From contig JAGRBZ010000006.1 of the NCBI GenBank assembly GCA_020433805.1, positions 1 to 64,000 on the forward strand: 64,000 bases of DNA, written 5' to 3'. The notes below the pieces were generated by a model. That model saw only the letters and a list, made by a program, of their open reading frames with translations, did not search any database and was not told the origin of the DNA. Source of the stretch: Anaerolineae bacterium (GTDB taxonomy: Bacteria; Chloroflexota; Anaerolineae; 4572-78; J111). This document shows, one piece after another, positions 1 through 64,000 of the stretch. Position numbers and translations under genes: made by a program. Positions within the stretch are counted from its first letter, which is position 1, and each line of letters starts with the position of its first letter.

Positions 1-32
1 GTGGCGAATACGTAAAGAAACCGCCGGTAGTA

Positions 33-130
33 AGATTGGTCCAGTTTCTTTATCAACGTCGTAGGGACACTCAAGTAGACAGCCTATTGATTGCGTTTTC
101 TCGACCAAAAAACAAAAACTGGACCAATCT
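33..130. repeat. inverted repeat pair, MITE-like remnant
   Basis: AGATTGGTCCAGTTT at 33-47 is repeated in perfect reverse complement at 116-130, with 68 bp between. There is no ORF inside. The arrangement fits a small non-autonomous element or a long operator arm. No target-site duplication is obvious. The rest of 1-330 holds no gene that I can support; a short ORF beginning at 183 is a shadow of the transporter gene. Confidence 0.55.
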
Positions 131-330
131 GAAATTGACTGTAGCCCAATCGAGCTATATGCCACTCGCCCAGTTGGCGTAGGTGGTGTTTTTTTATCGC
201 CCGATCTGTGGGGGCAAATCACCCCGGCGATGTATAGCAAAAAGCCTTGTCTGGACGTATACTGAGTACGCCGCTGAGGTAGGTAAACCTTCAAACTATA
301 AACTTAATGCATTAGGAAAGAATCCTCACG

Positions 331-1605
331 ATGACAGTATCATCTTCGTCGCCGGCTTCAGATCAGTGGTCGGCCCGTCGTATAATTTTCTCCACGCTGG
401 TGGTTTTGGCGTTAGCCGCCGGCTTTTTGCTGCTTTATCAAACACGCCAGGTGGTTGTTATCTTTTTTACAGCTATCATTATCGGTACTGCGCTTAAACC
501 CGTAACCGACAAATTGTCTGAGAGGGGGGTGCCGCCGTTGTTCGGCGGTATTTTGATGTATGCTGTTGTAACTGGAGCACTGCTTCTTTTTCTTGTCCTC
601 TTATTTCCCGTGCTTTTTGAGCAGATGAACGCCATGTTTGAGAGTTTGCCTGAGTATTACAATACCGTCCGCGCTACCTTGTCCCAATCGCCTAACTTAT
701 TCCTGCAACAAATCTCATGGCGTCTGCCGTCGGAGTTGGCATTTGCCAGCTTATCCGGTGACGTAGTAGAAGATGAGTCTGAAACATTGATGCAGACTTT
801 GGCCATGGTCGGCTTTACCTTAAAGGCCACCTTTATCACCATCGCCACCCTCATGTTGAGTCTATATTGGACGCTTGATAGCGAACGCGCAATTCGTAGT
901 GCACTTTTGATTCTGCCGTCTGAGCATCGAGATAGTACCCGTGAGATGATCGATGAGATGCAGATTAAGGTGGGGGCCTATATTCGAGGGCAGGCCATTT
1001 TGTGTTTATCGATTGGTGTGATGGCCTTAATTGCCTATTTGTGGATTGGCGTGCCCTATGCCATTGTGTTGGCTTTGTTTGCGGGCTTGATGGAAGCCGT
1101 TCCCTATATTGGGCCGGTCTTGGGCGCGGTTCCCGCTTTGCTTGTGGCTGCTTCAATTGCTCCGGATAAGGCCATCTGGGTTGCTGTCGCAACGCTTATT
1201 ATTCAACAGCTTGAAAATACCTTTTTGGCTCCGGGTATTATGAGCAAGGCGGTTGGCGTCAATACATTTGTCGCGCTGTTGGCTATCTTTGCTTTCGGTT
1301 CGCTGGGCGGTATTTTGGGGGTGCTGTTGGCTATTCCGGCAGCGGCAATTTTGCAGATGCTGCTTAATCGTTTTGTTTTGAACCAGTCGACTCTGGAACA
1401 ACAACAAAATGAATTTGGCCGCGATAAATTGAGTCGATTACGGTATCATACCCAAGATCTTATTCAAGATGTGCGCAAGCAAATACGGGACGATGAGTTG
1501 GTACCCGAAGACGACGATGCGAAACTTATTGAAGAAGATATTGAAGCCATAGCTTCTGATTTAGAGAGCATTTTGGCTCAGAGTAATGGAAAAAGTCCAC
1601 AATGA
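331..1605 (+). CDS. AI-2E family transporter, copy 1
   Basis: A 424-residue polytopic membrane protein. It has hydrophobic segments near residues 18-35, 40-58 and 65-95, a pair around 165-185, and a cluster from 220 to 345 that contains the family-typical stretch PYAIVLALFAGLMEAVPYIG. The charged C-terminal tail (about 360-424) is cytoplasmic and acidic. The AI-2E exporter family (formerly UPF0118, PerM/YdiK-like) is proposed to export small signals or act in sodium/proton exchange; the substrate cannot be told from sequence. The stop overlaps the start of the next, homologous gene by 4 bases, so the two are an operon and perhaps one hetero-oligomer. Confidence 0.85.
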   Translation: MTVSSSSPASDQWSARRIIFSTLVVLALAAGFLLLYQTRQVVVIFFTAIIIGTALKPVTDKLSERGVPPLFGGILMYAVVTGALLLFLVLLFPVLFEQMNAMFESLPEYYNTVRATLSQSPNLFLQQISWRLPSELAFASLSGDVVEDESETLMQTLAMVGFTLKATFITIATLMLSLYWTLDSERAIRSALLILPSEHRDSTREMIDEMQIKVGAYIRGQAILCLSIGVMALIAYLWIGVPYAIVLALFAGLMEAVPYIGPVLGAVPALLVAASIAPDKAIWVAVATLIIQQLENTFLAPGIMSKAVGVNTFVALLAIFAFGSLGGILGVLLAIPAAAILQMLLNRFVLNQSTLEQQQNEFGRDKLSRLRYHTQDLIQDVRKQIRDDELVPEDDDAKLIEEDIEAIASDLESILAQSNGKSPQ

Positions 1606-2792
1606 TAAAACAAGTAGCACGGTATGCGACTATTGTACTGGCTACGCTGGCGGTTGTTTTTCTCCTGTGGCAGTTTCGCAGTGCCGTCTGGATTTTCCTG
1701 TTTTCCCTGGCAGCGGCAGCCACATTTCGCCCGCTTATTCAGAATTTAGTAGAGCGAGGTTTCTCCTTAAGTGTATCTCTGCTCTTAGTCTATGGCGTTG
1801 GCCTATTTTTGCTCGGTGTTCTGTTAATTATCGTTAGTCTTTTGTTGTTGACCGAACTCCAGCAAGCAGCGAATGCTTTCGCTATTGGATATGAGCATAT
1901 AAAGGTTGTTTGGCCGGAAGGAACGTCATGGCAGCAATCCATAGCCTCGCGCCTGCCTGAATCAGCCGATCTCTATGATCAGATATTGGGGGGTGAAGAT
2001 TTTTCGAACCTGCCTACCATGATCGACATACTTTCCGGTTTTTTTGAATATATTGCTTACCTGGTGATGATTATCTTTTTAGGAATTTATTGGACGGTCG
2101 ATCAGGTTCGTTTTGAGCGACTATGGCTTTCACTTCTCTCCGTAGAATATCGCGGCGCAGCGCGCGAACTGTGGCGACAAATAGAAGAAAATGTTGGTGC
2201 TTATACCCGGAGCGAACTGGTGCAGAGTTTACTGGCCGGCTTTCTACTGTGGTTAGGCTATTGGGTGATCGGCCTCAATTACCCCACCATTCTGGCTATT
2301 ATAGGCGCGGTTATGTGGTTAATTCCTATTTTAGGCATTGTTTTGGCTTTTGTACCCGTGGTGATTGTGGGCTTGACAAGCGGGTTGTTTTGGGGAGTAA
2401 CGGCCGGGTTGTATACGCTGGTCGTATTCTGGATATTAGAGTACCTTATTGAGCCGCATTTGTTTGATCGGCGTCGTTACAGTAGTTTGCTCTTAGTCCT
2501 GGTCATGATAGCTTTTATAGAGTTATTTGGTTTGATTGGTCTTGTTATTTCCCCGCCGGTTGCTGTTTTTATCCAAATTTTGTTTGGCTGGTTCATGCAG
2601 CGGCGCATCCCCAGGATAAACGGCAAGACCATCCCTCAAATTGTTGAATTGCAAGAACGGGTCGCTACCATTGAAACAAACCTGGCTACAGATGAAGAGG
2701 AGCCATCCCCTCAATTGGTTAGTATGATAGAGCGTTTAAAGGGGTTACTTGATGAGGCAGCCAAGACCTCATTGGCTAAGGCTTCAAAATAA
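1602..2792 (+). CDS. AI-2E family transporter, copy 2
   Basis: A 396-residue paralogue of the preceding gene, with which it shares an ATGA overlap. It has the same layout: N-terminal membrane hairpins (about 7-25, 30-45, 60-85), a central helix near 145-165, then a hydrophobic block at 205-340 including a GAVMWLIPILGIVLAFVPVV stretch at the family signature position. The C-terminal 50 residues are charged and probably coiled. Tandem copies arising by duplication are seen in several Chloroflexota, from general knowledge. Substrate unknown. Confidence 0.85.
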   Translation: MIKQVARYATIVLATLAVVFLLWQFRSAVWIFLFSLAAAATFRPLIQNLVERGFSLSVSLLLVYGVGLFLLGVLLIIVSLLLLTELQQAANAFAIGYEHIKVVWPEGTSWQQSIASRLPESADLYDQILGGEDFSNLPTMIDILSGFFEYIAYLVMIIFLGIYWTVDQVRFERLWLSLLSVEYRGAARELWRQIEENVGAYTRSELVQSLLAGFLLWLGYWVIGLNYPTILAIIGAVMWLIPILGIVLAFVPVVIVGLTSGLFWGVTAGLYTLVVFWILEYLIEPHLFDRRRYSSLLLVLVMIAFIELFGLIGLVISPPVAVFIQILFGWFMQRRIPRINGKTIPQIVELQERVATIETNLATDEEEPSPQLVSMIERLKGLLDEAAKTSLAKASK

Positions 2793-2825
2793 AAACTGGC
2801 TGGTACATCTGATAACATCAGTTTT
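2792..2825. terminator. weak bidirectional terminator between convergent genes
   Basis: AAAACTG at 2792-2798 pairs with CAGTTTT at 2819-2825 in the 47-bp gap between the convergent transporter and kinase genes. The loop is long (20 nt) and the stem only 7 bp, so the call is tentative. Confidence 0.35.
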
Positions 2826-2839
2826 AACTGCTTGAGAGT

Positions 2840-5458
2840 CTAGGCCACTTTTTCCTCCGACGACATCGGCTCTGATATTTCCGGCGGCCATAAGGGAAGC
2901 TGAACCGTAAAGGTGCTGCCCTGTCCTATTTGGCTATCGAGGCTGATTTTCCCTCCCATCAACTCCGTAAGTTCTTTGACGATAGATAAACCAAGTCCAT
3001 AGCCTCTGTGCCTCCGGGTGGCACTGTCATCTACCTGGCGGAAGGGTTCGAATATCGTAGCTTGGTCAACAACCGAAATGCCGGGACCGGTGTCGGAGAC
3101 CTGAATACACCAGTGGCTGTCGGATACGCAATACAGTTTTACCTCTACCTGACCCTGCTCTGTAAATTTTATAGCGTTGTCGATGAGGTTGGCCATAATT
3201 TGCCGTATGCGTTCGGGATCGCCTTCTAACGCATCGGGTAACCCCGGCTCAATGGAAGTTAGTAATTTTACAACCTTTTGTGCGGCTGATGGTTTCAATG
3301 ATGCAGCGACTTGGGCTAATACCTCAGCCGGAGAAAAAGGAATGATCTCTAATTGTAGTTTCCCCGCCTCAAGTTGCGCTTGGTCTAATAGCTCATTCAA
3401 TAATGTGTTAAGCGTGTTGGCATTATCAGCAATATCCGTTGAAACTCGTTTTTGTTCTGCCGACATGGGGCCATACATTTCCTCTTTTAATAAGTCAGCA
3501 AAACCGATTATGGCGCTTAGGGGCGTGCGAAACTCGTGGCTTACTTTGGCAATGAGGCGGGTTTTAAAGCGGCTGGCTTCAAGTGCCTTGTCGCGGGCAA
3601 ACGCTAACTCTTTTTGGGCCTGTCTGCGGTGGTCTATCTCTTGCCGAAGCTTCCTGTTGGCCCTTGTCAGTTCGGCAGTACGGACAGAAACTTGTTCTTC
3701 CAGATGATGACGATATTGATGTAACTCTGCTTCTGTAAGTTTGCGTTCTGTAATATCTTGAAAGACGCTAATAACATACTTTATCTGTCCTTGCTGGTCG
3801 AACAGAGGTGTAGACCACGTCTCGATGGGAACCCGTTGATCAGGGTGAGCAAGTTCAAGATTATCCGCATGAATAAACTCGCCACGCAAGGCGCGGACAA
3901 CCGGTAGCTCATCTTTAGGGTATTGCTGGTTTGTATCAGCCCGATAGATGGGCAGTTTTTTCAAAGTCTCTTCCAATGTACCGGCGGAAGCAGGGAACTG
4001 TTTTACATTAGGGGTGCCAGGGTTAAGTATTTGTAGCGCTCGTTCATTAATATACAGGAGTTTTGTATCAAGACCGTGTACCACTACTCCCACAGGCATA
4101 GCCTCTAAAAACTGGTTTAATCGCCGTTCGCTTTCAGCCAGGCTGCGGTGCGCCTGTTCGGTCTCGGCTTTGAAGATATTAATGCGGTCGGCCATCGCCA
4201 GCGACAGAAACAGAATCAGAAAGATAAAACTTAAGAGCGGTATCTTCTCGCTAATAATCTGCAATGGTGACAGATCAAAAACCCCAAAAATTCTAAGAGC
4301 AGAGACCCCGAAAAACATCGACAATCCTATTAAGTAATAACGTGCCGGTCGATACCCTTGCCACCACGTTGTGCAAGCGGCTAACATTAAAGCTGACATC
4401 GTTAGCAAAATTACAATATTGAGTAGAGGATTTAACCAACGCATGAGAGGAATGAGTAAGATTATCGCGCCGGCAGAAAGCGATAAAGCGATAAGCCCAT
4501 AGTAAAGCCAAGGCACATGCATTTTTATCAACAGAAAACGGACGGAAAACAGCACGCCAAAAATAATGGTGAGCGATACAAAAAGTTCGATGCTGTAGCG
4601 GTTGGTCCAATTGGGCCAAAGATACTGATGTGCCAGGCCGGTGCGCGATAGTTGCAACATAAGATAGCTGGCAATGAATAAAGACAAATATAAGTAACTT
4701 GAGCCTCTCAGTGATAAAAACAGGAAGAAACTAAAGCACCCCATCACAAACAATGTGCCGGCTGCTATGCCCATAATGAGTATCTCTGTTAGGTCATCCT
4801 GCGCCAATGCAGCCACAGACCACAAAGTTAACGGCAGGGTTAGCCCCGACTCACTTTGGAAACGCATGTAGATCGTTTCTTCTGATTGCGTTGGCAGTGT
4901 TACATCAAATACGTAGTAGGGATGCACCACATCACGAGCGACGAAGGGCAGCCGTCGCCCCGCTTGCTTGTGCTTAACTCCGGGACTATCCGGGTTTGGC
5001 AAATAAACGTCCATCAATCCCATCCTGGCATCATGTAGGGCCAGTCGCCAGCCTGTTGATGCATTAGATTGATTGTTCACGCGAAATCGAGCCCAAATAG
5101 TAGAGGTCGTGAAGCCAAAATTCGGTGTCGCTTCGTGGCTGGCAACAAATTGGTTGTCGTATTCTGCTGACGTAACTTGATCTAAGGTAAGTGTGCCGGT
5201 AGGGTCATCCAAAAGTTCAAGGTGTAAACCTAATGGGTATTCACCTTGTGAGTCAGTGAGAATAATGGGCGGTGGGAATGTTTGACCATATATGGGGATG
5301 GTAGATAACACCAGGATGCATAGCCACAATGCAATTAGGACAACCAATCCTTTATACAAAAATAGTAGTTTAGATACGATCACGCTATGCTTCCGCCATT
5401 GTAAAGCTAACTGTATAAGTTTTATTATTAATGAGCTTATGTATACGCTCATTATCAA
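2840..5458 (-). CDS. membrane sensor histidine kinase (7TMR-DISM, PAS, HisKA, HATPase)
   Basis: 872 residues. An N-terminal hydrophobic segment (about 30-48) is followed by an extracytoplasmic 7TMR-DISM ligand domain (about 70-215) and seven membrane helices (about 225-430). A PAS domain with a PAC tail (about 450-570) and a coiled coil precede HisKA, with the phospho-accepting His in KVSHEFRTP near 640. The HATPase has N-box NLIDNAIKF and G-boxes DTGPGIS and GYGLGLSI. There is no receiver domain, so phosphate passes to a separate response regulator, which is not in this window. The 7TMR-DISM class is thought to sense carbohydrates or related ligands. The start could also be the second or third Met (MSVYIS). 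Confidence 0.85.
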   Translation of the reverse strand: MIMSVYISSLIIKLIQLALQWRKHSVIVSKLLFLYKGLVVLIALWLCILVLSTIPIYGQTFPPPIILTDSQGEYPLGLHLELLDDPTGTLTLDQVTSAEYDNQFVASHEATPNFGFTTSTIWARFRVNNQSNASTGWRLALHDARMGLMDVYLPNPDSPGVKHKQAGRRLPFVARDVVHPYYVFDVTLPTQSEETIYMRFQSESGLTLPLTLWSVAALAQDDLTEILIMGIAAGTLFVMGCFSFFLFLSLRGSSYLYLSLFIASYLMLQLSRTGLAHQYLWPNWTNRYSIELFVSLTIIFGVLFSVRFLLIKMHVPWLYYGLIALSLSAGAIILLIPLMRWLNPLLNIVILLTMSALMLAACTTWWQGYRPARYYLIGLSMFFGVSALRIFGVFDLSPLQIISEKIPLLSFIFLILFLSLAMADRINIFKAETEQAHRSLAESERRLNQFLEAMPVGVVVHGLDTKLLYINERALQILNPGTPNVKQFPASAGTLEETLKKLPIYRADTNQQYPKDELPVVRALRGEFIHADNLELAHPDQRVPIETWSTPLFDQQGQIKYVISVFQDITERKLTEAELHQYRHHLEEQVSVRTAELTRANRKLRQEIDHRRQAQKELAFARDKALEASRFKTRLIAKVSHEFRTPLSAIIGFADLLKEEMYGPMSAEQKRVSTDIADNANTLNTLLNELLDQAQLEAGKLQLEIIPFSPAEVLAQVAASLKPSAAQKVVKLLTSIEPGLPDALEGDPERIRQIMANLIDNAIKFTEQGQVEVKLYCVSDSHWCIQVSDTGPGISVVDQATIFEPFRQVDDSATRRHRGYGLGLSIVKELTELMGGKISLDSQIGQGSTFTVQLPLWPPEISEPMSSEEKVA

Positions 5459-5724
5459 ACGTAAAAATTTTGAACTGGCACTTTTAGACTATTCTATATG
5501 AAACACGGACGGTTTGTCTAGACTTTTCGTGGTACTTTTTTCAATGGTTAGCCTGGTGTTGATGTTTTTTTACCGCTGAAAACAAGTTTTGTAAAGAAAG
5601 GGTGTAAGCGACCTGCTCAGATATCGTATTGCTAATCTTTAAGGTTTGTGTGATAATAAGCCTGCGGACAAGGTTAAATACCGCTTGAGTTTTAATGACC
5701 GAAAAGCTCGACTGATACAAAACA

Positions 5725-6480
5725 ATGATTTTGTTAACATCGAAGCAAACAGCGACCCTAAAAAACCGGTTTCTTCCGGAAACTCCCGGCCCGTTGATCG
5801 GCTCACACGTAATCCAGACTGGCCATGGAGCTTGCTTTGTCGATCGATGGCCTATGCCCCGGGTAGTGCTGATAGAAACCGCCGACAATTACCGCCTTTT
5901 AGGCAACCCACTAGCTTTGACTCCCTCTGATATACAACAACACCTCACAGGTTTTGTAGAAACCACCGAGGATTTTGTACCACTTCTCACAGAGGCTTTT
6001 CCCGATGTCATCACCTGGCCACGCATTATCTTTGTCCAACCCGATATTCCTAAACTGACCGCAGCAGCCGATAATGTTTCGCTCCGTCGCTTAGAGCCAT
6101 CTGACGCCGAGCATCTATCAAAGCTCGATCCCGAGTCGTTCTGGATTAGCAAAACGTGGGGCGGACCGGAAGGATTAGCTGCCAGCGGTTACGGCTGGGG
6201 AGCATTTGTAGACGCTCGACTTGTCTCTGTCGCTTGCACATTTTTTCTGGGTCAAAACTATGAAGACATTGGTGTTATAACAGAGGCAAAATTTCGAGGG
6301 TTAGGATTGAGTCTGGCCTGTTCCAATGCTCTTTGTCAGGATATTCACGCTCGATGTCATCAGCCCAGTTGGACAACTTCCCCCGACAATGTAGCCAGCG
6401 CCCGGGTTGCGGAAAAGCTGGGATTTGTGATGCAGCGTCACGATCAGCTTTACGTAGTCGGTATCCCCATCCCCAGATAA
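5725..6480 (+). CDS. GNAT family N-acetyltransferase
   Basis: 251 residues. The C-terminal half (about 115-245) is a GNAT fold: the acetyl-CoA loop region reads FRGLGLSLACSNALC, followed by TSPDNVASARVAEKLGF, the typical strand 5 to helix 4 ending. The N-terminal 110 residues form a separate domain with no motif that I recognise; similar two-part GNATs are common as stand-alone host genes. Substrate unknown. A reverse-strand ORF over the 5' part is a shadow. Confidence 0.75.
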   Translation: MILLTSKQTATLKNRFLPETPGPLIGSHVIQTGHGACFVDRWPMPRVVLIETADNYRLLGNPLALTPSDIQQHLTGFVETTEDFVPLLTEAFPDVITWPRIIFVQPDIPKLTAAADNVSLRRLEPSDAEHLSKLDPESFWISKTWGGPEGLAASGYGWGAFVDARLVSVACTFFLGQNYEDIGVITEAKFRGLGLSLACSNALCQDIHARCHQPSWTTSPDNVASARVAEKLGFVMQRHDQLYVVGIPIPR

Positions 6481-6511
6481 CCAGACCGAGCCTCTGCCCG
6501 ATTTGGCCGGT

Positions 6512-6523
6512 CAACTGAAGAGC
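6512..6523. repeat. direct repeat (left), possible target-site duplication
   Basis: CAACTGAAGAGC occurs here and again at 6686-6697, abutting both ends of the 162-bp palindromic element exactly. That placement is what a 12-bp target-site duplication would produce. Confidence 0.6.
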
Positions 6524-6685
6524 CACTGCCATTAAGTTAAGCGGTATAGCATCCCGAGTAGCGTGGAACGGAGTGGAGCGCGTATCGAGGGGTGCGATTG
6601 TGACGGCGATTCGGGCTGATCCGCACCCCTCGATACGGTCTCGCGAACTCGACCTACTCGGGATGCTATTAACTTAATGGCAGTG
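6524..6685. mobile_element. MITE-like palindromic element
   Basis: A 162-bp element with no ORF. Its ends are the inverted repeat CACTGCCATTAAGTTAA; the arms continue as TAGCATCCCGAGTAG, with a 6-base insertion (GCGGTA) in the left arm. A second perfect inner pair, CGTATCGAGGGGTGCG, lies closer to the centre, so single strands could fold into one long hairpin. It is flanked by 12-bp direct repeats. Non-autonomous; the transposase partner is not in this window. Confidence 0.7.
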
Positions 6686-6722
6686 CAACTGAAGAGCAGC
6701 TTCGTTAAAGTCTATCTAAAAC

Positions 6723-6830
6723 GAGGCTGAGGCGAAGGCTAAGAAATGGACAAGAAAAGCGCGCTGATTTTTTGAGGGCTTGGTGGCTTAACCTGAATTT
6801 GTCTGCTTAGCCTCAGCCTTAGCCTTAACC
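6723..6830. repeat. low-complexity GGCTAAG/GGCTGAG inverted repeats
   Basis: A run of GGCTGAGG/GGCTAAG-type hexamers near 6723-6743 faces the reverse-complement run GCTTAGCCTCAGCC near 6805-6830. It fills the gap between the MITE-like element and the Nudix gene. No gene is visible here. Confidence 0.4.
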
Positions 6831-6976
6831 TGCTGATATCGACATCGATTGGCCGGACAGTTACAATCAAATTAAGTAAAAATCTTATTAATCTTGCCGA
6901 AGGTTCTGTCTATTTATCGAACTCAGACATGAGTTTATTTAGGCTGTAAGCCCAAAGCTGTGAGAAAGGCAACGCT

Positions 6977-7513
6977 GTGTCGATTTCCCCAAAACCTCAT
7001 ATCGAAGCCGCTACGCTCATTCCTGTCTATCGTGATGAAGAGGGAGCGGTGCGGCTTGTTTTGATTCGCCGTAGTCAGGGAGGTGTTTATGGCGGTCAGT
7101 TAGCCCTACCCGGCGGCAAGCGCGATCCGCACGATCACTCTTTACAGCAAACCGCCTTACGCGAGACGTGGGAAGAAATCGGCCTGGCCCCGGAAAACGT
7201 TGACATCTTGGCCGCCCTCCCGGCTGCCTCAACATTTACCACCGGCTTTCTCATCTATCCGTTCCTGGGGCGTATTCATGTACCTCCAAGCTGGCAGCCT
7301 AACAAACGAGAGATTGCCGAGGTTATCACGGTAAGCCTTGATGACCTCGCCCGGCCGGAGGCTCACGGCGAGGAGATCAAGGAGTTCCCTACCTGGCCCG
7401 CTCCCCGGCTCGTCCCGTTCTATCGGGTTGGTGCCTACAAACTGTGGGGCGTTACTTACCGTATTCTGCATCCGCTATTGCAGCGTTTGTGGGCAGGGGA
7501 GTGGAAAGTATGA
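6977..7513 (+). CDS. Nudix hydrolase, probable CoA pyrophosphatase-like
   Basis: 178 residues starting at GTG with AAAGG 8 bases upstream. The Nudix box runs from about residue 46 (GGKRDPH) to 70 (RETWEEIGL), with the REUxEExGU core intact, so Mg-dependent pyrophosphohydrolysis is expected. The LALPGGK lead-in and the length resemble the NudL/CoA pyrophosphatase branch, but the diagnostic upstream motif is not clear, so the substrate is left open. Cytoplasmic housecleaning enzyme. Confidence 0.75.
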   Translation: MSISPKPHIEAATLIPVYRDEEGAVRLVLIRRSQGGVYGGQLALPGGKRDPHDHSLQQTALRETWEEIGLAPENVDILAALPAASTFTTGFLIYPFLGRIHVPPSWQPNKREIAEVITVSLDDLARPEAHGEEIKEFPTWPAPRLVPFYRVGAYKLWGVTYRILHPLLQRLWAGEWKV

Positions 7514-7663
7514 TTGTAACTATGCTCTAGGTACCTATTGCCTCTTTCTTATTTCCCCCTTTACGATTATAATTTCCATCATAAAACGTAACATTGCCCA
7601 CTACGAATACGCACTACGTTTTATCCTACTACCTCACCATGCCAAAAACCAAGTTGATGAAGT

Positions 7664-10600
7664 GTGAACGTGAAAAAATCCGTCTCTCTCAAACTAACGG
7701 ATGGTTGGTCAATCAGCCGGTCAGTTGACGGGCTGATTAATCTTAAACTTATCATCCTGATAGTGCTAGTATTGGTCGGCTGGCCGGTCGATGGAGCGCA
7801 GGCGCAAAGCGGCAATATTCGCTTCGACCGTATCTCGATTGAGGACGGGCTGTCTCAAAGCACGATCTACGCCATCGCCCAAGATCATCATGGGTTTATG
7901 TGGTTTGGTACCCAAGACGGTCTCAACAAATTCGACGGTTACAACTTTACCATTTACAAGCACGATCCCGACGACCCGACCACCATCGCCGACAATTTTG
8001 TTCGGGCCATCTATGAGGATGGCAACGGCGTGTTGTGGGTCGGTACCGATAGCGGCTTAAACCGCTTCGACCGTGATACCGAAACCTTTACCCGTTTCAA
8101 GCACGATCCCACCCATGATCAATCGTTAAGCGACAACACTGTCCGGGTTATCTATGAAGATAATACCGGGTTGATGTGGATTGGCACTGAGGAAGGCGGC
8201 CTCAATCGCTTCAACCGCGATACCGAAACCTTCATCGCCTACCGCCACGAGCCTGACAACCCCGACAGCCTCAGCCACGACAACGTCTGGACGCTGTATG
8301 AAGACACAGACGGCGAATTTTGGATCGGTACCGAAGGCGGCGGCCTCAACCGGTTCGATCGTGACACCCAAACCTTCACAACCTATCGCCATGATCCCGA
8401 CGATCCCGACAGCCTCAGCAATGATGACGTCAGCAGCATCATCGAAGACACGAGCGGTGAACTGTGGGTTGGTACAGCCGGTGGTGGTTTGCATCAGTTT
8501 GTCCGGACCAGCGAAACGTTTATCGCCTATCATTTTGATGAACAAGATCCAACCAGCTTAAGCGACGATAACGTGCGCACCCTTTATGAAGATGGCGCTA
8601 ATCGGTTGTGGATCGGTACCCGTACGGGCGGTCTCAACCGGTTTGATCCCATTAGCGAAACCTTCACCCGCTTCCTCAACGATCCTGCCAGCCCTAACAG
8701 CCTCAGCGCCAACGGCGTTGTCTCTGTGTATGAAGATCGGGGCAATGTTATATGGATCGGCACCAACGGTGGTGGTCTCAACAAGTTCAACCGGGCTAGA
8801 GAAGCCTTTGTACATTATACGAATACCCTCAATGACCCCAACCGCCTGAGCGACCAAATGGTCTGGTCGATTACAGAAGATCAGACCGGCGCGCTTTGGA
8901 TAGGCACCAGCAGTGGCCTAACCCAGTTCGATCCGGACGGCGGCACATCCGCCCAATATCATCACGATCCCAATGACCCCAACAGCCTCAGCGGCGACTT
9001 TATTCCTGTCGTCATCGAAGGTCACGACGGCACAGTTTGGGTCGGCGTGGATGAAGGCGGCCTCAACAAATTCGACCCTACTACAAAATCTTTCATGGCC
9101 TACCGGTTTGACCCCACCGACCCCACCAGCCTAAGCGATGACGATGTGTGGTCGATGCATGAAGATCGAAACGGTACGCTGTGGGTGGGTACCTGGGGCG
9201 GTGGTCTCAATAAGTTTAATCCCGATACCGCAACCTTTACCCACTACACCCACGATCTTAAAGACCCCGGCAGCATTAGTGACGACGTCATCCGCACCAT
9301 ATTAGACGACCAAACCGGCACGCTGTGGGTCGGTACGAATGGGGGCGGCCTCAACCGCTTCGACCCGGATACCGAAACTTTCACCCACTACACCCACGAC
9401 CCCGAAGATCCCCAAACATTAACCGATAATGTCGTCCGTACCCTTTACGAAGATAGCAGCGGTATTTTGTGGATCGGCACCGATGGCGGTGGTCTCAACC
9501 GCTTCGACCGCGAGACCGAAACATTCCGCGCCTACCGCGAACGTGACGGCTTACCCAACGATACCATCTACGGTATCCAAGAAGATAACGAAGGCCACTT
9601 ATGGCTGAGCACAAACAATGGTTTGGCCCGCTTCGATCCCGATACCGGAACGGTGAGAAATTACAATACCAGCAATGGCCTGCAAAGTAACGAGTTCAAC
9701 CAGGGCGCTCACGGTCGTGGACGCGATGGGGCGCTGTTCTTCGGCGGCATAAACGGCTTTAATGTCTTTATGCCCGACCAAATCTTGGATAATCCGTATC
9801 TACCACCGATAGTCATCACCGACTTTCAAATCTTCGACCAGTCGATTAAACTTGACCAACCGCTCGTCGACGTCACCGATCTCGATCTGTCGTACCGTGA
9901 TTCGGTCTTTTCATTAGAATTTGCTGCTTTAGACTATACTGCTCCGGAACAAAACCGCTACGCTTATATGCTGGAAGGGTTTGACAAAGATTGGATCGAT
10001 GCGGGTACCCGCCGCTTTGCCACCTACACCAACCTGGATGGCGGTCACTACGTCTTTCGCGTCAAAGGTTCTAACAACGATAGCGTCTGGAATGAAACCG
10101 GGACATCGCTCAATATCGCTATCGCGCCGCCGCCTTGGCAAACCTGGTGGGCTTACGCATTGTATATCATTATCGCCGGAGCCGTGGTCTTGGCCTACGT
10201 ACGCTACCGCACTCTGGCCCAAGCACAAGAAATGGAGCGCCAGCGCAAGGAGCTAGAGCAGGAACGACGGGTAGCCCGCCAGCTTCGGCGCGTCGATCGG
10301 CTGAAAGATGAGTTCTTGGCTAATACCTCGCACGAACTCCGTACGCCGCTCAACGGCATCATCGGTCTGGCCGAATCGCTGCGTGAGGGCGTAGCCGGCC
10401 AACTACCGGAGAAAGCCAATCGCGATTTATCGATGATTGCGTCTAGCGGGCGGCGGCTAACGAACCTGGTTAACGACATTCTCGATTTCTCAAAGCTGAA
10501 AAACCAGCAGCTTGAGCTGCAGTTAAAACCGGTCGGTCTAAAAGGAATGACCGGCGTTGTGCTCGATCTGTGCCGGCCGCTCATCGGCACCAAACCGCTT

Positions 10601-12256
10601 AAGCTTATTAATGCTGTTGGCGATGCCATCCCCTACGTCATTGCCGATGAAAATCGAGTACAGCAAATTATGGTCAATCTAGTCGGCAATGCTATCAAGT
10701 TCACCGATGCCGGACAGATTGAAGTTTCGGCCCACACGGTGGCGGGTAACCTGGACAAACCGCAATTTGTTGCCGTCACGGTAACCGATACCGGGATGGG
10801 TATCCCGGCTGACGAGCAAGAGCGTATTTTCGAATCGTTTGAGCAGCTCGATGGCTCGACCGCCCGCGAATATGGTGGCACCGGCCTGGGTTTGTCAATT
10901 ACACGTCAGTTGGTGGAGATGCACGGCGGCACCGTCGCAGTTGACTCCACCGTAGGTCAAGGCTCGCGCTTTACCTTTACTTTGCCAATCTCGCCCGAGC
11001 AGCCGGACACCGTTCCTGATGCCAGCCCAATGGTGGCTCGCATCCTGCCTGATGCCGAACCATTGCTGCCTTCATCTAACGGCAGCGCCGTGCACTTTAC
11101 CGGCACCCGGCTTCGGATAGACAACGCCAAAATTTTGGTAGTCGATGATGAAGCGGTCAACCAGCAGGTGCTGGCCAACTATCTGGCCCTGCACAACGGC
11201 ACCATCATCCAGGCGATGAGCGGCACGGAAGCACTGTCTCTCATTGAGGACGGCCTTATGCCCGATCTGGTTTTGCTCGATGTTATGATGCCGCGCATGT
11301 CTGGCTTCGACGTGGCCCGTAAACTGCGCGAGCGCTTTGCACCCTACGAACTGCCCATTCTCATTTTAACCGCCAAAAATCGCACTGCTGATCTCATTGC
11401 CGGTTTCGAAGCCGGAGCTAACGATTATCTGGCTAAGCCATTTGACAAGCAGGAGCTTTTGGCGCGGGTAAACACCCTGCTTACGCTAAAAGAAATGGTC
11501 AAATCGCACGATCAATTAATGATGATTGAGCAAGAGCTAACCGTCGCCCGGCGCATCCAGCAGTCGATTTTGCCGACCAGCGTGCCGCACCTGCCCAAAC
11601 TGGATGTACAGGTTCGCTATCTGCCGATGGCCAGCGTCGGTGGTGATTACTATGATTTCTTTGCGGTTGATGATCAGCGGCTTGGAATTTTGGTCGCCGA
11701 TGTGTCGGGCCACGGTGTGCCGGCAGCGCTGGTCGCAGCGATGATCAAGATCGCTTTTTCGGTGCAGCAGCCCAACGCCCGCAGCGCCAGCATGGTATTG
11801 ACCAGCATGAACCACGTTTTGGTTGACCGCATTAGCAAGCAGTATCTGACTGCCGCCTACGTTTATATCAACCTGGCCACTCGTAAGTTGTTCCACGCCA
11901 GCGCCGGCCATTGGCCTCTACTTATCTGGAAGAAACAAGCTCAAGCGCTCCACCAACTTAAACCCGAAGGCTTCATTATGGGCTGGATGGCCGAAATCGA
12001 CTATAGTTCGGTCGAGTTCGACCTGGAACCGGGCGACCGGGTACTGCTTTACACGGACGCCATCATCGAAGCCCGCAGTCCGGCTGGAGAGCTGTTTGGC
12101 GAAGATCGATTCCACCAGCTAATCCGGGCCGGACAAACCCTCACCGCCGCCGAACTGGCCGACTCGATCCTTGATCACCTCCAGAACTGGTCGAAGCACA
12201 ACGGCAGATTTGAGGATGACCTGACCTTAATTGTTATTGATGTTCTGGACGAGTAA
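7664..12256 (+). CDS. giant hybrid sensor: two-component propeller, Y_Y_Y, histidine kinase, receiver, PP2C phosphatase
   Basis: 1530 residues, GTG start. A signal anchor at 27-42 ends in AQAQ. It is followed by 13 to 14 Reg_prop repeats (about 60-690; the recurring core is LWIGTxGGGLNRFD with a period near 47 residues), forming two periplasmic beta-propellers. A Y_Y_Y domain (about 756-808) and a membrane helix (828-850) lead to HisKA (His near 889 in TSHELRTP), HATPase (G-box TGMGIPADE, GGTGLGLSI), a receiver (phospho-acceptor Asp near 1206 in LLDVMMP) and a C-terminal SpoIIE/RsbU-type PP2C (about 1316-1525, with GGDYYDFF and DVSGHG). Hybrid proteins of this family usually end in an AraC DNA-binding domain; here the output is a Ser/Thr phosphatase, pointing to partner-switching control of a sigma or anti-sigma system. 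Confidence 0.9.
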   Translation: MNVKKSVSLKLTDGWSISRSVDGLINLKLIILIVLVLVGWPVDGAQAQSGNIRFDRISIEDGLSQSTIYAIAQDHHGFMWFGTQDGLNKFDGYNFTIYKHDPDDPTTIADNFVRAIYEDGNGVLWVGTDSGLNRFDRDTETFTRFKHDPTHDQSLSDNTVRVIYEDNTGLMWIGTEEGGLNRFNRDTETFIAYRHEPDNPDSLSHDNVWTLYEDTDGEFWIGTEGGGLNRFDRDTQTFTTYRHDPDDPDSLSNDDVSSIIEDTSGELWVGTAGGGLHQFVRTSETFIAYHFDEQDPTSLSDDNVRTLYEDGANRLWIGTRTGGLNRFDPISETFTRFLNDPASPNSLSANGVVSVYEDRGNVIWIGTNGGGLNKFNRAREAFVHYTNTLNDPNRLSDQMVWSITEDQTGALWIGTSSGLTQFDPDGGTSAQYHHDPNDPNSLSGDFIPVVIEGHDGTVWVGVDEGGLNKFDPTTKSFMAYRFDPTDPTSLSDDDVWSMHEDRNGTLWVGTWGGGLNKFNPDTATFTHYTHDLKDPGSISDDVIRTILDDQTGTLWVGTNGGGLNRFDPDTETFTHYTHDPEDPQTLTDNVVRTLYEDSSGILWIGTDGGGLNRFDRETETFRAYRERDGLPNDTIYGIQEDNEGHLWLSTNNGLARFDPDTGTVRNYNTSNGLQSNEFNQGAHGRGRDGALFFGGINGFNVFMPDQILDNPYLPPIVITDFQIFDQSIKLDQPLVDVTDLDLSYRDSVFSLEFAALDYTAPEQNRYAYMLEGFDKDWIDAGTRRFATYTNLDGGHYVFRVKGSNNDSVWNETGTSLNIAIAPPPWQTWWAYALYIIIAGAVVLAYVRYRTLAQAQEMERQRKELEQERRVARQLRRVDRLKDEFLANTSHELRTPLNGIIGLAESLREGVAGQLPEKANRDLSMIASSGRRLTNLVNDILDFSKLKNQQLELQLKPVGLKGMTGVVLDLCRPLIGTKPLKLINAVGDAIPYVIADENRVQQIMVNLVGNAIKFTDAGQIEVSAHTVAGNLDKPQFVAVTVTDTGMGIPADEQERIFESFEQLDGSTAREYGGTGLGLSITRQLVEMHGGTVAVDSTVGQGSRFTFTLPISPEQPDTVPDASPMVARILPDAEPLLPSSNGSAVHFTGTRLRIDNAKILVVDDEAVNQQVLANYLALHNGTIIQAMSGTEALSLIEDGLMPDLVLLDVMMPRMSGFDVARKLRERFAPYELPILILTAKNRTADLIAGFEAGANDYLAKPFDKQELLARVNTLLTLKEMVKSHDQLMMIEQELTVARRIQQSILPTSVPHLPKLDVQVRYLPMASVGGDYYDFFAVDDQRLGILVADVSGHGVPAALVAAMIKIAFSVQQPNARSASMVLTSMNHVLVDRISKQYLTAAYVYINLATRKLFHASAGHWPLLIWKKQAQALHQLKPEGFIMGWMAEIDYSSVEFDLEPGDRVLLYTDAIIEARSPAGELFGEDRFHQLIRAGQTLTAAELADSILDHLQNWSKHNGRFEDDLTLIVIDVLDE

Positions 12257-12318
12257 TTGATCAGCGATCATCAGTTAACTTAATTACAAAACTACTTTGG
12301 AGTTAGATAACTTCGGTA

Positions 12319-12359
12319 GTGCGTAGTGCGTAATTCGTAGTCAATTACGCACTACGCAC
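12319..12359. repeat. perfect 17-bp inverted repeat downstream of the giant sensor gene
   Basis: GTGCGTAGTGCGTAATT at 12319-12335 and its exact reverse complement at 12343-12359 enclose a 7-base loop. The hairpin lies between two same-strand genes. No T-run follows, so it is either a weak terminator or an interspersed repeat; a related fragment (ACTACGAATACGCACTACG) sits at about 7597-7615 before the sensor gene. Confidence 0.55.
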
Positions 12360-12427
12360 CAGGTTACCTATACCAATGGAAAGTTTTTTATTGTTATATT
12401 TACTATCTTCAACCTTTGGAGCAAACC

Positions 12428-13054
12428 ATGTCTAAAACCATTCTCTGCTACGGCGACTCAAACACCTGGGGCTACGACCCCGCTACCGAAGACCGATTTG
12501 ACCGTCACACCCGTTGGGCCGGCGTTATGCGCGACGTGCTGGGCGACGACTACTGGGTCATTGAAGAAGGACTCAACGGGCGCACCACCGTTTGGGATGA
12601 TCCCATTGAGGGCTATAAAAACGGCCACAGCTATCTCATCCCCTGCCTGGAAACCCACAAACCCATCGATCTGGTCATTATCATGCTCGGCACCAACGAC
12701 CTAAAAGTGCGCTTTTTCCTGCCGCCCAGCGACATCGCCAAAGGTGCCGGAGTTCTGGTCAATACCGTCCAAAAGAGCGACACCGGCCGCAATGAACAAG
12801 CCCCTCCCGTGCTTCTGTTGGCCCCGCCGGTCGTTGTCAAACTCACCGAATTTGAGGAAATGTTTGAAGGCGCCGAAGCCAAATCGGAAAAGTTCAGCCA
12901 ACACTTTAGAGAGATTGCCCAAGAGTACGGCTGCCACTTCTTAGACACCGCCCAAGTCATCCGGTCGAGTCCGCTCGACGGTATTCACTTTGAGGCTACC
13001 GAGCATCGTAAATTGGGTAAGGCCGTAGCGGCGAAGGTCAGGGAGATTGTTTGA
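12428..13054 (+). CDS. SGNH/GDSL hydrolase (arylesterase-like)
   Basis: 208 residues. Start ATG chosen because GGAG lies 9 bases upstream; an in-frame TTG 12 bases earlier lacks that spacing. SGNH blocks are clear: GDSNTWGY (block I, nucleophile Ser), GLNGRT (block II Gly), LGTNDLK (block III Asn) and DGIHF (block V Asp-His). Serine esterase or lipase of the acyl-CoA thioesterase/arylesterase group, cytoplasmic (no signal peptide). Confidence 0.85.
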   Translation: MSKTILCYGDSNTWGYDPATEDRFDRHTRWAGVMRDVLGDDYWVIEEGLNGRTTVWDDPIEGYKNGHSYLIPCLETHKPIDLVIIMLGTNDLKVRFFLPPSDIAKGAGVLVNTVQKSDTGRNEQAPPVLLLAPPVVVKLTEFEEMFEGAEAKSEKFSQHFREIAQEYGCHFLDTAQVIRSSPLDGIHFEATEHRKLGKAVAAKVREIV

Positions 13055-13381
13055 GAGCTTGTGGGTGCGTAAACTTGGGGAGTCTGCAAAGGGGAATGGG
13101 GTGGCGCAGTATATCCGTATTTCAAGCCTGCTGCCAAAGATAGTCTAACTGTCGCGAGCCGTCAACTCAGTCAATTCGCTTCGTCGGTGATTCGTATGGC
13201 CCGACACGACGGACAGTCCAATCAGTCAATCAATCTGATACGTGCGGCGTATATTTTCCAGATCGAGCACGCTGCTTTCGACATCGTATGAGGGTGCCGG
13301 ATCTGAGCGGCCACAGCCTCGTTGTTCAAAACGTAGGTGAAATCCGTTGCTGTTTTAACGAAGGTTTCAGACCTGGAGCGG
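13055..13381. other. intergenic, no gene seen
   Basis: 327 bp between convergent genes. Short ORFs here have no ribosome binding sites and no recognisable product. No strong hairpin terminator was found. Confidence 0.4.
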
Positions 13382-13678
13382 TTAAGGTGATTTGTGCTTA
13401 CGATCCGTATGCCCCAGTGATTTCTCCGGCGCAACTTGGTCGCGAACGCGCTGCTTTAGCTCGGTAATTTCCGGGAAGCGACCTTCTCCTGCTCGCGACC
13501 AGAGAAGTGTATCATCAACCTTCACTTCAAAGATACCACCGGTGCCAGGTATTAAAGCAACCTCCCCCAGTTCGGTCGAAAATGTAGTCAACAACTCTTG
13601 GGCCATCCACGCCGCCCGCAGCAGCCATCGACATTGGGTACAATATTGGATTGTTACTCTAGGTTGTTGGGCATTCAT
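13382..13678 (-). CDS. Rdx (SelT/SelW/SelH-like) family protein
   Basis: 98 residues from the Met at MNAQQPRV. The redox motif CTQC follows the first strand (VTIQYCTQCRW), in the CxxC position occupied by CxxU in selenoprotein W relatives; this is the all-cysteine form. The TGGIFEVKVDD block and the WSR...GRFPE tail are family-typical. A small thioredoxin-fold protein of presumed thiol redox function. An upstream in-frame Met would add 5 residues. Confidence 0.75.
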   Translation of the reverse strand: MNAQQPRVTIQYCTQCRWLLRAAWMAQELLTTFSTELGEVALIPGTGGIFEVKVDDTLLWSRAGEGRFPEITELKQRVRDQVAPEKSLGHTDRKHKSP

Positions 13679-13833
13679 TACGTTATTTCTCATTTCTTCT
13701 GTAAAGCAAAACGAAGTACTTGATCCACTCTGGCCGTTAAATAGTGCATGAATTTTGTCACATCAAAGGGGCAGAGTCAATTGTCAGTTTCGCACTATTC
13801 TAATGAAATTCCTCATATCGCTTTGATAAAGCT

Positions 13834-13861
13834 TTCACAATTGATTCTCACGTGGTATACT
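13834..13861 (+). promoter_or_regulatory. sigma70-type promoter of the inositol-phosphate synthase gene
   Basis: TTCACA (13834-13839) and TATACT (13856-13861) are 16 bp apart, 47 bp before a GAGGAG ribosome binding site. Inferred from consensus only. Confidence 0.55.
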
Positions 13862-13914
13862 CTCCATCCTAAATTTAGTTACATAATAAATCCAAAAAAA
13901 GAGGAGCTTCATTC

Positions 13915-15039
13915 ATGAGTAAAGTTCGTGTGGCTATCATCGGCGTCGGAAACTGCGCCTCATCTTTGGTGCAAGGTGTCACGTTTTACAAAGATGCGCC
14001 CAAAGATGAAATAATACCCGGCCTTATGCACGTGGAATTAGGCGGCTACCATGTCGGTGATATCGAATTCACGGCTGCATTTGATATCGACCAAAACAAA
14101 GTGGGCAAAGATCTATCGGAAGCAATTTGGGTTGAGCCAAACAACACCATCAAATTCGCCGATGTCCCTCACCTGGGCGTACCCGTTTATCGCGGGATGA
14201 CCCATGACGGTTTGGGCAAATACGTAAGCCAGAAAGTCAAAAAAGCTGCCGGCCCAACCGACGATATTGTTAGCATTTTGAAGGAGACAAAAACGGATGT
14301 AGTTATCAGCTACCTGCCGGTCGGTTCGGAAATGGCAACCAAGTGGTATGTAGAACAAATTCTTAAGGCCGGCTGTGGTTTTGTTAACTGCGTGCCGGTA
14401 TTTATTGCCCGTGAACTGTACTGGCAGAAACGTTTCGAAGAGAATCGTCTGCCCATAGTGGGTGACGATATTAAAAGCCAGGTCGGGGCAACCATCGTCC
14501 ACCGTGTTTTGACGCGACTGTTCCGCGATCGCGGTGTTAAAGTCGAGCGAACCAGCCAGCTTAATGTCGGCGGTAATATGGACTTTTACAACATGCTCGA
14601 ACGGGAACGGCTGGAAAGCAAGAAAATCTCCAAGACCAACGCTGTCACCTCTCAGCTCGATTACGAACTGCCCGAAAACGACGTTTACATTGGCCCGAGT
14701 GACTATGTTCCCTGGTTGACCGACCGCAAGTGGGCTCATATTCGCCTGGAGGGCCGTACCTTTGGCGATGTGCCGCTCAACTTAGAGCTTAAACTAGAAG
14801 TCTGGGACAGCCCCAACTCGGCCGGCGTGGTTATCGATGCCGTACGTTGCGCCAAACTGGCTCTCGATCGGGGTATTGGTGGTTCGTTGTTAGCGCCGTC
14901 GGCCTATTTTATGAAATCACCGCCGGTGCAATACAAAGACGGCGAAGCTTTAGAACGTCTGGAAGCTTTTATCGCCAATCAGGAGGAAACATTCGCTATC
15001 ACTCCCCCTATATCGGAAGACACTGAGCTGTCTGAATAA
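13915..15039 (+). CDS. ino1: inositol-3-phosphate synthase
   Basis: 374 residues. The Rossmann NAD-binding start is [13 protein letters not shown]; later blocks [19 protein letters not shown] and [19 protein letters not shown] are signatures of the actino/archaeal-type myo-inositol-1-phosphate synthase, which converts glucose 6-phosphate to inositol 3-phosphate with internal NAD redox. The product feeds phosphoinositide-type lipids or compatible solutes. The gene has a strong GAGGAG site. It is the last host gene before the prophage, and a terminator sits just downstream. Confidence 0.93.
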
Positions 15040-15150
15040 ATCAGGAGTTTTGGAGATGAGGAGATGACTGTACTCTCTCTTCATCTCCAGTAGTTATCCA
15101 ATAACCTTGCATACTTAAAAATAGAAAAAGATAATAACTGCCAAAACAAA

Positions 15151-15178
15151 AAAACGCACTTAGTTAAGTGCGTTTTTT
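15151..15178. terminator. bidirectional intrinsic terminator at the prophage left edge
   Basis: AAAACGCACT and AGTGCGTTTT form a perfect stem with A-run and T-run on opposite sides, so it works both ways. It ends the ino1 transcript. Before integration it would have lain just 3' of the tRNA-Gly gene on the other strand, so it probably was that tRNA's terminator. Confidence 0.8.
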
Positions 15179-15186
15179 AGAGCGGG
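15177..15186. other. attL core
   Basis: TTAGAGCGGG, identical to the right-end copy. The following phage bases (GGAGACTCGGA) imitate the T-arm end of the tRNA-Gly gene (TGAGATTCGAA), as expected of an attP that copies a tRNA 3' end. Confidence 0.7.
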
Positions 15187-15212
15187 TAAGGAGACTCGGA
15201 TGTGAGGCCGAG

Positions 15213-16382
15213 TTAGCAGGTTTCGAACCCAACCTGTAGGCGATACTCCTTGATGCTCCCCCCGGGGGCGATACAGATGCTGTGGGGTAAAAAAACCTGG
15301 TTCAGAAATCGTTTTAGGTCCGGCTGCTCCAAATGAGGCACGACAAGACCGAGGTTGTCGGAGACTCTCATGGCGAGGGACCACTGAGAGCGATTGGTTG
15401 AACCGCGAATATTGGACAATAGCTCGATGACGCGGGCTTCCAGATCGGCGGCGGGGATGGCATGTTCCGGGCCGGGGCCGAGGGCGCGATAGTAGCCGTA
15501 CTTGCCTCTGGTTAACGAGCCGGACATTTTTTTGTTGTAGACGGTGGACCAGAGCAGCCCGCTGAGTAGCCAGAAATGGCGGGTTCGCGAACCACCGCTG
15601 CCGCGCTCATCGAGGAGTTGTTGGACAGCGGTGAATGTTTCTTCGTTGACCAGTGGCGGATGATCGCCTGTGTATAGCTCCCCTCTCCATGCAAACTCGC
15701 CTATATAAAACCTATTACGGAATATCCTTTGCCAATAAGGAGCAGTGAATGGCTTGTTGTCGTCTTTTGCAAGACCTTCAGCTTTGGATTTTTCGCCCCA
15801 GGATTGGAGTGTGTAGTCTCCGCCCGCGAAGGCAACAAAGGCCTGAGCTATGACCGGGGCGTATTTGGGGTCGATGATGATGTTTTTGTCGAGGTCTCGG
15901 GTGTAACCTATCGGCAGTCTTCCCCCTGGAAATCTACCGCTTTTAGCCTTTTGTGATTGCCCCTTTGTGACCTCTCTTGACAGGTTGGCAGAGTAGAATT
16001 CATTGACCGCGCCGATGATACCGGCGACCATGCGCGACTCGGCGCTGTCGTCGTTGAGGAATGGTTCGGTGACGGAGAGGATTTTTTTGCCGGCTGTTTC
16101 GAGGCGGTCGCGGTAGACGAGCCAATCGAGGAGGTTGCGGGCAATTCGGTCGGATTTGTGGATGAGGACCGCGTCAGCAGCGCCGGCCGCGACGATCTGG
16201 ATCATCGCTTGAAAGGCCGGGCGCTGGTCGGTGCGAGCGGAGACGCCGGGTTCAACGAAGACGCGGACGACTTCGTAACCTTGGGTAGCGGCCCACTGCC
16301 GGCACTGTTCTTCTTGTGCTTCTAGGCTGTAGCCTCCCACCTGCTCTGCGCTGCTGACGCGGGTGTAGATGACGACTCTCAT
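15213..16382 (-). CDS. int: serine recombinase (phage integrase)
   Basis: 389 residues. The resolvase catalytic domain (about 2-150) has the active Ser in YTRVSSAEQ and the IHKSDRIARNLLD block. A recombinase domain (about 165-260) follows, with FPGGRLPIGY and a YWQRIFRNRFYIGEF. The zinc-ribbon region (about 270-300) has lost its cysteines: where relatives have CGxCG, this protein reads SGLLWSTVYNKKMSG. Position next to attL marks it as the integrase. It is the last gene of the leftward early operon and overlaps its upstream neighbour by 4 bases. Confidence 0.88.
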   Translation of the reverse strand: MRVVIYTRVSSAEQVGGYSLEAQEEQCRQWAATQGYEVVRVFVEPGVSARTDQRPAFQAMIQIVAAGAADAVLIHKSDRIARNLLDWLVYRDRLETAGKKILSVTEPFLNDDSAESRMVAGIIGAVNEFYSANLSREVTKGQSQKAKSGRFPGGRLPIGYTRDLDKNIIIDPKYAPVIAQAFVAFAGGDYTLQSWGEKSKAEGLAKDDNKPFTAPYWQRIFRNRFYIGEFAWRGELYTGDHPPLVNEETFTAVQQLLDERGSGGSRTRHFWLLSGLLWSTVYNKKMSGSLTRGKYGYYRALGPGPEHAIPAADLEARVIELLSNIRGSTNRSQWSLAMRVSDNLGLVVPHLEQPDLKRFLNQVFLPHSICIAPGGSIKEYRLQVGFETC

Positions 16383-16624
16383 TTACCTTGGGGTAGGTCA
16401 AGCATTTTTGCTACGGTCTCTTCGTTGACCTGAGCGAAGTCAGCGATGAGGCCGGTCTGATCGTGTACAAATTGTTTGGCCGATTGTCTATCTCCCTCGG
16501 CTAAGTTTTTAGGGGGGCGGACGTAGTCGGTTATGGCCAGAACGGTGATGGCAGCAATCAGCCGGCGGATGGGATCGTAGTGAGCGGGGACTCGTCCGGA
16601 AATGCGTTTGGGGATGGATAGCAT
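16379..16624 (-). CDS. small unknown early phage protein
   Basis: 81 residues, overlapping both neighbours by 1-4 bases, so translationally coupled in the early operon just before the integrase. A predicted hydrophobic helix (RRLIAAITVLAIT) lies near 20-33. No motif that I recognise; a role as recombination directionality factor is possible from position alone, but nothing in the sequence shows it. Confidence 0.65.
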   Translation of the reverse strand: MLSIPKRISGRVPAHYDPIRRLIAAITVLAITDYVRPPKNLAEGDRQSAKQFVHDQTGLIADFAQVNEETVAKMLDLPQGK

Positions 16625-16920
16625 TACTCCTCCTCCGGCATCTTACCTGATAGGTCGAGTGGTTCAGCGTCTGGCCAGACGAGTTTTCTATATCGAGCAA
16701 GTTCTTCGATGATAAAACCCAAGGTGTCGGGACTTTTGTAGCGCATCAGCATGGGGATGTCTTCAAGGCCAGGGAGCTTGATGGCGAAGTGGACCTGGGT
16801 CGGACTTTTACCGTCGGTTCGAGGTGACCACGCTCCGATTTGGATTTCAGGCTCGATGAGTTTAGCGAAGCCGGGTTTGGCTTTTTTATTTCGTTTGACT
16901 TCTCCTCTAGCTTTAGCCAC
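16624..16920 (-). CDS. unknown early phage protein
   Basis: 98 residues with a basic N-terminus (KARGEVKRNKKAKPGF) and an acidic tail (SGKMPEEE). Its middle reads as mixed beta and alpha structure. Stop and start overlap neighbouring genes. Function not recognised. Confidence 0.65.
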   Translation of the reverse strand: MAKARGEVKRNKKAKPGFAKLIEPEIQIGAWSPRTDGKSPTQVHFAIKLPGLEDIPMLMRYKSPDTLGFIIEELARYRKLVWPDAEPLDLSGKMPEEE

Positions 16921-17206
16921 GGCCGTTCTCCTTGGTTTGCATTTGATCTTCGAACACAGCTTCAGCTATCCAGGCTTCGATGTAAACTTCTTGGAAGGTT
17001 TGCTTTTCGATGGAACAGGCATTGAAAAGTTTTTGGTAGTTGACAACGGTCTCGACGTGATGGGTGGCGACTTCCTCTGGGTTGATGTTGTAGCCGAGGC
17101 CGGCGTGGAATACGAGGGGGTAGTAGTCGAATGGGTGGTTGATGGTGACCTCGCCGGCCGGGCCGAAGGTTACTTCGATGGGGTTTTGTTTGTTCGCGTT
17201 GTTCAT
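16913..17206 (-). CDS. unknown early phage protein
   Basis: 97 residues with start preceded by AAGGAGATCCTAAG. It includes a hydrophobic-aromatic stretch (PFDYYPLVFHAGLGYNI). It overlaps the next gene by 8 bases. Not recognised. Confidence 0.65.
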   Translation of the reverse strand: MNNANKQNPIEVTFGPAGEVTINHPFDYYPLVFHAGLGYNINPEEVATHHVETVVNYQKLFNACSIEKQTFQEVYIEAWIAEAVFEDQMQTKENGRG

Positions 17207-17207
17207 C

Positions 17208-17579
17208 TTAGGATCTCCTTGGTAAAAATTTCAGATAGACACGTCCTTCTCTTTGCTTCGGGGGGCGACAGCCGTAGACGTTCGATTTTTCGATCAACTC
17301 CCAAGGTAGTTTTGAACGCTTGATTAAGTTGATCAGATCGCCAGCGGCTTCTTCTATTATCTCTCCGTCAGCCCATACTCGGATCATGACAAGAGGAGTT
17401 GGATCGTCGGCCTCTTCTGGCTCGAAGTACTCCCACTGCTTCGCGGAGCTGTCCCAGAAGTATCCTTCCTCTTGAAGGTAGGTATACAGTGTTTCTTGGT
17501 CATCGAGGCGGGCTAACTCTTTTTGCGTGTGTTGATAGGTGTTTAGTGCCTGGCTGTATTTCGCGGTCATTCTAGGCAT
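17208..17579 (-). CDS. unknown early phage protein with coiled-coil N-terminus
   Basis: 123 residues. Residues 5-40 look helical (SQALNTYQHTQKELARLDDQ), the remainder mixed. The start uses AAGGAGATCGACC, a site shared with the next downstream-facing junction, and lies inside the last codons of the upstream gene. Not recognised. Confidence 0.65.
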   Translation of the reverse strand: MPRMTAKYSQALNTYQHTQKELARLDDQETLYTYLQEEGYFWDSSAKQWEYFEPEEADDPTPLVMIRVWADGEIIEEAAGDLINLIKRSKLPWELIEKSNVYGCRPPKQREGRVYLKFLPRRS

Positions 17580-17910
17580 GGTCGATCTCCTTGCCGCCGG
17601 GGTATGCTACGCCACAAACTTCGCTTTGGCCGGGGATGACGCGAGGTTGCCCCCGGTGTAGCCAGCCGTGCTTTTTGTCCCAAACAATACCCTGCCTACA
17701 CCAGTAGCAGGTGACATCGGATCGGTTTCGTAGTTCGGCTAAAATCGCATGGGTTCGGCCAACAAGATCGTCACCAACGTAATCACATTCCGGCGCGTGG
17801 ATACCGACAGACTCGATGCACTCATCTCGTAGGGCGTCCAAATCTTCCTCTATGCCAGTTAATTGAGCTTGCAGCGCGGAGGTGTCTGCGTATTTTAAAT
17901 CGTTACTCAT
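17572..17910 (-). CDS. unknown early phage protein with a CxxC pair
   Basis: 112 residues. CYWC near residue 67, together with Cys residues at the ECDY and EVCG positions, could bind a metal. The C-terminal codons for KEIDH double as the ribosome binding site and start of the next gene; the same KEIDH tail ends the preceding gene too, so the AAGGAGATCGACCATG junction is duplicated. Function unknown. Confidence 0.65.
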   Translation of the reverse strand: MSNDLKYADTSALQAQLTGIEEDLDALRDECIESVGIHAPECDYVGDDLVGRTHAILAELRNRSDVTCYWCRQGIVWDKKHGWLHRGQPRVIPGQSEVCGVAYPGGKEIDHA

Positions 17911-18238
17911 GGTCGATCTCCTTGGGCCAACCTTGTTGCCGAGCTAATTCGAATTCTTCTTTAGTGATTTGACGGGTAGCGTCGACAATAGAGAACATGC
18001 CAAGTTCTCCGTCGGGACACCATTGGCTGTATCCTCTGACGAGAAAAAAGCCTTCTTCGTAGGGTGGCTCGCCTTCTTCGGGGGTGTTAGTGATGATTTC
18101 GCCGTAGATGGTTGGGCCAGTGTAGTTCTGGTCTCCCACGTAAGGGGATTTGATAAGGTAGTAGTCGCCAGGCTTGAGGGCGAGTTGCCAGTCTTTGGCT
18201 GTGACTTGTTGGCCTGTGATAAGATTTGTGAATTTCAT
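17903..18238 (-). CDS. unknown early phage protein
   Basis: 111 residues, beta-rich by eye (GDYYLIKSPYVGDQNY, GFFLVRGYSQW). First gene after the structured gap at 18239-18357, with AAGGAGAACACCT before the start. Ends in the KEIDH tail that carries the next gene's ribosome binding site. Not recognised. Confidence 0.65.
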   Translation of the reverse strand: MKFTNLITGQQVTAKDWQLALKPGDYYLIKSPYVGDQNYTGPTIYGEIITNTPEEGEPPYEEGFFLVRGYSQWCPDGELGMFSIVDATRQITKEEFELARQQGWPKEIDHE

Positions 18239-18276
18239 AGGTGTTCTCCTTGCATAAATAAAGATTATTTATAGAA

Positions 18277-18399
18277 AAACGGGTTCGGCGGGGGTACCGT
18301 AAGCCCCCCGTAAAACTTGAGAAACGCGGCCCCTGCGCCGAACCGGTTACGATACCTTTACGGGGCCTCCGCCGAACCCGTTACGGACGGTTCGGTAGG
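18277..18399. repeat. nested inverted repeats, iteron-like CCGAACC motifs
   Basis: AACGGGTTCGGCGG near 18278 pairs with CCGCCGAACCCGTT near 18369, and inside these CCCCGTAAA (about 18306) pairs with TTTACGGGG (about 18357). The motif GCCGAACC(C)GTTACG appears twice in direct orientation (18335-18351, 18368-18386), and degenerate inverted copies lie at both edges. The block spans the short gap after the FtsK-like gene and its last codons. Possible binding array for a replication or segregation protein. Confidence 0.55.
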
Positions 18400-19713
18400 C
18401 CCTACGAGGCGGCGAAGGGCTTCGTATTGCTGACCACCGTCGCCGCCGAAGAGGCGTAGACACACCTGCCGCTCGCTGACACCGTCGGTGAGTAACCGGA
18501 TTGCTTCGGTGCGTTTGCGATCATCGGGGTCGTATTGGCGAGCGCTGCCGTGGCCTCGGTACGGACCGGGGGATTGGACCTCGACGCGATTGTGGGCGTC
18601 GGTGGCGGTGGGGTAGTGGTAGAGATGGTAGGTTGATCGACCAGCCTGGACTTGTTTAACGGTTTCGAATTTGCTGTAGTTGTTGAGTAGCCCGCCCCGG
18701 CCTTCCGCTCCGACGCTACCAACCTGGGGTGCGGTGGAAGTGATGCCTAAAAAGATGTTGTATTCGGCGCAGATGGTGCTCATGCGGTGGAGTTCGCCCC
18801 AGGTATCGCGAGCACTTTTACCCGTGTAGGCGGACATGGTGTCGACAATCCAGTAGGTTTCATCGATGAGTAGTACTAACGGCTGACTACTGAGGTCGCC
18901 GGCATCGATGCGGGCTTTAGCCAGGTTCATGAAATATTGAAAAAGTTCGACCGCGTCTGATTCTTTGCCGTCATGCCCGGCAGTGATAGCGGCCGGCCAC
19001 GGGTTGGCCCCGGATGGTTTGGGATCGATGACGTAGCGGTCGCCGCCTTTTAAATCAAGCCAGTGTAGGGCTTGGGTGGTTTTGCCGCTGCGGGTTTTGC
19101 CGACGAGCCAAAGGTGGGGCATTTCGCGCATGATATCGAGGGCGTTGGTTGCGACTTCGATTAGGGGCTGCTCGAATTGGGGTGACGCAATGCCTGTTGC
19201 ATTCTGGTTCGCTTGGTTGGCCAGTAGTTGGTAGATCTGCCATCGGGAGACTTGCCCAGGTGTGGGAAGGGTAGGTGAGCCATTAATGGGGCCGGGAGCC
19301 AGGTGCAGCGGTTTAGCGACATTGTCTGATACCAAATAGACCTGCTCTCCGGCTTGGGCTATGATCGGGAAATGATCAGCTTTGCGGCGTTCGGCGTAGG
19401 CGCGAGACTCGGTCAGTCCGGCCTCGGCCTCGATGAGGCGGGCCTCGTTTGCCCTGGTTTGCACCTTTACTTGTCCGGCTTCCCACGTGTAGACCAACAT
19501 GGTGAACAACCAGCCCACAGCGATAATTAGCCCTAGCACAGATGCAATACCGGCCGCGACGATGACGGTGTTGGCGCTCCACTGAAAGGTGGCGACCACG
19601 CCGGTTAGAGCAGTCCGCAACTCGTCTGGGACGATGAAGGCGGCGCTACCAAGGGCGCAGCCGATAAACAGAATGCCAACGACGATGAATTCTAGTTTGT
19701 GTTTCTCGTGCAT
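18358..19713 (-). CDS. membrane-anchored FtsK/HerA-like ATPase
   Basis: 451 residues. Two membrane helices (about 10-28 and 45-72) and a coiled segment (about 75-110) precede a RecA-fold motor: Walker A GKTRSGKT near 208, Walker B VLLIDE near 285, sensor-like GITSTAPQVG near 330. The C-terminal 40 residues (RKRTEAIRLLTDGVSERQVCLRLFG) look like a helix-turn-helix. The FtsK/TraG/HerA superfamily pumps double-stranded DNA; in a phage this might serve replication, segregation or plasmid-like maintenance. It sits in the early operon, not the packaging block, and the terminase is a separate gene. Confidence 0.75.
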   Translation of the reverse strand: MHEKHKLEFIVVGILFIGCALGSAAFIVPDELRTALTGVVATFQWSANTVIVAAGIASVLGLIIAVGWLFTMLVYTWEAGQVKVQTRANEARLIEAEAGLTESRAYAERRKADHFPIIAQAGEQVYLVSDNVAKPLHLAPGPINGSPTLPTPGQVSRWQIYQLLANQANQNATGIASPQFEQPLIEVATNALDIMREMPHLWLVGKTRSGKTTQALHWLDLKGGDRYVIDPKPSGANPWPAAITAGHDGKESDAVELFQYFMNLAKARIDAGDLSSQPLVLLIDETYWIVDTMSAYTGKSARDTWGELHRMSTICAEYNIFLGITSTAPQVGSVGAEGRGGLLNNYSKFETVKQVQAGRSTYHLYHYPTATDAHNRVEVQSPGPYRGHGSARQYDPDDRKRTEAIRLLTDGVSERQVCLRLFGGDGGQQYEALRRLVGPTEPSVTGSAEAP

Positions 19714-19862
19714 TTTCTGATCTCCAGGTAAAGGAAGCTACATACAAGGCCCAGGGCCAACGCGGCTGGCCAAAGGGCTAGCGTTCCAAGGGCGAGGCCG
19801 AGGGTGATGTCAGCGAATAGGCCAATGCTAACGAGTAGCAGGATGGTTACAAGTAGCCACAT
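19692..19862 (-). CDS. small two-helix membrane protein
   Basis: 56 residues from the ATG (MWLLVTILLL), two hydrophobic helices (2-18 and 22-47) and a basic tail; it overlaps the start of the FtsK-like gene by 22 bases in another frame. There is no ribosome binding site at this ATG; the frame is open further upstream, and an AAGGAG lies 10 bases before an in-frame ATT at about 19916, so the protein may be about 18 residues longer with a rare start. Probable partner of the membrane ATPase. Confidence 0.55.
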   Translation of the reverse strand: MWLLVTILLLVSIGLFADITLGLALGTLALWPAALALGLVCSFLYLEIRKCTRNTN

Positions 19863-19953
19863 CAATACGGGGTCGGTGTTGGGCAGGGTGAGGATGTAGG
19901 CGCGGCGTGAATAAATAGAAAGTCTACTCCTTTCTGTGTTGACGTGGGGGCGA

Positions 19954-19976
19954 GTGAGGCCGCCCCCATTTTTTAT
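19954..19976 (+). terminator. plus-strand intrinsic terminator inside the leftward operon
   Basis: A GGGGGCG stem with its CGCCCCC partner is followed by ATTTTTTATTT on the plus strand. It points against the operon and would stop rightward (antisense) transcripts. Confidence 0.55.
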
Positions 19977-20333
19977 TTATAGATGGGCCGGGTGAGGGCC
20001 TGGGTCTTGAAATACGGATCCGTAGGAGACGTTTTTGTCTTGCTCGTACAGGCCTTTGGCTGAGAGCCATTGGGTGGCGGCTTTGCGATTGCCGCCGAAA
20101 TATTTGTTGACGGTGGCCTGGAAGCCTTTTCTGCCAAGCTCGCGAAAATATTCGCGACCGTAGAGGGCTTTGACGGTGAGGCCTCCCAATTGTTGAGGGG
20201 TGAGGTGTTGGCGATTTATGTCGAGATGGTGTAGAATTTGAGAGCCATACTTTCTCTCCTCTCCCTCCTCTCCGTTTCCATACTCTGGCGTGCCGCAGCT
20301 TCCGACTGCGGCATTTTTTATTTTTTCGTCCAC
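19977..20333 (-). CDS. unknown early phage protein
   Basis: 118 residues from GTG. The first 30 residues are polar and loop-like; residues 45-100 (QQLGGLTVKALYGREYFRE, then AATQWLSAKGLYEQ) look helical. The early codons also encode the GCCGCAG hairpin whose T-run faces the plus strand. Coupled to the upstream gene by 16 bases of overlap. Not recognised. Confidence 0.6.
   Translation of the reverse strand: MDEKIKNAAVGSCGTPEYGNGEEGEERKYGSQILHHLDINRQHLTPQQLGGLTVKALYGREYFRELGRKGFQATVNKYFGGNRKAATQWLSAKGLYEQDKNVSYGSVFQDPGPHPAHL
20294..20327 (+). terminator. plus-strand intrinsic terminator within the 5' codons of an early gene
   Basis: GCCGCAG and CTGCGGC form a stem with a 7-base loop; on the plus strand ATTTTTTATTTTTT follows. 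Oriented against the early operon. Confidence 0.6.
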
Positions 20334-20542
20334 GATAGCGACTCCTTTTTATGCTCCAGCCGGTAGGTTATAGCTGCTGACTTCCATGCCATTGCCCACT
20401 GCCGGCAGGTGTTTAGTTGTTCCGTCATTTCGTCCAATTTCTCATTGAGCCTGATGAGCTCCTTTTGGGCCTCGATAAGCTTGTTGAAATCTTCTACGTC
20501 TTGCTCGAAGCGTTTGATAAGTAGGGCGGTTCCTTCGGTCAT
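20318..20542 (-). CDS. small coiled-coil early phage protein
   Basis: 74 residues; residues 5-50 form an almost continuous heptad-like helix (LIKRFEQDVEDFNKLIEAQ and onward). AAGGAGG precedes the start. Not recognised; may be an oligomerising accessory factor. Confidence 0.65.
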   Translation of the reverse strand: MTEGTALLIKRFEQDVEDFNKLIEAQKELIRLNEKLDEMTEQLNTCRQWAMAWKSAAITYRLEHKKESLSWTKK

Positions 20543-20995
20543 TTATACCTCCTTATAGTTGTGATTGTTACTTGCTGTAAAGAGCGTGAGTTGGGTCGCT
20601 TCTAGATCGGGCCTGACCGGGTCGGGTTGGTTCGTGTGCCACTTGTAGGTGGTAGCGCCCCATCCGTTGCTGTAGCTGAATTCCGGCTCAACAAGCGGAT
20701 CGATACTGAATGCCTGGCGCAGGGCCTTGCGTTCGCTGTTGTTGATTTGCCGGCACCAAGTGAAGACGATGAGCATGCGGGTGTCGTCGCTGCCGGTGTA
20801 GACAATTTTCATTTGGTTGCCAATCCACCAGTCGGCGACTTTGCCGGTGGCGTCGTGGTAATTGATCATGTCGGTGGCAACGGCGGCGAGTGAGGATTTG
20901 AGCTGGTCGAGATCGGGGGCGGCGACTTCGCCCGGGCGGGTGGTTGGGTAGTTTGTTGGTTTGTTGGTTTGCTGGTTAGTTTTCTTGTTGTTCAT
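20543..20995 (-). CDS. unknown early phage protein
   Basis: 150 residues. The first 25 residues are a Thr/Asn/Pro-rich low-complexity tail (NQQTNKPTNYPTT) encoded by short GGTTTGTT-type repeats; the body has an aromatic core (VADWWIGNQMKIVYTG). Overlaps the upstream gene by 4 bases. Not recognised. Confidence 0.65.
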   Translation of the reverse strand: MNNKKTNQQTNKPTNYPTTRPGEVAAPDLDQLKSSLAAVATDMINYHDATGKVADWWIGNQMKIVYTGSDDTRMLIVFTWCRQINNSERKALRQAFSIDPLVEPEFSYSNGWGATTYKWHTNQPDPVRPDLEATQLTLFTASNNHNYKEV

Positions 20996-21663
20996 AGTGC
21001 TTTTATCCTGTGGTTTTTAAAATCCATCCTGATATTTCTGGAGCGTAAAATTTTTATCTGGTGCCACTCCCAACTTGGGCGAGGTAAATGCCAAGCCCAG
21101 CAATACTTACCGGATGGTCCGGGTAGAGGAGAGCCTTCCTTGTCGGTGTAAACAGCCTGCGCTCCGGCGTAGCGATAGATCGAGCCGGAGTGATAAGCAG
21201 GATCGTGGTAGGAAATTACAATCCGGATGTGGTAGGGTTGATCAAGGAAAACTGGCGGGGAATAAGAAACCCAATCTCTCCCGACCTTGTTCAGCACTTC
21301 TTCTATAGCCCAACTCGCGACTGTGGGTCTAAATACATCGTTACGATCTATAAAGCCTGGGACTAAACCAGGTTTCGCCAACGCTCCACCAAACTGGACA
21401 ATCGGAGAAAGGTATATCCTACACAAGTCTAAAACTTGCCATTGCGTAGGATATCCTGGATACCCCCACCAACCCCTGCATTTTGTTGCATGTGGCAATC
21501 CCACCATAATCAAACCTAGAGGGGATCTGTCACGATGTCGAACAATGTAAACCATCAACCGAGAGCGGCAGTTTGCTCGTCTGTGTAAATAGTGGTATTG
21601 CTCAACCGTTTCTTGCGCCCATTCCAGATCTTGCTTGTCACCAAGTTCGATGCTGATCTCCAT
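20992..21663 (-). CDS. Mom-like GNAT protein, candidate DNA base modifier
   Basis: 223 residues from the Met at MEISIELG, whose ATG overlaps the upstream stop. Blocks HYLHRRANC, LGLIMVGLPHATKC, WQVLDLCRIYLSP and the C-terminal ISYHDPAYHSGSIYRYAGA recall the GNAT-fold Mom family of phage Mu, in which an H/Y-rich region and a G-x-IY block contribute to catalysis of adenine methylcarbamoylation. The match is from memory of family patterns, so the assignment is moderate. If right, it protects phage DNA from host restriction. No separate Com-like regulator seen. Confidence 0.5.
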   Translation of the reverse strand: MEISIELGDKQDLEWAQETVEQYHYLHRRANCRSRLMVYIVRHRDRSPLGLIMVGLPHATKCRGWWGYPGYPTQWQVLDLCRIYLSPIVQFGGALAKPGLVPGFIDRNDVFRPTVASWAIEEVLNKVGRDWVSYSPPVFLDQPYHIRIVISYHDPAYHSGSIYRYAGAQAVYTDKEGSPLPGPSGKYCWAWHLPRPSWEWHQIKILRSRNIRMDFKNHRIKAL

Positions 21664-21926
21664 TAAACCGTCTCCAGTTGCGCTTTCCATCGTCTTAATT
21701 CCGTCAGTGCTGCTTCCAGAGCGTTGAATTTTCGGGCATCAACTCTTGTTGAGCGTGGGACTTCGCGGTCGCCGGCATCAGTGACGATCTGATGAGCAAG
21801 CTTGAGCTGTTGATAGCGCGGTTCGATTTCTTTTAGAACCGTTTCGATAGCGTTGGTTAACCCAGTTGATTCGGATTTAGTTGGTTGGGTTTGCGTTGGG
21901 TCTGTTGTTTCTGTTGGTTTTTTCAT
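21663..21926 (-). CDS. small early phage protein
   Basis: 87 residues. A Thr/Pro/Gln-rich N-terminal tail (residues 3-22) leads to a helical body with DAGDREVPRSTRVDARKF. Its stop overlaps the Mom-like start, so the two are coupled. It lies right after the twin hairpins. Not recognised. Confidence 0.6.
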   Translation of the reverse strand: MKKPTETTDPTQTQPTKSESTGLTNAIETVLKEIEPRYQQLKLAHQIVTDAGDREVPRSTRVDARKFNALEAALTELRRWKAQLETV

Positions 21927-21955
21927 GATTTTTTCCTTTATTTGCTAAAGTTACA

Positions 21956-22070
21956 TCACATGGCAGTTTGTGCTGATGCTGCCATGTCGTAGCGTGATCA
22001 CCCCCCCCCTTGAAAAAATGGGGAATTTTCTTATCACATGGCAACATCAGCATGGATGGAGCCATGTGAT
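21956..22070. repeat. twin hairpins with complementary loops after the RepA-like gene
   Basis: Hairpin 1 is ACATGGCAG/CTGCCATGT (21958-21987); hairpin 2 is TCACATGGC/GCCATGTGA (22034-22069). Their loops contain TGCTGATG and CATCAGCA, which are complementary, so the pair can form a kissing complex or one long inverted repeat. A run of nine C lies between. It follows the stop of the RepA-like ATPase gene and precedes the next start. Confidence 0.65.
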
Positions 22071-22080
22071 TGTCGGCCCT

Positions 22081-23580
22081 TTAGAGCAACTTCTTTTCTG
22101 CTTCTTCTTCGAGCCAGGGTGACAGGGTCCATTTGTTGCCTTTGACTCTTGCGCCGTGGGTATCCGACACCTGAAGCCCTAATTTTTTGCGGGCTTTGAG
22201 GATGACGTTGATTTTAAAGCCCCGCTCTTCGCCTGATTCTCGAATGTCTTTGAGAGGTAACTCGCCGTGCTCCTGAAGGAGCGAGAGCAACCAGCGAGCG
22301 CAGGTGTCGGTTAGGGTGAGCAACTGCGGGTCATCACCATCGACGTGCTCGACTAAGGCCCATTTGTTTCCGGTTGCCCCTGAGCCTTTGGTATCGATGA
22401 TGCTGCCGCCCAGAGATTCGCGCGCTTTGTCTACCAGGTAACGAGAGAAGCCTTCCTGATCGGCTTCGGCCAAGATGTCGATGTATGACATCTCCCCCTC
22501 TTCGAGTAGTTCGGTCAACCATTCGGCGCAGCGCTGCGACTCGGATTTTATTTCTTCCGGTCTGGAGAAGAGGTCCATAGTGCTATAGCGCAGGTCGGCT
22601 AATTTTGGCTCGGTTTTGTTGGGTTCGAAGTCGAGGCGAATGGGGAAGGGGATTTTGCTGAGATTGTTTTTGAGGCTCTTGATAATTTTTGGGCCGTTGG
22701 GATCGTCGGTGCCGAGATTGAGACTGTCGAGGCCGATGATGGAGCGGGACATGGCGACAATGTGCCCGGATCCGCGCAGGTCGTGCATGGTTAAGCGCGG
22801 GTTGGAGCCTTTTTTGGGTTTGCTGAGGTGATGAAGCAGGCAGACGGCGCAGTTGTAATCTTGGGCGACGCTGATGAGAAATGACAGCAGGGTTCGAACA
22901 TCTTCGACGCTGTTTTCGCCGTTGGGGCTGACGGTAGAGAGCGAGTCGACAACGATGAGGTCGGGCTTGAGGGTGTAGCACATTTGGCGAAGATCGTCTT
23001 TATGGGTGGCGCAGGTGAAATCGATCATTTCGTCTTTAGGTTTCTCGTAGACAAACATTTTATTGGGATCGAATTCCCAGGCAGACAGCCGCCGCCATGC
23101 CTCGGCGGCGAAATCTTCGCCATCGACAAAGATGACGTTTTTTGTGGTGAGGTCTACAAATAGTTCGTCGTCGGGAGCGGGTAGCCCCATAGCGATCAGC
23201 CGGATGAAATCGAGGGCGAAGTAGGTTTTTCCGGCGCTGGGGTAGCCGGCCAGCATCGAGAGATACCCTTTCGGGACCCAGTTTTCCCAAAGCCACGTTG
23301 TTGGCGGGCGTTCTGACCCCACCTGTTGAATAGTCTTGAAGCGTTCTTTTTCGCCCGGTGTTAGATTGAGGATGGATTCGACGACGTCTCGCCATTCGTT
23401 ATCTTGGTGTACGAGCTGGCTGAGCAGGACGTAGCGGCGGTCGGTATTGTCGGTGTCGCCCAGATAATCGTAGAGCCAGTCGTAGGGGTCGGCAAGGTGT
23501 TTGATGTCGTCTTGGGGTGGCTCTAAACCGTCGACGAAGTCGCGTATGATTTGTTGTTGTTGTCTTTCAGGCAGCAGCAT
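22081..23580 (-). CDS. RepA/RecA-like replicative ATPase
   Basis: 499 residues from the ATG that has GGAGG 8 bases upstream (an in-frame start 27 bases earlier would run deep into the previous gene). The RecA-fold domain has Walker A AGYPSAGKT near 118, a DGED strand near 155, Walker B LIVVDSLS near 212 and CLLHHLSKP, the pattern of RepA/AAA_25 hexameric helicases. A DRLGSGHI-like DNA-loop region (MHDLRGSGHIVAMSRS) follows. Two winged-helix-like C-terminal repeats (about 345-405 and 425-485) both contain a GSGATGNKWAL or HGARVKGNKWTL block. Likely the phage replication initiator-helicase. Confidence 0.8.
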   Translation of the reverse strand: MLLPERQQQQIIRDFVDGLEPPQDDIKHLADPYDWLYDYLGDTDNTDRRYVLLSQLVHQDNEWRDVVESILNLTPGEKERFKTIQQVGSERPPTTWLWENWVPKGYLSMLAGYPSAGKTYFALDFIRLIAMGLPAPDDELFVDLTTKNVIFVDGEDFAAEAWRRLSAWEFDPNKMFVYEKPKDEMIDFTCATHKDDLRQMCYTLKPDLIVVDSLSTVSPNGENSVEDVRTLLSFLISVAQDYNCAVCLLHHLSKPKKGSNPRLTMHDLRGSGHIVAMSRSIIGLDSLNLGTDDPNGPKIIKSLKNNLSKIPFPIRLDFEPNKTEPKLADLRYSTMDLFSRPEEIKSESQRCAEWLTELLEEGEMSYIDILAEADQEGFSRYLVDKARESLGGSIIDTKGSGATGNKWALVEHVDGDDPQLLTLTDTCARWLLSLLQEHGELPLKDIRESGEERGFKINVILKARKKLGLQVSDTHGARVKGNKWTLSPWLEEEAEKKLL

Positions 23581-23830
23581 TGGTGTCCTCCAAGCGGTAG
23601 CAGCCATCGAAGGGCGGTTCGAGAAGGGAGTCGTCGGAGATGAAGCCGAGTTTGGCCCCGGAGCGGCTGTGTAGGGATGAGGCTTCGGGGTCGAAGCAGT
23701 AGGCTTCGCCGATGACGGCTTTGTTGAGCCGGGCCAGGCCGGGCTGCTCGAACGAGGCGGGGGTGATGACGTCGATGTCGTCTGATTGTAGGGCGTGCGG
23801 GAATAGAACTTCGATATATTTTTTAGGCAT
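23567..23830 (-). CDS. small early phage protein
   Basis: 87 residues, overlapping the RepA-like gene by 14 bases and the upstream gene by 8. Mixed content, with no motif that I recognise. Confidence 0.6.
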   Translation of the reverse strand: MPKKYIEVLFPHALQSDDIDVITPASFEQPGLARLNKAVIGEAYCFDPEASSLHSRSGAKLGFISDDSLLEPPFDGCYRLEDTNAAA

Positions 23831-24026
23831 CGTTGCCCTCCTGGGTATGGTTTTGGCCCTCCGCCGACTCGTCGACTTGTAGGATTTCAGCCAGGTCGAT
23901 GTCGACCAGGATGTCGGGTTTGGGGAGGTTTAGAAAGTTGATCAGCGCGGCTTTTTTGCGCGTGTCTGTGATTTGCCCGATGGATAGGCGTGCGGTTTTG
24001 GTGAGGTTGAGGCGTAGGAAGGGCAT
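23823..24026 (-). CDS. small early phage protein
   Basis: 67 residues with a basic first half (LRLNLTKTARLSIGQ) and an acidic second half (VDIDLAEILQVDESAEG). Overlaps both neighbours. Not recognised. Confidence 0.6.
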   Translation of the reverse strand: MPFLRLNLTKTARLSIGQITDTRKKAALINFLNLPKPDILVDIDLAEILQVDESAEGQNHTQEGNDA

Positions 24027-24487
24027 TAGGCGGCCTCTTGGCTGGCTGGTTTGATGATTGGCTGGTCTGATGATTGGTAGGGAGGTTTGATGTTGAGGTA
24101 GGTGTAGAGCGAGTCGATATTGGCGATGGCTTTGGCGGTGTCGGTTTCGGCGATGAGGCCGGGGCGGACATCGTAGCCGAGTTCGTGCAGGTGGCGGGTA
24201 ATGAGTTTGGCGGCGTTTTCCGATCGGATAAATGCGTCTTCTATCATTTTGGTTTGGTCGGGGCTGGGACGGTCGAAGACGGAGAGGCGAGCCAGGACGA
24301 AGCGGACGAGGCAGGTATCGACGCCGTTGCTGAAGGCGACTTCGATTTTGTAATCGATGTGGCGCAAGAAGGTACCGGCTTGGCCATACCGGTCGGTGAA
24401 GTCTTGAACTCTGACCGGCGCGTCGGGATGCTCGGTTTCGAGTTCGCAGATGAAGTCTTGGTAATTTAAAAATGCGATGACGGTCAT
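24026..24487 (-). CDS. unknown early phage protein
   Basis: 153 residues, compact mixed alpha/beta by eye, ending in a Gln/Ser/Pro-rich tail. It is the first gene of the replication sub-block, with the 120-bp gap at 24488-24607 upstream. Not recognised. Confidence 0.6.
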   Translation of the reverse strand: MTVIAFLNYQDFICELETEHPDAPVRVQDFTDRYGQAGTFLRHIDYKIEVAFSNGVDTCLVRFVLARLSVFDRPSPDQTKMIEDAFIRSENAAKLITRHLHELGYDVRPGLIAETDTAKAIANIDSLYTYLNIKPPYQSSDQPIIKPASQEAA

Positions 24488-24582
24488 TTTTTTGCTCCAG
24501 ATAAAAAGTTAGAATATAATTAAAGAAAGGTTAGTACCGAGGTACTAAATTACATCGGTGCTACGGGACCACGGAGCCGGCG

Positions 24583-24612
24583 GAGAGGAGAGACGCGCCG
24601 GCTTTTTTTATA
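24583..24612 (+). terminator. plus-strand intrinsic terminator, third in the leftward operon
   Basis: GCCGGC and its partner GCCGGC bracket a 15-base loop and are followed by TTTTTTTATAT on the plus strand, just beyond the stop of the leftward gene at 24608. Confidence 0.55.
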
Positions 24613-24829
24613 TAGCTGTTTCGGCGATAAGCGACTCCTCCATCTCCAACACCTTCCCCTTTAACTTGGCGATTTCCTTGAGCCGGGTTTCTCTATTTAG
24701 TAGGTCTTCTTCTGTAGAAGGCCGACCCATAATCATACTGGTAAAGGCTTCGCTGTTGGTTTCGTTTTCTAACGCGCTGAGGCCGCGAAAGATGAGGGTT
24801 AACTCACGTGTGTCAAAGTGTTCGGGCAT
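24608..24829 (-). CDS. small early phage protein, helical
   Basis: 73 residues from MPEHFDTR, chosen because GGAG lies 8 bases upstream; an ATG 12 bases earlier lacks a site. Residues 35-70 form a charged helix (EEDLLNRETRLKEIAKLKGK). Not recognised. Confidence 0.6.
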   Translation of the reverse strand: MPEHFDTRELTLIFRGLSALENETNSEAFTSMIMGRPSTEEDLLNRETRLKEIAKLKGKVLEMEESLIAETAI

Positions 24830-24852
24830 TGCATTCTCCATTTGATAGCTAG

Positions 24853-25221
24853 TTAGTTGGTTTGTGTTTCGGCCGGGTGGCACTGGGTGCAGATGTGGCG
24901 GCGATAAACACCGTTGATCTGGTCCCAGTCGTTGAAGTTGTACCAGGCCGGGGTGGTGGGGCCGATGGCAGCGCCACAGGCCAGACATTTGTATTGAGGC
25001 CAGGTTGGCCAACTGTCGAGAACGCGCCAATCGCCGGTGAACATGTGCCGCTCGATGAGGGCTGATCGCTCGCTGTCGGTGAGTTTCGACGCGCTTCGAG
25101 CGCGTCGAAACTGTTTATCTTTACAGCTTCGCTTGCAGTAAACGCGCTTGCGACCGGTGGCCGGCTGCTTGAAGCGGGTATGGCAAACCGGGCATTGGCT
25201 GAACTCGACGTTGTTATCCAT
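24853..25221 (-). CDS. zinc-finger early phage protein
   Basis: 122 residues. Two Cys pairs near the N-terminus (CPVCHTRF and YCKRSCKD) look like one treble-clef or HNH-associated zinc site; a second set is C-terminal (CLACGA and CTQCHPAE). AGGAG precedes the start, and the ATG overlaps the upstream stop. Probably binds DNA or RNA; no catalytic motif. Confidence 0.65.
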   Translation of the reverse strand: MDNNVEFSQCPVCHTRFKQPATGRKRVYCKRSCKDKQFRRARSASKLTDSERSALIERHMFTGDWRVLDSWPTWPQYKCLACGAAIGPTTPAWYNFNDWDQINGVYRRHICTQCHPAETQTN

Positions 25222-25426
25222 TGGCTGACTCCTTCTCTTTAAAGAATTGAATGATGACTTCCATCTCGCCCAGGGAGCCTGTTTTGTAACGAGGTTTGTT
25301 GGTAGTGTTTGGAGAGGGGCCTTCTGGTAGCGGGATACGCTCGAAAGCCTCCTCCTCATCGATGATGAGGTAGGCCAGAGTGTCACTGTGTTGGTACCAG
25401 TAGGCCTTGCTATCAACAGAAGCCAC
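25214..25426 (-). CDS. small early phage protein
   Basis: 70 residues beginning MASVDSKAYWYQHSD. Acidic middle (DEEEAFERI). Directly follows the Cro-like gene and overlaps it by 1 base. Not recognised. Confidence 0.55.
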   Translation of the reverse strand: MASVDSKAYWYQHSDTLAYLIIDEEEAFERIPLPEGPSPNTTNKPRYKTGSLGEMEVIIQFFKEKESANG

Positions 25427-25674
25427 TACACTGCCTCCTTGACCGGGGCGACGCAGACGAGATCGCCGGCGGCGGTGATGGTGATGTCGGCATCGAGCCG
25501 ACAGCCGAGGGCGGCCTCGATGGCGCGCTGGCTGTCGACCGCAGGGTGGGCTTTGCCGTTTTCGAATGAGGTGATGTCGTATTGGGCCATGTCTGTCATT
25601 CGAGCCAGTTGGGTTTGGGTCATTTCGCGCAGGACCCGGAGTACTTTGATCTTCTTGCCGATTGTTACATTCAT
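25426..25674 (-). CDS. XRE-family regulator, Cro-like
   Basis: 82 residues from the ATG with AAAGGA 7 bases upstream. The helix-turn-helix spans about 8-60 (REMTQTQLARMTDMAQYDIT, then SFENGKAHP). First gene of the leftward early operon and divergent from the longer repressor gene, the position of cro in lambdoid immunity regions. Its targets are presumably the three operators in the leader and promoters. Confidence 0.8.
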   Translation of the reverse strand: MNVTIGKKIKVLRVLREMTQTQLARMTDMAQYDITSFENGKAHPAVDSQRAIEAALGCRLDADITITAAGDLVCVAPVKEAV

Positions 25675-25706
25675 TACTGTTCCTTTCGTTGTTTGTAAAT
25701 AAACAA

Positions 25707-25723
25707 GTTGTTTAATAATGAAC
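25707..25723. promoter_or_regulatory. operator O1
   Basis: GTTGTTTAATAATGAAC: right half AATGAAC identical in all three operators, left half keeps GTT..TT. Lies in the leader of the early transcript. Confidence 0.55.
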
Positions 25724-25752
25724 TTTTGACTCAAAAAAAGGCAAAGGCAAAA

Positions 25753-25769
25753 GTTTTTTAATAATGAAC
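25753..25769. promoter_or_regulatory. operator O2
   Basis: GTTTTTTAATAATGAAC, same 7-3-7 layout. It covers the expected start point of the leftward early transcript. Confidence 0.6.
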
Positions 25770-25771
25770 CG

Positions 25772-25800
25772 AGTTTATCATAAAGAAACAATAAAGTCAA
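25772..25800 (-). promoter_or_regulatory. leftward early promoter
   Basis: On the reverse strand TTGACT (25800-25795) and TAAACT (25777-25772) with 17 bp spacing, and an AT-rich tract containing AAAATAACAATA upstream. Start expected near 25765, inside O2. Confidence 0.7.
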
Positions 25801-25822
25801 TATAAAATATTGTTATTTTAAG

Positions 25823-25839
25823 GTTCATTTATAATGAAC
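25823..25839. promoter_or_regulatory. operator O3 overlapping the repressor promoter
   Basis: GTTCATTTATAATGAAC is a perfect 7-3-7 palindrome and contains the TATAAT (25830-25835) of the rightward repressor promoter. Repressor binding here would autoregulate. Confidence 0.7.
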
Positions 25840-25841
25840 TT

Positions 25842-26213
25842 ATGGCAAGGAAAAAGACTATGTCGAAAGAAATAAAGAAGCTGGTAGGCGGGAGAGTTCG
25901 GGCGGCCAGAGAAGCGGCAAACATGGATCAAGTTGAGCTGGCCGAGTCGCTTGGCCTTCAGAAAAGTTCTGTCAGCCAGATCGAGACCGGAACGAATTCG
26001 TTGAACATGGCTCATTTGATAAAGCTAGTTGAGATATTCAATTTACCGGCTGATTATTTCATTGGCACTGGAACGAAAGATTTGGCGGCGGATGAGGTTG
26101 AGTGGGTGGGATTGTTCCGCTTGTTGCCGGATGGGACACCGAAGCAGTACGTATTGGAGATGGTACGGGGGATGGTTGAGCGGATGGCGGAAATGGGGGG
26201 CGACGAAGTCTAA
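25842..26213 (+). CDS. XRE-family phage repressor, CI-like
   Basis: 123 residues. Helix-turn-helix at about 14-65 (ARKKTMSKEIKK leader, then AREAANMDQVELAESLGLQK and SSVSQIETG). The remaining C-terminal helix region is probably for dimerisation; no LexA-type protease domain, so induction must differ from lambda. The ATG lies 7 bases after a TATAAT, which makes a leaderless message likely; an alternative start at 25860 has AAGGA 10 bases upstream. It diverges from the Cro-like gene. Confidence 0.82.
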   Translation: MARKKTMSKEIKKLVGGRVRAAREAANMDQVELAESLGLQKSSVSQIETGTNSLNMAHLIKLVEIFNLPADYFIGTGTKDLAADEVEWVGLFRLLPDGTPKQYVLEMVRGMVERMAEMGGDEV

Positions 26214-26303
26214 CCGAATTCTAACTTGGCTCAGATGGTAGGTATGGGTTTTTGTGGTTGAATGGGGAAGATAGTAACTCTGGGGGGAGAAAGCTAGAGA
26301 TGG

Positions 26304-27407
26304 ATGGATCGGATAGAAGCAGTCAAACAATACAAACGAGAAGGTGACTTCGTAAGCGCAGTCCAGCTTCTCTACCAAATGATTGAAGAGACAGAAGCGG
26401 AGTCGCGGCAGTTTGAAAGTAACGTTGAGTCGTGGCCCTATTGGCAGTTGGCTATCCTTCACCGAAAATTAAAGGAAACCGAGAGTGAAGTCGCGATTTT
26501 AGAGCGGTTTGCCAGGCAAAAACAATCGGGGAGCAAGCAGTCTCATAAATTAATGGAACGATTGGTTAAGGCGTATGAACGTGCCGGACAAATTGAGTAC
26601 CGTGAAATTGATGGGGTTCGCACGCCATTTCATTCGGGACAACCTATTGAGCAGTTGGATCTCTTCACCAGTTTTGGTCTAGTAGTCGATACAGAAACAA
26701 CAGGTAGAACTCAGCAAGACGAGTTGATTGAAATCGCCCTGATCTTATTCAAATTCAGCAAGATTTCAGGCAAGATACTAGAGATTGTTGATGAGTACAG
26801 CGGCTTTAGATACCCCGGCTGCAAAATTCACCCCCAAGCTAAAAGAAAACATGGCCTCACACCACAGCACCTAAAAGGGCAAACTCTTGATGATGAGCGA
26901 GTGATGGGTTTATTTGATCAGGCGGATAGTGTGTTGGCTCACAATGCTGGTTTTGACAGGCGGTATATAACCCAACTGTATCCGTCTCTTTATTGGAAAA
27001 ATTGGTATTGCTCTATGAACGGGGTGCCCTGGCAAAATCTGGGGTTCGAGTCGAAAGGACAAGATGCGCTACTGGAAGCTCACAATATTGATGTAGGGCG
27101 TTCTCACCGGGCGATAAATGACGCGAAGGGACTGTTACAACTGGTCGCGTTGGAGAACAAAGATTTAGGCGGAACTTATTTTCAGGCAATTACCCTTAAC
27201 AGTCCTTTGGCGTGGAATGAATCCCCATCTAAGCTTAACAGAGAACGGTCTTCAAGGATTCCAATCAAGATTGAAATCAAGAAATCGACGCCAAGTCGAG
27301 ATGGCAGGAAGCAGGTCAAAAAGAGTACATCTCAAGGTTGGCTGGTGCCAGGCCTGTTCATACTAGCCTGTTCGTTGTGCTCATTGGTTGTTTATTTAGG
27401 GCGGTGA
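26304..27407 (+). CDS. DnaQ-like 3'-5' exonuclease with C-terminal membrane helix
   Basis: 367 residues. An N-terminal helical region (about 1-110, TPR-like) precedes a DEDDh exonuclease domain: motif I VVDTETTG near 127, motif II HNAGFDRR near 213 and motif III HRAINDAKG near 270. A basic linker and one membrane helix (WLVPGLFILACSLCSLVVYL, about 345-364) end the protein. It follows the repressor in the same direction and could be expressed from the prophage. A membrane-tethered nuclease at this site suggests a role against incoming DNA or RNA, which is inference. ATG at 26300 is out of frame. Confidence 0.7.
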   Translation: MDRIEAVKQYKREGDFVSAVQLLYQMIEETEAESRQFESNVESWPYWQLAILHRKLKETESEVAILERFARQKQSGSKQSHKLMERLVKAYERAGQIEYREIDGVRTPFHSGQPIEQLDLFTSFGLVVDTETTGRTQQDELIEIALILFKFSKISGKILEIVDEYSGFRYPGCKIHPQAKRKHGLTPQHLKGQTLDDERVMGLFDQADSVLAHNAGFDRRYITQLYPSLYWKNWYCSMNGVPWQNLGFESKGQDALLEAHNIDVGRSHRAINDAKGLLQLVALENKDLGGTYFQAITLNSPLAWNESPSKLNRERSSRIPIKIEIKKSTPSRDGRKQVKKSTSQGWLVPGLFILACSLCSLVVYLGR

Positions 27408-27410
27408 CTA

Positions 27411-27536
27411 TTAGAGGCCGAGTAGCCAAAAAACGATCACTGTAAGCAATGAGCTGAGCAACCCGGCCACTGCGGCGCGGATGTCTTTTTTGAGCACCTC
27501 TCTGTTGGGCCAGATTTTTTGGAGTAATTTTTTCAT
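27411..27536 (-). CDS. 41-residue membrane protein
   Basis: Short ORF (MKKLLQKIWPNREVLKKD..., then a helix ending in WLLGL) with a strong AGGAGG 8 bases before ATG. One membrane helix with a basic amphipathic lead, like small toxins or holin-like peptides. It reads against the flanking genes from its own promoter at 27555-27583. Confidence 0.6.
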   Translation of the reverse strand: MKKLLQKIWPNREVLKKDIRAAVAGLLSSLLTVIVFWLLGL

Positions 27537-27554
27537 GGGTTTACCTCCTGGGGT

Positions 27555-27583
27555 ATTGTAGCCAAAGTTGATGGTTACCTCAA
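27555..27583 (-). promoter_or_regulatory. promoter of the small membrane-protein gene
   Basis: Reverse strand TTGAGG, 17 bp, TACAAT, then the ribosome binding site about 15 bases on. Confidence 0.55.
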
Positions 27584-27636
27584 GGTGAACGCTTACCCTC
27601 TCTTCTATAATTTACCAATAATTTATGTTTAGAATA

Positions 27637-27666
27637 TTGACACCCGATCCTACCGCGTGGTATCAT
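27637..27666 (+). promoter_or_regulatory. promoter of the RelE-type toxin-antitoxin pair
   Basis: TTGACA, 18 bp, TATCAT. The spacer ends in ACCGCGTGG, and the entire 30-bp promoter is nearly identical to the one driving the HicBA-type operon at 46178-46207 on the other strand. AT-rich tract (TTTACCAATAATTTATG) upstream. Confidence 0.75.
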
Positions 27667-27698
27667 GCCTGCACCTTGAATTCAAAGGAAAGGTGAGT

Positions 27699-27941
27699 AT
27701 GAGCGTTCAAACTGCGGACAAGTATGCGTTATTAAAAAACACCCAGCAGGAGTTATGGGATCTGTCGGCTGAAGAGTTAGAGGCCGTGTTGCGTTTTATC
27801 AAGGCGCTGCACAGCGAAAATGACCAAGGCTGGTATTGGTCGGCTGAATGGCAGGCCATGGAAGAAGAAGCGGACCAGGATTTGGCCGATGGAGATTACG
27901 AAGAGTTTGAGACCGTCGATGATTTTATCGCCTCGTTATGA
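27699..27941 (+). CDS. antitoxin of a RelE/ParE-type pair
   Basis: 80 residues from MSVQTADK. Helical and acidic; the C-terminal tail (EEADQDLADGDYEEFETVDD) is the usual flexible toxin-binding part. Overlaps the toxin start by 4 bases. The family of the N-terminal part is not certain. Expressed in the lysogen from the promoter just upstream. Confidence 0.65.
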   Translation: MSVQTADKYALLKNTQQELWDLSAEELEAVLRFIKALHSENDQGWYWSAEWQAMEEEADQDLADGDYEEFETVDDFIASL

Positions 27942-28219
27942 AGTTCCGAAAGAGCAAGCGGTTTCAAAAGTCGTTTGATGGTCTACCGACCCATATCCAA
28001 GATAAGACCCGCAAGGCTTTTGGTTTGTTCAAACGGCAACCACATCCCCCGTTTCATCCTTCATTGGTAATCAAGAAGATAAAAGGCAAGGAAGGCATTT
28101 TTGAGGGTCGAGTGGATGCTTTTTATCGGTTTACATTTGAGATTATCAGCGATGAAGGGGAGACGATCTATTATTTTCGCAATATAGGCCCCCACGATAT
28201 CACCTCGACAGCGCCGTAG
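27938..28219 (+). CDS. RelE/ParE-superfamily toxin
   Basis: 93 residues: basic N-terminus (MKFRKSKRFQKSFDGLP), helix, then beta-strands with HPSLVIKKIKGKEGIFEGRV and AFYRFTFEI, typical of the RelE/YafQ fold. Likely ribosome-dependent mRNA interferase; the pair would stabilise the prophage or exclude other phages. Confidence 0.78.
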   Translation: MKFRKSKRFQKSFDGLPTHIQDKTRKAFGLFKRQPHPPFHPSLVIKKIKGKEGIFEGRVDAFYRFTFEIISDEGETIYYFRNIGPHDITSTAP

Positions 28220-28224
28220 TAATT

Positions 28225-28386
28225 TTACGGCTTTCCCTCAAGCTGCTTGAGTCGGCGCTTGGCCTTTTTTAGTTGGTCCTCAAGGGCAGGCACAAAAACA
28301 TCCTCAAGAAATTCTTTTTCTAACATAGCGCGTTTGTTAGACCGGGGGGTGGATTCCCCGGCATCGACCTTTTTTTTCTTCCCCAT
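28225..28386 (-). CDS. 53-residue basic coiled protein
   Basis: Short ORF beginning MGKKKKVDAG with GGGAG 9 bases before ATG. Highly charged helix (LEDQLKKAKRRLKQLEGKP). Opposite in direction to its neighbours, like the other small gene at 27411. Function unknown. Confidence 0.55.
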   Translation of the reverse strand: MGKKKKVDAGESTPRSNKRAMLEKEFLEDVFVPALEDQLKKAKRRLKQLEGKP

Positions 28387-28553
28387 GAAATAATCTCCCT
28401 ATGAACGGCCTTCATATTAACATAAACGTCTTAGAGAAAAGTTTGAATTTTGGGGCGTGCGACAAATGTGCGCTTATGAAACAAAAGACGAGAAAAGTTT
28501 AATTGTGTTTAGTAAAAACAGGGCTGACCCTTTAGTACATTTGGTCTACCCGG

Positions 28554-28581
28554 TTGGCAGGTGGCTATTATTTGGTACAAT
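28554..28581 (+). promoter_or_regulatory. promoter-like site upstream of the late-control genes
   Basis: TTGGCA, 16 bp, TACAAT; a second, better placed promoter lies 50 bp further. Confidence 0.35.
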
Positions 28582-28607
28582 TATGACAAGTTGCAGCTTT
28601 CGACGGG

Positions 28608-28635
28608 TTGAAACGTGCCCGGGATTTGATATACT
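28608..28635 (+). promoter_or_regulatory. promoter for the 28.6-kb rightward unit
   Basis: TTGAAA and TATACT spaced by 16 bp. The start would fall near 28642, four bases before the ATG of the next gene. Confidence 0.6.
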
Positions 28636-28645
28636 AGGATTGTAC

Positions 28646-28861
28646 ATGAACAAGTTGATCGCACCTCCTCCACCCGCTAAAGGGCTAACGCGCCTTTGGT
28701 GGTCGCTGATAGAGGACTTGGATGCGAAGGCTTCGTCTTTGTGTTCGCTGACTGAGGCGAGCAAAGGCGAGGCGAGGCTGGTCATCGTCATTAAAAACGG
28801 CAAAATCCGTTTCATTGAACAGGTGATCAGCGAGGCAGCCAGGCTCTCGCGAGATGAATAG
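28646..28861 (+). CDS. small phage protein at the head of the rightward unit
   Basis: 71 residues (MNKLIAPPPPAKGLTRLWW...), ending in VIVIKNGKIRFIEQVISEAA. Chosen start follows the promoter immediately, so the message is nearly leaderless. Its stop overlaps the ATG of the LuxR-type gene. Position before the first CCTGACAGAG/terminator element suggests a control role; unknown family. Confidence 0.6.
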   Translation: MNKLIAPPPPAKGLTRLWWSLIEDLDAKASSLCSLTEASKGEARLVIVIKNGKIRFIEQVISEAARLSRDE

Positions 28862-29120
28862 ACCGCCTGACAGAGATGATGTTCCGGGGCACTCCGATTT
28901 TTCGGAGTGCCCTTTTTGTTTGTCTCCATTGTCTCGACGCGAGTCGGAGTGTTTGCGGCTGGCGGCGTTGGGGTTGACGGCTGATCTGGCGGCGCGAAGG
29001 CTGTCGATTAGTGAGCGGACGGTGAGGGATTATTTGCGCTCGGGCCGGCTGAAGCTGCGGGCGGAGAATACGACTCACGCGGTGGCGGTGGCGATCACGA
29101 ATGGATTGATACAAATTTAG
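28854..29120 (+). CDS. LuxR/GerE-type helix-turn-helix regulator
   Basis: 88 residues. A loop-rich N-terminus with CPFC (about 20-23) precedes a LuxR-type DNA-binding domain: LSRRESECLRLAALGLT, then ARRLSISERTVRDYLRSG (about 27-80). No receiver domain. The ATG overlaps the previous stop. An intrinsic terminator is embedded in codons 12-22, so expression depends on readthrough or coupled translation; a start after the hairpin cannot be excluded. Candidate late-gene activator. Confidence 0.72.
   Translation: MNRPPDRDDVPGHSDFSECPFCLSPLSRRESECLRLAALGLTADLAARRLSISERTVRDYLRSGRLKLRAENTTHAVAVAITNGLIQI
28866..28875 (+). promoter_or_regulatory. CCTGACAGAG box 1
   Basis: First of three identical 10-mers; CCGGGG of the terminator stem begins 8 bases downstream. 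Confidence 0.65.
28887..28917 (+). terminator. intrinsic terminator inside the LuxR-type gene
   Basis: GGGCACTCCGA/TCGGAGTGCCC, 11 bp with a TTTT loop, then TTTTT. Textbook form, yet located within coding sequence. Confidence 0.85.
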
Positions 29121-29191
29121 TTGCCTGGAAGACATTAGAAGCCCAGGGGTGGATGGCGGGAGAATTTAGAATTGAGAATGGAGAATTGAGA

Positions 29192-29485
29192 ATGCAGAAC
29201 TCCATTGAGTTGGGTGTTGAGGTCGTTGACCGTCCGGAGACGATTGAGGGGCCGGATGGTGAGCCGATTAAGATTAGTCGATTGTTGACGGTGGGGATTG
29301 AGAAGTTTCAGTCGCCGTCGCCGGCGCATTATCGGCTGATTTGGATTAAGGGGCATCAGGCCTGGTTGGCCAAAGAAGATGAGACCCGGTACCGGAAAAA
29401 ATTCGGCATCGAGGGTTCGGCCGAGCTGGCCGGGCAGGCGCTGGCGGAGAAGTATGGAGTTCGGTTTAGTGCGGTAGCACGCTAG
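29192..29485 (+). CDS. unknown phage protein
   Basis: 97 residues from MQNSIELG, chosen for GGAG upstream; an in-frame ATG at 29153 would add 13 residues translated from a repeat rich in GAATTGAGAATG that also occurs near 54822-54907. Mixed alpha/beta; no motif recognised. Confidence 0.6.
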   Translation: MQNSIELGVEVVDRPETIEGPDGEPIKISRLLTVGIEKFQSPSPAHYRLIWIKGHQAWLAKEDETRYRKKFGIEGSAELAGQALAEKYGVRFSAVAR

Positions 29486-29490
29486 GAAAT

Positions 29491-29521
29491 GCCAGATAAT
29501 CTCCATTTTCTGGCATTTTGG
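29491..29521 (+). terminator. intrinsic terminator-like hairpin
   Basis: AAATGCCAGA and TCTGGCATTT form a 10-bp stem with a 10-base loop, ending in TTTTGG, between the unknown gene and the tyrosine recombinase unit. Confidence 0.5.
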
Positions 29522-29535
29522 TTCACGGAGGTCGT

Positions 29536-29622
29536 ATGACTACAGTAATGCGGCCCGGACCCAGTAGCGGATGGAAAACTAGCGTCCTGTTTGGGGATGA
29601 ACCCGGAAACTGGACTGCTTGA
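29536..29622 (+). CDS. 28-residue ORF with a strong ribosome binding site
   Basis: MTTVMRPGPSSGWKTSV..., preceded by CGGAGGTCGT. It lies between a terminator-like hairpin and the tyrosine recombinase. It may be a leader peptide or a small protein; unknown. Confidence 0.4.
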   Translation: MTTVMRPGPSSGWKTSVLFGDEPGNWTA

Positions 29623-29639
29623 TCTAACGCGATAACGCA

Positions 29640-30179
29640 ATGGCAAAGAAGTTACCGGTCTGGTTGACCAAAGCAGAACAGAAGAGACTGCTCGGGCTGG
29701 ACCTATCGGATCGGGATCGGGCCATTGTGAGCGTGTTTCTCTACGCCGGCCTGCGGGCGAATGAGCTGCGGATGCTGGATGTGGAGGACATTGATTTTGA
29801 GGCGATGACGGTCTTTGTTCGCTTCGGGAAGCGGGGTAAAGAGAGGATTATCCCGCTGCACTCCGAAGCGGCGGCTGCGCTGGCGGCCCACGTGGGCAAC
29901 CGGCGCAGCGGACCCTTATTTGTTAGCAACCGTGACCGGCGGATCAGCTACGACCGCCTACACTCGTTAATAGTCGATCTAGGACAGCAAGCCAGGATAC
30001 ACAAATCCCTTCATCCGCATGCTCTACGTCATACATTTGCGGTCGCTCTCCTGGAAACGGACCCTCCCACCGATTTGGAGACCATACGCGATTTGCTCGG
30101 TCACGGTTCTATAAAAACCACTGCGATTTATTTGCATTGTTCGACGGCTCGCCGGCGGGCGGCGGTCGATAGATTATAG
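29640..30179 (+). CDS. short tyrosine recombinase (XerC/D-like catalytic domain)
   Basis: 179 residues, just the catalytic domain. Catalytic residues are all visible: Arg in GLRANELR, Lys in FGKRGKER, HALRH, then HGSIKTTAIY with the nucleophile Tyr. The usual N-terminal SAM-like core-binding domain is absent. It lies far from the att sites, so the serine enzyme is the likelier integrase and this one may resolve multimers or act on another site. Confidence 0.8.
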   Translation: MAKKLPVWLTKAEQKRLLGLDLSDRDRAIVSVFLYAGLRANELRMLDVEDIDFEAMTVFVRFGKRGKERIIPLHSEAAAALAAHVGNRRSGPLFVSNRDRRISYDRLHSLIVDLGQQARIHKSLHPHALRHTFAVALLETDPPTDLETIRDLLGHGSIKTTAIYLHCSTARRRAAVDRL

Positions 30180-30188
30180 GAGCGGCAT

Positions 30189-30902
30189 ATGCAGTATTCT
30201 TGGGAAAGTGATAGTAAGTACAAACTCACTCCGGACGGATCGTCTGTTTTTGATTTATCGGGCCGATCTGAAGAGGAGTGGTTTGGATGTAAGTCGCTCA
30301 CTAAAGTCCCGGATTACATGAAGCCGTTCGGGATCCGTTTCGATCGTGGCTACACCAAGAGCACCAACGGCGAAATCTGCGTAATCGGTATATGGCCCTC
30401 TCCGATAGAGCAGCGGCATATCGTCGAGGTCGTTACGGAGAACTACAACCCCAGAGCCGGCTCCAGTCCGGAGCCGCTGGGAGACATGCTGGTTGTCTTT
30501 GGGTACCACACCGGCAAAAATCACGATCATCTAATTAATGATTTAAATTATTCCGCATGGAAGGGGAACCAACCCGGCGCAATACGCGGCGAGGTTCTGC
30601 CGACCAATTTGGCCGGAGAGGCCTCGGTTACCGTAGGCGGCGACGGCGGCCACGACATCCACCCTTTATGGATTGTGGAGAACACGCTGGTTTTGCCATC
30701 GATTATCGTCCGAAACTGCATGATGTTGGAGGGGATCCTAAATAACCACACCTGTGTCAAAATTCGTTTTCAAGTTCGCCGCGCGTGGATCACGCCTCGC
30801 CATATTCGCGAGCAGGATAACAAAGCGATCTTGGACGACCTGCAACTGAAGGTTCATCGACTGTCTCATCCGGGGCTTCATGGCAAAAAGATTAACGATT
30901 AG
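30189..30902 (+). CDS. unknown phage protein
   Basis: 237 residues, start preceded by GGAGCGG. Contains a Gly-rich stretch (SVTVGGDGGHDIHPLW) and a basic C-terminus. No recognisable motif. Overlaps the next gene by 23 bases. Confidence 0.6.
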   Translation: MQYSWESDSKYKLTPDGSSVFDLSGRSEEEWFGCKSLTKVPDYMKPFGIRFDRGYTKSTNGEICVIGIWPSPIEQRHIVEVVTENYNPRAGSSPEPLGDMLVVFGYHTGKNHDHLINDLNYSAWKGNQPGAIRGEVLPTNLAGEASVTVGGDGGHDIHPLWIVENTLVLPSIIVRNCMMLEGILNNHTCVKIRFQVRRAWITPRHIREQDNKAILDDLQLKVHRLSHPGLHGKKIND

Positions 30903-31263
30903 CCAGCTACATCAAATGGTAGCGGAGCTGTTGAATTTGGTCTCGGTCACCGAGCGGTACAAGGCGCTAGAGAAGGACATCAAGGCGGGAATGATCAAGC
31001 TTGGACAAGACGAGATCGAGGTCGGCAGCGGGCGTGTTTTTATCAGCCGAACTGAGCGGATAACGATTTCGCCGGCGGTGGCCAACGAAGTTTTGGGCGT
31101 TGATTTAGGACGTAAGGTCGTTGTGACCAAAGAGTCGGTCTCGAACAAGATCATCGAGGCCTTTTTGGCGGCCGGTGAGATTGACCCGGAGACACACCAG
31201 GCGCTTCAGGAACGAGCGGAGCGAAAAGAAGTGGTTAATTTGTACGTGAGGCCATTGAAATGA
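30880..31263 (+). CDS. unknown phage protein
   Basis: 127 residues, helical start (LHQMVAELLNLVSVTERYKALEK cut short here), a beta hairpin around EIEVGSGRVFISRTERITIS, and an acidic-helical end. The layout faintly recalls small phage nuclease-inhibitor or Gp157-like proteins; not assigned. Confidence 0.6.
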   Translation: MAKRLTISQLHQMVAELLNLVSVTERYKALEKDIKAGMIKLGQDEIEVGSGRVFISRTERITISPAVANEVLGVDLGRKVVVTKESVSNKIIEAFLAAGEIDPETHQALQERAERKEVVNLYVRPLK

Positions 31264-31505
31264 CGAAAAAACCGACTCAGAGCAAGACTATTCGATTTGC
31301 GGCGTTGACGCCGTTTTTATTGGCAACTATTTTTGCTCTAATCCAAGGGGTAACCAACGAACTTGGCATGAGCTTGACCGAGAAGCAGTTATGGGAACTT
31401 GTGGGGGTATTTCTGTCGGGCTGCGGCCTGGCCGCCGGATTTATCCGGTTACGCTTCCTAACCAAGACCGGCGTCTCCTGGAACGGTGGCGGCGAGAAAA
31501 AGTGA
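31260..31505 (+). CDS. small membrane protein, holin candidate
   Basis: 81 residues. Two hydrophobic helices (about 12-30 and 48-66) with both ends charged and C-terminus inside; ATGA overlap with the previous gene. Size and topology fit class II holins, but no endolysin is next to it, so the role is inferred only. Confidence 0.55.
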   Translation: MTKKPTQSKTIRFAALTPFLLATIFALIQGVTNELGMSLTEKQLWELVGVFLSGCGLAAGFIRLRFLTKTGVSWNGGGEKK

Positions 31506-32086
31506 CAGGTGGGGTAGAGCACGGTGCATCGATTGAGGCTCTACTCAAACAGCATCGCGAGCTTGTAGAGGCTGAGCGCGAAAGCAAAGCCAGTTCGGAC
31601 GCCCTCCTCGATGAGCAGCGAAAGCTAACGCTCTTAGAGATGCGCAGGGTAGCCAATATCGAGGAGCTGCTATCGAGAGTTGGCGAATTGATCCAGGCCG
31701 TGACGCAGCAGAACAAACTGGTCACTAAACTACTCAGCCAGCAGCCGGTGTCGTCCGCTATAGCGGAGCTGACAGACGAAGTCCAAGTGGGTATGGAGCA
31801 TATAGACGACTCGCTGCGGCTGTTGTTAGAGGTTAATCGCGCGCTGCTGATGTCGACACCGAAACGGGTCGAGGACCGGGACCAGCTGGTCGAGGCGCTG
31901 AAACGAGCAACGAACGGCGAGTCGATCAGGCGGCAATTGGAGCGGCATCACCGGCGGTTAAACCGGTTAAAGGAGCAGATGGCCGGTTTTGGCGGCAGTT
32001 TGGCTCCGGCGAGCCTGACGATAGAGATCGAGGATACAGAGCAGGAGATCGAGGCGTTGGAGAAGAAGTTGAGAGGGATCGGGTAG
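31502..32086 (+). CDS. coiled-coil protein with EAD-like C-terminal helices
   Basis: 194 residues from GTG overlapping the previous stop. Residues 8-110 are an extended coiled coil. The last 60 residues (QLERHHRRLNRLKEQMAGFG, then IEIEDTEQEIEALEKKL) resemble the short bihelical module seen in STAND/CHAT conflict proteins of Chloroflexota (effector-associated domains), judged from memory of those patterns. Could also simply be a tail-tube or spanin-like coiled coil. Confidence 0.5.
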   Translation: MTGGVEHGASIEALLKQHRELVEAERESKASSDALLDEQRKLTLLEMRRVANIEELLSRVGELIQAVTQQNKLVTKLLSQQPVSSAIAELTDEVQVGMEHIDDSLRLLLEVNRALLMSTPKRVEDRDQLVEALKRATNGESIRRQLERHHRRLNRLKEQMAGFGGSLAPASLTIEIEDTEQEIEALEKKLRGIG

Positions 32087-32089
32087 ACC

Positions 32090-33742
32090 GTGAGTGTTGT
32101 TTTAACCGGCTCGGAATACATTGAAATATCTGACGCTCTTATAGATGACGGAGCGGGCAATCCTGACTATCCATTTAGCCTTATCGCTTGGTGCAAAGTA
32201 GCTGATGGTGATAACTTGGCTGAAATGGCCGCTTTTGCCGTAGGCGACACCGGTTCGACCAGTCAAGAAGTTGCTATTGGGACTTATACCGGCGATGAGG
32301 CGAGCGCCTATCAACGCGAGTCTACTTCACAATTGGCATTGTCATCGATTGACTATACCGTTGATGAGTGGTTTTTGATCATTGGTGTATTCACGGCCTC
32401 TGACGACTGGACCGTCTACCTCAATGGCGGCAATAGTGGCAACAACACCAACACCCGCGCACCGGACTCGCTTGATACATCCCGCATTGGCGCAAGAGCA
32501 AGGTCTACTCCTTCCAATTACTTTGTCGGCAAAATTGCCGAAGTAGCGGCATACTCTAAGGCGCTGGACAGTACAGATATAGCCAATCTCTGGAACAGTG
32601 GAGATGGCGAGCCTCCGGAAAATGTAGCCAGTGCAAATTTGATATTCCACCGACAGTTATTGAGTGATTCAGACGAGGGCAGCGGCTCGTTTACCGTTGC
32701 CGACGTTAATTCGCCAACGTATGATGGAGATCACCCGTTTAGTAGGAGCACGACCTCCGCAATTACTCCAAGCGGTGTTGCATCCGGAGAGGCGTTCGGT
32801 TCGCCTACTATCTCCACCGGCCCGGTTTCTATCTCACCGACGGGTGTTGCCAGTGCTGAAGCGATTGGGGATGCTGTACTAACTTCGTTAGTTTCTATCT
32901 CGCCGGCGGGTATCGACAGCGGAGAGGCGTTCGGGAGTAACACCTTGACGCCCGGTGGGGTTTTTGTTTTACCGACGGGCGTCACCTCAGAGGAGGCAAT
33001 TGGGGACGCTGTAGTGACTGTAGGCGGGGTTTCTGTCTCGCCGGCGGGCATTGTCTCGGGAGAGGCGTTTGGGGCGACAACTATTACAGTAGAAGCCCTG
33101 ATACTGCTCCCGACCGGTATCTCGTCCGAAGAGGCGTTTGGAGACGCTACATTGATACCGGGCGCGGTTTCGGTATCGCTGGGGGGTATCGCTAGTGCTG
33201 AGGCATTTGGGGATCCAGTGTTGACGCCGGGCGCGGTTTTGATTTCGCCGGGTGGTATTGCCTCGGGAGAGGCGTTTGGATCAGCAATTGTTACCGTCGG
33301 GGGATTACTATTACTCCTGACAGGCATCGCGTCCGATGAGGCGTTTGGGGATGCTACAGTGACGCCGGGCGGGGTTTCGATTTCGCCGGGGGGCATCGCC
33401 AGTGCTGAGACGCTTGGGAGTGTTGTACTGACACCGGGCGGGGTTTCTGTATCGCCGGGGGGGATCATCAGCGCTGAAGCGTTTGGGGCCGTCGTATTAA
33501 CTCCCGGGTCGGTTTCGATTTCGCCATCGGGTATCGGCTCCGGAGAGGCGTTTGGGGCTATTGTTATCACGGGTGGCGGACAGGTTCTGTCGCCGGCGGG
33601 TATCGGATCCGGAGAGGCGTTTGGGGTGGTGACTATCACCGTATTGATCAAAATTATTTTTAATTTCGATGTCACTATCGCTGACGCGATTGATTTTGGG
33701 GTACGCGTTACTGACATCGAGGATTTAGCTGTGGAGGTATAG
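32090..33742 (+). CDS. LamG-like domain protein with 13 tandem repeats
   Basis: 550 residues, GTG start. A concanavalin/LamG-type beta-sandwich fills about 1-195. From about 225 to 525 run 13 repeats of about 23 residues with the core SPxGIxSGEAFG and a beta-hairpin-like tail; at DNA level they cover 32764-33660 (69-nt period). Likely an elongated virion fibre or decoration that binds glycans. It sits at the start of the structural region, before the terminases. Confidence 0.7.
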   Translation: MSVVLTGSEYIEISDALIDDGAGNPDYPFSLIAWCKVADGDNLAEMAAFAVGDTGSTSQEVAIGTYTGDEASAYQRESTSQLALSSIDYTVDEWFLIIGVFTASDDWTVYLNGGNSGNNTNTRAPDSLDTSRIGARARSTPSNYFVGKIAEVAAYSKALDSTDIANLWNSGDGEPPENVASANLIFHRQLLSDSDEGSGSFTVADVNSPTYDGDHPFSRSTTSAITPSGVASGEAFGSPTISTGPVSISPTGVASAEAIGDAVLTSLVSISPAGIDSGEAFGSNTLTPGGVFVLPTGVTSEEAIGDAVVTVGGVSVSPAGIVSGEAFGATTITVEALILLPTGISSEEAFGDATLIPGAVSVSLGGIASAEAFGDPVLTPGAVLISPGGIASGEAFGSAIVTVGGLLLLLTGIASDEAFGDATVTPGGVSISPGGIASAETLGSVVLTPGGVSVSPGGIISAEAFGAVVLTPGSVSISPSGIGSGEAFGAIVITGGGQVLSPAGIGSGEAFGVVTITVLIKIIFNFDVTIADAIDFGVRVTDIEDLAVEV

Positions 33743-33747
33743 GTAGT

Positions 33748-34155
33748 ATGGCTAATGCGCTTTACGACAAAGGGCGAGAGGGCTTTTTAGATGGATCGAT
33801 CGATTGGGACACGGATGACATCCGGATTATTCTGATCGATGAGGCAGATGACACGGTTGACACATCTGCTGACGAGGATCTAGCTGATAGAGCGGCTGGA
33901 GCTCGTGTGGCGACAAGCGATGCGCTCGCGTCGAAGACGGTTGCGTCAGGGGTCGCAGATGCAGCAGATAAAACGTTTAGCGCTGTGACGGGTGATGAGT
34001 CGGAGTCGATAGACGTTTATCAGCATACGGGTACTGAAGCGACCAGCCGTTTGATTGCTAATATCGACACGGCGACCGGCTTGCCGGTAACGCCGAACGG
34101 CGGAGACATCACTGTCACCTGGGATGACGGCAGTAACAAAATATTCAAATTATGA
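33748..34155 (+). CDS. phage structural protein (YDKGREGFL family)
   Basis: 135 residues beginning MANALYDKGREGFLDG, a start common to small minor structural proteins of siphoviruses. Beta-rich, ending in ITVTWDDGSNKIFKL. Probably associated with the fibre encoded just upstream. Confidence 0.65.
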   Translation: MANALYDKGREGFLDGSIDWDTDDIRIILIDEADDTVDTSADEDLADRAAGARVATSDALASKTVASGVADAADKTFSAVTGDESESIDVYQHTGTEATSRLIANIDTATGLPVTPNGGDITVTWDDGSNKIFKL

Positions 34156-34535
34156 CCCATATTATCGTCCCAAAAATCGAAAGCGTGACGATCCGACAAG
34201 AGGGTGATCGGGTTGTTGTTGTGTCGAATGGGAAGGCCGTTTTGGACCTACCATGGAATGCTGCTTTAGAGGTGGCGGCCGGGATCCGGGCGAAGGCAAA
34301 GCTGGCTGAAGAACAGGCTCATTTAGATGCGTTGGCGTACGATAGTGCGGTTATGTTGCGAGCCGGGTTACCGTTTGTTATGTCCAATCGTCCTGACGTG
34401 TTGGCGGTCGCCAAACGAGAGGCGGCGTGGGGTGATCTGCGGCGGTATATGCCCGACCGGGGCATTCGGTCGCAGGAGAAATTTGGGACGCCTAAGTTAA
34501 CTAAACATCCTCCAAGGAGACTTACAGATGGCTAA
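34152..34535 (+). CDS. unknown phage protein
   Basis: 127 residues; beta-strand start (SVTIRQEGDRVVVVSNGKAV), a helical middle and a basic tail. ATGA overlap with the upstream gene. Not recognised. Confidence 0.6.
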   Translation: MTHIIVPKIESVTIRQEGDRVVVVSNGKAVLDLPWNAALEVAAGIRAKAKLAEEQAHLDALAYDSAVMLRAGLPFVMSNRPDVLAVAKREAAWGDLRRYMPDRGIRSQEKFGTPKLTKHPPRRLTDG

Positions 34536-34767
34536 ATTCGATAACATGACCATCGCTCAATTAGAGGGCGAGATGGCAAAGCTGCGCACTAAGAAGGCCG
34601 CTCTCCAAGAGCAGCTCCGCGAGGCTCACATTGTTTACGACAAGATGAGAGCAACGCAGGCCGCAAGAGAGAAAATCACAGCCATGAGCGATGAGGAGCG
34701 GGCGGCTTTGGTGCAGGCAATCAAGACTGAGGGCATTCAATCAACTGAGGAATTCGGCGCTCTATAG
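34528..34767 (+). CDS. small coiled-coil phage protein
   Basis: 79 residues, heptad-like helix across most of its length (IAQLEGEMAKLRTKKAALQ), AAGGAG before the start. Not recognised. Confidence 0.6.
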   Translation: MAKFDNMTIAQLEGEMAKLRTKKAALQEQLREAHIVYDKMRATQAAREKITAMSDEERAALVQAIKTEGIQSTEEFGAL

Positions 34768-34775
34768 GGGGATCG

Positions 34776-35078
34776 ATGCCACAGATCGATGACGTTGGTG
34801 TAGTGATCAGGTTGACTATCACTAAGCAGAGTGATGGGGCAGCCTTAGATATAAGCGCTGCATCTACTACACAGATAGATATTCGCAAGCCAGATGGAAC
34901 GCTGTTAAACAAAACAGCTTCCTTAACTAATGACGGCGCGGATGGCAAGATGGAGTGTGAGACAGCGTCGAGTGATTTAGATATAGAGGGCGAGTATGAA
35001 GTGCAAGGGTACGTCGTTATATCAGGCTCACCTAAGCGCACTACAAAGAAGCGTTTTGATACATTAGAGAATGCCTAG
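34776..35078 (+). CDS. BppU N-terminal domain-like phage protein
   Basis: 100 residues, all-beta: DVGVVIRLTITKQSDGAALD, IDIRKPDG and YEVQGYVVISG match the pattern of the baseplate upper protein N-terminal immunoglobulin-like domain that docks fibres in siphoviruses. Here it occurs as a stand-alone adaptor upstream of the terminases. Confidence 0.65.
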   Translation: MPQIDDVGVVIRLTITKQSDGAALDISAASTTQIDIRKPDGTLLNKTASLTNDGADGKMECETASSDLDIEGEYEVQGYVVISGSPKRTTKKRFDTLENA

Positions 35079-35388
35079 ACGATCTCCATGCCCGTGTAGG
35101 CATCCAGGATGCCCAGAGTTAAACTGCACTAAGCAGCACGCGACTTGGCCCCGGCCAGTAGGCAGCACGCGACCATCAGCATCTGGTCGTGGCTACGGAC
35201 GGCGATGGCAGCGACTAAGACTGATGGTACTGAGGCGGGATCCAATTTGTAGAGTGGATGGGTGCGATAAGGCGTCGACCGACGTAGACCACATCGTACC
35301 ACGTAGGGATGGTGGCCCGGATACAATGGAGAACCTGCAAGGGTTGTGCCATAGTCATCATAGTAAAAAGACAGGACGCGGTCAGTAG
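35071..35388 (+). CDS. HNH endonuclease
   Basis: 105 residues. Zn-ligand pattern CPCRHPGC near the N-terminus, then the HNH core: CRVDGCDKASTDVDHIVPRR, then NLQGLCHSHHSKKT. Phage HNH proteins coded beside terminase small subunits assist cos or pac cleavage during packaging, known for HK97-type phages. Short intergenic gap to the terminase with regulatory element 2. Confidence 0.88.
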   Translation: MPRRSPCPCRHPGCPELNCTKQHATWPRPVGSTRPSASGRGYGRRWQRLRLMVLRRDPICRVDGCDKASTDVDHIVPRRDGGPDTMENLQGLCHSHHSKKTGRGQ

Positions 35389-35483
35389 GGGTAGGGGGAT
35401 CAAATCTCTACAGCTTTCAAAAGTGTAGACCGCGCGGGTAGCTTTCTTTCTATACCCGCGAAATTAATCGATTTTCATGAGGA

Positions 35484-35493
35484 CCTGACAGAG
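35484..35493 (+). promoter_or_regulatory. CCTGACAGAG box 2
   Basis: Second copy; CCGGGG starts 10 bases further on. Confidence 0.65.
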
Positions 35494-35500
35494 CCAGGTT

Positions 35501-35541
35501 TGGCCGGGGTTGTTCGCGGTAGCGAACGCGCCGGCCTTTTT
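35501..35541 (+). terminator. intrinsic terminator before the terminase genes
   Basis: Outer stem TGGCCGG/CCGGCC, inner stem GTTCGC/GCGAAC, followed by TTTTTGTTT; then AGGAG and the terminase start. Confidence 0.82.
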
Positions 35542-35555
35542 GTTTAGGAGAAACC

Positions 35556-36014
35556 ATGCCGGTAGGGCGACCGCCGAAACCGAAAGCGCTAAAAGAATTA
35601 CAGGGTAACCCGGGCAAGCGGGCGATTAGCAAAAACGAGCCTGCGCCGGAGCGGGTGATCCCGGCGATGCCCAGAGGGTTACCACCCAGGGCCAAGCGGT
35701 TTTGGAAGGACCATATCGACAAGTTAGATCGGTTAGGTTTGTTGACCGAGGTTGATGGCACGGCGTTTACGATGATGGCGATTCATTACGCTATGGCCTG
35801 GAATGCGATGGAGCGAATTTTTATCAACGGTCTGTCGCGACTTGACGAGAATGGAGTAGAGAGAAAGAACCCACTACTCCAGGTATGGCGAGAAAATAGC
35901 GCGGCTTATTTGAGGTATGCTCAGCAGTTTGGATTGACGCCGTCGGCAAGGGGGCGGTTGAGTATTCCGGAGCCGCCGAGCGAAGATGATTACGAGGCGT
36001 TTTTGAATGGCTGA
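35556..36014 (+). CDS. terS: terminase small subunit (P27 family)
   Basis: 152 residues. Starts with GRPPKPKALKELQGNPGK, the family hallmark; DNA-binding N-terminal and helical oligomerisation parts follow (RAKRFWKDHIDKLDRLGLLT), ending in a Phage_terminase_4-like tail. Recognises the packaging site and recruits the large subunit, whose gene overlaps by 8 bases. Confidence 0.9.
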   Translation: MPVGRPPKPKALKELQGNPGKRAISKNEPAPERVIPAMPRGLPPRAKRFWKDHIDKLDRLGLLTEVDGTAFTMMAIHYAMAWNAMERIFINGLSRLDENGVERKNPLLQVWRENSAAYLRYAQQFGLTPSARGRLSIPEPPSEDDYEAFLNG

Positions 36015-37680
36015 ATTCACGGCCCAGCAATACATAGAAGACGTCTTGGAAAACAGAATAGTCGTAGGGCGCTGGGTAAGGCTTGCTGTAGAGCGGCACG
36101 TGAGAGATTTGGAGACCGGAGACCGGCGAGGCTTGTACTTTGATGAGGATGCAGCCAAGCGGGCGATTAAATTCTTCAAGTTTTTGAAGCACTCGAAGGG
36201 GGAGTGGGCCGGCCAGACGTTAACATTGGAGCCGTGGCAACAGTTTGTTTTCTGGGTGGTGTTTGGTTGGAAGCGAGCAAGTGATGGGATGCGGCGCTTT
36301 CGGACTGCCTATATGGAAGTGGCTCGAAAGAACGGAAAATCGACGATTGTTTCCGGAGCAGGGCTGTATCTACTGGACGCCGATGGGGAGCCAGGAGCTG
36401 AGGTTTACACGGCCGCGACGAAGAAGGACCAGGCGAAGATTACGCACTCTGAGGCGACCCGGATGGTGAAGGCCTCGCCGTTGCTACGGAAGCGGATCGG
36501 GATTTTTAAGGACAATCTGCACGTTGAGAAAACGGCCTCGAAGTTTGAGCCGCTCGGTCGCGACGCGGATAGCCTGGACGGCCTGAACATTCACGGGTGT
36601 ATTGTCGACGAGCTGCACGCGCACAAGACGCGAGACCTGTGGGATGTACTGGAGACTGCGACCGGGGCGCGTCGGCAGCCGCTGATGATTGCGATTACGA
36701 CGGCAGGGTTCAACCGGCAGTCGATTTGTTACGAGCAGCATGAGTACACTCGCAAAATCCTGGACCAGATTGTAGAGGATGATACGTTTTTCGGGATCAT
36801 CTTTGCGCTCGATGACGATGATGATTGGGAAGATGAGCGCAATTGGATCAAGGCTAATCCGAATTTGGGGGTTAGTGTCAAGCTCGATGACCTAAGACGT
36901 AAGGCGGCTAAGGCCAAGGAGATGCCCAGCGCGTTGTTTGCGTTTCTGCGGCTGCATATGAACTTGTGGACGCAGGCGGAAACGAAGTGGATCGACCCGG
37001 TAAAATGGAGAGCTTGCGGTGACCCGGTAGAAGCCGAAGGTCTGCGGGGGCGGATATGCTACGGGGGCTTGGACCTATCGAGCACGATTGATATCACGGC
37101 GCTGGTACTGGTCTTCCTGCCGCTGAAGGCGAAGGATAAATTTCGAATATTGTGCTTCTTCTGGGTACCAGAGGAGTCCATACACGAACGATCAAAACGA
37201 GATCGCGTGCCCTATGAAGCCTGGCTGATGGAGGGCTTTATTGAGGCGACACCGGGGAATGTCATCGATTACGCCTTTATTCTGGCCAAAATCGAAGAAT
37301 TGGCCGGGATGTTTGACCTGCGGGAGATCGCTTTTGACCGGTGGGGCGCGACGAAATTAGCGCAGGATATGCAGGAGTCTGGGCTAACGATCGTCGAGTT
37401 TGGGCAGGGGTTCGCTTCGATGTCCGGGCCGATGAAGGAATTGGAGCGGCTGATTGCTTCATCGGAGCTGGCTCACGGCAATAATCCGGTGTTGGCCTGG
37501 ATGGCTGACAACCTGGTGGCCAGGCAGGATCCGGCCGGGAACATCAAGCCGGACAAAGAAAAGTCGATTGAGAAGATCGACGGAATGGTAGCTTTGATAA
37601 TGGCCCTGGACCGGGCTATCCGGAATGAGGGAGAGAGCGGTGAGAGTGTGTACGAGGAGCGGGGAGTGCTACTGCTGTGA
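36007..37680 (+). CDS. terL: terminase large subunit
   Basis: 557 residues. ATPase: Walker A-like VARKNGKST near 120, acidic Walker B with catalytic Glu in GCIVDELHA near 200. The RNase H-like nuclease (from about 340) has GGLDLSSTIDITAL and FDRWGATKLA. It packages DNA through the portal with the P27 subunit; HK97-like headful or cos packaging. Confidence 0.93.
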   Translation: MAEFTAQQYIEDVLENRIVVGRWVRLAVERHVRDLETGDRRGLYFDEDAAKRAIKFFKFLKHSKGEWAGQTLTLEPWQQFVFWVVFGWKRASDGMRRFRTAYMEVARKNGKSTIVSGAGLYLLDADGEPGAEVYTAATKKDQAKITHSEATRMVKASPLLRKRIGIFKDNLHVEKTASKFEPLGRDADSLDGLNIHGCIVDELHAHKTRDLWDVLETATGARRQPLMIAITTAGFNRQSICYEQHEYTRKILDQIVEDDTFFGIIFALDDDDDWEDERNWIKANPNLGVSVKLDDLRRKAAKAKEMPSALFAFLRLHMNLWTQAETKWIDPVKWRACGDPVEAEGLRGRICYGGLDLSSTIDITALVLVFLPLKAKDKFRILCFFWVPEESIHERSKRDRVPYEAWLMEGFIEATPGNVIDYAFILAKIEELAGMFDLREIAFDRWGATKLAQDMQESGLTIVEFGQGFASMSGPMKELERLIASSELAHGNNPVLAWMADNLVARQDPAGNIKPDKEKSIEKIDGMVALIMALDRAIRNEGESGESVYEERGVLLL

Positions 37681-37829
37681 ATAAAATTTTGGAACGAATT
37701 GACGGCTCTGACCTCCTGATTGTGACGGGATTTGGTGTTACATTGTACGGATTATTTGAGGTTCATTGGGCGTTGGTGCCGGTGGCGGTGGGGATTGCGT
37801 TGATGCGTATTGGAATAAGTAGAGGCTGA
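37677..37829 (+). CDS. 50-residue membrane protein between terminase and portal
   Basis: GTG start overlapping the terminase stop; TGA overlaps the portal ATG. One to two hydrophobic helices (LLIVTGFGVTLYGLFEV, ALVPVAVGIALM). Small membrane ORFs at this exact place are frequent in siphoviruses; role unknown. Confidence 0.65.
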   Translation: MNKILERIDGSDLLIVTGFGVTLYGLFEVHWALVPVAVGIALMRIGISRG

Positions 37830-39877
37830 TGGGGCTAATTACGAGCCTGTTGGGAGAGCAGCGGGCGCATCCGTCGCAGAATATAAATTGGGCGAAGTAT
37901 CTGGGGTTGCCGTCGCCGACGGCGGCCGGGGTTCACGTGGACCATCAGACCAGTCTGCAACAATCAACGGTATTTGCCTGTAACCGGGTGATTAGTGAGA
38001 CGCTGGCGATGCTGCCTTTGATTTTGTACCAGCGCCGGCCTGAACGGGGCAAAGATCGGGCGATTAATCACCGTCTGTTTAATATCTTGCGTCATCTCCC
38101 TAATCCGGAGATGACGGCGATTGAGTTTCGAGATGCGCTGACCGGGCATTTGGTGTCGTGGGGCAATGCGTTTGCCGAGATTGAATACGCTAACGGCGGT
38201 TGGGTGATGGGGTTATGGCCACTACGTCCAGACCGAATGCGGGTCATTCGGCGCGACGGCAAGCTGTGGTACGTCTACAGGATGCCATCTGGGTCACCAA
38301 CGCCCTTTGTAGAGCTGCCAGAATACCGGGTGATGCATGTTCGGGGGCTGAGTTTTGACGGCGTTGTAGGGTATGATCCTATTTCTCTGGCTCGACAGTC
38401 GATTGGTTTGGCCAAGGGAACCGAAGAATTTGGCGCACGGTTTTTTAGCAACGGGGCGCAGACTGGAACCGTTTACGAGCACCCGGCCAAGTTGAGCGAC
38501 TTGGCGTACGACCGACTATCAAAATCGATAGAAAAACGACACCAGGGATTAGAGAATGCCCACCGAATTATGATTTTAGAGGAGGGCATGAAGGCGAATC
38601 AGGTCGGAATTCCGCCTGAAAATGCGCAGTTTTTAGAAACCCGTAAGTTCCAGGTCCCTGAAATCGCACGGTTCTGGCGGATGCCACTGCACAAAATTGG
38701 CTATTTAGAGAACGCAACATTCTCGAATATTGAGCACCAGGCGATTGAGTTTGTAACGGATACGCTTCAGCCGTGGCTTGTGCGCTGGGAGCAGGCTATA
38801 TACCGTGATTTGCTGACGCCAGCAGAGCGGCAAGTGTATTTTGCAGAGCATTTGACAGCGGCCTTACTGCGGGGCGATACACTGAGCCGCTACCAGGCCT
38901 ACCAATTGGCACGGCAAGGCGGATGGCTGAACGCGAACGAGATACGGGATATGGAGAATATGAACCCGTACGAAGGGGGTGATGTCTACCTGGTCCCTCT
39001 CAATATGGTTTCGGCTGACCAAGTCGGGGAGCCGTCACCGGACGATCCGGATTTACCTCAAGGTAATCAAGGTGATCGAGCCGGGGGTAGTTGGGAGCAG
39101 CGCGGCCTGGGGAACCAGACGATTGAGCGGCGGGCGCGGTCAGTGGCTGGGGGCCGGCAGCGATTGGCGAACAGTTTTCGGCGAGTTTTTGTAGACGTAG
39201 CCGGACGAGTGATTCGACGCGAAGTCAACGATATACGCCGGGCGATCAAGAAGCATTTAGAGAAACGTAGTGAGCAGGATTTTATGCTGTGGCTAGAGGT
39301 CTTTTATGAAGAGCATCAAGAGTTTTGGGAACGACAATTTCGACCCGTATTGCTGAATTATGCTGATCAAGTCGGGGTTAGTGTAGCCGAAGAGCTAGGG
39401 GAAGCAGACCCATTATTAAGCGAGGATATTGCGTATTACCTCGACGCCTTTGTTACGAGGCTTAGTATCCGCGAGACCCAAAGTAGTTTTGGGGAATTGA
39501 AACGCCTTTACAAAAAGGCCCTTGAAGAGGGTATAGACCTCGCGCCTATTCTGGAAAAACGACTTGATGAATGGGCTGAAAAGAAGGCTAACACAGTCGC
39601 TGTGCGGGAGGCGTATCGATCTCTGAATGCTTTTGCTCAAACTTTCTATAAGCAGTATCGCGTTGACAAGATTAGGTGGGTGGCGGTTGGCAGTAGCTGT
39701 CCTTATTGCAAGGCGATGGATGGCCGTGTCATTGATGTGGAGGCTGTGTTTTTGGACAGCGATACTGATTTTAAGCCGGAAGGGGCGGATCGTCCGCTTC
39801 GGGTTAACACGAAAAGAACCCATCCCCCCTTACACAATGGCTGTGATTGTACAATTGTAGCGGAGGTAGATAGATGA
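37829..39877 (+). CDS. portal protein fused to a MuF-type head domain
   Basis: 682 residues. Residues 1-390 are an HK97-family portal (VFACNRVISETLAMLPL, FSNGAQTG, TFSNIEHQAIEFV). After a Gly/Arg-rich linker the C-terminal 230 residues are a phage Mu gpF/SPP1 gp7-like domain with metal-type Cys motif CPYCKAMDG and HPPLHNGCDC. Fusion of the two is known but not universal. A short remnant resembling the same C-terminal end (DCAVVAELG) follows the next gene at 40346-40384. Confidence 0.88.
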   Translation: MGLITSLLGEQRAHPSQNINWAKYLGLPSPTAAGVHVDHQTSLQQSTVFACNRVISETLAMLPLILYQRRPERGKDRAINHRLFNILRHLPNPEMTAIEFRDALTGHLVSWGNAFAEIEYANGGWVMGLWPLRPDRMRVIRRDGKLWYVYRMPSGSPTPFVELPEYRVMHVRGLSFDGVVGYDPISLARQSIGLAKGTEEFGARFFSNGAQTGTVYEHPAKLSDLAYDRLSKSIEKRHQGLENAHRIMILEEGMKANQVGIPPENAQFLETRKFQVPEIARFWRMPLHKIGYLENATFSNIEHQAIEFVTDTLQPWLVRWEQAIYRDLLTPAERQVYFAEHLTAALLRGDTLSRYQAYQLARQGGWLNANEIRDMENMNPYEGGDVYLVPLNMVSADQVGEPSPDDPDLPQGNQGDRAGGSWEQRGLGNQTIERRARSVAGGRQRLANSFRRVFVDVAGRVIRREVNDIRRAIKKHLEKRSEQDFMLWLEVFYEEHQEFWERQFRPVLLNYADQVGVSVAEELGEADPLLSEDIAYYLDAFVTRLSIRETQSSFGELKRLYKKALEEGIDLAPILEKRLDEWAEKKANTVAVREAYRSLNAFAQTFYKQYRVDKIRWVAVGSSCPYCKAMDGRVIDVEAVFLDSDTDFKPEGADRPLRVNTKRTHPPLHNGCDCTIVAEVDR

Positions 39878-40344
39878 AAAGAAACCCATACCCTTTCCCT
39901 GAACACCTTAGAAGGCTAGCCGTGGAGGTCATCATCGTTCATGGCCCACCCGGAGCCGGAAAGACAACATACGTTCAAGAGCAAAGCAAAGAAGGGGATT
40001 TAATTGTTGATTTTGATGCCCTATATGCAGCTCTTAGCGGCTTGCCCTGGTATCACAAACCAGCCGAGTTACTACCATTTGTAGCTGAAGCCAGAGATGC
40101 TGTCATTCGACGCTTATCACGACCAAGCAAAATAAAAAGAGCGTGGATTATCACCAGCGAACCAAACGGACAAAAGCGTTTATCCCTAAAAAACAAGCTT
40201 GGTGCCACAGTTGTCAAGCTAGAGGTCTCAAGGGAGGAGTGTTTACGTCGTATAGCTAACGATACTCGCCGCTCTGATCACGTCCATATTCACAAATCCT
40301 TGGTTGACGATTGGTGGAGCAATTATACAGGGGGAGATGATTAG
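39874..40344 (+). CDS. P-loop kinase-like protein inserted in the head module
   Basis: 156 residues. Walker A GPPGAGKT near 24-31, then LIVDFDALYAAL (Walker B-like Asp), RAWIITSEP and a lid-like RRIANDTRRSDHVH; pattern of polynucleotide/zeta-type kinases of the AAA_33 group. A+T content appears higher than in flanking late genes. ATGA overlap with the portal-MuF gene. Possibly nucleic-acid repair (as T4 Pnk) or a moron. Confidence 0.65.
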   Translation: MKRNPYPFPEHLRRLAVEVIIVHGPPGAGKTTYVQEQSKEGDLIVDFDALYAALSGLPWYHKPAELLPFVAEARDAVIRRLSRPSKIKRAWIITSEPNGQKRLSLKNKLGATVVKLEVSREECLRRIANDTRRSDHVHIHKSLVDDWWSNYTGGDD

Positions 40345-40345
40345 A

Positions 40346-40384
40346 GTGGACCACGACTGTGCTGTTGTGGCGGAGTTGGGGTGA
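40346..40384 (+). pseudogene. remnant of a MuF C-terminal end
   Basis: In one frame the bases read DHDCAVVAELG and stop, closely resembling the true MuF end NGCDCTIVAEVDR. It has no start of its own. Suggests that the MuF end and kinase gene arrived by recombination, leaving the old terminus behind. Confidence 0.5.
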
Positions 40385-40390
40385 TAAAGA

Positions 40391-40419
40391 CCGGCTACAG
40401 AAGCGACTCCTGTAGCCGG
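40391..40419. terminator. 10-bp hairpin after the kinase insertion
   Basis: CCGGCTACAG/CTGTAGCCGG with a 9-base loop. On the minus strand it is followed by GGTCTTTAT, so it may end a short reverse transcript from the adjacent promoter-like site. Confidence 0.5.
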
Positions 40420-40448
40420 GGAGTAGCAAGTTATGGGGGCGGTGTCAA
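40420..40448 (-). promoter_or_regulatory. degenerate accessory promoter copy
   Basis: Reverse strand TTGACA, 17 bp, TACTCC, with TATAAAATAAC upstream. The bases from the AT tract to the spacer are nearly the same as at 45390, but the -10 hexamer is degenerate. Confidence 0.45.
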
Positions 40449-40480
40449 TAGGGTAAGGTTATTTTATAAAGGAAATATAG

Positions 40481-41095
40481 ATGAAAATCGAGCGGCGGAT
40501 AATTACAACTGAAGTCCGGATGGTAGAGGGCGAAGACGGAACGCGGACAATCCGGGGGCATGGGGCTGTGTTTAACGCGATGAGTGAGGATTTGGGTGGT
40601 TTTCGAGAGATCATTATGCCGGGCGCGTTTAGCGAGAGCCTGGGGGATGATGTGCGGGGACTATTTAACCACGATCCGAATTTGATTTTGGGACGGACGG
40701 CGAGCCAGACGATGGCCCTGGTCGAGGACGAAGACGGCTTGCTGTATGAGATAGATCCCCCGGATACACAGTACGCCCGTGATTTACAGGTGAGCATCGA
40801 CCGGGGTGATGTATCGCAAAGTTCGTTTGGGTTTCGGGCACTGGAGGAGAGTTGGCGGCATCCCACAGAAGAGGAGCCGTTGCCGGTGCGAGTGCTGCAC
40901 CGGGTGAAGTTGTACGACACCGGCCCGGTGACGTTTCCGGCTTACCCGGATACGTCGGCTGCGGTACGGGATATGGCGAAACTAATGGCAGAGGGAGCGC
41001 CGGCCGGTGAGGTCACCGGGCCGGACACTGAGCAGGAGCGTGTAGCCGGGCGGCTGGCGAACTTGCGGCGGCGGTTGCTGTTGGTTGAGCTGTAA
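40481..41095 (+). CDS. prohead protease (HK97 family)
   Basis: 204 residues. Herpesvirus-assemblin-type fold with IRGHGAVFN, catalytic His in GLFNHDPN near 65 and Ser in SQSSFGF near 110. Cleaves the scaffold part of the capsid protein during maturation. Followed by a terminator and the capsid gene. Confidence 0.92.
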   Translation: MKIERRIITTEVRMVEGEDGTRTIRGHGAVFNAMSEDLGGFREIIMPGAFSESLGDDVRGLFNHDPNLILGRTASQTMALVEDEDGLLYEIDPPDTQYARDLQVSIDRGDVSQSSFGFRALEESWRHPTEEEPLPVRVLHRVKLYDTGPVTFPAYPDTSAAVRDMAKLMAEGAPAGEVTGPDTEQERVAGRLANLRRRLLLVEL

Positions 41096-41124
41096 AATTT
41101 GTATTCAACAATTAGATAAAAATG

Positions 41125-41134
41125 CCTGACAGAG
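41125..41134 (+). promoter_or_regulatory. CCTGACAGAG box 3
   Basis: Third identical copy; CCGGGG starts 6 bases downstream. Confidence 0.65.
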
Positions 41135-41142
41135 CATAAGCC

Positions 41143-41180
41143 GGGGCCTCTCGTAGATAACGAGACGGCCTCTTTTTTTT
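41143..41180 (+). terminator. intrinsic terminator before the major capsid gene
   Basis: GGCCTCTCGT pairs with ACGAGA-c-GGCC (one bulge), then T8. It would reduce readthrough into capsid unless overridden. Confidence 0.82.
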
Positions 41181-41200
41181 AGGCATAAGGAGAAGTGATT

Positions 41201-42535
41201 ATGAGTTTCTTGCAAGCAAGAGAGTTGCGCGAAAAGCGGGCTAATGCGATTGCAAACGCGCGAAAACTCCTGGAGACGGCGGAGAAAGAGAACCGGGATC
41301 TGTCCCAAGAGGAGCAACAGCAGTGGGATGGCTACCACGATGAGGCCGCCAATCTAAAGGAGCGGGTTGATCGCATCGAGCGCCAGAACGGTCTGGATGA
41401 GGAGATGCGCTCCAGTCAGCGGCCGCCGGTACACGTGCAAAGTTCGGGCGATGTAGCGAACCTGCAAATAAACCCGGACGCGGTACGGGCGATGAGCGAT
41501 GCTGAGGTTATTCCAGAGGCGTTACACCGGGCGTTTGGGATTGAGGCAGATGAGGAGTCTGTCCTGAGACAAGAGCGGCAGTATCGCATTTTTCAGCGGG
41601 CTATGCCGGATTGGATAGCGCACGGTTTTCGCAATTATAGACCGGAGGAGCTGCGGGCGCTGCAGGCTGAGCTGGATATATCCGGCGGTTACCTGCGCCC
41701 GCCAGAGCAATTTATTAATGAACTGCTGAAGAATGTGGACGATATAACCTATATTCGGCAACTGGCGACCACGTTTACCGTGGTTAATGCGGATAGTCTG
41801 GGCGTGCCGACGTTGGAGAATGACCCGGCTGATGCCGACTGGACGGCCGAACTGGCGACCGGCAGCGAGGATAGCTCGATGAGTTTTGGTAAACGGTCGC
41901 TGCATCCGCATCCTTTGGCCAAGCGGATCAAGCTTTCCCGTAAATTAATGCGGGCCGTGCCAAATGCAGAAGCGTTGGTTCGGATGCGGTTGGCCTACAA
42001 ATTTGGGATCACCTATGAGAAGGCCGGTATGACCGGCAACGGCGCTCAGCAGCCGCTGGGTATTTTTGTGGCATCGAGCGATGGGATTAGCACCAGCCGC
42101 GATGTGAGCACCGGGAACACGACCACATCAATTAAAGTCGATGGGCTGAAGGAAGCAAAATACACATTAAAAATGCAGTATCGCAACCGGGCGCGGTGGA
42201 TGTTTCACCGAGACGGGATCAAACAGGTGGCCAAACTGAAGGATGGTGAGGGCCAGTATCTGTGGGCTGAGAGTGTGCGGGTGGGCGAACCTGATCGCTT
42301 GCTGGACCTGTCGGTGATGGAGAGTGAGTACGTGCCGAACACGTTTACGAGCGGGAACTATGTAGGTGCCCTGGGCGACTTCTCCTATTACTGGATTGTG
42401 GACGCGTTGACGCTTGAATTCCAGCTTTTGAATGAACTGTACGCTGAGACCAACCAGGTGGGTTTGATTGGACGGTTGGAGTCGGACGGGCAGCCGGTAT
42501 TGGAAGAGGCGTTTGTGCGGGTGAAGCTGGCGTAG
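41201..42535 (+). CDS. major capsid protein (HK97 fold)
   Basis: 444 residues from ATG with AAGGAG at 9 bases (an in-frame GTG 6 bases earlier is less likely). N-terminal coiled delta/scaffold region (about 1-110) ends near the expected protease cut, then the HK97 fold: FINELLKNVDDITYIRQLAT, KRIKLSRKLMRAVPNAE, GAQQPLGIF. Shell-forming; matured by the upstream protease. Confidence 0.93.
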   Translation: MSFLQARELREKRANAIANARKLLETAEKENRDLSQEEQQQWDGYHDEAANLKERVDRIERQNGLDEEMRSSQRPPVHVQSSGDVANLQINPDAVRAMSDAEVIPEALHRAFGIEADEESVLRQERQYRIFQRAMPDWIAHGFRNYRPEELRALQAELDISGGYLRPPEQFINELLKNVDDITYIRQLATTFTVVNADSLGVPTLENDPADADWTAELATGSEDSSMSFGKRSLHPHPLAKRIKLSRKLMRAVPNAEALVRMRLAYKFGITYEKAGMTGNGAQQPLGIFVASSDGISTSRDVSTGNTTTSIKVDGLKEAKYTLKMQYRNRARWMFHRDGIKQVAKLKDGEGQYLWAESVRVGEPDRLLDLSVMESEYVPNTFTSGNYVGALGDFSYYWIVDALTLEFQLLNELYAETNQVGLIGRLESDGQPVLEEAFVRVKLA

Positions 42536-42580
42536 GTTAGCAGTTAGCAGGCAGTAGTTAGATCTGAGGAGATATCCAAG

Positions 42581-43006
42581 ATGAATTTGAATAAAAACGT
42601 GAAGGTGATCAAGGTTTTGGCCGGGGCCAGTAGTGCCGGCACGACTTTGACCAGTAGCGCCGTTGACACCCAGGGTTTTGAGGGCGTGATGTTTGTAGGT
42701 TCGATTGCGACCGCTAATGCGGGCAATTTCGCCAAGGTGCAGCAGTCGAGGGATGACGGTTCGTCCGACGCCTATGCTGATCTAGAGGGGACCAAGTTGG
42801 TAACCGGTGACGATGCCGACTCTTTCCTGATCGACATTAATAAGCCTCGCGAACGGTACCTGAAATGTTTGGTGGTGCGCGGGGGTGCCGACACGGTAAC
42901 CGGTGACGTGTACGCCATCCTTTATGGACCGCGTAAAGCACCGACAACCCACGGCTCGACGATTGATGCTGAAACCCACGCCAGCCCGGCTGAAGGCACG
43001 GCGTAG
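42581..43006 (+). CDS. capsid decoration-like or head protein
   Basis: 141 residues, all-beta by eye (VKVIKVLAGASSAGTTLTSS, YLKCLVVRGGADTVTGDVYA), in the position of head-decoration genes after the capsid gene. AGGAG before ATG. No specific family claimed. Confidence 0.6.
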   Translation: MNLNKNVKVIKVLAGASSAGTTLTSSAVDTQGFEGVMFVGSIATANAGNFAKVQQSRDDGSSDAYADLEGTKLVTGDDADSFLIDINKPRERYLKCLVVRGGADTVTGDVYAILYGPRKAPTTHGSTIDAETHASPAEGTA

Positions 43007-43073
43007 ATAGAGATTTGAGATAGAGAGGGAGAGGTAACTCCTCCCCCCTCTCTGATCGAAACGAGGAGAACTT

Positions 43074-43376
43074 ATGTCTTACAACGCAGGTAATTATATG
43101 GAGCAGGGCGGAGACAAGCTGGTGATTGGGGGTGAGTTGCAGATTGCCAGTGGTGGCATGATCACGAATGCCGGAACACAGGCCAGCGCTATCGACGACA
43201 TTGCTCTGACTTACACCAGTAATGATCCCAGTATCACGCCCAACGGGGCGGTGACGATTGCCGATGGCGGCACGCCGACGGTAGACGAACTGCTTGAGTA
43301 TTGCGAGGAGCTACAGGCCAACCAGAACGCGATCCTTGCGGTACTGCGCGGTGCCGGCCTTATCCCCAGCAGTTAA
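43074..43376 (+). CDS. head fibre-like protein
   Basis: 100 residues. MEQGGDKLVIGGELQIASGG and the helical end EELQANQNAILAVLRGAG resemble short head-fibre (phi29 gp8.5-type) proteins that trimerise on capsids. A GAGAGGG/CCCTCTC hairpin lies in the gap upstream, without T-run. Confidence 0.6.
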   Translation: MSYNAGNYMEQGGDKLVIGGELQIASGGMITNAGTQASAIDDIALTYTSNDPSITPNGAVTIADGGTPTVDELLEYCEELQANQNAILAVLRGAGLIPSS

Positions 43377-43384
43377 GTGTTCTT

Positions 43385-43597
43385 ATGTGGATTAGATTTA
43401 TTAGACCGGCGACTGGCCCAGACGGTGTTTATCTGATAGGGACTAAGGTAGATCTGCCGAAGGATGTAGCGTTTGCGTATATCGGTGCAGGCGCGGCTGT
43501 AGTGCTCCTGCCGAAGGAGGCTCCGGAGACAGCGGCAATTGAGCCTTCGGAAGCGACTGTAATACCGTCCGGGCGAAAAAAGAAACGAGGTGGATAA
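43385..43597 (+). CDS. small phage structural protein
   Basis: 70 residues (MWIRFIRPATGPDGVY...), beta start and a basic RKKKRGG end. Within the head-connector block; overlaps the next start. Unknown role. Confidence 0.6.
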   Translation: MWIRFIRPATGPDGVYLIGTKVDLPKDVAFAYIGAGAAVVLLPKEAPETAAIEPSEATVIPSGRKKKRGG

Positions 43598-43914
43598 TGC
43601 CGAGCCTTAATGCACCAAGCGCCTATGCGCTGAAGGGGAATACGATTAGTAGTACGGCGCTGGTGATCTCTGATGGGTCCTGGAGCTGGGGAGCGACTGA
43701 TTTAGCCGAGGCGGACCGGGCGATTGTGGCATGTAATAGCAATGGTGTGGTAGTGACCTTTGAAGGGACAGCCCCGACATCGACCCTGGGGGTGCCGTTG
43801 GCGGCCGGGGATCACCTGATAGTAGAGGGTAACGACAACATCCAGGCTCTCAAGCTTATCCGCTCCGGAGGGAGCGACGCGGCGGTATCTGTGCAACTGG
43901 AGAAATATTCGTGA
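43597..43914 (+). CDS. phage structural protein, unknown
   Basis: 105 residues, beta-rich small domain (GDHLIVEGNDNIQALKLIRS). Similar pattern to small head proteins that follow decoration genes; no family assigned. Confidence 0.6.
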   Translation: MPSLNAPSAYALKGNTISSTALVISDGSWSWGATDLAEADRAIVACNSNGVVVTFEGTAPTSTLGVPLAAGDHLIVEGNDNIQALKLIRSGGSDAAVSVQLEKYS

Positions 43915-44483
43915 TTTTGAAGCGAACGGTTGAGCCTGCGGCGGAGCCGCTTAGTGTAAGTGCGCTCAAGAACCATTTACGGGTTGACCTGTCGGATGAT
44001 GATGAGTTAATTGCGGCTTACCTGGAGGCGGCGAGGGACTACGTTGAAAAAACGACACGGCGCTCGCTGGTTACTCAGACATGGCGTTTGTCTCTGGATG
44101 GTTGGCCGGCGTGCGACGAGATCATTTTGCCGAGGCCGCCGCTACAAAGCGTAACGTCGATTGTTTATTATGACAGCGAGGGGGCCAGCAACACGCTGGC
44201 TAGTAGCGCTTACGATGTAGACATCGACAGCGAGCCGGGCCGGGTTGTGCTGAAGCATGGCGAGTCGTGGCCATCGACAACGCTGCGCCCGATGAATCCG
44301 GTGCAGGTGACATACGTTGCCGGGTACGGTCTGGCGGCCGACGTGCCGAGCTACCTGGTGCATCTGATCAGGTTGCTGGTTAGCCATTGGTATGAGAACC
44401 GGGAACCGGTTGTTGTGGGGTCGATTGTGGGAAATATACCCCTGGCGGTGGATAGTTTGATTTGGTTGAACCGGAGCTATTGA
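43911..44483 (+). CDS. head-tail connector (gp6-like)
   Basis: 190 residues. Helical N-terminal part LSVSALKNHLRVDLSDDDEL and YLEAARDYVEKTTRRSL are the gp6/gp8-type head-tail connector signature; a beta insertion (residues 85-140) and VHLIRLLVSHWYENRE follow. Forms the ring under the portal. The late operon is interrupted here by a reverse-strand block. Confidence 0.88.
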   Translation: MILKRTVEPAAEPLSVSALKNHLRVDLSDDDELIAAYLEAARDYVEKTTRRSLVTQTWRLSLDGWPACDEIILPRPPLQSVTSIVYYDSEGASNTLASSAYDVDIDSEPGRVVLKHGESWPSTTLRPMNPVQVTYVAGYGLAADVPSYLVHLIRLLVSHWYENREPVVVGSIVGNIPLAVDSLIWLNRSY

Positions 44484-44591
44484 TTGTCTGGGGTTTGTAG
44501 AGTTTTTTGGCGCTGGCCAGCGCTGAGCTGGTCGCCGATCTGTTACCCGGGTAGCGAAATATCTTGACAGATGTTTGACAGAGTGGCAAAG

Positions 44592-44620
44592 AAGAGGGAC
44601 AGGCCGGAGCCTATCCCTCT
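44592..44620 (-). terminator. terminator of the reverse accessory unit
   Basis: AGAGGGA-t-AGGC/GCCT-g-TCCCTCT with TCTTCTTTG after it on the reverse strand. TTTGACAGAG at 44574-44583 is a diverged relative of the late box. Confidence 0.6.
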
Positions 44621-44629
44621 GGGTGTGGA

Positions 44630-44989
44630 CTAGTTACCGTTGGGGGCGAAGGCGTGTTGCGACAACTCTTTGAGATAGGTTGTGAGCTGCTCTTCGCCGA
44701 GGTGGCGGGTGATGAACAGGAGGGCCAGAGAGGAAAGCTGCGGGCATTGCAGGGCGAACTGTTTACACTGCTGCATTTCTTCGGCCAGGGCCTGGACCTG
44801 CTCTTTGGTAAGGGTGACGCTGACGGTTGCGGACGGGCCGGTGATCTGGGTCAGATATTCGAGGCGGCGTTTTGTGGCGGCCAGGGAACGCTCAAGGGAG
44901 GGGATGTCGGAGTTGAGTAGGAATTCTATTTCTTCCTGGAGTAGGTTGGTTTGTTGGGGGGATAGTTTGTTGGTTGGTTGGGCGCTCAT
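44630..44989 (-). CDS. unknown accessory (moron) protein
   Basis: 119 residues from MSAQPTNKLSPQQ; upstream reading frame is ignored because the previous gene ends there (ATGA overlap). Helical throughout, with QALAEEMQQCKQFALQC in the centre. Second gene behind the structured leader. Function unknown. Confidence 0.6.
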   Translation of the reverse strand: MSAQPTNKLSPQQTNLLQEEIEFLLNSDIPSLERSLAATKRRLEYLTQITGPSATVSVTLTKEQVQALAEEMQQCKQFALQCPQLSSLALLFITRHLGEEQLTTYLKELSQHAFAPNGN

Positions 44990-45186
44990 CGGTTCATCGC
45001 CTCCAGTTCGGCCTTGCGGTAGCGTTTGAGGCGGTGGGTTAGTTCGATAGCGTGGCTGTAGTGGAAGAGGATGAATTCGATCATCGTGTCGATCTCGCCC
45101 CGGAGGGTGGGTAGATCGGTGGGGATAGGGTCTTCTTCTTGGGCCTGGGCCTCGTGACTGCTGGGTTGGTTCGCTTGTTCGTTCAT
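44986..45186 (-). CDS. unknown accessory protein controlled by a structured leader
   Basis: 66 residues (MNEQANQPSSHEAQAQEEDP..., then RLKRYRKAELEAMNR). Acidic, Gln-rich start and helical basic end. The ribosome binding site AAAGGAG overlaps GGAGCTGCG, which is complementary to the upstream leader, so translation may be switchable. Likely expressed from the prophage. Confidence 0.6.
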   Translation of the reverse strand: MNEQANQPSSHEAQAQEEDPIPTDLPTLRGEIDTMIEFILFHYSHAIELTHRLKRYRKAELEAMNR

Positions 45187-45361
45187 AGGATCGCAGCTCC
45201 TTTAACTGTAAACACAAAACCCTGTGAGGGGGTTGCCATGCTTGGAGCTGCGAACTCAGAAGCAGACGTGCCCCCCACAGGGTTTTGCACACCAATTTTA
45301 TATTGATTTGTGCGGGCAACAAAAAACGCCTGCCCTTATTCTGAGTTCGCAGCTCAATATG
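45187..45361 (-). ncRNA. structured 5' leader, riboswitch-like
   Basis: Read on the reverse strand from a start near 45361: arm B (GAGCTGCGAACTCAGAA, 45355-45339), a GGGCA/TGCCC hairpin, arm A' (CAAAACCCTGTGGGGGG, 45287-45271), arm B' (perfect complement of B, 45261-45245), arm A (CCCCCTCACAGGGTTTTG, 45232-45215), then AAAGGAGCTGCG (45203-45192), which is complementary to the end of B'. A/A' and B/B' interleave, so they form a pseudoknot or alternatives. B' can pair either with B or with the ribosome binding site. Confidence 0.7.
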
Positions 45362-45366
45362 CGTTC

Positions 45367-45395
45367 AGTGTATCACAGGGTGGGGGCGGTGTCAA
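45367..45395 (-). promoter_or_regulatory. accessory promoter of the leader transcript
   Basis: Reverse strand TTGACA (45395-45390), 17 bp, TACACT (45372-45367); AT-rich ATAAAATAACAATA lies upstream like an UP element. Consensus spacing is perfect. Confidence 0.8.
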
Positions 45396-45437
45396 TAGGG
45401 TATTGTTATTTTATTGGGAGGTAGTAGGGGGTAGGGA

Positions 45438-45644
45438 TTACTTTTGAAGGTCTTTGAGGGAAAGACCGAGTTCCTTGAGGATTTTGTGGAGGGTGCCGTT
45501 GGGAATTTCTCGATTGCGATGGTGAGGGACAGAGGTATAGAGATCGGTCGCGGGATTGTACCAGTATTCGTGACTGCCTTTTCCTTGACGATGGAATTGG
45601 CAACCCAGGCGACGCAGCTTCTTTACTAACTCGCTATAGCGCAT
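45438..45644 (-). CDS. hicA: HicA-type mRNA interferase toxin
   Basis: 68 residues. dsRBD-like fold with the catalytic His in KGSHEYW and family tail VPHHRNREIPNGTLHKILKELGLS. Start overlaps the HicB stop (TAATG). Cleaves mRNA when free of HicB. Located in the reverse block inside the late operon. Confidence 0.92.
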   Translation of the reverse strand: MRYSELVKKLRRLGCQFHRQGKGSHEYWYNPATDLYTSVPHHRNREIPNGTLHKILKELGLSLKDLQK

Positions 45645-45883
45645 TAGGCGGGGACGAGGATAGACAAGGATAGTTTGTCGATGTTTTCTTCCAGTTCCGG
45701 GGGGAGCGGCTTGCCGGCATCTTTGTAGATTTGGATGAGTTCTTGGGCGACGATGGGGGCTTCGCGGTAAACCTCTTCGATAGTAAGGCCATCGACAACG
45801 AGACCGGGGAGCAACGGAGATGTCGCCACATAGCCAGTTTCGGTACGCTCTATTTCGATGGGTAGATTAAATACATTACTCAT
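45644..45883 (-). CDS. hicB: HicB-type antitoxin
   Basis: 79 residues. Partial RNase H-like HicB fold (IEIERTETGYVATSPLLPGLVVDG, shortened here, then GLTIEEVYREAPIVAQELI). AAAGGAG precedes the start. It lacks a clear C-terminal DNA-binding domain, so regulation may rest with the gene upstream. Confidence 0.88.
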   Translation of the reverse strand: MSNVFNLPIEIERTETGYVATSPLLPGLVVDGLTIEEVYREAPIVAQELIQIYKDAGKPLPPELEENIDKLSLSILVPA

Positions 45884-46148
45884 TCGAGATCTCCTTTATT
45901 AGGTCATCGGCGGTGCCGCGCTTGACTTGGCCGGTTTTGTAGGCGTGTCGAGACTCGGCTACGACTTGTTCCCAGGGGATGAGTTCGTCATCTTCTTGGC
46001 GGGCTTGGGCCATCTCTTCGGCGTCTTCTAGGTCTTCGAGGAGCGTTAATAGTTGTTCCCAGAGAGGCCAGTCGAGTAGGACGGCTTCTTTGTTACCGTC
46101 GGCATCGATTAGGATTTTGGCCGAGGTAATTAGTTCGGTGATGCTCAT
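45876..46148 (-). CDS. antitoxin-like third gene of the HicBA unit
   Basis: 90 residues from MSITELITSAKI; overlaps HicB by 8 bases. SAKILIDADGNKEAVLLDWP resembles the start of Phd/YefM-type or related antitoxins, followed by an acidic helical tail (EDAEEMAQARQEDDEL). First gene of the operon; may supply the DNA-binding activity, or be a relict of another pair. Confidence 0.6.
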   Translation of the reverse strand: MSITELITSAKILIDADGNKEAVLLDWPLWEQLLTLLEDLEDAEEMAQARQEDDELIPWEQVVAESRHAYKTGQVKRGTADDLIKEISNE

Positions 46149-46177
46149 CTTGGATCTCCTTTGCTTAGGTGATAGAC

Positions 46178-46207
46178 ATGATACCACGCGGCAGGACGGG
46201 GTGTCAA
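46178..46207 (-). promoter_or_regulatory. promoter of the HicBA-type operon
   Basis: Reverse strand TTGACA, 18 bp, TATCAT; nearly the same 30 bp as at 27637-27666. The AT tract CATAAAATAACAATA is upstream. Spacer includes the part-palindrome ACCGCGTGGT-like CCGCGTGG, a candidate operator. Confidence 0.75.
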
Positions 46208-46235
46208 TAATTTATTGTTATTTTATGGGTGGATT

Positions 46236-46568
46236 ATGAGAGCCGGAAAGCTACGGCATCGGGTGGTGATACAGCAGAATACGCCGACGCGGGATACGGA
46301 TGGGGCTGAGCTTGAGAGCTGGTCTACGGTGGCTACAGTGTGGGCGGCGGTGATCCCGTTGAGTGGGCGGGAGCAGTTTATTAATGCTGAGGACCAGACG
46401 GTGGCGCTGTCGTCGACGCGGATTGAGATGCGGTATCGGAGCGGTCTGACGACCCGGATGCGGGTGACGTGGAGTGGGCATACGTATGACATCCAGCGGA
46501 TTGTTGAGGTGAACACGCGACAGCGGGAGCTACATTTGCTGTGCGAGGAGGTTAACGCCGATGAGTAA
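46236..46568 (+). CDS. head-tail adaptor (stopper)
   Basis: 110 residues from MRAGKLRHRVVIQQ, the classical start of the SPP1 gp16/HK97 gp7-like head closure family; WAAVIPLSGREQFINAE and RYRSGLTTRMRVTWSG complete the beta barrel. Resumes the late operon after the reverse block. Confidence 0.88.
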   Translation: MRAGKLRHRVVIQQNTPTRDTDGAELESWSTVATVWAAVIPLSGREQFINAEDQTVALSSTRIEMRYRSGLTTRMRVTWSGHTYDIQRIVEVNTRQRELHLLCEEVNADE

Positions 46569-47019
46569 TAAGTTTTCCTTCACTATTGAGGGTGGTAGCG
46601 AGCTGGCGGCCAAGCTGAAGGCGATGGGTAAGGAAGCTGACCGGGTGCTGCTCGATGCGGTAACGGCCGGGGCGGATGTAATGCAGCGGGCAGCGGCGGC
46701 GAATGCCAGCCAGATTAGTAGCGATTTAAGTGCCGGGGTGGTTGTTAAGACGAGCCGGGAAGAGGACGGCAGCGTAGAGCTTGCGGTTGGTCCGGACCCG
46801 GAGCGATTTTGGGGGCTGTTCTGGGAGTTTGGCGCGGATAGCCACAGCATCGATCCGAAGACGGCTAAGGCTTTGCAATTTGTGAACGGCGAGTTTGCGG
46901 CGCGGGTGAAGGATCACCCCGGCATACCGGAGACGCCCTGGTTGACGCCGGCGTTTGAAGAGAAGAAAGAGGTGGCGCAGGAGGCGATAGCTGAAGCGCT
47001 GCGGAAGGCACTGCTGTGA
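46561..47019 (+). CDS. HK97 gp10-like neck protein
   Basis: 152 residues. GGSELAAKLKAMGKEADRVL and GPDPERFWGLFWEFGADSHSIDPK, then ETPWLTPAFEEKKEVAQ, are typical of the HK97-gp10/tail-completion family. Overlaps both neighbours. Confidence 0.88.
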   Translation: MSNKFSFTIEGGSELAAKLKAMGKEADRVLLDAVTAGADVMQRAAAANASQISSDLSAGVVVKTSREEDGSVELAVGPDPERFWGLFWEFGADSHSIDPKTAKALQFVNGEFAARVKDHPGIPETPWLTPAFEEKKEVAQEAIAEALRKALL

Positions 47020-47411
47020 GCACGATTGAAGAGGGGCTGTACATCTGGGCGACGGGCAACGGGACGATTAGTACTCTGATTTCGACGCGGTTTTATCCGG
47101 ACGTGCTGCCCCAAAAGCCAACACTGCCGGCGGTGGTTTATCGCCGGGTGGGAAGCGAGATCGAGATGGCGCACGATGGGCCGCTGGATCTGGAGTATGC
47201 CCGCTTTCGGTTTCATTGTTATGGCTCGACGCCCAAAATAGCGCGGTCGGTAGCAGGCGCTATCAAGAGTGAGTTAAACGGCCTGCGGGCCACTATTGGA
47301 TTGGTGGCTCTACACGGGGCGTTTTTTATTACGCAACAGAGTGACTTTGAAGACGTGACCGGTGTGAGCCGGAGCATTGTGGACTTTAATTTGGTTTTTA
47401 AAACATCATAG
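47016..47411 (+). CDS. tail terminator/completion protein (DUF3168-like)
   Basis: 131 residues. LYIWATGNGTISTLISTRFY and KPTLPAVVYRRVG, then DLEYARFRFHCYG, match the tail completion family. Caps the tail tube for joining to the head. Confidence 0.85.
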   Translation: MSTIEEGLYIWATGNGTISTLISTRFYPDVLPQKPTLPAVVYRRVGSEIEMAHDGPLDLEYARFRFHCYGSTPKIARSVAGAIKSELNGLRATIGLVALHGAFFITQQSDFEDVTGVSRSIVDFNLVFKTS

Positions 47412-47420
47412 GAGGTTGTG

Positions 47421-47858
47421 ATGGCAGATGGTGGATTTGGAGTAACGTTTAGTATTGGCGATGGAGCGCTCAGCACCACGCCCACCTACACGGCGATTGC
47501 ATCGGTGAAGACGTTCAACGGGGTTGAGATTGCCAGCGTGATGAGTGAGACAACGGCTCACGATTCGGCGGCCGGCTATCGGGAGTTTGTGCCGAGCGGG
47601 TTATTTGAGGTGAGTGACATTGAGCTGGGGCTGGCGTTCGATATCAGCGAGGGGACGCACGCCAATAGCAGCGGTGGGGTGACGCACGCGCTGCTGAATA
47701 AAACATTGCTGGCGTACAAGATCGAGCTACCCGATTCGGGGGGGACGAACTGGGTGTTTGATGCCTACATCAACAAGATTAAGTGGGACTCTCCTAAAGA
47801 GGAACACATTATGGCCAACGTAACTTTGAAGGTTACCGGGCAGCCAACGCTGAGCTAG
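47421..47858 (+). CDS. major tail tube protein
   Basis: 145 residues from ATG with AGGAGG 5-9 bases upstream (an in-frame GTG sits just before it). Beta-rich: FNGVEIASVMSETTAHDSAA, GYREFVPSGLFEVSDIEL; C-terminal ANVTLKVTGQPTLS is typical of tail tube subunits. Directly before the chaperones. Confidence 0.85.
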   Translation: MADGGFGVTFSIGDGALSTTPTYTAIASVKTFNGVEIASVMSETTAHDSAAGYREFVPSGLFEVSDIELGLAFDISEGTHANSSGGVTHALLNKTLLAYKIELPDSGGTNWVFDAYINKIKWDSPKEEHIMANVTLKVTGQPTLS

Positions 47859-47867
47859 GAGGCTAAT

Positions 47868-48236
47868 TTGAGCTTATTAACACGTGATCAAATTCTGTCC
47901 GCTCCGGACGCATCGACCGTTTATGAAGATGTGCCGGTACCTGAGTGGGGCGGTGAGGTGCGAGTGAAGGCGTTGAGCGGAATAGAGCGCGATGCGTTCG
48001 AATCGAGTGTTACCAGCTTCGCCGGCAAAAAAGTACGCCTCTCGATGGACAATGTCCGGGCGCGATTGGTGGCAACTACTCTGATCGACGAAAAGGGGCA
48101 GCCCGTACTGAAGCCAAGTGATGTAACGGCTCTGGGCGAGAAGAGCGCGGTGGCCCTAGACCGAGTTTTTAGTGTGGCCCGACGCTTGGCCGGATTGGGT
48201 AGCAACGAGCTGGCGCAGATGACGGAAAATTTGTAG
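47868..48236 (+). CDS. tail assembly chaperone (gpG-like)
   Basis: 122 residues beginning at TTG after AGGAGG. LLTRDQILSAPD, VPVPEWGGEVRVKALSGIER and RARLVATTLIDEKGQPVL are the pattern of the first tail chaperone in many siphoviruses. The zero-frame stop follows the slippery heptamer AAATTTG at once; a fraction of ribosomes should move into the next frame. Confidence 0.88.
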   Translation: MSLLTRDQILSAPDASTVYEDVPVPEWGGEVRVKALSGIERDAFESSVTSFAGKKVRLSMDNVRARLVATTLIDEKGQPVLKPSDVTALGEKSAVALDRVFSVARRLAGLGSNELAQMTENL

Positions 48237-48273
48237 CACGCCCAGAGCGCCAATTTTATTTTTTGTTGGCGCT
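48227..48273 (+). promoter_or_regulatory. -1 programmed frameshift site
   Basis: Heptamer A-AAT-TTG (48227-48233) directly before TAG (48234-48236), then a hairpin AGCGCCAA/TTGGCGCT (48246-48273) 12 bases downstream. After a -1 shift the reading goes KFVARPERQ and enters the next ORF without a stop. Confidence 0.88.
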
Positions 48274-48598
48274 TGAGATGGGCTGCACCGTGGACGAATT
48301 GCTGCGGCGGATATCGAGCCGGGAGCTGACCGAGTGGATGGCCTACTACGGACTCAATCCGTTTGGAGACAAGCGAGGTGACATCCAGGCCGCGATTATC
48401 TCCCGAACGATGGCGGAGATACACCGCAGTAGTAAAAAACGTCCGGAGCCGTATCGGTTGGATGAGTTTATGCTGTCGTTTGGCGGAGAGCAGCAGGATC
48501 GCCGGGATGTGGTTGAGGTTGATGAGCTATCGCCGGCCGCTCAGCGGGCGTGGTTGGAAATGTTAAATGCGACGTTTGGCGGCAAGGATCTGAGATAA
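48233..48598 (+). CDS. tail assembly chaperone frameshift extension (gpGT-like)
   Basis: About 121 residues, made as a fusion with the upstream chaperone. ERQFYFLLALEMGCTVDELL and SSRELTEWMAYYGLNPFG are typical of the DUF4035-like second chaperone. No ribosome binding site of its own at the nominal ATG (48263). Stop overlaps the tape measure ATG. Confidence 0.82.
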   Translation, partial: VARPERQFYFLLALEMGCTVDELLRRISSRELTEWMAYYGLNPFGDKRGDIQAAIISRTMAEIHRSSKKRPEPYRLDEFMLSFGGEQQDRRDVVEVDELSPAAQRAWLEMLNATFGGKDLR

Positions 48599-50673
48599 TG
48601 GCAATTATCGGGAATTTGTTGGTAAAAATAGGAGCCGATACAGCCGGCCTTCAGCAAGGTTTGGGTCAGGCTCAAACTATGGTGTCCGGCATGGGCGGCA
48701 AGTTGGGACTGCTGGGATCGGTAGGTGGCGCGGTAGCAACGGGCGGCCTGGCGCTGGCGGCCGGGGCCGTGGCCGGCATTGGCGCGGCGGCGGTGGGGAC
48801 ATCGGTGAGCGTGCTGAATATGAGCAGCGAGCTTGACCAAGCCCAGCGGGATATGCAAGCCCAGTTGGGACTGACCAGCGAAGAGGCCGCGGCCATGGGC
48901 GAAGTGGTTAAGGGCGTCTATGGTAATAATTTTACCGACTCTATTGGAGAGGCGACGGCGGCCGTGATTGAAGCACGGCAACAGATGGGCGATTTGTCTG
49001 ATAAGGAGCTGCAATCGGCTACAGAGAACGCGCTATCGATGGCGGATGCGTTTGGTGTGGACATTAGCGAGAGCCTCAATGCGGCCAAGGTGCTGACAGA
49101 GGAGTTTGGGCTGAGCCAAGAAGAGGCGTTCGACCTGATGGTCGGTGGTTTTCAGCGAGGGCTCAATTCGTCCGGTGATTTCCTGGGTAGTATCAGTGAG
49201 TACGGCAACCTGTTCGCGGAGAATGGATTGAGCGCAGGGCAATTCTTTAGCGCCATGGAGACGGGGTTGGCCGGTGGTGTGTTGGGCACGGACCAGATTG
49301 CCGACGCATTCAAAGAGGCGGGTATATTACTTCTAGAGGGCGGAGATGATGTAAGTGCTGCGTTTGACCTGATGGGTATGGATTTCGAACGAATATCAGG
49401 GTTTATAGCCAGTGGTGACGAAGTTTGGGGTGACTACATGGCGAACATCCTGGACGGGCTGAGATCTATAGAGAACCCGATAGAGCGAAACAAGGCCGGA
49501 GTGGCCATATTCGGAACCATGTGGGAAAACATGGGGGCGTCGGCTATGTTAGGCGTTGATTTAACGAAGACCAGCATGGCGGACCTGGCCGGCAGCACCG
49601 AGACGTTGGCGGCTCAATACGACACGTGGGGGGCGCTGTTTAGCGGCGTGTGGCGGCGGACGCTGATTGCACTGGAGCCGGTGGGCAGGAAGCTGCTGGA
49701 CCTGGCTAACCGGGCGATGCCGGCGGTGGAGATGGCATTTGCCTGGTTTGAAGAGCAGTTGCCACCATTGGTAGATCAGGCCATTGTTGTGATCGATATG
49801 CTGGTGGCGATGTTTCAGGACAACGTGGGACCCATGTCGGAGACGTGGTCTGAAACGTGGGCGACGGTGCAGGAGGCAACGCAGCAGGTGATTGATTTTC
49901 TATCGCCGTACATCACGGGATTCTTGAACTATATCTCTGAATGGTGGGACGCACATGGTGAAAATGTGATCCAGATTGCACAGGCGATCTATGCCTTGAT
50001 CGAGATGTATATCGTTATGCGGCTAACCCAGATTCAAGCGTTCTGGGATACGTGGGGGAGCACGATCCTCACGATTGCGAAGCTTTACTGGGACAGTATT
50101 CAGGTGTATATCAAGGCGGTTTTGGACATTATAGGCTATGCCATCGACGCAGCGGCGGCGCTGATGCGCGGTGATTGGGAGGCCCTGGGGGAAGCCTTGC
50201 AGAATATATGGCAGACGGCCTGGGACGCGATTGCTCAAATATTGGAGAACGGCAAGAAAATACTGATCGAACTACTCGGCAAGCTGAAAGAGGAGTTGCT
50301 GAAAGTCTGGGAGGATGTAAAGGGCAAGTTTAGTGAGGTGGGGCAGGCTATTGTAGACGGGATAGCGGACGGGATACGGGCGGGCTGGAACTGGCTGACT
50401 GACCTGGTCAGCGATCTAGCGAATAGTCTATTCAAAACAGCTAAGGACGTTCTGGGGATAAAATCGCCGTCGAAGGTGTTTATGACGGTAGGGCATGATA
50501 TTCAGGCGGGTTTAGCGAAAGGGCTAAACGATAATTCATCAGCTCCGGTTGAGGCGGTGAGAAAGACAGCGGATCGTATGGTGCAGAATGCGTTCACGCA
50601 GAATATTTACACAAATAACATCGGCAGTACTGCATCTGAGTTTAATCAAATGCGTGCTCTGATCAGCACATAG
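48598..50673 (+). CDS. tape measure protein
   Basis: 691 residues, start overlapping the chaperone stop. Gly/Ala-rich hydrophobic segment (about 28-70) and long helices; residues 85-360 match the TP901-type tape measure core (AKVLTEEFGLSQEEAFDLM, AGVAIFGTMWENMG). The C-terminal part has amphipathic helices and GIKSPSKVFMTVGHDIQAGL. Length implies a tail of roughly 100 nm by the usual 1.5 angstrom per residue rule. Confidence 0.92.
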   Translation: MAIIGNLLVKIGADTAGLQQGLGQAQTMVSGMGGKLGLLGSVGGAVATGGLALAAGAVAGIGAAAVGTSVSVLNMSSELDQAQRDMQAQLGLTSEEAAAMGEVVKGVYGNNFTDSIGEATAAVIEARQQMGDLSDKELQSATENALSMADAFGVDISESLNAAKVLTEEFGLSQEEAFDLMVGGFQRGLNSSGDFLGSISEYGNLFAENGLSAGQFFSAMETGLAGGVLGTDQIADAFKEAGILLLEGGDDVSAAFDLMGMDFERISGFIASGDEVWGDYMANILDGLRSIENPIERNKAGVAIFGTMWENMGASAMLGVDLTKTSMADLAGSTETLAAQYDTWGALFSGVWRRTLIALEPVGRKLLDLANRAMPAVEMAFAWFEEQLPPLVDQAIVVIDMLVAMFQDNVGPMSETWSETWATVQEATQQVIDFLSPYITGFLNYISEWWDAHGENVIQIAQAIYALIEMYIVMRLTQIQAFWDTWGSTILTIAKLYWDSIQVYIKAVLDIIGYAIDAAAALMRGDWEALGEALQNIWQTAWDAIAQILENGKKILIELLGKLKEELLKVWEDVKGKFSEVGQAIVDGIADGIRAGWNWLTDLVSDLANSLFKTAKDVLGIKSPSKVFMTVGHDIQAGLAKGLNDNSSAPVEAVRKTADRMVQNAFTQNIYTNNIGSTASEFNQMRALIST

Positions 50674-50698
50674 TTCATATAATGAGGATCATAAAAAC

Positions 50699-53101
50699 TT
50701 GGGTACTTGGTCAATAGTCCAGGCAGAAGCGACAACGAATTTAATTAGCAATCCATCGTTTGAAACTGGCATAACCGGAGCAACGGCGGTTAACTCATCA
50801 TCGCTGTCACAATCGACGGATGAGCAGGCGGTTGGCGCGGCCTGTTTGGAAGTCGACCCTACTACAAATACAACTGGCGGAGTTTATATAGCTATTTCAT
50901 CTGTATTCACTGCAACAGAGTATACAGCTTCATTCTCGATCAAAGGCGTTGACGGTGTGCCATATGAGGCTTATCTATATGTCAATGGTTCTCAAATAGG
51001 CGATGCTGTTGAATTTGTCGGCGATGGCACATGGCGGCGGTACTCGGTTACGGCTATGACCGGAGGATCGTCTAGTGGACCGCGCTTGTATATCCGTAAG
51101 AATAACGATAACGATAGCGATCCATTTTACATTGATGCTGTCCAAGTTGAGGCTAAAAGCTATTCAACTACCTATTGTGACGGCGATCAAGATGGATGTG
51201 AATGGACAGCCGGGAAACATAGCAGTACCAGCTATAGGCTGTCAACCAGTTCAGGGGGTGGGAAGGTTGTCGATCTTGTCTCAGATGTTAGCGGTAGCAA
51301 ATTAGGATTCAATATAAGGGCATCAGTTGGGACTGGCATGCCACCCATCGAATTAATTGATACCCTGCCGGCGCAATCGGACGGCGCAGACCATCAGCGC
51401 ACTATTACACGCCCCAGACAATTTCAACTCGTTGGCACACTGACGGGATCGTCCTGGTCTGACTATTTATCACGGCGATCTACACTGATAGATTTAGTCA
51501 ATCATCATCGATTGCCAACTGATGAACCATTTGAGCTTAGATACGAATTAGACAGCCAAGTTGTAGCTATAAAAGCTCGATACGAAGGCGGATTAGAAAA
51601 AGGTACTTCAATAGGCGTAAGCCTTGAAGAGTTATCGCTTAGGTTTAAAGCACAAAAAGATCCTTTTTGGTACTCGGTTATGGGTACCGGAAGCGGCGAA
51701 AGTGGTAGGCAACATGGAGCTGTAACCGCTACAGTCCATGGATCGTTGTCTGCCTTCCGTGTTCTAAATCGTGGCATAAATGGCGTATGGGATAACATGG
51801 ATGGTGGTCTAAGTGATGGTGATGTCGAAGTCACACAATTGGTTCAAGGTCTTGATGGAAAAATCTATGCAGCAGAGACAGCCGGGGCAGTTGGTAGGGC
51901 TAGAGTGTACGAATGGGATGGATCATCGTGGACGCTCATTGGCGGTGGAACGGCAACCGAAGGGGCAAACGACATAGTTGGCATGGTTGTTGCTCCAGAT
52001 GGGGGTATTATCATTGCCACAACTGAAACTTCTAATTGGGAGAGTGGTGGTATAGGGGCAGTAATATCATGGAATGGGTCATCTTGGAGTCAGGTTGGAA
52101 CTCCACCATCTACTCCAACGTGTCTGGCTATTGCCCCCAACGGTGATTTGTATGGTGGTTTTTCCGGCGGTGCATTGTGTAAATATGATGGATCATCATG
52201 GACATCTATTGCTAGCGGTGACAATGTTATAGAGTGTATTTTAGTTGCTCGATCAGGTCGAATCTGGGTGGGTGGTCGGTTTACAACATTTGATTCTGTT
52301 TCTATAAATCGATTAGCTTACTCAGATGACAATGGAGCGACATGGCAAGGTATAGCGTCATTTAATGACAGAGTAGACAAAATAGCTTTTGACAAGAATG
52401 GCAATCTCATTATCGCCGGTCGATACACATCTCCATACAACTTAGTATCAATATGGAATGGATCGACTTTGATCGATATGGGGGGTGGGCTAACAGGAGC
52501 GTCAGGAACACCAACGGCAAGGCATATAGCTGTCGATGAAAACGGGTTAATATATGTTGGGGGCAGCTCTTTTGATACAGCTGGCGGAAGTATCACATTG
52601 TCTGATGCGTTAGCTGTATGGGATAGCTCTAAATGGATTCCTGTGGGCGTTAATCTTCCTGGTTCGGCAATTATTTATTCATTATTGACAATCCCTACTG
52701 GTGGTTTATATATTGGATTTAGTAATTTTGGAACAACTATAACAGGCGAAGTAAATACGGCATCGAATAACGGCAAGGCAAAAACATATCCAATTATAGA
52801 AATGTCTGGACCTGGCAGAGTGTATCATATAATCAACTACAGCACAGGACATGAGATTTATTTTGACTTGGAATTAGAAGATGGAGAAATAGCAACGCTG
52901 GATTTAAGACCAGGAAACAAGGCGTTTATTAGCACATTTAGGGATGATATTTTTTCATCAATTCTACCAGGATCGGATACCGAATCATTTTATTTAACAC
53001 CAGGCGAGAACAACATTTCGATTTTTTGCGATAATGCAAGCGCCTCAATGTCCCTTCGTTGGGGTGAAAAATATTGGGGTTTTGAAGGTGCAGTTTCATA
53101 A
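50699..53101 (+). CDS. distal tail-like protein with CBM and propeller insertions
   Basis: 800 residues, TTG start. A carbohydrate-binding-like beta-sandwich (NLISNPSFETG, about 10-165) leads to a Dit-like core part (about 190-320: RPRQFQLVGTLTG, LSRRSTLIDLVNHH). A propeller of about six blades (about 350-670; WDGSSWTLIGGG, WNGSSWSQVG, YDGSSWTSIA, WVGGRFTTF) is inserted before the closing galectin-like strands (LDLRPGNKAFISTF). Base composition is visibly richer in A+T than the tape measure gene. Probably receptor binding at the tail tip. Confidence 0.75.
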   Translation: MGTWSIVQAEATTNLISNPSFETGITGATAVNSSSLSQSTDEQAVGAACLEVDPTTNTTGGVYIAISSVFTATEYTASFSIKGVDGVPYEAYLYVNGSQIGDAVEFVGDGTWRRYSVTAMTGGSSSGPRLYIRKNNDNDSDPFYIDAVQVEAKSYSTTYCDGDQDGCEWTAGKHSSTSYRLSTSSGGGKVVDLVSDVSGSKLGFNIRASVGTGMPPIELIDTLPAQSDGADHQRTITRPRQFQLVGTLTGSSWSDYLSRRSTLIDLVNHHRLPTDEPFELRYELDSQVVAIKARYEGGLEKGTSIGVSLEELSLRFKAQKDPFWYSVMGTGSGESGRQHGAVTATVHGSLSAFRVLNRGINGVWDNMDGGLSDGDVEVTQLVQGLDGKIYAAETAGAVGRARVYEWDGSSWTLIGGGTATEGANDIVGMVVAPDGGIIIATTETSNWESGGIGAVISWNGSSWSQVGTPPSTPTCLAIAPNGDLYGGFSGGALCKYDGSSWTSIASGDNVIECILVARSGRIWVGGRFTTFDSVSINRLAYSDDNGATWQGIASFNDRVDKIAFDKNGNLIIAGRYTSPYNLVSIWNGSTLIDMGGGLTGASGTPTARHIAVDENGLIYVGGSSFDTAGGSITLSDALAVWDSSKWIPVGVNLPGSAIIYSLLTIPTGGLYIGFSNFGTTITGEVNTASNNGKAKTYPIIEMSGPGRVYHIINYSTGHEIYFDLELEDGEIATLDLRPGNKAFISTFRDDIFSSILPGSDTESFYLTPGENNISIFCDNASASMSLRWGEKYWGFEGAVS

Positions 53102-54193
53102 ATGGCAACATATTCTGTTATCCTAACTAGCATCGAAGGATCACGAATTAAGGTACTAGATCAATTTATCGCCTTGACCTATACCCTGACTATTAACCAG
53201 ATGGGTACACTTCAAATTGATGTTCCCAAATTAGCGCCGCGTTTCTTGAGTGTTGACAATCGCCTCGAAATTTGGCGTCAAGTGCCAGGGGGTAAAAAAT
53301 ATTTAGAAGGTGATACTTGTTGGTTTATTCGTGATTGGGAAGAGTATCTAACTCAACAGGGGCAAGAATATATACGAATTATAGCTTATTCTACAAACTT
53401 TATCCTTGATGCACCGGTTATAGCTTATAAATCAACAACTAGCCAAGCGTCTAAAAGCGATCAAGCTGATGATATGATTAAAGCTATAGCTCGTGAGAAT
53501 ATTGAAAGTTCTGCGGCTGACAGTGATAGAGATTTAAGTGGTTATATAACCATTGATGCTGATACTTCTGATGGGCCTAGTATCGATAAATCATTTTCAT
53601 ATCGGAACATGTTAGCCACTATGCGAGAAATTGCACAAGCCAGTGATTATCAAGGCACTCCGCTATTTTTTGGCTTAACATACGATCCTAACAGTCAAGA
53701 TTTTACATTTGCGACGCGCACTCAACAGTGGGGTGTTGATCGCAGCCAAGCAAACAGGGTTGTTTTGTCAGCGCGAAATGGGACATTGAGCGATGTGAGG
53801 CGATCTTATCTATCCAGTGAAGAACGAACCGTCGCCTACATTGGCGGGCGTGGGCAAGGCGAGGATCGGACGGTTACGGAGGTTGAGGATAGTGAGCGCA
53901 GTAACCTGTCGCCATTCAATCGCCGCGAGGTTTTCGTCAATGCCAGCAATAGCGATGATGACCAGTTGACCGGCATCGGGCAGGCGGCGCTAAAGAACTA
54001 TCGACCAGTTGAGATATTCAGCGCCCGGTTTAGAGATACACAGGCCGTACAATATGGACGCGAGATTAAATTTGGCGATAGGTGCATCGCTGAACACAAC
54101 GGGAGATCGGTAAGCGTGCGCCTGGATAGTGTTCGCGTTCGGGTCGAGCGTGGCCGTGAGGATATTGGTGTGGAGTTGCGAGCCGATGAATGA
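53102..54193 (+). CDS. Gp37-like tail tip protein
   Basis: 363 residues. LTYTLTINQMGTLQIDVPK, NRLEIWRQVPGG and ITIDADTSDGPSIDKSFSYR resemble the siphovirus ReqiPepy6 Gp37-like/baseplate hub family. First half A+T-rich like its neighbour; from about 53760 the composition returns to that of the early late genes, a mosaic junction. Confidence 0.8.
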   Translation: MATYSVILTSIEGSRIKVLDQFIALTYTLTINQMGTLQIDVPKLAPRFLSVDNRLEIWRQVPGGKKYLEGDTCWFIRDWEEYLTQQGQEYIRIIAYSTNFILDAPVIAYKSTTSQASKSDQADDMIKAIARENIESSAADSDRDLSGYITIDADTSDGPSIDKSFSYRNMLATMREIAQASDYQGTPLFFGLTYDPNSQDFTFATRTQQWGVDRSQANRVVLSARNGTLSDVRRSYLSSEERTVAYIGGRGQGEDRTVTEVEDSERSNLSPFNRREVFVNASNSDDDQLTGIGQAALKNYRPVEIFSARFRDTQAVQYGREIKFGDRCIAEHNGRSVSVRLDSVRVRVERGREDIGVELRADE

Positions 54194-54641
54194 TGGACGT
54201 CTGCTGTACGACTTGCAGCAGAGAATCGGGCGACTAGAGGCACAAATCGAAACGGGGCGCTGGGAAGATTGGATCCCAACGATCACGCAATCTAGCAGCG
54301 TGACCTACACGCTCACATCGGGCTTTGCGCGTTATGTTCTCTCTGACCGGACGATCACAGCCCGCATGCGGGTCGGGATAACCGGATCGGGTGTGGCCGG
54401 CAACGCTATCATCATAGGCGGGTTGCCGTACGACATTTCAGACGTAACGGGGGATATAGGAATAGCGAGGATAGTCGACACCGGGTCGGCATCCTACGTT
54501 GGATCCTGCAATGTTCAAAACGCCACATCTTTTCAGGTTGTCAGGGACGGTGGCAGCAGTGGGATAGGTATAGCTCCTAATTTTGCGTTGGCCAGTGGCG
54601 ATGTTATTGCTCTTCTGGTTGCGTACGAGGTTAGTCTGTAA
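54186..54641 (+). CDS. phage tail tip-associated protein
   Basis: 151 residues from MNDGRLLYDLQQ, start overlapping the previous stop. A short helix, then an all-beta domain with WIPTITQSSSVTYT and RVGITGSGVAGNAIIIGG, like the repeat unit of fibre heads in Chloroflexota and actinobacterial phages. Last gene of the phage. Confidence 0.6.
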   Translation: MNDGRLLYDLQQRIGRLEAQIETGRWEDWIPTITQSSSVTYTLTSGFARYVLSDRTITARMRVGITGSGVAGNAIIIGGLPYDISDVTGDIGIARIVDTGSASYVGSCNVQNATSFQVVRDGGSSGIGIAPNFALASGDVIALLVAYEVSL

Positions 54642-54659
54642 AATGCGGGGTTATCGTAA

Positions 54660-54676
54660 CTGTAACAATGTTACAG
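54660..54676. repeat. perfect palindrome at the phage right end
   Basis: CTGTAACAATGTTACAG (7-3-7), 66 bp from attR. Possible recombinase arm site or operator. Confidence 0.4.
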
Positions 54677-54691
54677 TATTTCCTGGGACAT

Positions 54692-54725
54692 AAAAGGGCG
54701 CTCGATGCCGAGCGCCCTTTTATGT
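54692..54725. terminator. bidirectional terminator at the phage right end
   Basis: AAAAGGGCGCTCG/CGAGCGCCCTTTT, 13-bp stem with A- and T-runs. It stops the phage late operon and also the tRNA-Gly transcript from the right, replacing the terminator displaced to the other end. Confidence 0.85.
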
Positions 54726-54741
54726 TTTTTTCGAGTGAATC

Positions 54742-54818
<77 letters not shown>

Positions 54819-54821
54819 GGT

Positions 54822-54907
54822 GAATTGAGAATTAAAAATGTAGAATTTAGAATTGTTTGGCTGTATCCGGCCCTTTCTTCATTCTCTATTCTACATTCTC
54901 AATTTTT
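54822..54907. repeat. inverted GAATTGAGAATG-type repeat
   Basis: TTGAGAATTAAAAATGTAG faces ATTCTACATTCTCAA across a short GC-rich centre, between two tRNA genes. The same word family appears near 29155-29200 in the prophage. Confidence 0.5.
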
Positions 54908-54912
54908 TAAGA

Positions 54913-54985
54913 CAGGGGTGGCAGGAATCGAACCCGCAACCTTCGGTTTTGGAGACCGACGCTCTGCCAATTGAGCTACACCCCT
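54913..54985 (-). tRNA. tRNA-Trp (CCA)
   Basis: Acceptor AGGGGTG/CACCCCT, anticodon CCA, T-loop TTCGATT. No encoded 3' CCA. Confidence 0.93.
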
Positions 54986-55000
54986 AAGTGTTTAAGAGAG

Positions 55001-55072
55001 TAGCGGGGGAGGGATTCGAACCCCCGACCTCCAGGTTATGAGCCTGGCGAGCTGCCTCTGCTCCACCCCGCA
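55001..55072 (-). tRNA. tRNA-Met (CAT), probable initiator
   Basis: Starts TGCGGGGTGGAGCAG; positions 1 and 72 are T and T and cannot pair, the known hallmark of initiator tRNA, and the sequence follows the fMet pattern closely. The anticodon stem has AGG/CCT rather than GGG/CCC. Confidence 0.82.
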
Positions 55073-55081
55073 TCGAATGCG

Positions 55082-55490
55082 TTGATTTCTTGAAAAAGGT
55101 TAGTACCCCCGATTCTGTTTTGGCCGCCATCTGTCTCAGGCTTTTACACCTGGCGATTCTTGGCTTACAAAGTGTTACTTTGGGTCACCATTATCGCTGC
55201 GGTGAGACCATGCCTTAGCCTGGCCCACTCACCTTGCTCTCAATCGCACGCTCGCCTAGCCGATCTTGTCACCAAGACCGCTGGTAGGCTCTTACCCTAC
55301 CCTTTCACTCATCACCCCTTAGGGCTGACTTGCTTTCTGTTGCGGTTGTAGTCAAAGACACTTTTCAGTGCTTTGCCCTCACTTACGGTTTCGTGAGGCG
55401 ATCTTGCCTCGTATATGAGGCTGAGAGTCGGGAAGTTCCTCTACTCAACAATGGTTGAGCAGCGACGGCTTCCTTACATCAAGAAATCAA
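55082..55490 (-). ncRNA. rnpB: RNase P RNA, bacterial type A
   Basis: About 409 nt. P1 is closed by TTGATTTCTTGA (3' side) against TCAAGAAATCAA (5' side). Conserved core blocks are visible on the reverse strand: GAGGAACTTCCCGACTC (P4 5'), GAAAGGGTAGGGTAAGAGCC with CTACCAGCGG, and ACAGAATCGGGGGTACTAAC near the 3' end. It processes tRNA 5' leaders and sits between tRNA genes. Short ORFs over it are not genes. Confidence 0.92.
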
Positions 55491-55508
55491 TTTTTAGGAA
55501 AAGTTCCC

Positions 55509-55529
55509 AAAACAGATACTATCTGTTTT
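55509..55529. terminator. hairpin between tRNA-Arg and rnpB
   Basis: AAAACAGATA/TATCTGTTTT with A and T runs on both sides; it can end the tRNA-Arg transcript. Confidence 0.55.
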
Positions 55530-55535
55530 TTCAGG

Positions 55536-55608
55536 CGTCCCCGGTAGGATTCGAACCTACGGCCTTTTGGTCCGCAACCAAACGCTCTATCCACTGAGCT
55601 ACGGAGAC
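55536..55608 (-). tRNA. tRNA-Arg (GCG)
   Basis: Acceptor GTCTCCG/CGGGGAC, anticodon loop TTGCGGA, T-loop TTCGAAT. No encoded CCA. Confidence 0.9.
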
Positions 55609-55631
55609 ACGGGATACCTGAATTTTACAAC

Positions 55632-55658
55632 AAAAAAGCGTGAGAACAAATCTCACGC
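55632..55658 (-). terminator. intrinsic terminator upstream of tRNA-Arg
   Basis: Reverse strand GCGTGAGA/TCTCACGC with a 5-base loop, then TTTTTTG. A second stem (GCCTATCTTT/AAAGATAGGC) lies just upstream of it on the same RNA. The rest of 55659-55899 shows no gene. Confidence 0.75.
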
Positions 55659-55899
55659 CTATCTTTTATCCCATACTAATAACGGGCCTTCAAAGATAGG
55701 CACAGCAAGTGTACCAATCAACCAACCAGCGCTTACGGAAATTTACGTGAGAGTTCATATTCTTAAACAATTAATATGAATTGTTGTTTAATACACTTAG
55801 CTTAACGAAGAGGAAGTATATCACACTCAGTGTGATTTGTCAAACGTTTTTTAGCGAAAAATGAAGCAAATCGGGGTCTTTTTTGCAAGAAAAACTTTT

Positions 55900-56244
55900 C
55901 TACTTGTCCGGCCCCATACGCAAAACCATCATCGATGCCGCGCTGACAACAGCCACTCCAAAACCACCGGCCAAAAGAAACATAATTGGCGACATATCCC
56001 GACGCCGGCTCACTTCTGTTGATGTCAACGCAGCTTGGGCATCGTTAGGGTAAACCAAAGCCAACAACCCTTGTCCTTCATTTGACTGTGTATTATACGG
56101 AGCAGCGTCAATATGATCAGTAAATGTAAGAGGAATTAGGGCTAAAAAAAGAATTAACAAAACGGCTGAAACAATCGATTGGATCGATTTCTTGTGCTTT
56201 ATCACTTCAGGCTCCAATCTAATATCAAAAACCATAAATACCAT
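55900..56244 (-). CDS. two-helix membrane protein, unknown
   Basis: 114 residues. Basic cytoplasmic start, helix about 21-40 (SIVSAVLLILFLALIPLTF), an extracytoplasmic loop of 45 residues, and a C-terminal helix with GGFGVAVVSAASMMVL. No motif recognised. Confidence 0.6.
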   Translation of the reverse strand: MVFMVFDIRLEPEVIKHKKSIQSIVSAVLLILFLALIPLTFTDHIDAAPYNTQSNEGQGLLALVYPNDAQAALTSTEVSRRRDMSPIMFLLAGGFGVAVVSAASMMVLRMGPDK

Positions 56245-56415
56245 ACGTTTATAGGATACGATATTATTTTAAATTTGATAAGGGAAAAAAGTCCTGAGTT
56301 TAATAAGAAAAAGGTACTTAATATTTTGCCCAAAAGTCACAAAATCGGACAAAATATCGACGATAAAGTGTTAAAAGGCACTTGCCGTCGAGCGATCTCG
56401 TAAATCTCATACAGC

Positions 56416-57513
56416 CTAATTGGCATCGAACTTTTCCAGAGCCAGTTCATAACTGCGTGCCGGAATCGTACCTACTCTCTTCGGTGGCCGCCCCGTAATG
56501 GCTTTGACGATTTTAACGACGTGTTCGTGGCTGTTTTCAATGAATAAGCGATATCGATCTTGCAACATACCGGCCGCTGTCGTGCCGGCAACGTAAAGGC
56601 CAGGGACGTTGGTTTCCATTGTTTCAAGCTCAAACTGGGGAATACGCCGGTCACTTTCTAAATTAACTCCGGCCATTTCGTACAAACGCATATCAGCCCG
56701 ATAGCCGGTGGTGAGCAAGACAAAATCGGTGGGGTGAATAATCGGATCGGCCTCATCGATGGGCTGACCCTCGCACACCGGTTGCAGCACCACATGATGC
56801 GGCGTTATCTCAACCGGAATGGTTTCCGGATAGTAAGTAATAGTACCGTTTTCAATTTGCGCCAAAAGATCGGGCCGAATATGCTCTTTTACCCTATCGC
56901 TGAACATTTTACGGCGATAACTGATCGCCACTTCGGCTCCGGCTCGCCAGCAGCGTAACGTAGCCTCAACCGCCGAGTTTCGCCCGCCGACCACCAGCAA
57001 CCGCTTGCGAAAATAAGTATGGGGATCGCCAAAGTAGTGGGTAACGTGCGGCAAATCCTCACCCGGAATGTTAAGCAAGTTGGGCATGTCCATATCGCCT
57101 TTGGCCATCACTACATTGTGAGCGGTATACGTTTTAGGGCCGGTTAACGATTCTGTTTGGATGCTGAAGTGAGAGGCATGCCGTTCGATAGACGTTACCG
57201 TTTCGTAGCTGTTAACGTGTAGATCAAACTGCTCGACAATACCTCGCAAATAAGCCAGATAATCTTCGCCGGTGATGCGACCCTGATGGTTGTTTTGAAT
57301 TGGCACGCCGGATATGGCGATGCGTTCGGAGGTGCTAAAGAAGTTGGTATTGCGCGGCCACCACGATATGGTGTGTCCAATCTGTTTGGCTTCTACATGA
57401 ATATAATTAACGTCAGCCTGTTTGAGCGCTACAGCCAGCTCTATACCAATCGGACCGGCTCCGATAATAAGAACGTCTACAGGAGAGGGCGTAGAGGATT
57501 CGTTGTGCGTCAT
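56416..57513 (-). CDS. YpdA-like FAD/NAD(P)-dependent oxidoreductase
   Basis: 365 residues. FAD-binding [14 protein letters not shown] at the N-terminus, [20 protein letters not shown] (the YpdA signature), second dinucleotide fold [13 protein letters not shown] near 170, and [10 protein letters not shown] near the C-terminus. No CxxC, as in YpdA/Bdr, the bacillithiol disulfide reductase; the low-molecular-weight thiol of this host is not known. Confidence 0.82.
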
Positions 57514-57640
57514 AACGCTTTCCTTTCGATAATGTGTTGATTTATTCGTGTCGATTTAAACGTATTATACGTTTTTGACGCGCTATCGTGAAAAAATTTA
57601 CGGTTTTTAAATTTCTCGCGCTGGGGTTTATGTTGGTCAC

Positions 57641-57669
57641 AAAAAACACCCACAAAAATGTGGGCGTTT
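57641..57669 (-). terminator. intrinsic terminator of the following reverse gene
   Basis: Reverse strand AACGCCCACA/TGTGGGTGTT (one G-U pair), then TTTTTG. Confidence 0.75.
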
Positions 57670-57696
57670 ATCATCACAGCCTTTTGAGATTTTAGG

Positions 57697-58116
57697 TTAA
57701 GTTAACTCTTCCTCTAAGACATCGGCCATTGTGTTCATATAAAGCGTTACATCGTCTACCTTGTTGCGCAGGAGATAGCGTTGCCCATTTTGCAATCGAT
57801 TCAGTATGCGCTTATCCGACAAATTTTCTAAATGAATGACATCTTCATAACTAAACCCGACCTTTTGCAACGTCAGGAAAATATCATCCACTTTGTGGCC
57901 GGTTCCCTCGCAGTAATCTTTCGCGTGTTCAGTCCATTCACCCAATTGAAAATCGACAGATTTTACGATTTCGTAATCAGACATATCCGTTAGGGTTTGA
58001 ATAAGATGACCGCAGTTGCAGCGACCCATATGTCCCCATTCATACTTTGCCCCATCGGATAAACGTTTTGCTGTTGCCCGCAACGCGCAGACCAGTTCCG
58101 GATTGCTCTGAGCCAT
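57697..58116 (-). CDS. conserved hypothetical protein with CNCG motif
   Basis: 139 residues from MAQSNPELV; GGAGG 11 bases upstream. The phrases ELVCALRATAKRL, YEWGHMGRCNCGHL and VIHLENLSDKRIL belong to a widely distributed uncharacterised bacterial family, from memory. C-N-C-G and a later Cys may bind metal. Function unknown. Confidence 0.7.
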   Translation of the reverse strand: MAQSNPELVCALRATAKRLSDGAKYEWGHMGRCNCGHLIQTLTDMSDYEIVKSVDFQLGEWTEHAKDYCEGTGHKVDDIFLTLQKVGFSYEDVIHLENLSDKRILNRLQNGQRYLLRNKVDDVTLYMNTMADVLEEELT

Positions 58117-58619
58117 AATGATGTAACCCTCCATTGGCAGCTTTGAAACTATTTTGACATTGTACTAATAAGATAACGAGTCATGGCTGTCAAGTCAAAT
58201 TGCAATCAACCCTCGCAAATCTGCGTCTGGTAGAATGGTATCAAAAGAGGCTATTAGTATTACTACGAGATTTTGACATAAGCTTGAGAAAGAAACCAGG
58301 GTTTTCGGTGAATTCGATCAACTGTGCGGCAAAAATGGCTCATTCAAGCGCATATTTTCAGTTCTGAAGTTAAAACCCTGGTTTCTCATGCCAAAGACTC
58401 GCTGTAGTATTAGCGTTATATTTGAAAATGGATCGAAACCGTAACGATTTCTAAACGGAAATGTTTTATACTATACCAATAAAGTTCACAACAACGCCGG
58501 ATTCGGAACAAAACAACCCTATTTGACGTCTTACAAGAGCGTGTGAAATTTTTAGCGCTCTCACTTTTGACAGACTAGCTAAACCGTTTACTATTGAAGA
58601 TAACAACAATCATAAGATT
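58117..58619. other. intergenic region with one inverted-repeat element
   Basis: 503 bp. It holds the element at 58285-58387; no gene or RNA is otherwise supported. TATACTATACC near 58468 could be a -10 region for the next gene. Confidence 0.45.
58285..58387. repeat. MITE-like inverted repeat
   Basis: GAAACCAGGGTTTT at 58292-58305 and its perfect complement at 58372-58385; flanking bases (TTGAGAAA, GAGAAACC) extend the arms imperfectly, and a looser outer pair around TATTACTAC/GTAGTATTA lies further out. About 100 bp, no ORF. Confidence 0.55.
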
Positions 58620-60278
58620 ATGACAATGAACCAAGAAACCGTCCCTGCCAAACCTAATCGAGCCACTATGCCGACTCGTCCGGTGGCGATAACGCCGCTG
58701 CCCCAACCCGAACACACCCCACCTCAAATTTGGCCTTATTGGCCCCAACAACCGGATAACCAACCTCCCCGCTCCTCTGCTTCGCTGTGGCGACGCTTGA
58801 CCTATATGAGTTTAGGTTGGATTATCGCTGTGCTGCTGGCTCTGGTCATCATGCTCGCTACCGGTGCCGTTTTGTTCTATCGCAGTAATGTAATTACGCC
58901 CGGTTTTTATGTGGCCGGCATCAACATCGGCGGGCATTCGATGGCTGAGGCCGCGACGCTGCTGCGAGAACAGGCGCAGGAGGGGGGTATCGTCCTTGTT
59001 GCGGATGGTTTTGAGCAGGCGTTTGTGCCTGAAGCCTTGGGGATTCGCCTTGATGCCGAAGAGACAGTAAAATTGGCCTATCAGCAGAGCCGTTCGCCTG
59101 AAATATTGCGCCAGCTTATCGACAACCGGGGACGAATTGAACTGGAGCCGAAGTGGCAGTTTGATCCATTACCGGCCCGCCAAGCATTGGAGGCCGTTGC
59201 CCCCAATTTTGCTGTCGAGCCTGTTAACGCCGATATTCAGATGGTTGATGGTCAGGTAAAGGCTATACCTGCCGTGTCGGGCCAGGCGCTTGATGTCGAC
59301 GCGACTCTGAATACCCTGACAAACGACCCATTGAAGATACTTGATAATGGCCGCCTGCCGATAACCCTGAAAATCGTGTATGCCGATCTAACCGACGTAA
59401 GCCAACCCGTCGCTGAGGCGAATGAATTTTTGTCTCATACCATCGATATTCCAGCCTACGATCCTGTTCGCGACGAAACGCTATCACTGCAGATCGAACC
59501 GGAACAGTGGCGGTCTTGGATCTCTATCGTGCTAAATAAAGACAACCTGACGGAGTTCGATTGGTCTATAAAAACCGATACAGCAGCTGCCGCGCTAACT
59601 GAACCGTTCGCGTCGCTTGGCTCTGAGCGTTATCTCAAGCCGGATGAAACGCTCGATGCTGTGACGTCCGCCATCACTGAACAACGTTGGACAGCGGCAG
59701 AACAACGTGTCTTTCATCATGAACAGCAGCACACGGTTCAATATGGCGAAACACTGTCCAGTATTGGTTATGATTATGGCATTCCTTATCCGTGGATTGA
59801 GCAAGCCAACCCAGGGGTAAACTCACTATCGCCGGGACAGACCATTATTATTCCTTCTCCTGATGGGCTACTGCCGCTACCGGTTGTTAAAGACAAGCGT
59901 TTGGTCGTAAGTTTAAGCGATCAAAAGCTGTGGGCTTACGAAAAGGGCGAACTTAAATGGGAATGGTTGATTAGCACCGGTATCGCCTCGAGTCCTACTG
60001 CGCCTGGCGTTTTTCAAGTACAAAGCCACGAAACCAATGCGTACGCTGCTAGTTGGAATTTGTGGATGCCCGATTTTATCGGTATTTATCGTCCGGTTCC
60101 GACCGCCGATTTTATGAATGGGTTTCATGGGTTTCCGTCGCGCAATGGTACTACCTTACTGTGGACCGATGATTTGGGCCATCGTGTTACCTACGGCTGC
60201 ATTCTCGTCGACTCGAAAAATTCTAGGGAACTATTTGATTGGGCCGATGAGGGTGTTGTTGTTGAGATAAAAAAATAA
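58620..60278 (+). CDS. L,D-transpeptidase with LysM domain
   Basis: 552 residues. Pro-rich cytoplasmic start, one membrane helix (about 58-82), a long extracytoplasmic region with two PG_binding_4/YoaR-type parts (about 95-340), LysM (about 365-410, YGETLSSIGYDYGIPY) and a YkuD catalytic domain (about 425-552). The catalytic Cys is in TYGCILVD where the classical motif is SHGC; upstream FHGFP supplies a His. Makes 3-3 peptidoglycan cross-links or anchors wall proteins. Cell wall of the host, consistent with a monoderm-like envelope. Confidence 0.85.
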   Translation: MTMNQETVPAKPNRATMPTRPVAITPLPQPEHTPPQIWPYWPQQPDNQPPRSSASLWRRLTYMSLGWIIAVLLALVIMLATGAVLFYRSNVITPGFYVAGINIGGHSMAEAATLLREQAQEGGIVLVADGFEQAFVPEALGIRLDAEETVKLAYQQSRSPEILRQLIDNRGRIELEPKWQFDPLPARQALEAVAPNFAVEPVNADIQMVDGQVKAIPAVSGQALDVDATLNTLTNDPLKILDNGRLPITLKIVYADLTDVSQPVAEANEFLSHTIDIPAYDPVRDETLSLQIEPEQWRSWISIVLNKDNLTEFDWSIKTDTAAAALTEPFASLGSERYLKPDETLDAVTSAITEQRWTAAEQRVFHHEQQHTVQYGETLSSIGYDYGIPYPWIEQANPGVNSLSPGQTIIIPSPDGLLPLPVVKDKRLVVSLSDQKLWAYEKGELKWEWLISTGIASSPTAPGVFQVQSHETNAYAASWNLWMPDFIGIYRPVPTADFMNGFHGFPSRNGTTLLWTDDLGHRVTYGCILVDSKNSRELFDWADEGVVVEIKK

Positions 60279-60355
60279 AAATGTAGTGAGGCGACGATCC
60301 TGACCACATCGTTGCCTAGATGGTGTTAATAGTTCACTCGGGAGGAGAAGTTATT

Positions 60356-60853
60356 GTGACAAGCACCTACCAAAACCGTGGAGGAGTTCTGGGCGTGGGA
60401 CTGCTCCTGCTCATTGCATTGGGTATCTTTATGCTTTTTGATGTAGAGATAGCCCTTTCCATCAATACCTACATAACGCTGGCCTATACGGCTTTTTGGT
60501 TGCTGATAGGCTTTCTCTTGCTCCGGCGGAGCCCCAAACGTTATAAACTTACCTTTTTAACTATCTTTCTATGTGCCATCCTGGCTGTTTACTTCGTGGA
60601 TTGGAATGGACGCAAGCATTTTTTGCGTGCATTTCAGCGTATTGAAGTAGGCATGACGGCTGCCCAAGCTGATGAAACGATGGATTCCTACACTAAGTTC
60701 GTTGGCCCTACCACCCAATTTGATACCCAGGGGCAAGTGATGACCGGCAAGATAAGCTATCGTTCAAGCCAACAGAACTGGAATGACTCGGATGTCGCTA
60801 TCTTAACTATTGAAGATGGGCGTGTCGTAGAAGTTTCTTATCATCCCGACTAA
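60356..60853 (+). CDS. three-helix membrane protein with SmpA-like tail
   Basis: 165 residues from GTG with GGGAGGAG upstream. Helices at about 10-28, 32-52 and 60-78; the C-terminal part (FQRIEVGMTAAQADETMDSY, AILTIEDGRVVEVSY) resembles the SmpA/OmlA or BLIP-like fold. Function unknown. Confidence 0.65.
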   Translation: MTSTYQNRGGVLGVGLLLLIALGIFMLFDVEIALSINTYITLAYTAFWLLIGFLLLRRSPKRYKLTFLTIFLCAILAVYFVDWNGRKHFLRAFQRIEVGMTAAQADETMDSYTKFVGPTTQFDTQGQVMTGKISYRSSQQNWNDSDVAILTIEDGRVVEVSYHPD

Positions 60854-60900
60854 TCAGGTGTTAAGCATCAGCTTAGCGTAGGGTTGGCGAAAAAAGGGCA

Positions 60901-61006
60901 TCAAGGAGGCGTCAAGTTAATTACGCCGATTTCTTGTACACTATCGAACGTGCAGTAGTTAATCTTCTCCTCCTTGAAAGGCTGGGATCAATATCCCGGT
61001 CTTTTT
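60901..61006 (+). ncRNA. candidate small structured RNA
   Basis: TCAAGGAGG (60901) pairs with CCTCCTTGA (60969), enclosing TTAATTAC/GTAGTTAA; a 9-bp terminator hairpin GGCTGGGAT/ATCCCGGTC and TTTTT follow at 60980-61006. No start codon fits. No clear promoter upstream, so it may be a 3' processed RNA or an attenuator. Confidence 0.45.
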
Positions 61007-61042
61007 CATTTTAAACCCCAAAAGAGCAGGAACATTTTACCG

Positions 61043-61070
61043 TTGAAATCAAAGATAAGCCGAGTATAAT
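61043..61070 (+). promoter_or_regulatory. sigma70-type promoter
   Basis: TTGAAA and TATAAT with 16 bp between, 45 bp before the next ATG. Confidence 0.7.
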
Positions 61071-61114
61071 AAACTAAAGTTGATTATAGCATCCCTCAAT
61101 TGGTAAGTTGAAAA

Positions 61115-62137
61115 ATGAAAGTTTCTAACAATCTGCAAAATATAATACCCAATAATTTAACAAATTATCGTACCGCTCGCTATGAAGGTGATGGTTTTAA
61201 CGTCACATTAAAAGATTTTGTTCCTGAAGATGCGGCTTTAATTGTGCGGGTTTATAACACGGTAAAGAAAATATATGACTTGTGGCTTTATATGAAGGAT
61301 GCGCCCAACTACGAACTTATGGGCAAGCAGATAGAGCAGTTAGGCTCAGATAGGTTTCTAAGGAGTGTGCACGCTATCGGTTCAGCTACATATGATCTGC
61401 AAGAACCAACGCCGCTGCTACGGAAAGTTATTCATGATGTACGGGGCGGTGGGTTGAGCGTTCTCATCGGGTTGGCGACTCTTTTGAACCGAGATACGTC
61501 GGACAAAATAGCTTATATCAAACAGTCTATCACGGCTGCCTGTGACCACGCCAAGTTGATGCGCAACGCCATTGAAGACATCGACCCGCTGGTTCGCGAA
61601 GCGGACGAAAGTATCAAAGTTCATCCTGTTACGGACTTTGTTGATAAATGGCGCGATCTGGAATTTGCCGTATCCAAGACGCCGGTAAAAGTTGAGGTGG
61701 AATGTACGTTTGAAGGGAATGTGACCAATCGCTGCCTGGAAACATCATCCATCGACCGAATTTTGTACAATTATATTAACAATGCTGCTCGTTTCACCGT
61801 TGATAACCGGGTGCGCTTGACCATCCTTCCGGTAGGAGATAATTTAGTGCGCTGGGTTGTTCAAAACAGCATTTCAGAGCGACAAAAAGACTGGCTCCAT
61901 GAGAAGGTTGGTGAAAATTTAGGCGATCTGTTTCGGGGCGGCATTACGCGCGGCGGTCACGGGATTGGCCTCTCCAACTGCGCCGATTTTGTCGCGGCGG
62001 CGTTTGGCACTCGCGATGCCGATGAAGCCATCGAGCAAAAATATCTGGGTGCTCATATCATCGACGATCAGTATTACGCCTGGTTCCACTGGCCGGCCTA
62101 TTTCGCCCAACCTTCTGACCCCATCTGCGAATGTTAA
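61115..62137 (+). CDS. soluble histidine-kinase-like ATPase
   Basis: 340 residues, no membrane helix. A helical dimerisation-like part has KVIHDVRGGGLSVLIGL near 108 (His in H-box position), the ATPase has N-box LYNYINNAARF and G-box GGHGIGLSNC. The DxGxG box is degenerate (QNSISERQK). Could be a phosphotransfer kinase lacking a sensor or a GHKL ATPase of other function. No partner regulator adjacent. Confidence 0.65.
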   Translation: MKVSNNLQNIIPNNLTNYRTARYEGDGFNVTLKDFVPEDAALIVRVYNTVKKIYDLWLYMKDAPNYELMGKQIEQLGSDRFLRSVHAIGSATYDLQEPTPLLRKVIHDVRGGGLSVLIGLATLLNRDTSDKIAYIKQSITAACDHAKLMRNAIEDIDPLVREADESIKVHPVTDFVDKWRDLEFAVSKTPVKVEVECTFEGNVTNRCLETSSIDRILYNYINNAARFTVDNRVRLTILPVGDNLVRWVVQNSISERQKDWLHEKVGENLGDLFRGGITRGGHGIGLSNCADFVAAAFGTRDADEAIEQKYLGAHIIDDQYYAWFHWPAYFAQPSDPICEC

Positions 62138-62292
62138 ATATGCCCCGATACACCGGCATATTATCGATCTTTTGATCGAAATAAGCCCGGTTTTTGTACC
62201 GATTCCCTTGTAAAGTAAAAGAACTTGAGATAGAAAACGTTTGATGCTGGCTTTGAGTCCAAAAACCAGCGAGCGTGCGAGGGGGGGATATA

Positions 62293-62577
62293 ATGTTTCC
62301 GTATGAAATGGATTTCAAAGTTATCGAAGAACAGCGCCAGTCTAAGTTGAAACGGGCTGCAAGAAAACAGTTCATTAAAACTCTGGCTGAGACAACGCTG
62401 CCACGCCAAACACGGCTTCAGAGATTGGCCTATTGGCTCGGTAAACAGATGATACTTTGGGGCAGGAGATTGCAATCCCTTAGCCCCGTGAATGCCTCAG
62501 ACGCGGCCGGTTACCGGCTTAATCCTTCTCTTCATACAACAGAAAATACCACGTTGGCGAATAAATATCGAAGTTGA
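62293..62577 (+). CDS. small basic host protein
   Basis: 94 residues from MFPYEMDFKVIEEQRQ, a start shared by small Chloroflexota proteins of unknown role, from memory. Basic helical. Its 3' end overlaps the convergent gene by 59 bases. Confidence 0.5.
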   Translation: MFPYEMDFKVIEEQRQSKLKRAARKQFIKTLAETTLPRQTRLQRLAYWLGKQMILWGRRLQSLSPVNASDAAGYRLNPSLHTTENTTLANKYRS

Positions 62578-63286
62578 AGATAATCGGTGGGCTAACGGGC
62601 GTATTGGCCTCGTCCACCAGTTGCAGTGTCCATTGGCCGGGTGGTGAGTTGGGGACCTGAAACTTAACGTTACCGGCTTTGTAGTGCATCGCCCCGCTGT
62701 TTTCCGTCCAATCCCCGGCGCTGGCCGGCGTTTCTACCTGCATGCCGCTGTTATGTGTTCCAATAACCCGGTAGCCCGTTTGCGGCCTATTTTTTTGGTT
62801 GACAATAGCCACAAAAACATCAAAATTCTCGTGGTTGGTCGGGAAGGTAAGATTCTCCTTGATGGCAAAAGGAAACTCCGGCGGTAGCGGGGTGGGTGTA
62901 TCGGCTGGTAGGGGAGTCTCGGTTGGAGGCCGTGCCGTTGCGGTTGGGGGCTGCGGTGTGGCCGAAGGCTCCGGGGTGTCTGTAGGAACGGCAGTAGCCG
63001 TGGGTGTATCGTTAGGCACCGGCGTAGGCGTGTTGGTGGGCCGAGGCGTCGGTGTTTCGGTTGGGGGTACCGTGGCGGTATTGGTCGGTAGGGTAGGTAC
63101 CTTAGCCACGGAGATCGCCCGGCGCTGTGCGGGGGCGCTGTCATCGGCCAGGGCTGTTACGTTATCGCTCACCGCCCAGAACGTCAGCCCGGAACCGAAC
63201 AGCACAATTCCTCCACCAAAACATAGTCCAATGGCCGCAATGCTAATCACGATAATATAGATTTTAGTACTGTTATTGCCGTTCAC
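62519..63286 (-). CDS. membrane-anchored protein with Pro/Thr-rich stalk
   Basis: 255 residues. N-terminal membrane helix (about 10-38), a TPTPTNTPTP-type stalk (about 65-145) typical of Chloroflexota surface proteins, and a C-terminal beta-sandwich (about 146-250; FDVFVAIVNQKNRPQTGYRV, GQWTLQLVDEANTPVSPP). Likely extracellular; ligand unknown. Confidence 0.75.
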   Translation of the reverse strand: MNGNNSTKIYIIVISIAAIGLCFGGGIVLFGSGLTFWAVSDNVTALADDSAPAQRRAISVAKVPTLPTNTATVPPTETPTPRPTNTPTPVPNDTPTATAVPTDTPEPSATPQPPTATARPPTETPLPADTPTPLPPEFPFAIKENLTFPTNHENFDVFVAIVNQKNRPQTGYRVIGTHNSGMQVETPASAGDWTENSGAMHYKAGNVKFQVPNSPPGQWTLQLVDEANTPVSPPIIFNFDIYSPTWYFLLYEEKD

Positions 63287-63464
63287 GCGTTTATTGCCTC
63301 AAATTTTTGGTGCAGCCGCCTATTATACTCCTGATAAACGGAGAGGCAATCGGCTGGCAACGACCCTATTTTTCCTTTCTGTGTTAAAATCAATCGCCGA
63401 TTGGCGAATTATAAGCGCCATGTTATAATATCTAGCTGCTAAGTCTAAGTATAAGGAGCCGAAA

Positions 63465-63956
63465 ATGGCTCAATTTGGCCAGCTTTTCGTCAGTGTGGCG
63501 AATATTATTATTGCTGTAATTTTGGGAGTTGTGGCCTCGTACATTGGCGTATGGCTCTTCACCAAATCGACTCGCCATTTAGATGATTGGGGCGAGGTTC
63601 GTCGAGGCAACGTAGGGATGGGCATCGTCATGGGCTCTATCATTGTCGGCATCGCTATCATTCTCAAACCGGCGGTTGATTTGCCTCTGACCGCTGAAAT
63701 GGGGAATCCGCTGTTTGTTTTGGCTGGCGAGCTGTTAGGCATTGTGCTCGGGCTGTTTTTAGCGGTATCGTCCATAGTTTTCTCACTGGGCATATTTGAT
63801 CGCCTGGTGGGTGATATTGATGAACTTTTAGAATTACAGCAAGGCAATACGGCTGTGGCGGTTATTATGGCCGCGGTTGTTCTTGCCGTTTCGTATTTAA
63901 TTTCCGGCGCCGTGGCCTCTATTATCCGGTGGTTTACGGCTTTTCTAGCCGCTTGA
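63465..63956 (+). CDS. DUF350 family membrane protein
   Basis: 163 residues, four helices in two internally similar halves: each has a charged DDWGEVRRGNVGMGI or DELLELQQGNTAVAV loop before a helix, the DUF350 pattern. Inner-membrane protein of unknown role. AAGGAG precedes the start. Confidence 0.82.
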   Translation: MAQFGQLFVSVANIIIAVILGVVASYIGVWLFTKSTRHLDDWGEVRRGNVGMGIVMGSIIVGIAIILKPAVDLPLTAEMGNPLFVLAGELLGIVLGLFLAVSSIVFSLGIFDRLVGDIDELLELQQGNTAVAVIMAAVVLAVSYLISGAVASIIRWFTAFLAA

Positions 63957-63978
63957 GCGAACGAATGAAGGTTAGATA

Positions 63979-64000
63979 ATGAGTCTGAAGTTACTGCTAT
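63979..64000 (+). CDS. start of a gene cut by the window end
   Basis: ATG with GAAGG 9 bases upstream, 20 bases after the DUF350 stop; only the first 7 codons (MSLKLLL) are present. Confidence 0.35.

Follow-up and report, generated by a model that had tools for sequence, protein, structure and literature searches.

The closest described counterparts of the leader RNA considered here are c4 of phage P1 and CI of phage P4. In the P1 record, a promoter is followed by a1/b1, c4 (77 nt), a2/b2, icd (73 aa) and ant1, which overlaps icd by 4 nt; after the larger transcript has been processed, loop b' of C4 partly occludes a ribosome binding site (PMC5320573). The CI RNA of P4 pairs with seqA, which lies upstream of it, and with seqC, which lies downstream of it (PMC4825925). 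A survey published in 2010 placed C4 in Proteobacteria and phages only (PMC2864571).

We analyzed a window of 64,000 nucleotides, by which we mean the whole stretch of DNA under study, on a 66,314-base contig belonging to a 9.8-Mb draft genome assembly. Inside a prophage, this window contains a 174-nt leader on the minus strand whose segments run in the order B, A', B', A and then a copy of the start of B over the Shine-Dalgarno (SD). We tentatively propose that this leader is a self-targeting antisense RNA in the manner of P1 c4 and P4 CI, which may keep a two-gene prophage operon off. Below we describe the locus, compare it with these systems, and weigh other explanations of its repeats where the evidence bears on them.

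Results

A minus-strand block among the late genes of a prophage

The prophage adjoins host genes (AI-2E transporters and a large hybrid kinase) on the same contig, and the phage genes identified in the window include those for a serine integrase, terminase, portal, capsid, connector and head completion protein. Between the connector gene, which ends at 44483, and the head completion gene, which starts at 46239, lies an opposite-strand block that holds a Phd-like/HicB-like/HicA cassette and the leader-ORF1-ORF2 transcription unit.

15213-16382, minus strand: serine integrase, a serine recombinase related to CcrB
29640-30179, plus strand: integrase of 179 aa, matching the second part only of its family profile
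45876-46154, minus strand: Phd/YefM-like protein, weak match
45644-45883, minus strand: HicB-like protein, weak match
45438-45644, minus strand: HicA, Pfam match

Because the equivalent gaps in related phages (four gaps read) hold plus-strand genes, and because no copy of the reverse cassette was found in related phages that have the connector gene in common (four gaps read, 80 loci searched), we take the minus-strand block to be a moron-like insertion. The cassette had no blastn match in phages. The first-pass annotation of this DNA had called the downstream genes prophage morons, and they do look like morons in their reverse orientation among late genes, their own promoter and their own terminator-like hairpin.

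Several other features of the prophage and its surroundings deserve mention in their own right. This one prophage carries two integrases of different type, the CcrB-related serine recombinase and the 179-aa integrase. HicA and the weakly matching HicB-like and Phd/YefM-like proteins are encoded in one operon (45438-46154, minus strand) and possibly form a three-gene toxin-antitoxin moron. A tRNA cluster (Gly, Trp, Met and Arg) at 54745-55608 on the minus strand adjoins the late genes and could be phage-borne or an integration landmark. Host DNA at 6515-6695 contains a nearly perfect palindrome of 162 bp (DNA fold z = -10.9); it has 41 matches in the assembly as a whole and is a MITE-like multi-copy repeat.

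The promoter and a shared upstream element

45367-45395, minus strand: promoter TTGACA-17-TACACT, 10 of 12 consensus matches, with TG ahead of the -10 box
45388-45412, minus strand: shared upstream element AAAATAACAATACCCTATTGACACC, which includes the -35 box; three copies in the window
45388-45412, 46200-46224 and 40441-40465, minus strand: the copies of this 25-nt element

The minus-strand promoter reported in the first-pass annotation is present, with its -35 box TTGACA at 45395-45390, a spacer of 17 nt and its -10 box TACACT at 45372-45367, and the transcript start predicted from this match is near 45360. The 25-nt element AAAATAACnnTAnnnTATTGACACC occurs at the leader promoter, at that of the toxin-antitoxin cassette and at a third site; a search of the 9.8-Mb assembly with its 22-nt core, allowing up to 2 mismatches, gave no further copy. 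A dyad, CAATAnnnTATTG, at 45393-45405 overlaps the -35 box and occurs exactly solely at 45393 and 46205; lying over the -35 of both cassette promoters, it looks like a candidate common operator. The third copy of the element belongs to a site (40370-40465, minus strand) with a poor -10 next to it and then a 10-bp hairpin with TCTTTAT, which may give a very short RNA or be the remnant of a lost moron.

Interleaved segments that exceed chance

45339-45355, minus strand: B, upstream target-like copy, near position +6 of the predicted transcript; corresponds to a1/b1 or seqA
45271-45287, minus strand: A', 5' side of the stem that closes hairpin II
45245-45261, minus strand: B', antisense to both B and the SD region; apical in hairpin II
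45215-45231, minus strand: A, 3' side of the stem that closes hairpin II
45191-45200, minus strand: GGAGCTGCGA, second copy of the B start, overlapping the SD; analogue of b2 or seqC

The arms A/A' and B/B', described earlier as interleaved in the order B-A'-B'-A, were all found where that description had put them on the minus strand. B and B' are complementary over 17 nt (100%), and A' and A over 17 nt by 16 Watson-Crick pairs and one G-U, a stem that reaches 18-19 bp in the fold. We also confirmed the claim that a third copy of the B start covers the SD of a 66-residue ORF: GGAGCTGCGA at 45200-45191 is complementary over 10 nt to B' at 45253-45244, the copy of the B start spans 9 nt, the SD (AAAGGAG) occupies 45203-45197 and the ATG of ORF1 stands at 45186.

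Shuffled sequence falls far short of both the perfect 17-nt repeat and the triple match. Across 2,000 dinucleotide-shuffled leaders, the longest exact inverted repeat was at most 12 nt, and the leader's minimum free energy of -73.3 kcal/mol (z = -4.5) was reached by none of 200 shuffles. We used a triple-copy detector, which looks for an upstream copy, its complement and a copy near a start codon; it reported a triple of at least 8 nt in 3 of 20,000 leader shuffles and one of 9 nt in none of the 20,000. When B' was kept fixed and the 27 nt before the ATG were shuffled, a 9-nt match to B' arose in 31 of 50,000 trials. At the present locus the detector positions are 45355/45252/45199. Among 4,498 real ORF starts from the window and further loci, an 8-nt triple was present at 10, and an enclosing stem as well at 3, namely the present locus and two starts in one repeat cluster of a related phage contig (L068). 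That cluster (L068 1150-1420) is built of ACGTCATGGCCGCCCGTGAGGCGGCCATCC and mimics the triple-copy pattern; as a local repeat cluster, it was rejected as a second such leader.

Target copies of at least 8 nt were found for B' alone, and the leader contains no separate a' segment. An RNase P signature (GGW) is not evident in the leader, where a GGT at 45296-45294 was noted by eye. A transcription attenuator was considered and rejected, the sole terminator-like site in the leader being a 5-bp stem of a kind found at chance rate.

Two coupled ORFs and a terminator-like hairpin

44986-45186, minus strand: ORF1, 66 aa; positional counterpart of icd
44630-44989, minus strand: ORF2, 119 aa, with an ATGA overlap (4 nt) with the ORF1 stop and its own GGAGG; positional counterpart of ant
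44593-44620, minus strand: terminator-like hairpin of 12 bp with a TCCG loop, then TCTTTG, 10 nt past the ORF2 stop

ORF1 is predicted to consist of an acidic disordered N-terminus and one 40-residue helix (pLDDT 84.7), and its codon-position G+C of 0.63/0.36/0.73 is like that of known phage genes of this prophage. The predicted fold of ORF2 is uninformative (pLDDT 43). The ORF2 frame stays open through the leader, giving a 230-aa open frame, and we do not favor translation of the leader in this frame because the codon-position G+C of ORF1 is normal and ORF1 has an SD of its own. Neither protein belongs to an accepted Pfam, PHROG or NCBIfam family, and searches for homologues returned none for either in viral contigs, GTDB contigs or phages, and none for ORF2 in plasmids or, with HMMER, in 60 relatives and 400 phylum genomes. 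A weak eL13-like match of ORF2 was judged to be chance, and ORF1 gave no alignment with Icd.

Competing folds and access to the Shine-Dalgarno

Each pair of arms is the core of a longer hairpin, and the two hairpins overlap.

45245-45355, minus strand: hairpin I, the long B:B' hairpin, -59.1 kcal/mol for 45360-45243, predicted to be the most stable and the first formed
about 45212-45290, minus strand: hairpin II, A':A with B' at its tip, about 79 nt, -45.9 kcal/mol

Hairpin I continues the B:B' pairing by 8-9 bp, and in hairpin II B' is predicted to sit in a short apical helix, not in a large loop. For the 181-nt leader, the ensembles with hairpin I, hairpin II or B':SD pairing have energies of -75.9, -72.5 and -68.7 kcal/mol, respectively, and with 40 nt more of the ORF these become -83.7, -81.6 and -80.8 kcal/mol. 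Relative to the best fold, B:B', the gap is 3.4 kcal/mol for A':A and, for B':SD, 7 kcal/mol in a short transcript and 3-4 kcal/mol in longer ones, all gaps lying within the error of nearest-neighbor models and taking no account of pseudoknots. B:B' and A':A could also coexist as a pseudoknot. The mutually exclusive pairings proposed in the first-pass annotation thus exist, and they are close in energy, with ensembles within a few kcal/mol.

Three alternative pairings of close energy, together with an SD copy complementary to B' beyond chance, would suit a leader that switches in cis only, in which the nascent RNA chooses hairpin I, hairpin II or B':SD and a factor that binds B or A (a protein, the ribosome or a ligand) alters translation of ORF1. 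However, the predicted behavior of the RNA makes this unlikely. In minimum-energy folds of the growing transcript, B captures B' ahead of SD synthesis and keeps hold of it, and so B:B', formed before the SD is made, is predicted to win both at equilibrium and during transcription. When B was removed in silico, the RNA went to hairpin II and not to the B':SD helix that would close the SD. The cost of opening the SD was nearly equal in folds I and II (4.9 vs 4.0 kcal/mol for 181 nt, and 6.4 kcal/mol in both for 221 nt), and predicted SD opening showed no steady rise with temperature. Because B holds B', because loss of B leads to hairpin II and because SD accessibility is similar in the two hairpins, pairing in cis does not by itself readily account for the third copy of the B start over the SD. 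The leader also has no conserved aptamer-like core and no Rfam match, including to riboswitch or thermometer models. A ligand or temperature switch in cis, the logic suggested in the first-pass annotation, is therefore unsupported.

We are similarly doubtful of a simpler reading, in which a stable hairpin at the 5' end does no more than protect the mRNA, or shield ORF1 from transcription running on from the HicA cassette, and the alternative stem and SD copy are by-products. Hairpin I does sit at the very 5' end with its very high stability (-59 kcal/mol), and the stretch from HicA to the leader promoter showed no terminator, but such a hairpin would leave the second 17-bp interleaved stem and the 9-10-nt SD copy unexplained, and at 46207 a sister promoter with that shared upstream element has a short leader that lacks repeats of this kind.

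A self-targeting antisense leader would instead use B' in trans. When we co-folded a 75-nt hairpin-II RNA (45287-45213) with the ribosome binding site region, the B':SD helix did not appear as a nested minimum, so that pairing in trans would need loop-loop nucleation.

Known RNA classes and relatives of the leader

The Rfam C4 model (RF01695) had no match at the leader, either at the gathering threshold or at E up to 5, and with the same program it scored 68.8 bits in P1 and 74.9 bits in P4 as positive controls. Likewise, the window held no match to c4-a1b1 (RF03163; 51 bits in the P1 control) or to isrK (RF01394; 60.8 bits in the P4 control). A match to mir-454 (E 0.006, below the gathering score) was rejected as a generic long hairpin. 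Over 301 phylum genomes the C4 model found no match, the control being likewise unmatched.

Relatives of the leader itself proved equally elusive. No second copy was found in the 9.8-Mb assembly, and DNA searches of relatives and 400 phylum genomes returned nothing beyond 20-30-nt chance pieces. With a covariance model of the leader (R1), the leader was itself the sole significant match in 298 class genomes, next to two weak matches at E 0.01-0.05. A 16-mer of B had 17 matches in viral contigs, none with B' near, and these were judged to be chance.

These searches bear on the idea that the inverted repeats act at the level of DNA, as a palindromic miniature element or a protein-binding cruciform that happens to sit in the leader. 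GCAT does stand on both flanks of the B/B' palindrome, and the genome has palindromic multi-copy repeats such as that at 6524-6685 with its 41 matches; nevertheless, the lack of a second leader copy in the assembly, in 400 phylum genomes by DNA or in 298 class genomes by covariance model makes this explanation quite improbable, and a MITE would not be expected to put its end sequence on an SD.

Comparison with P1 C4, P4 CI and other systems

The first-pass annotation knew of no named RNA class with this form, a statement that probably has to be revised, the segment order being that of c4 of P1 and CI of P4. From the promoter onward, the locus follows the P1 c4-icd-ant1 order, with B, hairpin II, the SD copy, ORF1 and ORF2 in turn. 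The antisense RNA is 77 nt in P1 and about 79 nt here, the small ORF has 73 and 66 aa, respectively, and the second ORF overlaps it by 4 nt in both. The closing stems of C4 and hairpin II are both about 17 bp, and the same program gives the two RNAs -42.0 and -45.9 kcal/mol, respectively. The fold that pairs the first target with the antisense segment and the fold that forms the antisense stem are 3.8 kcal/mol apart in the P1 leader and 3.4 kcal/mol apart at the locus, and the triple-copy detector also fires at b1/b'/b2 of P1 (48269/48380/48452). As in the C4/CI type, the antisense segment is complementary to an upstream target and to a ribosome binding site target in the same transcript, and it is predicted to be enclosed by a stem of 17-19 bp in an RNA of about 79 nt.

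The two loci also differ. P1 C4 has both a' and b', whereas B' is the one antisense segment here; B:B' is 17 bp long where the P1 pairing has 7-8 nt, and it outcompetes hairpin II in cis. The locus lies among late genes and P1 c4 in the immunity region, the downstream proteins are unrelated to Icd and Ant, there is no sequence or covariance match to C4 of P1/P7 and no RNase P signature is evident at the locus.

The comparison with P4, which rests on Rfam matches and the published description of seqA and seqC, likewise shows a central antisense RNA with two targets flanking it in its own transcript. P4 CI, however, matches the Rfam C4 model and the P4 RNA upstream of CI matches isrK, whereas the locus matches neither; and CI acts by transcription termination, whereas the second site at the locus covers the SD. 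IsrK of Gifsy-1 (RF01394) is like the locus in being a prophage RNA that is both a leader and a regulator of a small ORF and its partner gene, but the IsrK sRNA opens an otherwise closed ribosome binding site, and the locus has no Rfam isrK match. We conclude that the anatomy of the locus supports its working like c4/CI, which stops short of making it a C4 RNA, because the segment order fits but the covariance models do not match and the second antisense loop is absent.

In translational attenuation of the erm/cat type and in the metastable mRNAs of hok/sok, a single segment can pair either with an upstream partner or with the Shine-Dalgarno. The locus differs from the former in having no ribosome-stalling leader ORF with an SD. 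A type I toxin-antitoxin or hok-like metastable mRNA is very improbable here: the metastable interleaved 5' pairings, the small downstream ORF and the adjoining HicA/HicB-like toxin-antitoxin moron would fit, but ORF1 is not hydrophobic (33% AILMFWV, acidic) or otherwise hok-like, no promoter was found for an opposing antisense RNA and no 3'-end fold-back was seen.

Discussion

The self-targeting antisense leader that we tentatively favor builds on features read directly from the DNA and its predicted folds: the promoter match, the segment order, the complementarities, the competing folds, the ATGA-coupled ORFs and the terminator-like hairpin. The single promoter would give one transcript of the leader, ORF1 and ORF2, and within it A'-B'-A in the middle of the leader would fold into a hairpin of ~79 nt that may be excised or may accumulate as a small RNA. 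B' of this small RNA could then pair in trans with B, near the 5' end, and with the SD copy of new transcripts. Pairing at the SD copy would block translation of ORF1, and ORF2 would be silenced through translational coupling and polarity. In its own molecule B' would be occupied by B, as hairpin I, which would leave the message open while the small RNA is low; once the small RNA had accumulated, for example in an established lysogen, the message would be closed. A model of the c4/CI type assigns a function to each of the five segments and accounts for the repetition of the 5'-end sequence at the SD.

The leader may be a highly diverged relative of C4 and CI. It is further possible, although we think it rather unlikely, that this self-targeting leader has no common descent with C4 and CI, originated in a different lineage of phages and governs a new operon of two proteins. 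It would then represent convergent RNA-based immunity, in which B:B' pairing in cis serves as an intrinsic timer, so that the earliest transcripts stay open.

Should the RNA act in trans, ORF1 and ORF2 would be candidates for lysis-lysogeny or superinfection functions. The arrangement also offers a route to other leaders that sequence models have missed, by way of a copy, a hairpin-borne complement and a copy over the SD, ahead of small ORFs coupled by ATGA. The same wiring, occurring here in the prophage of a large-genome bacterium with no detectable sequence or covariance relation to C4 or CI, would suggest that self-targeting leader RNAs recur as a means of silencing prophage operons.
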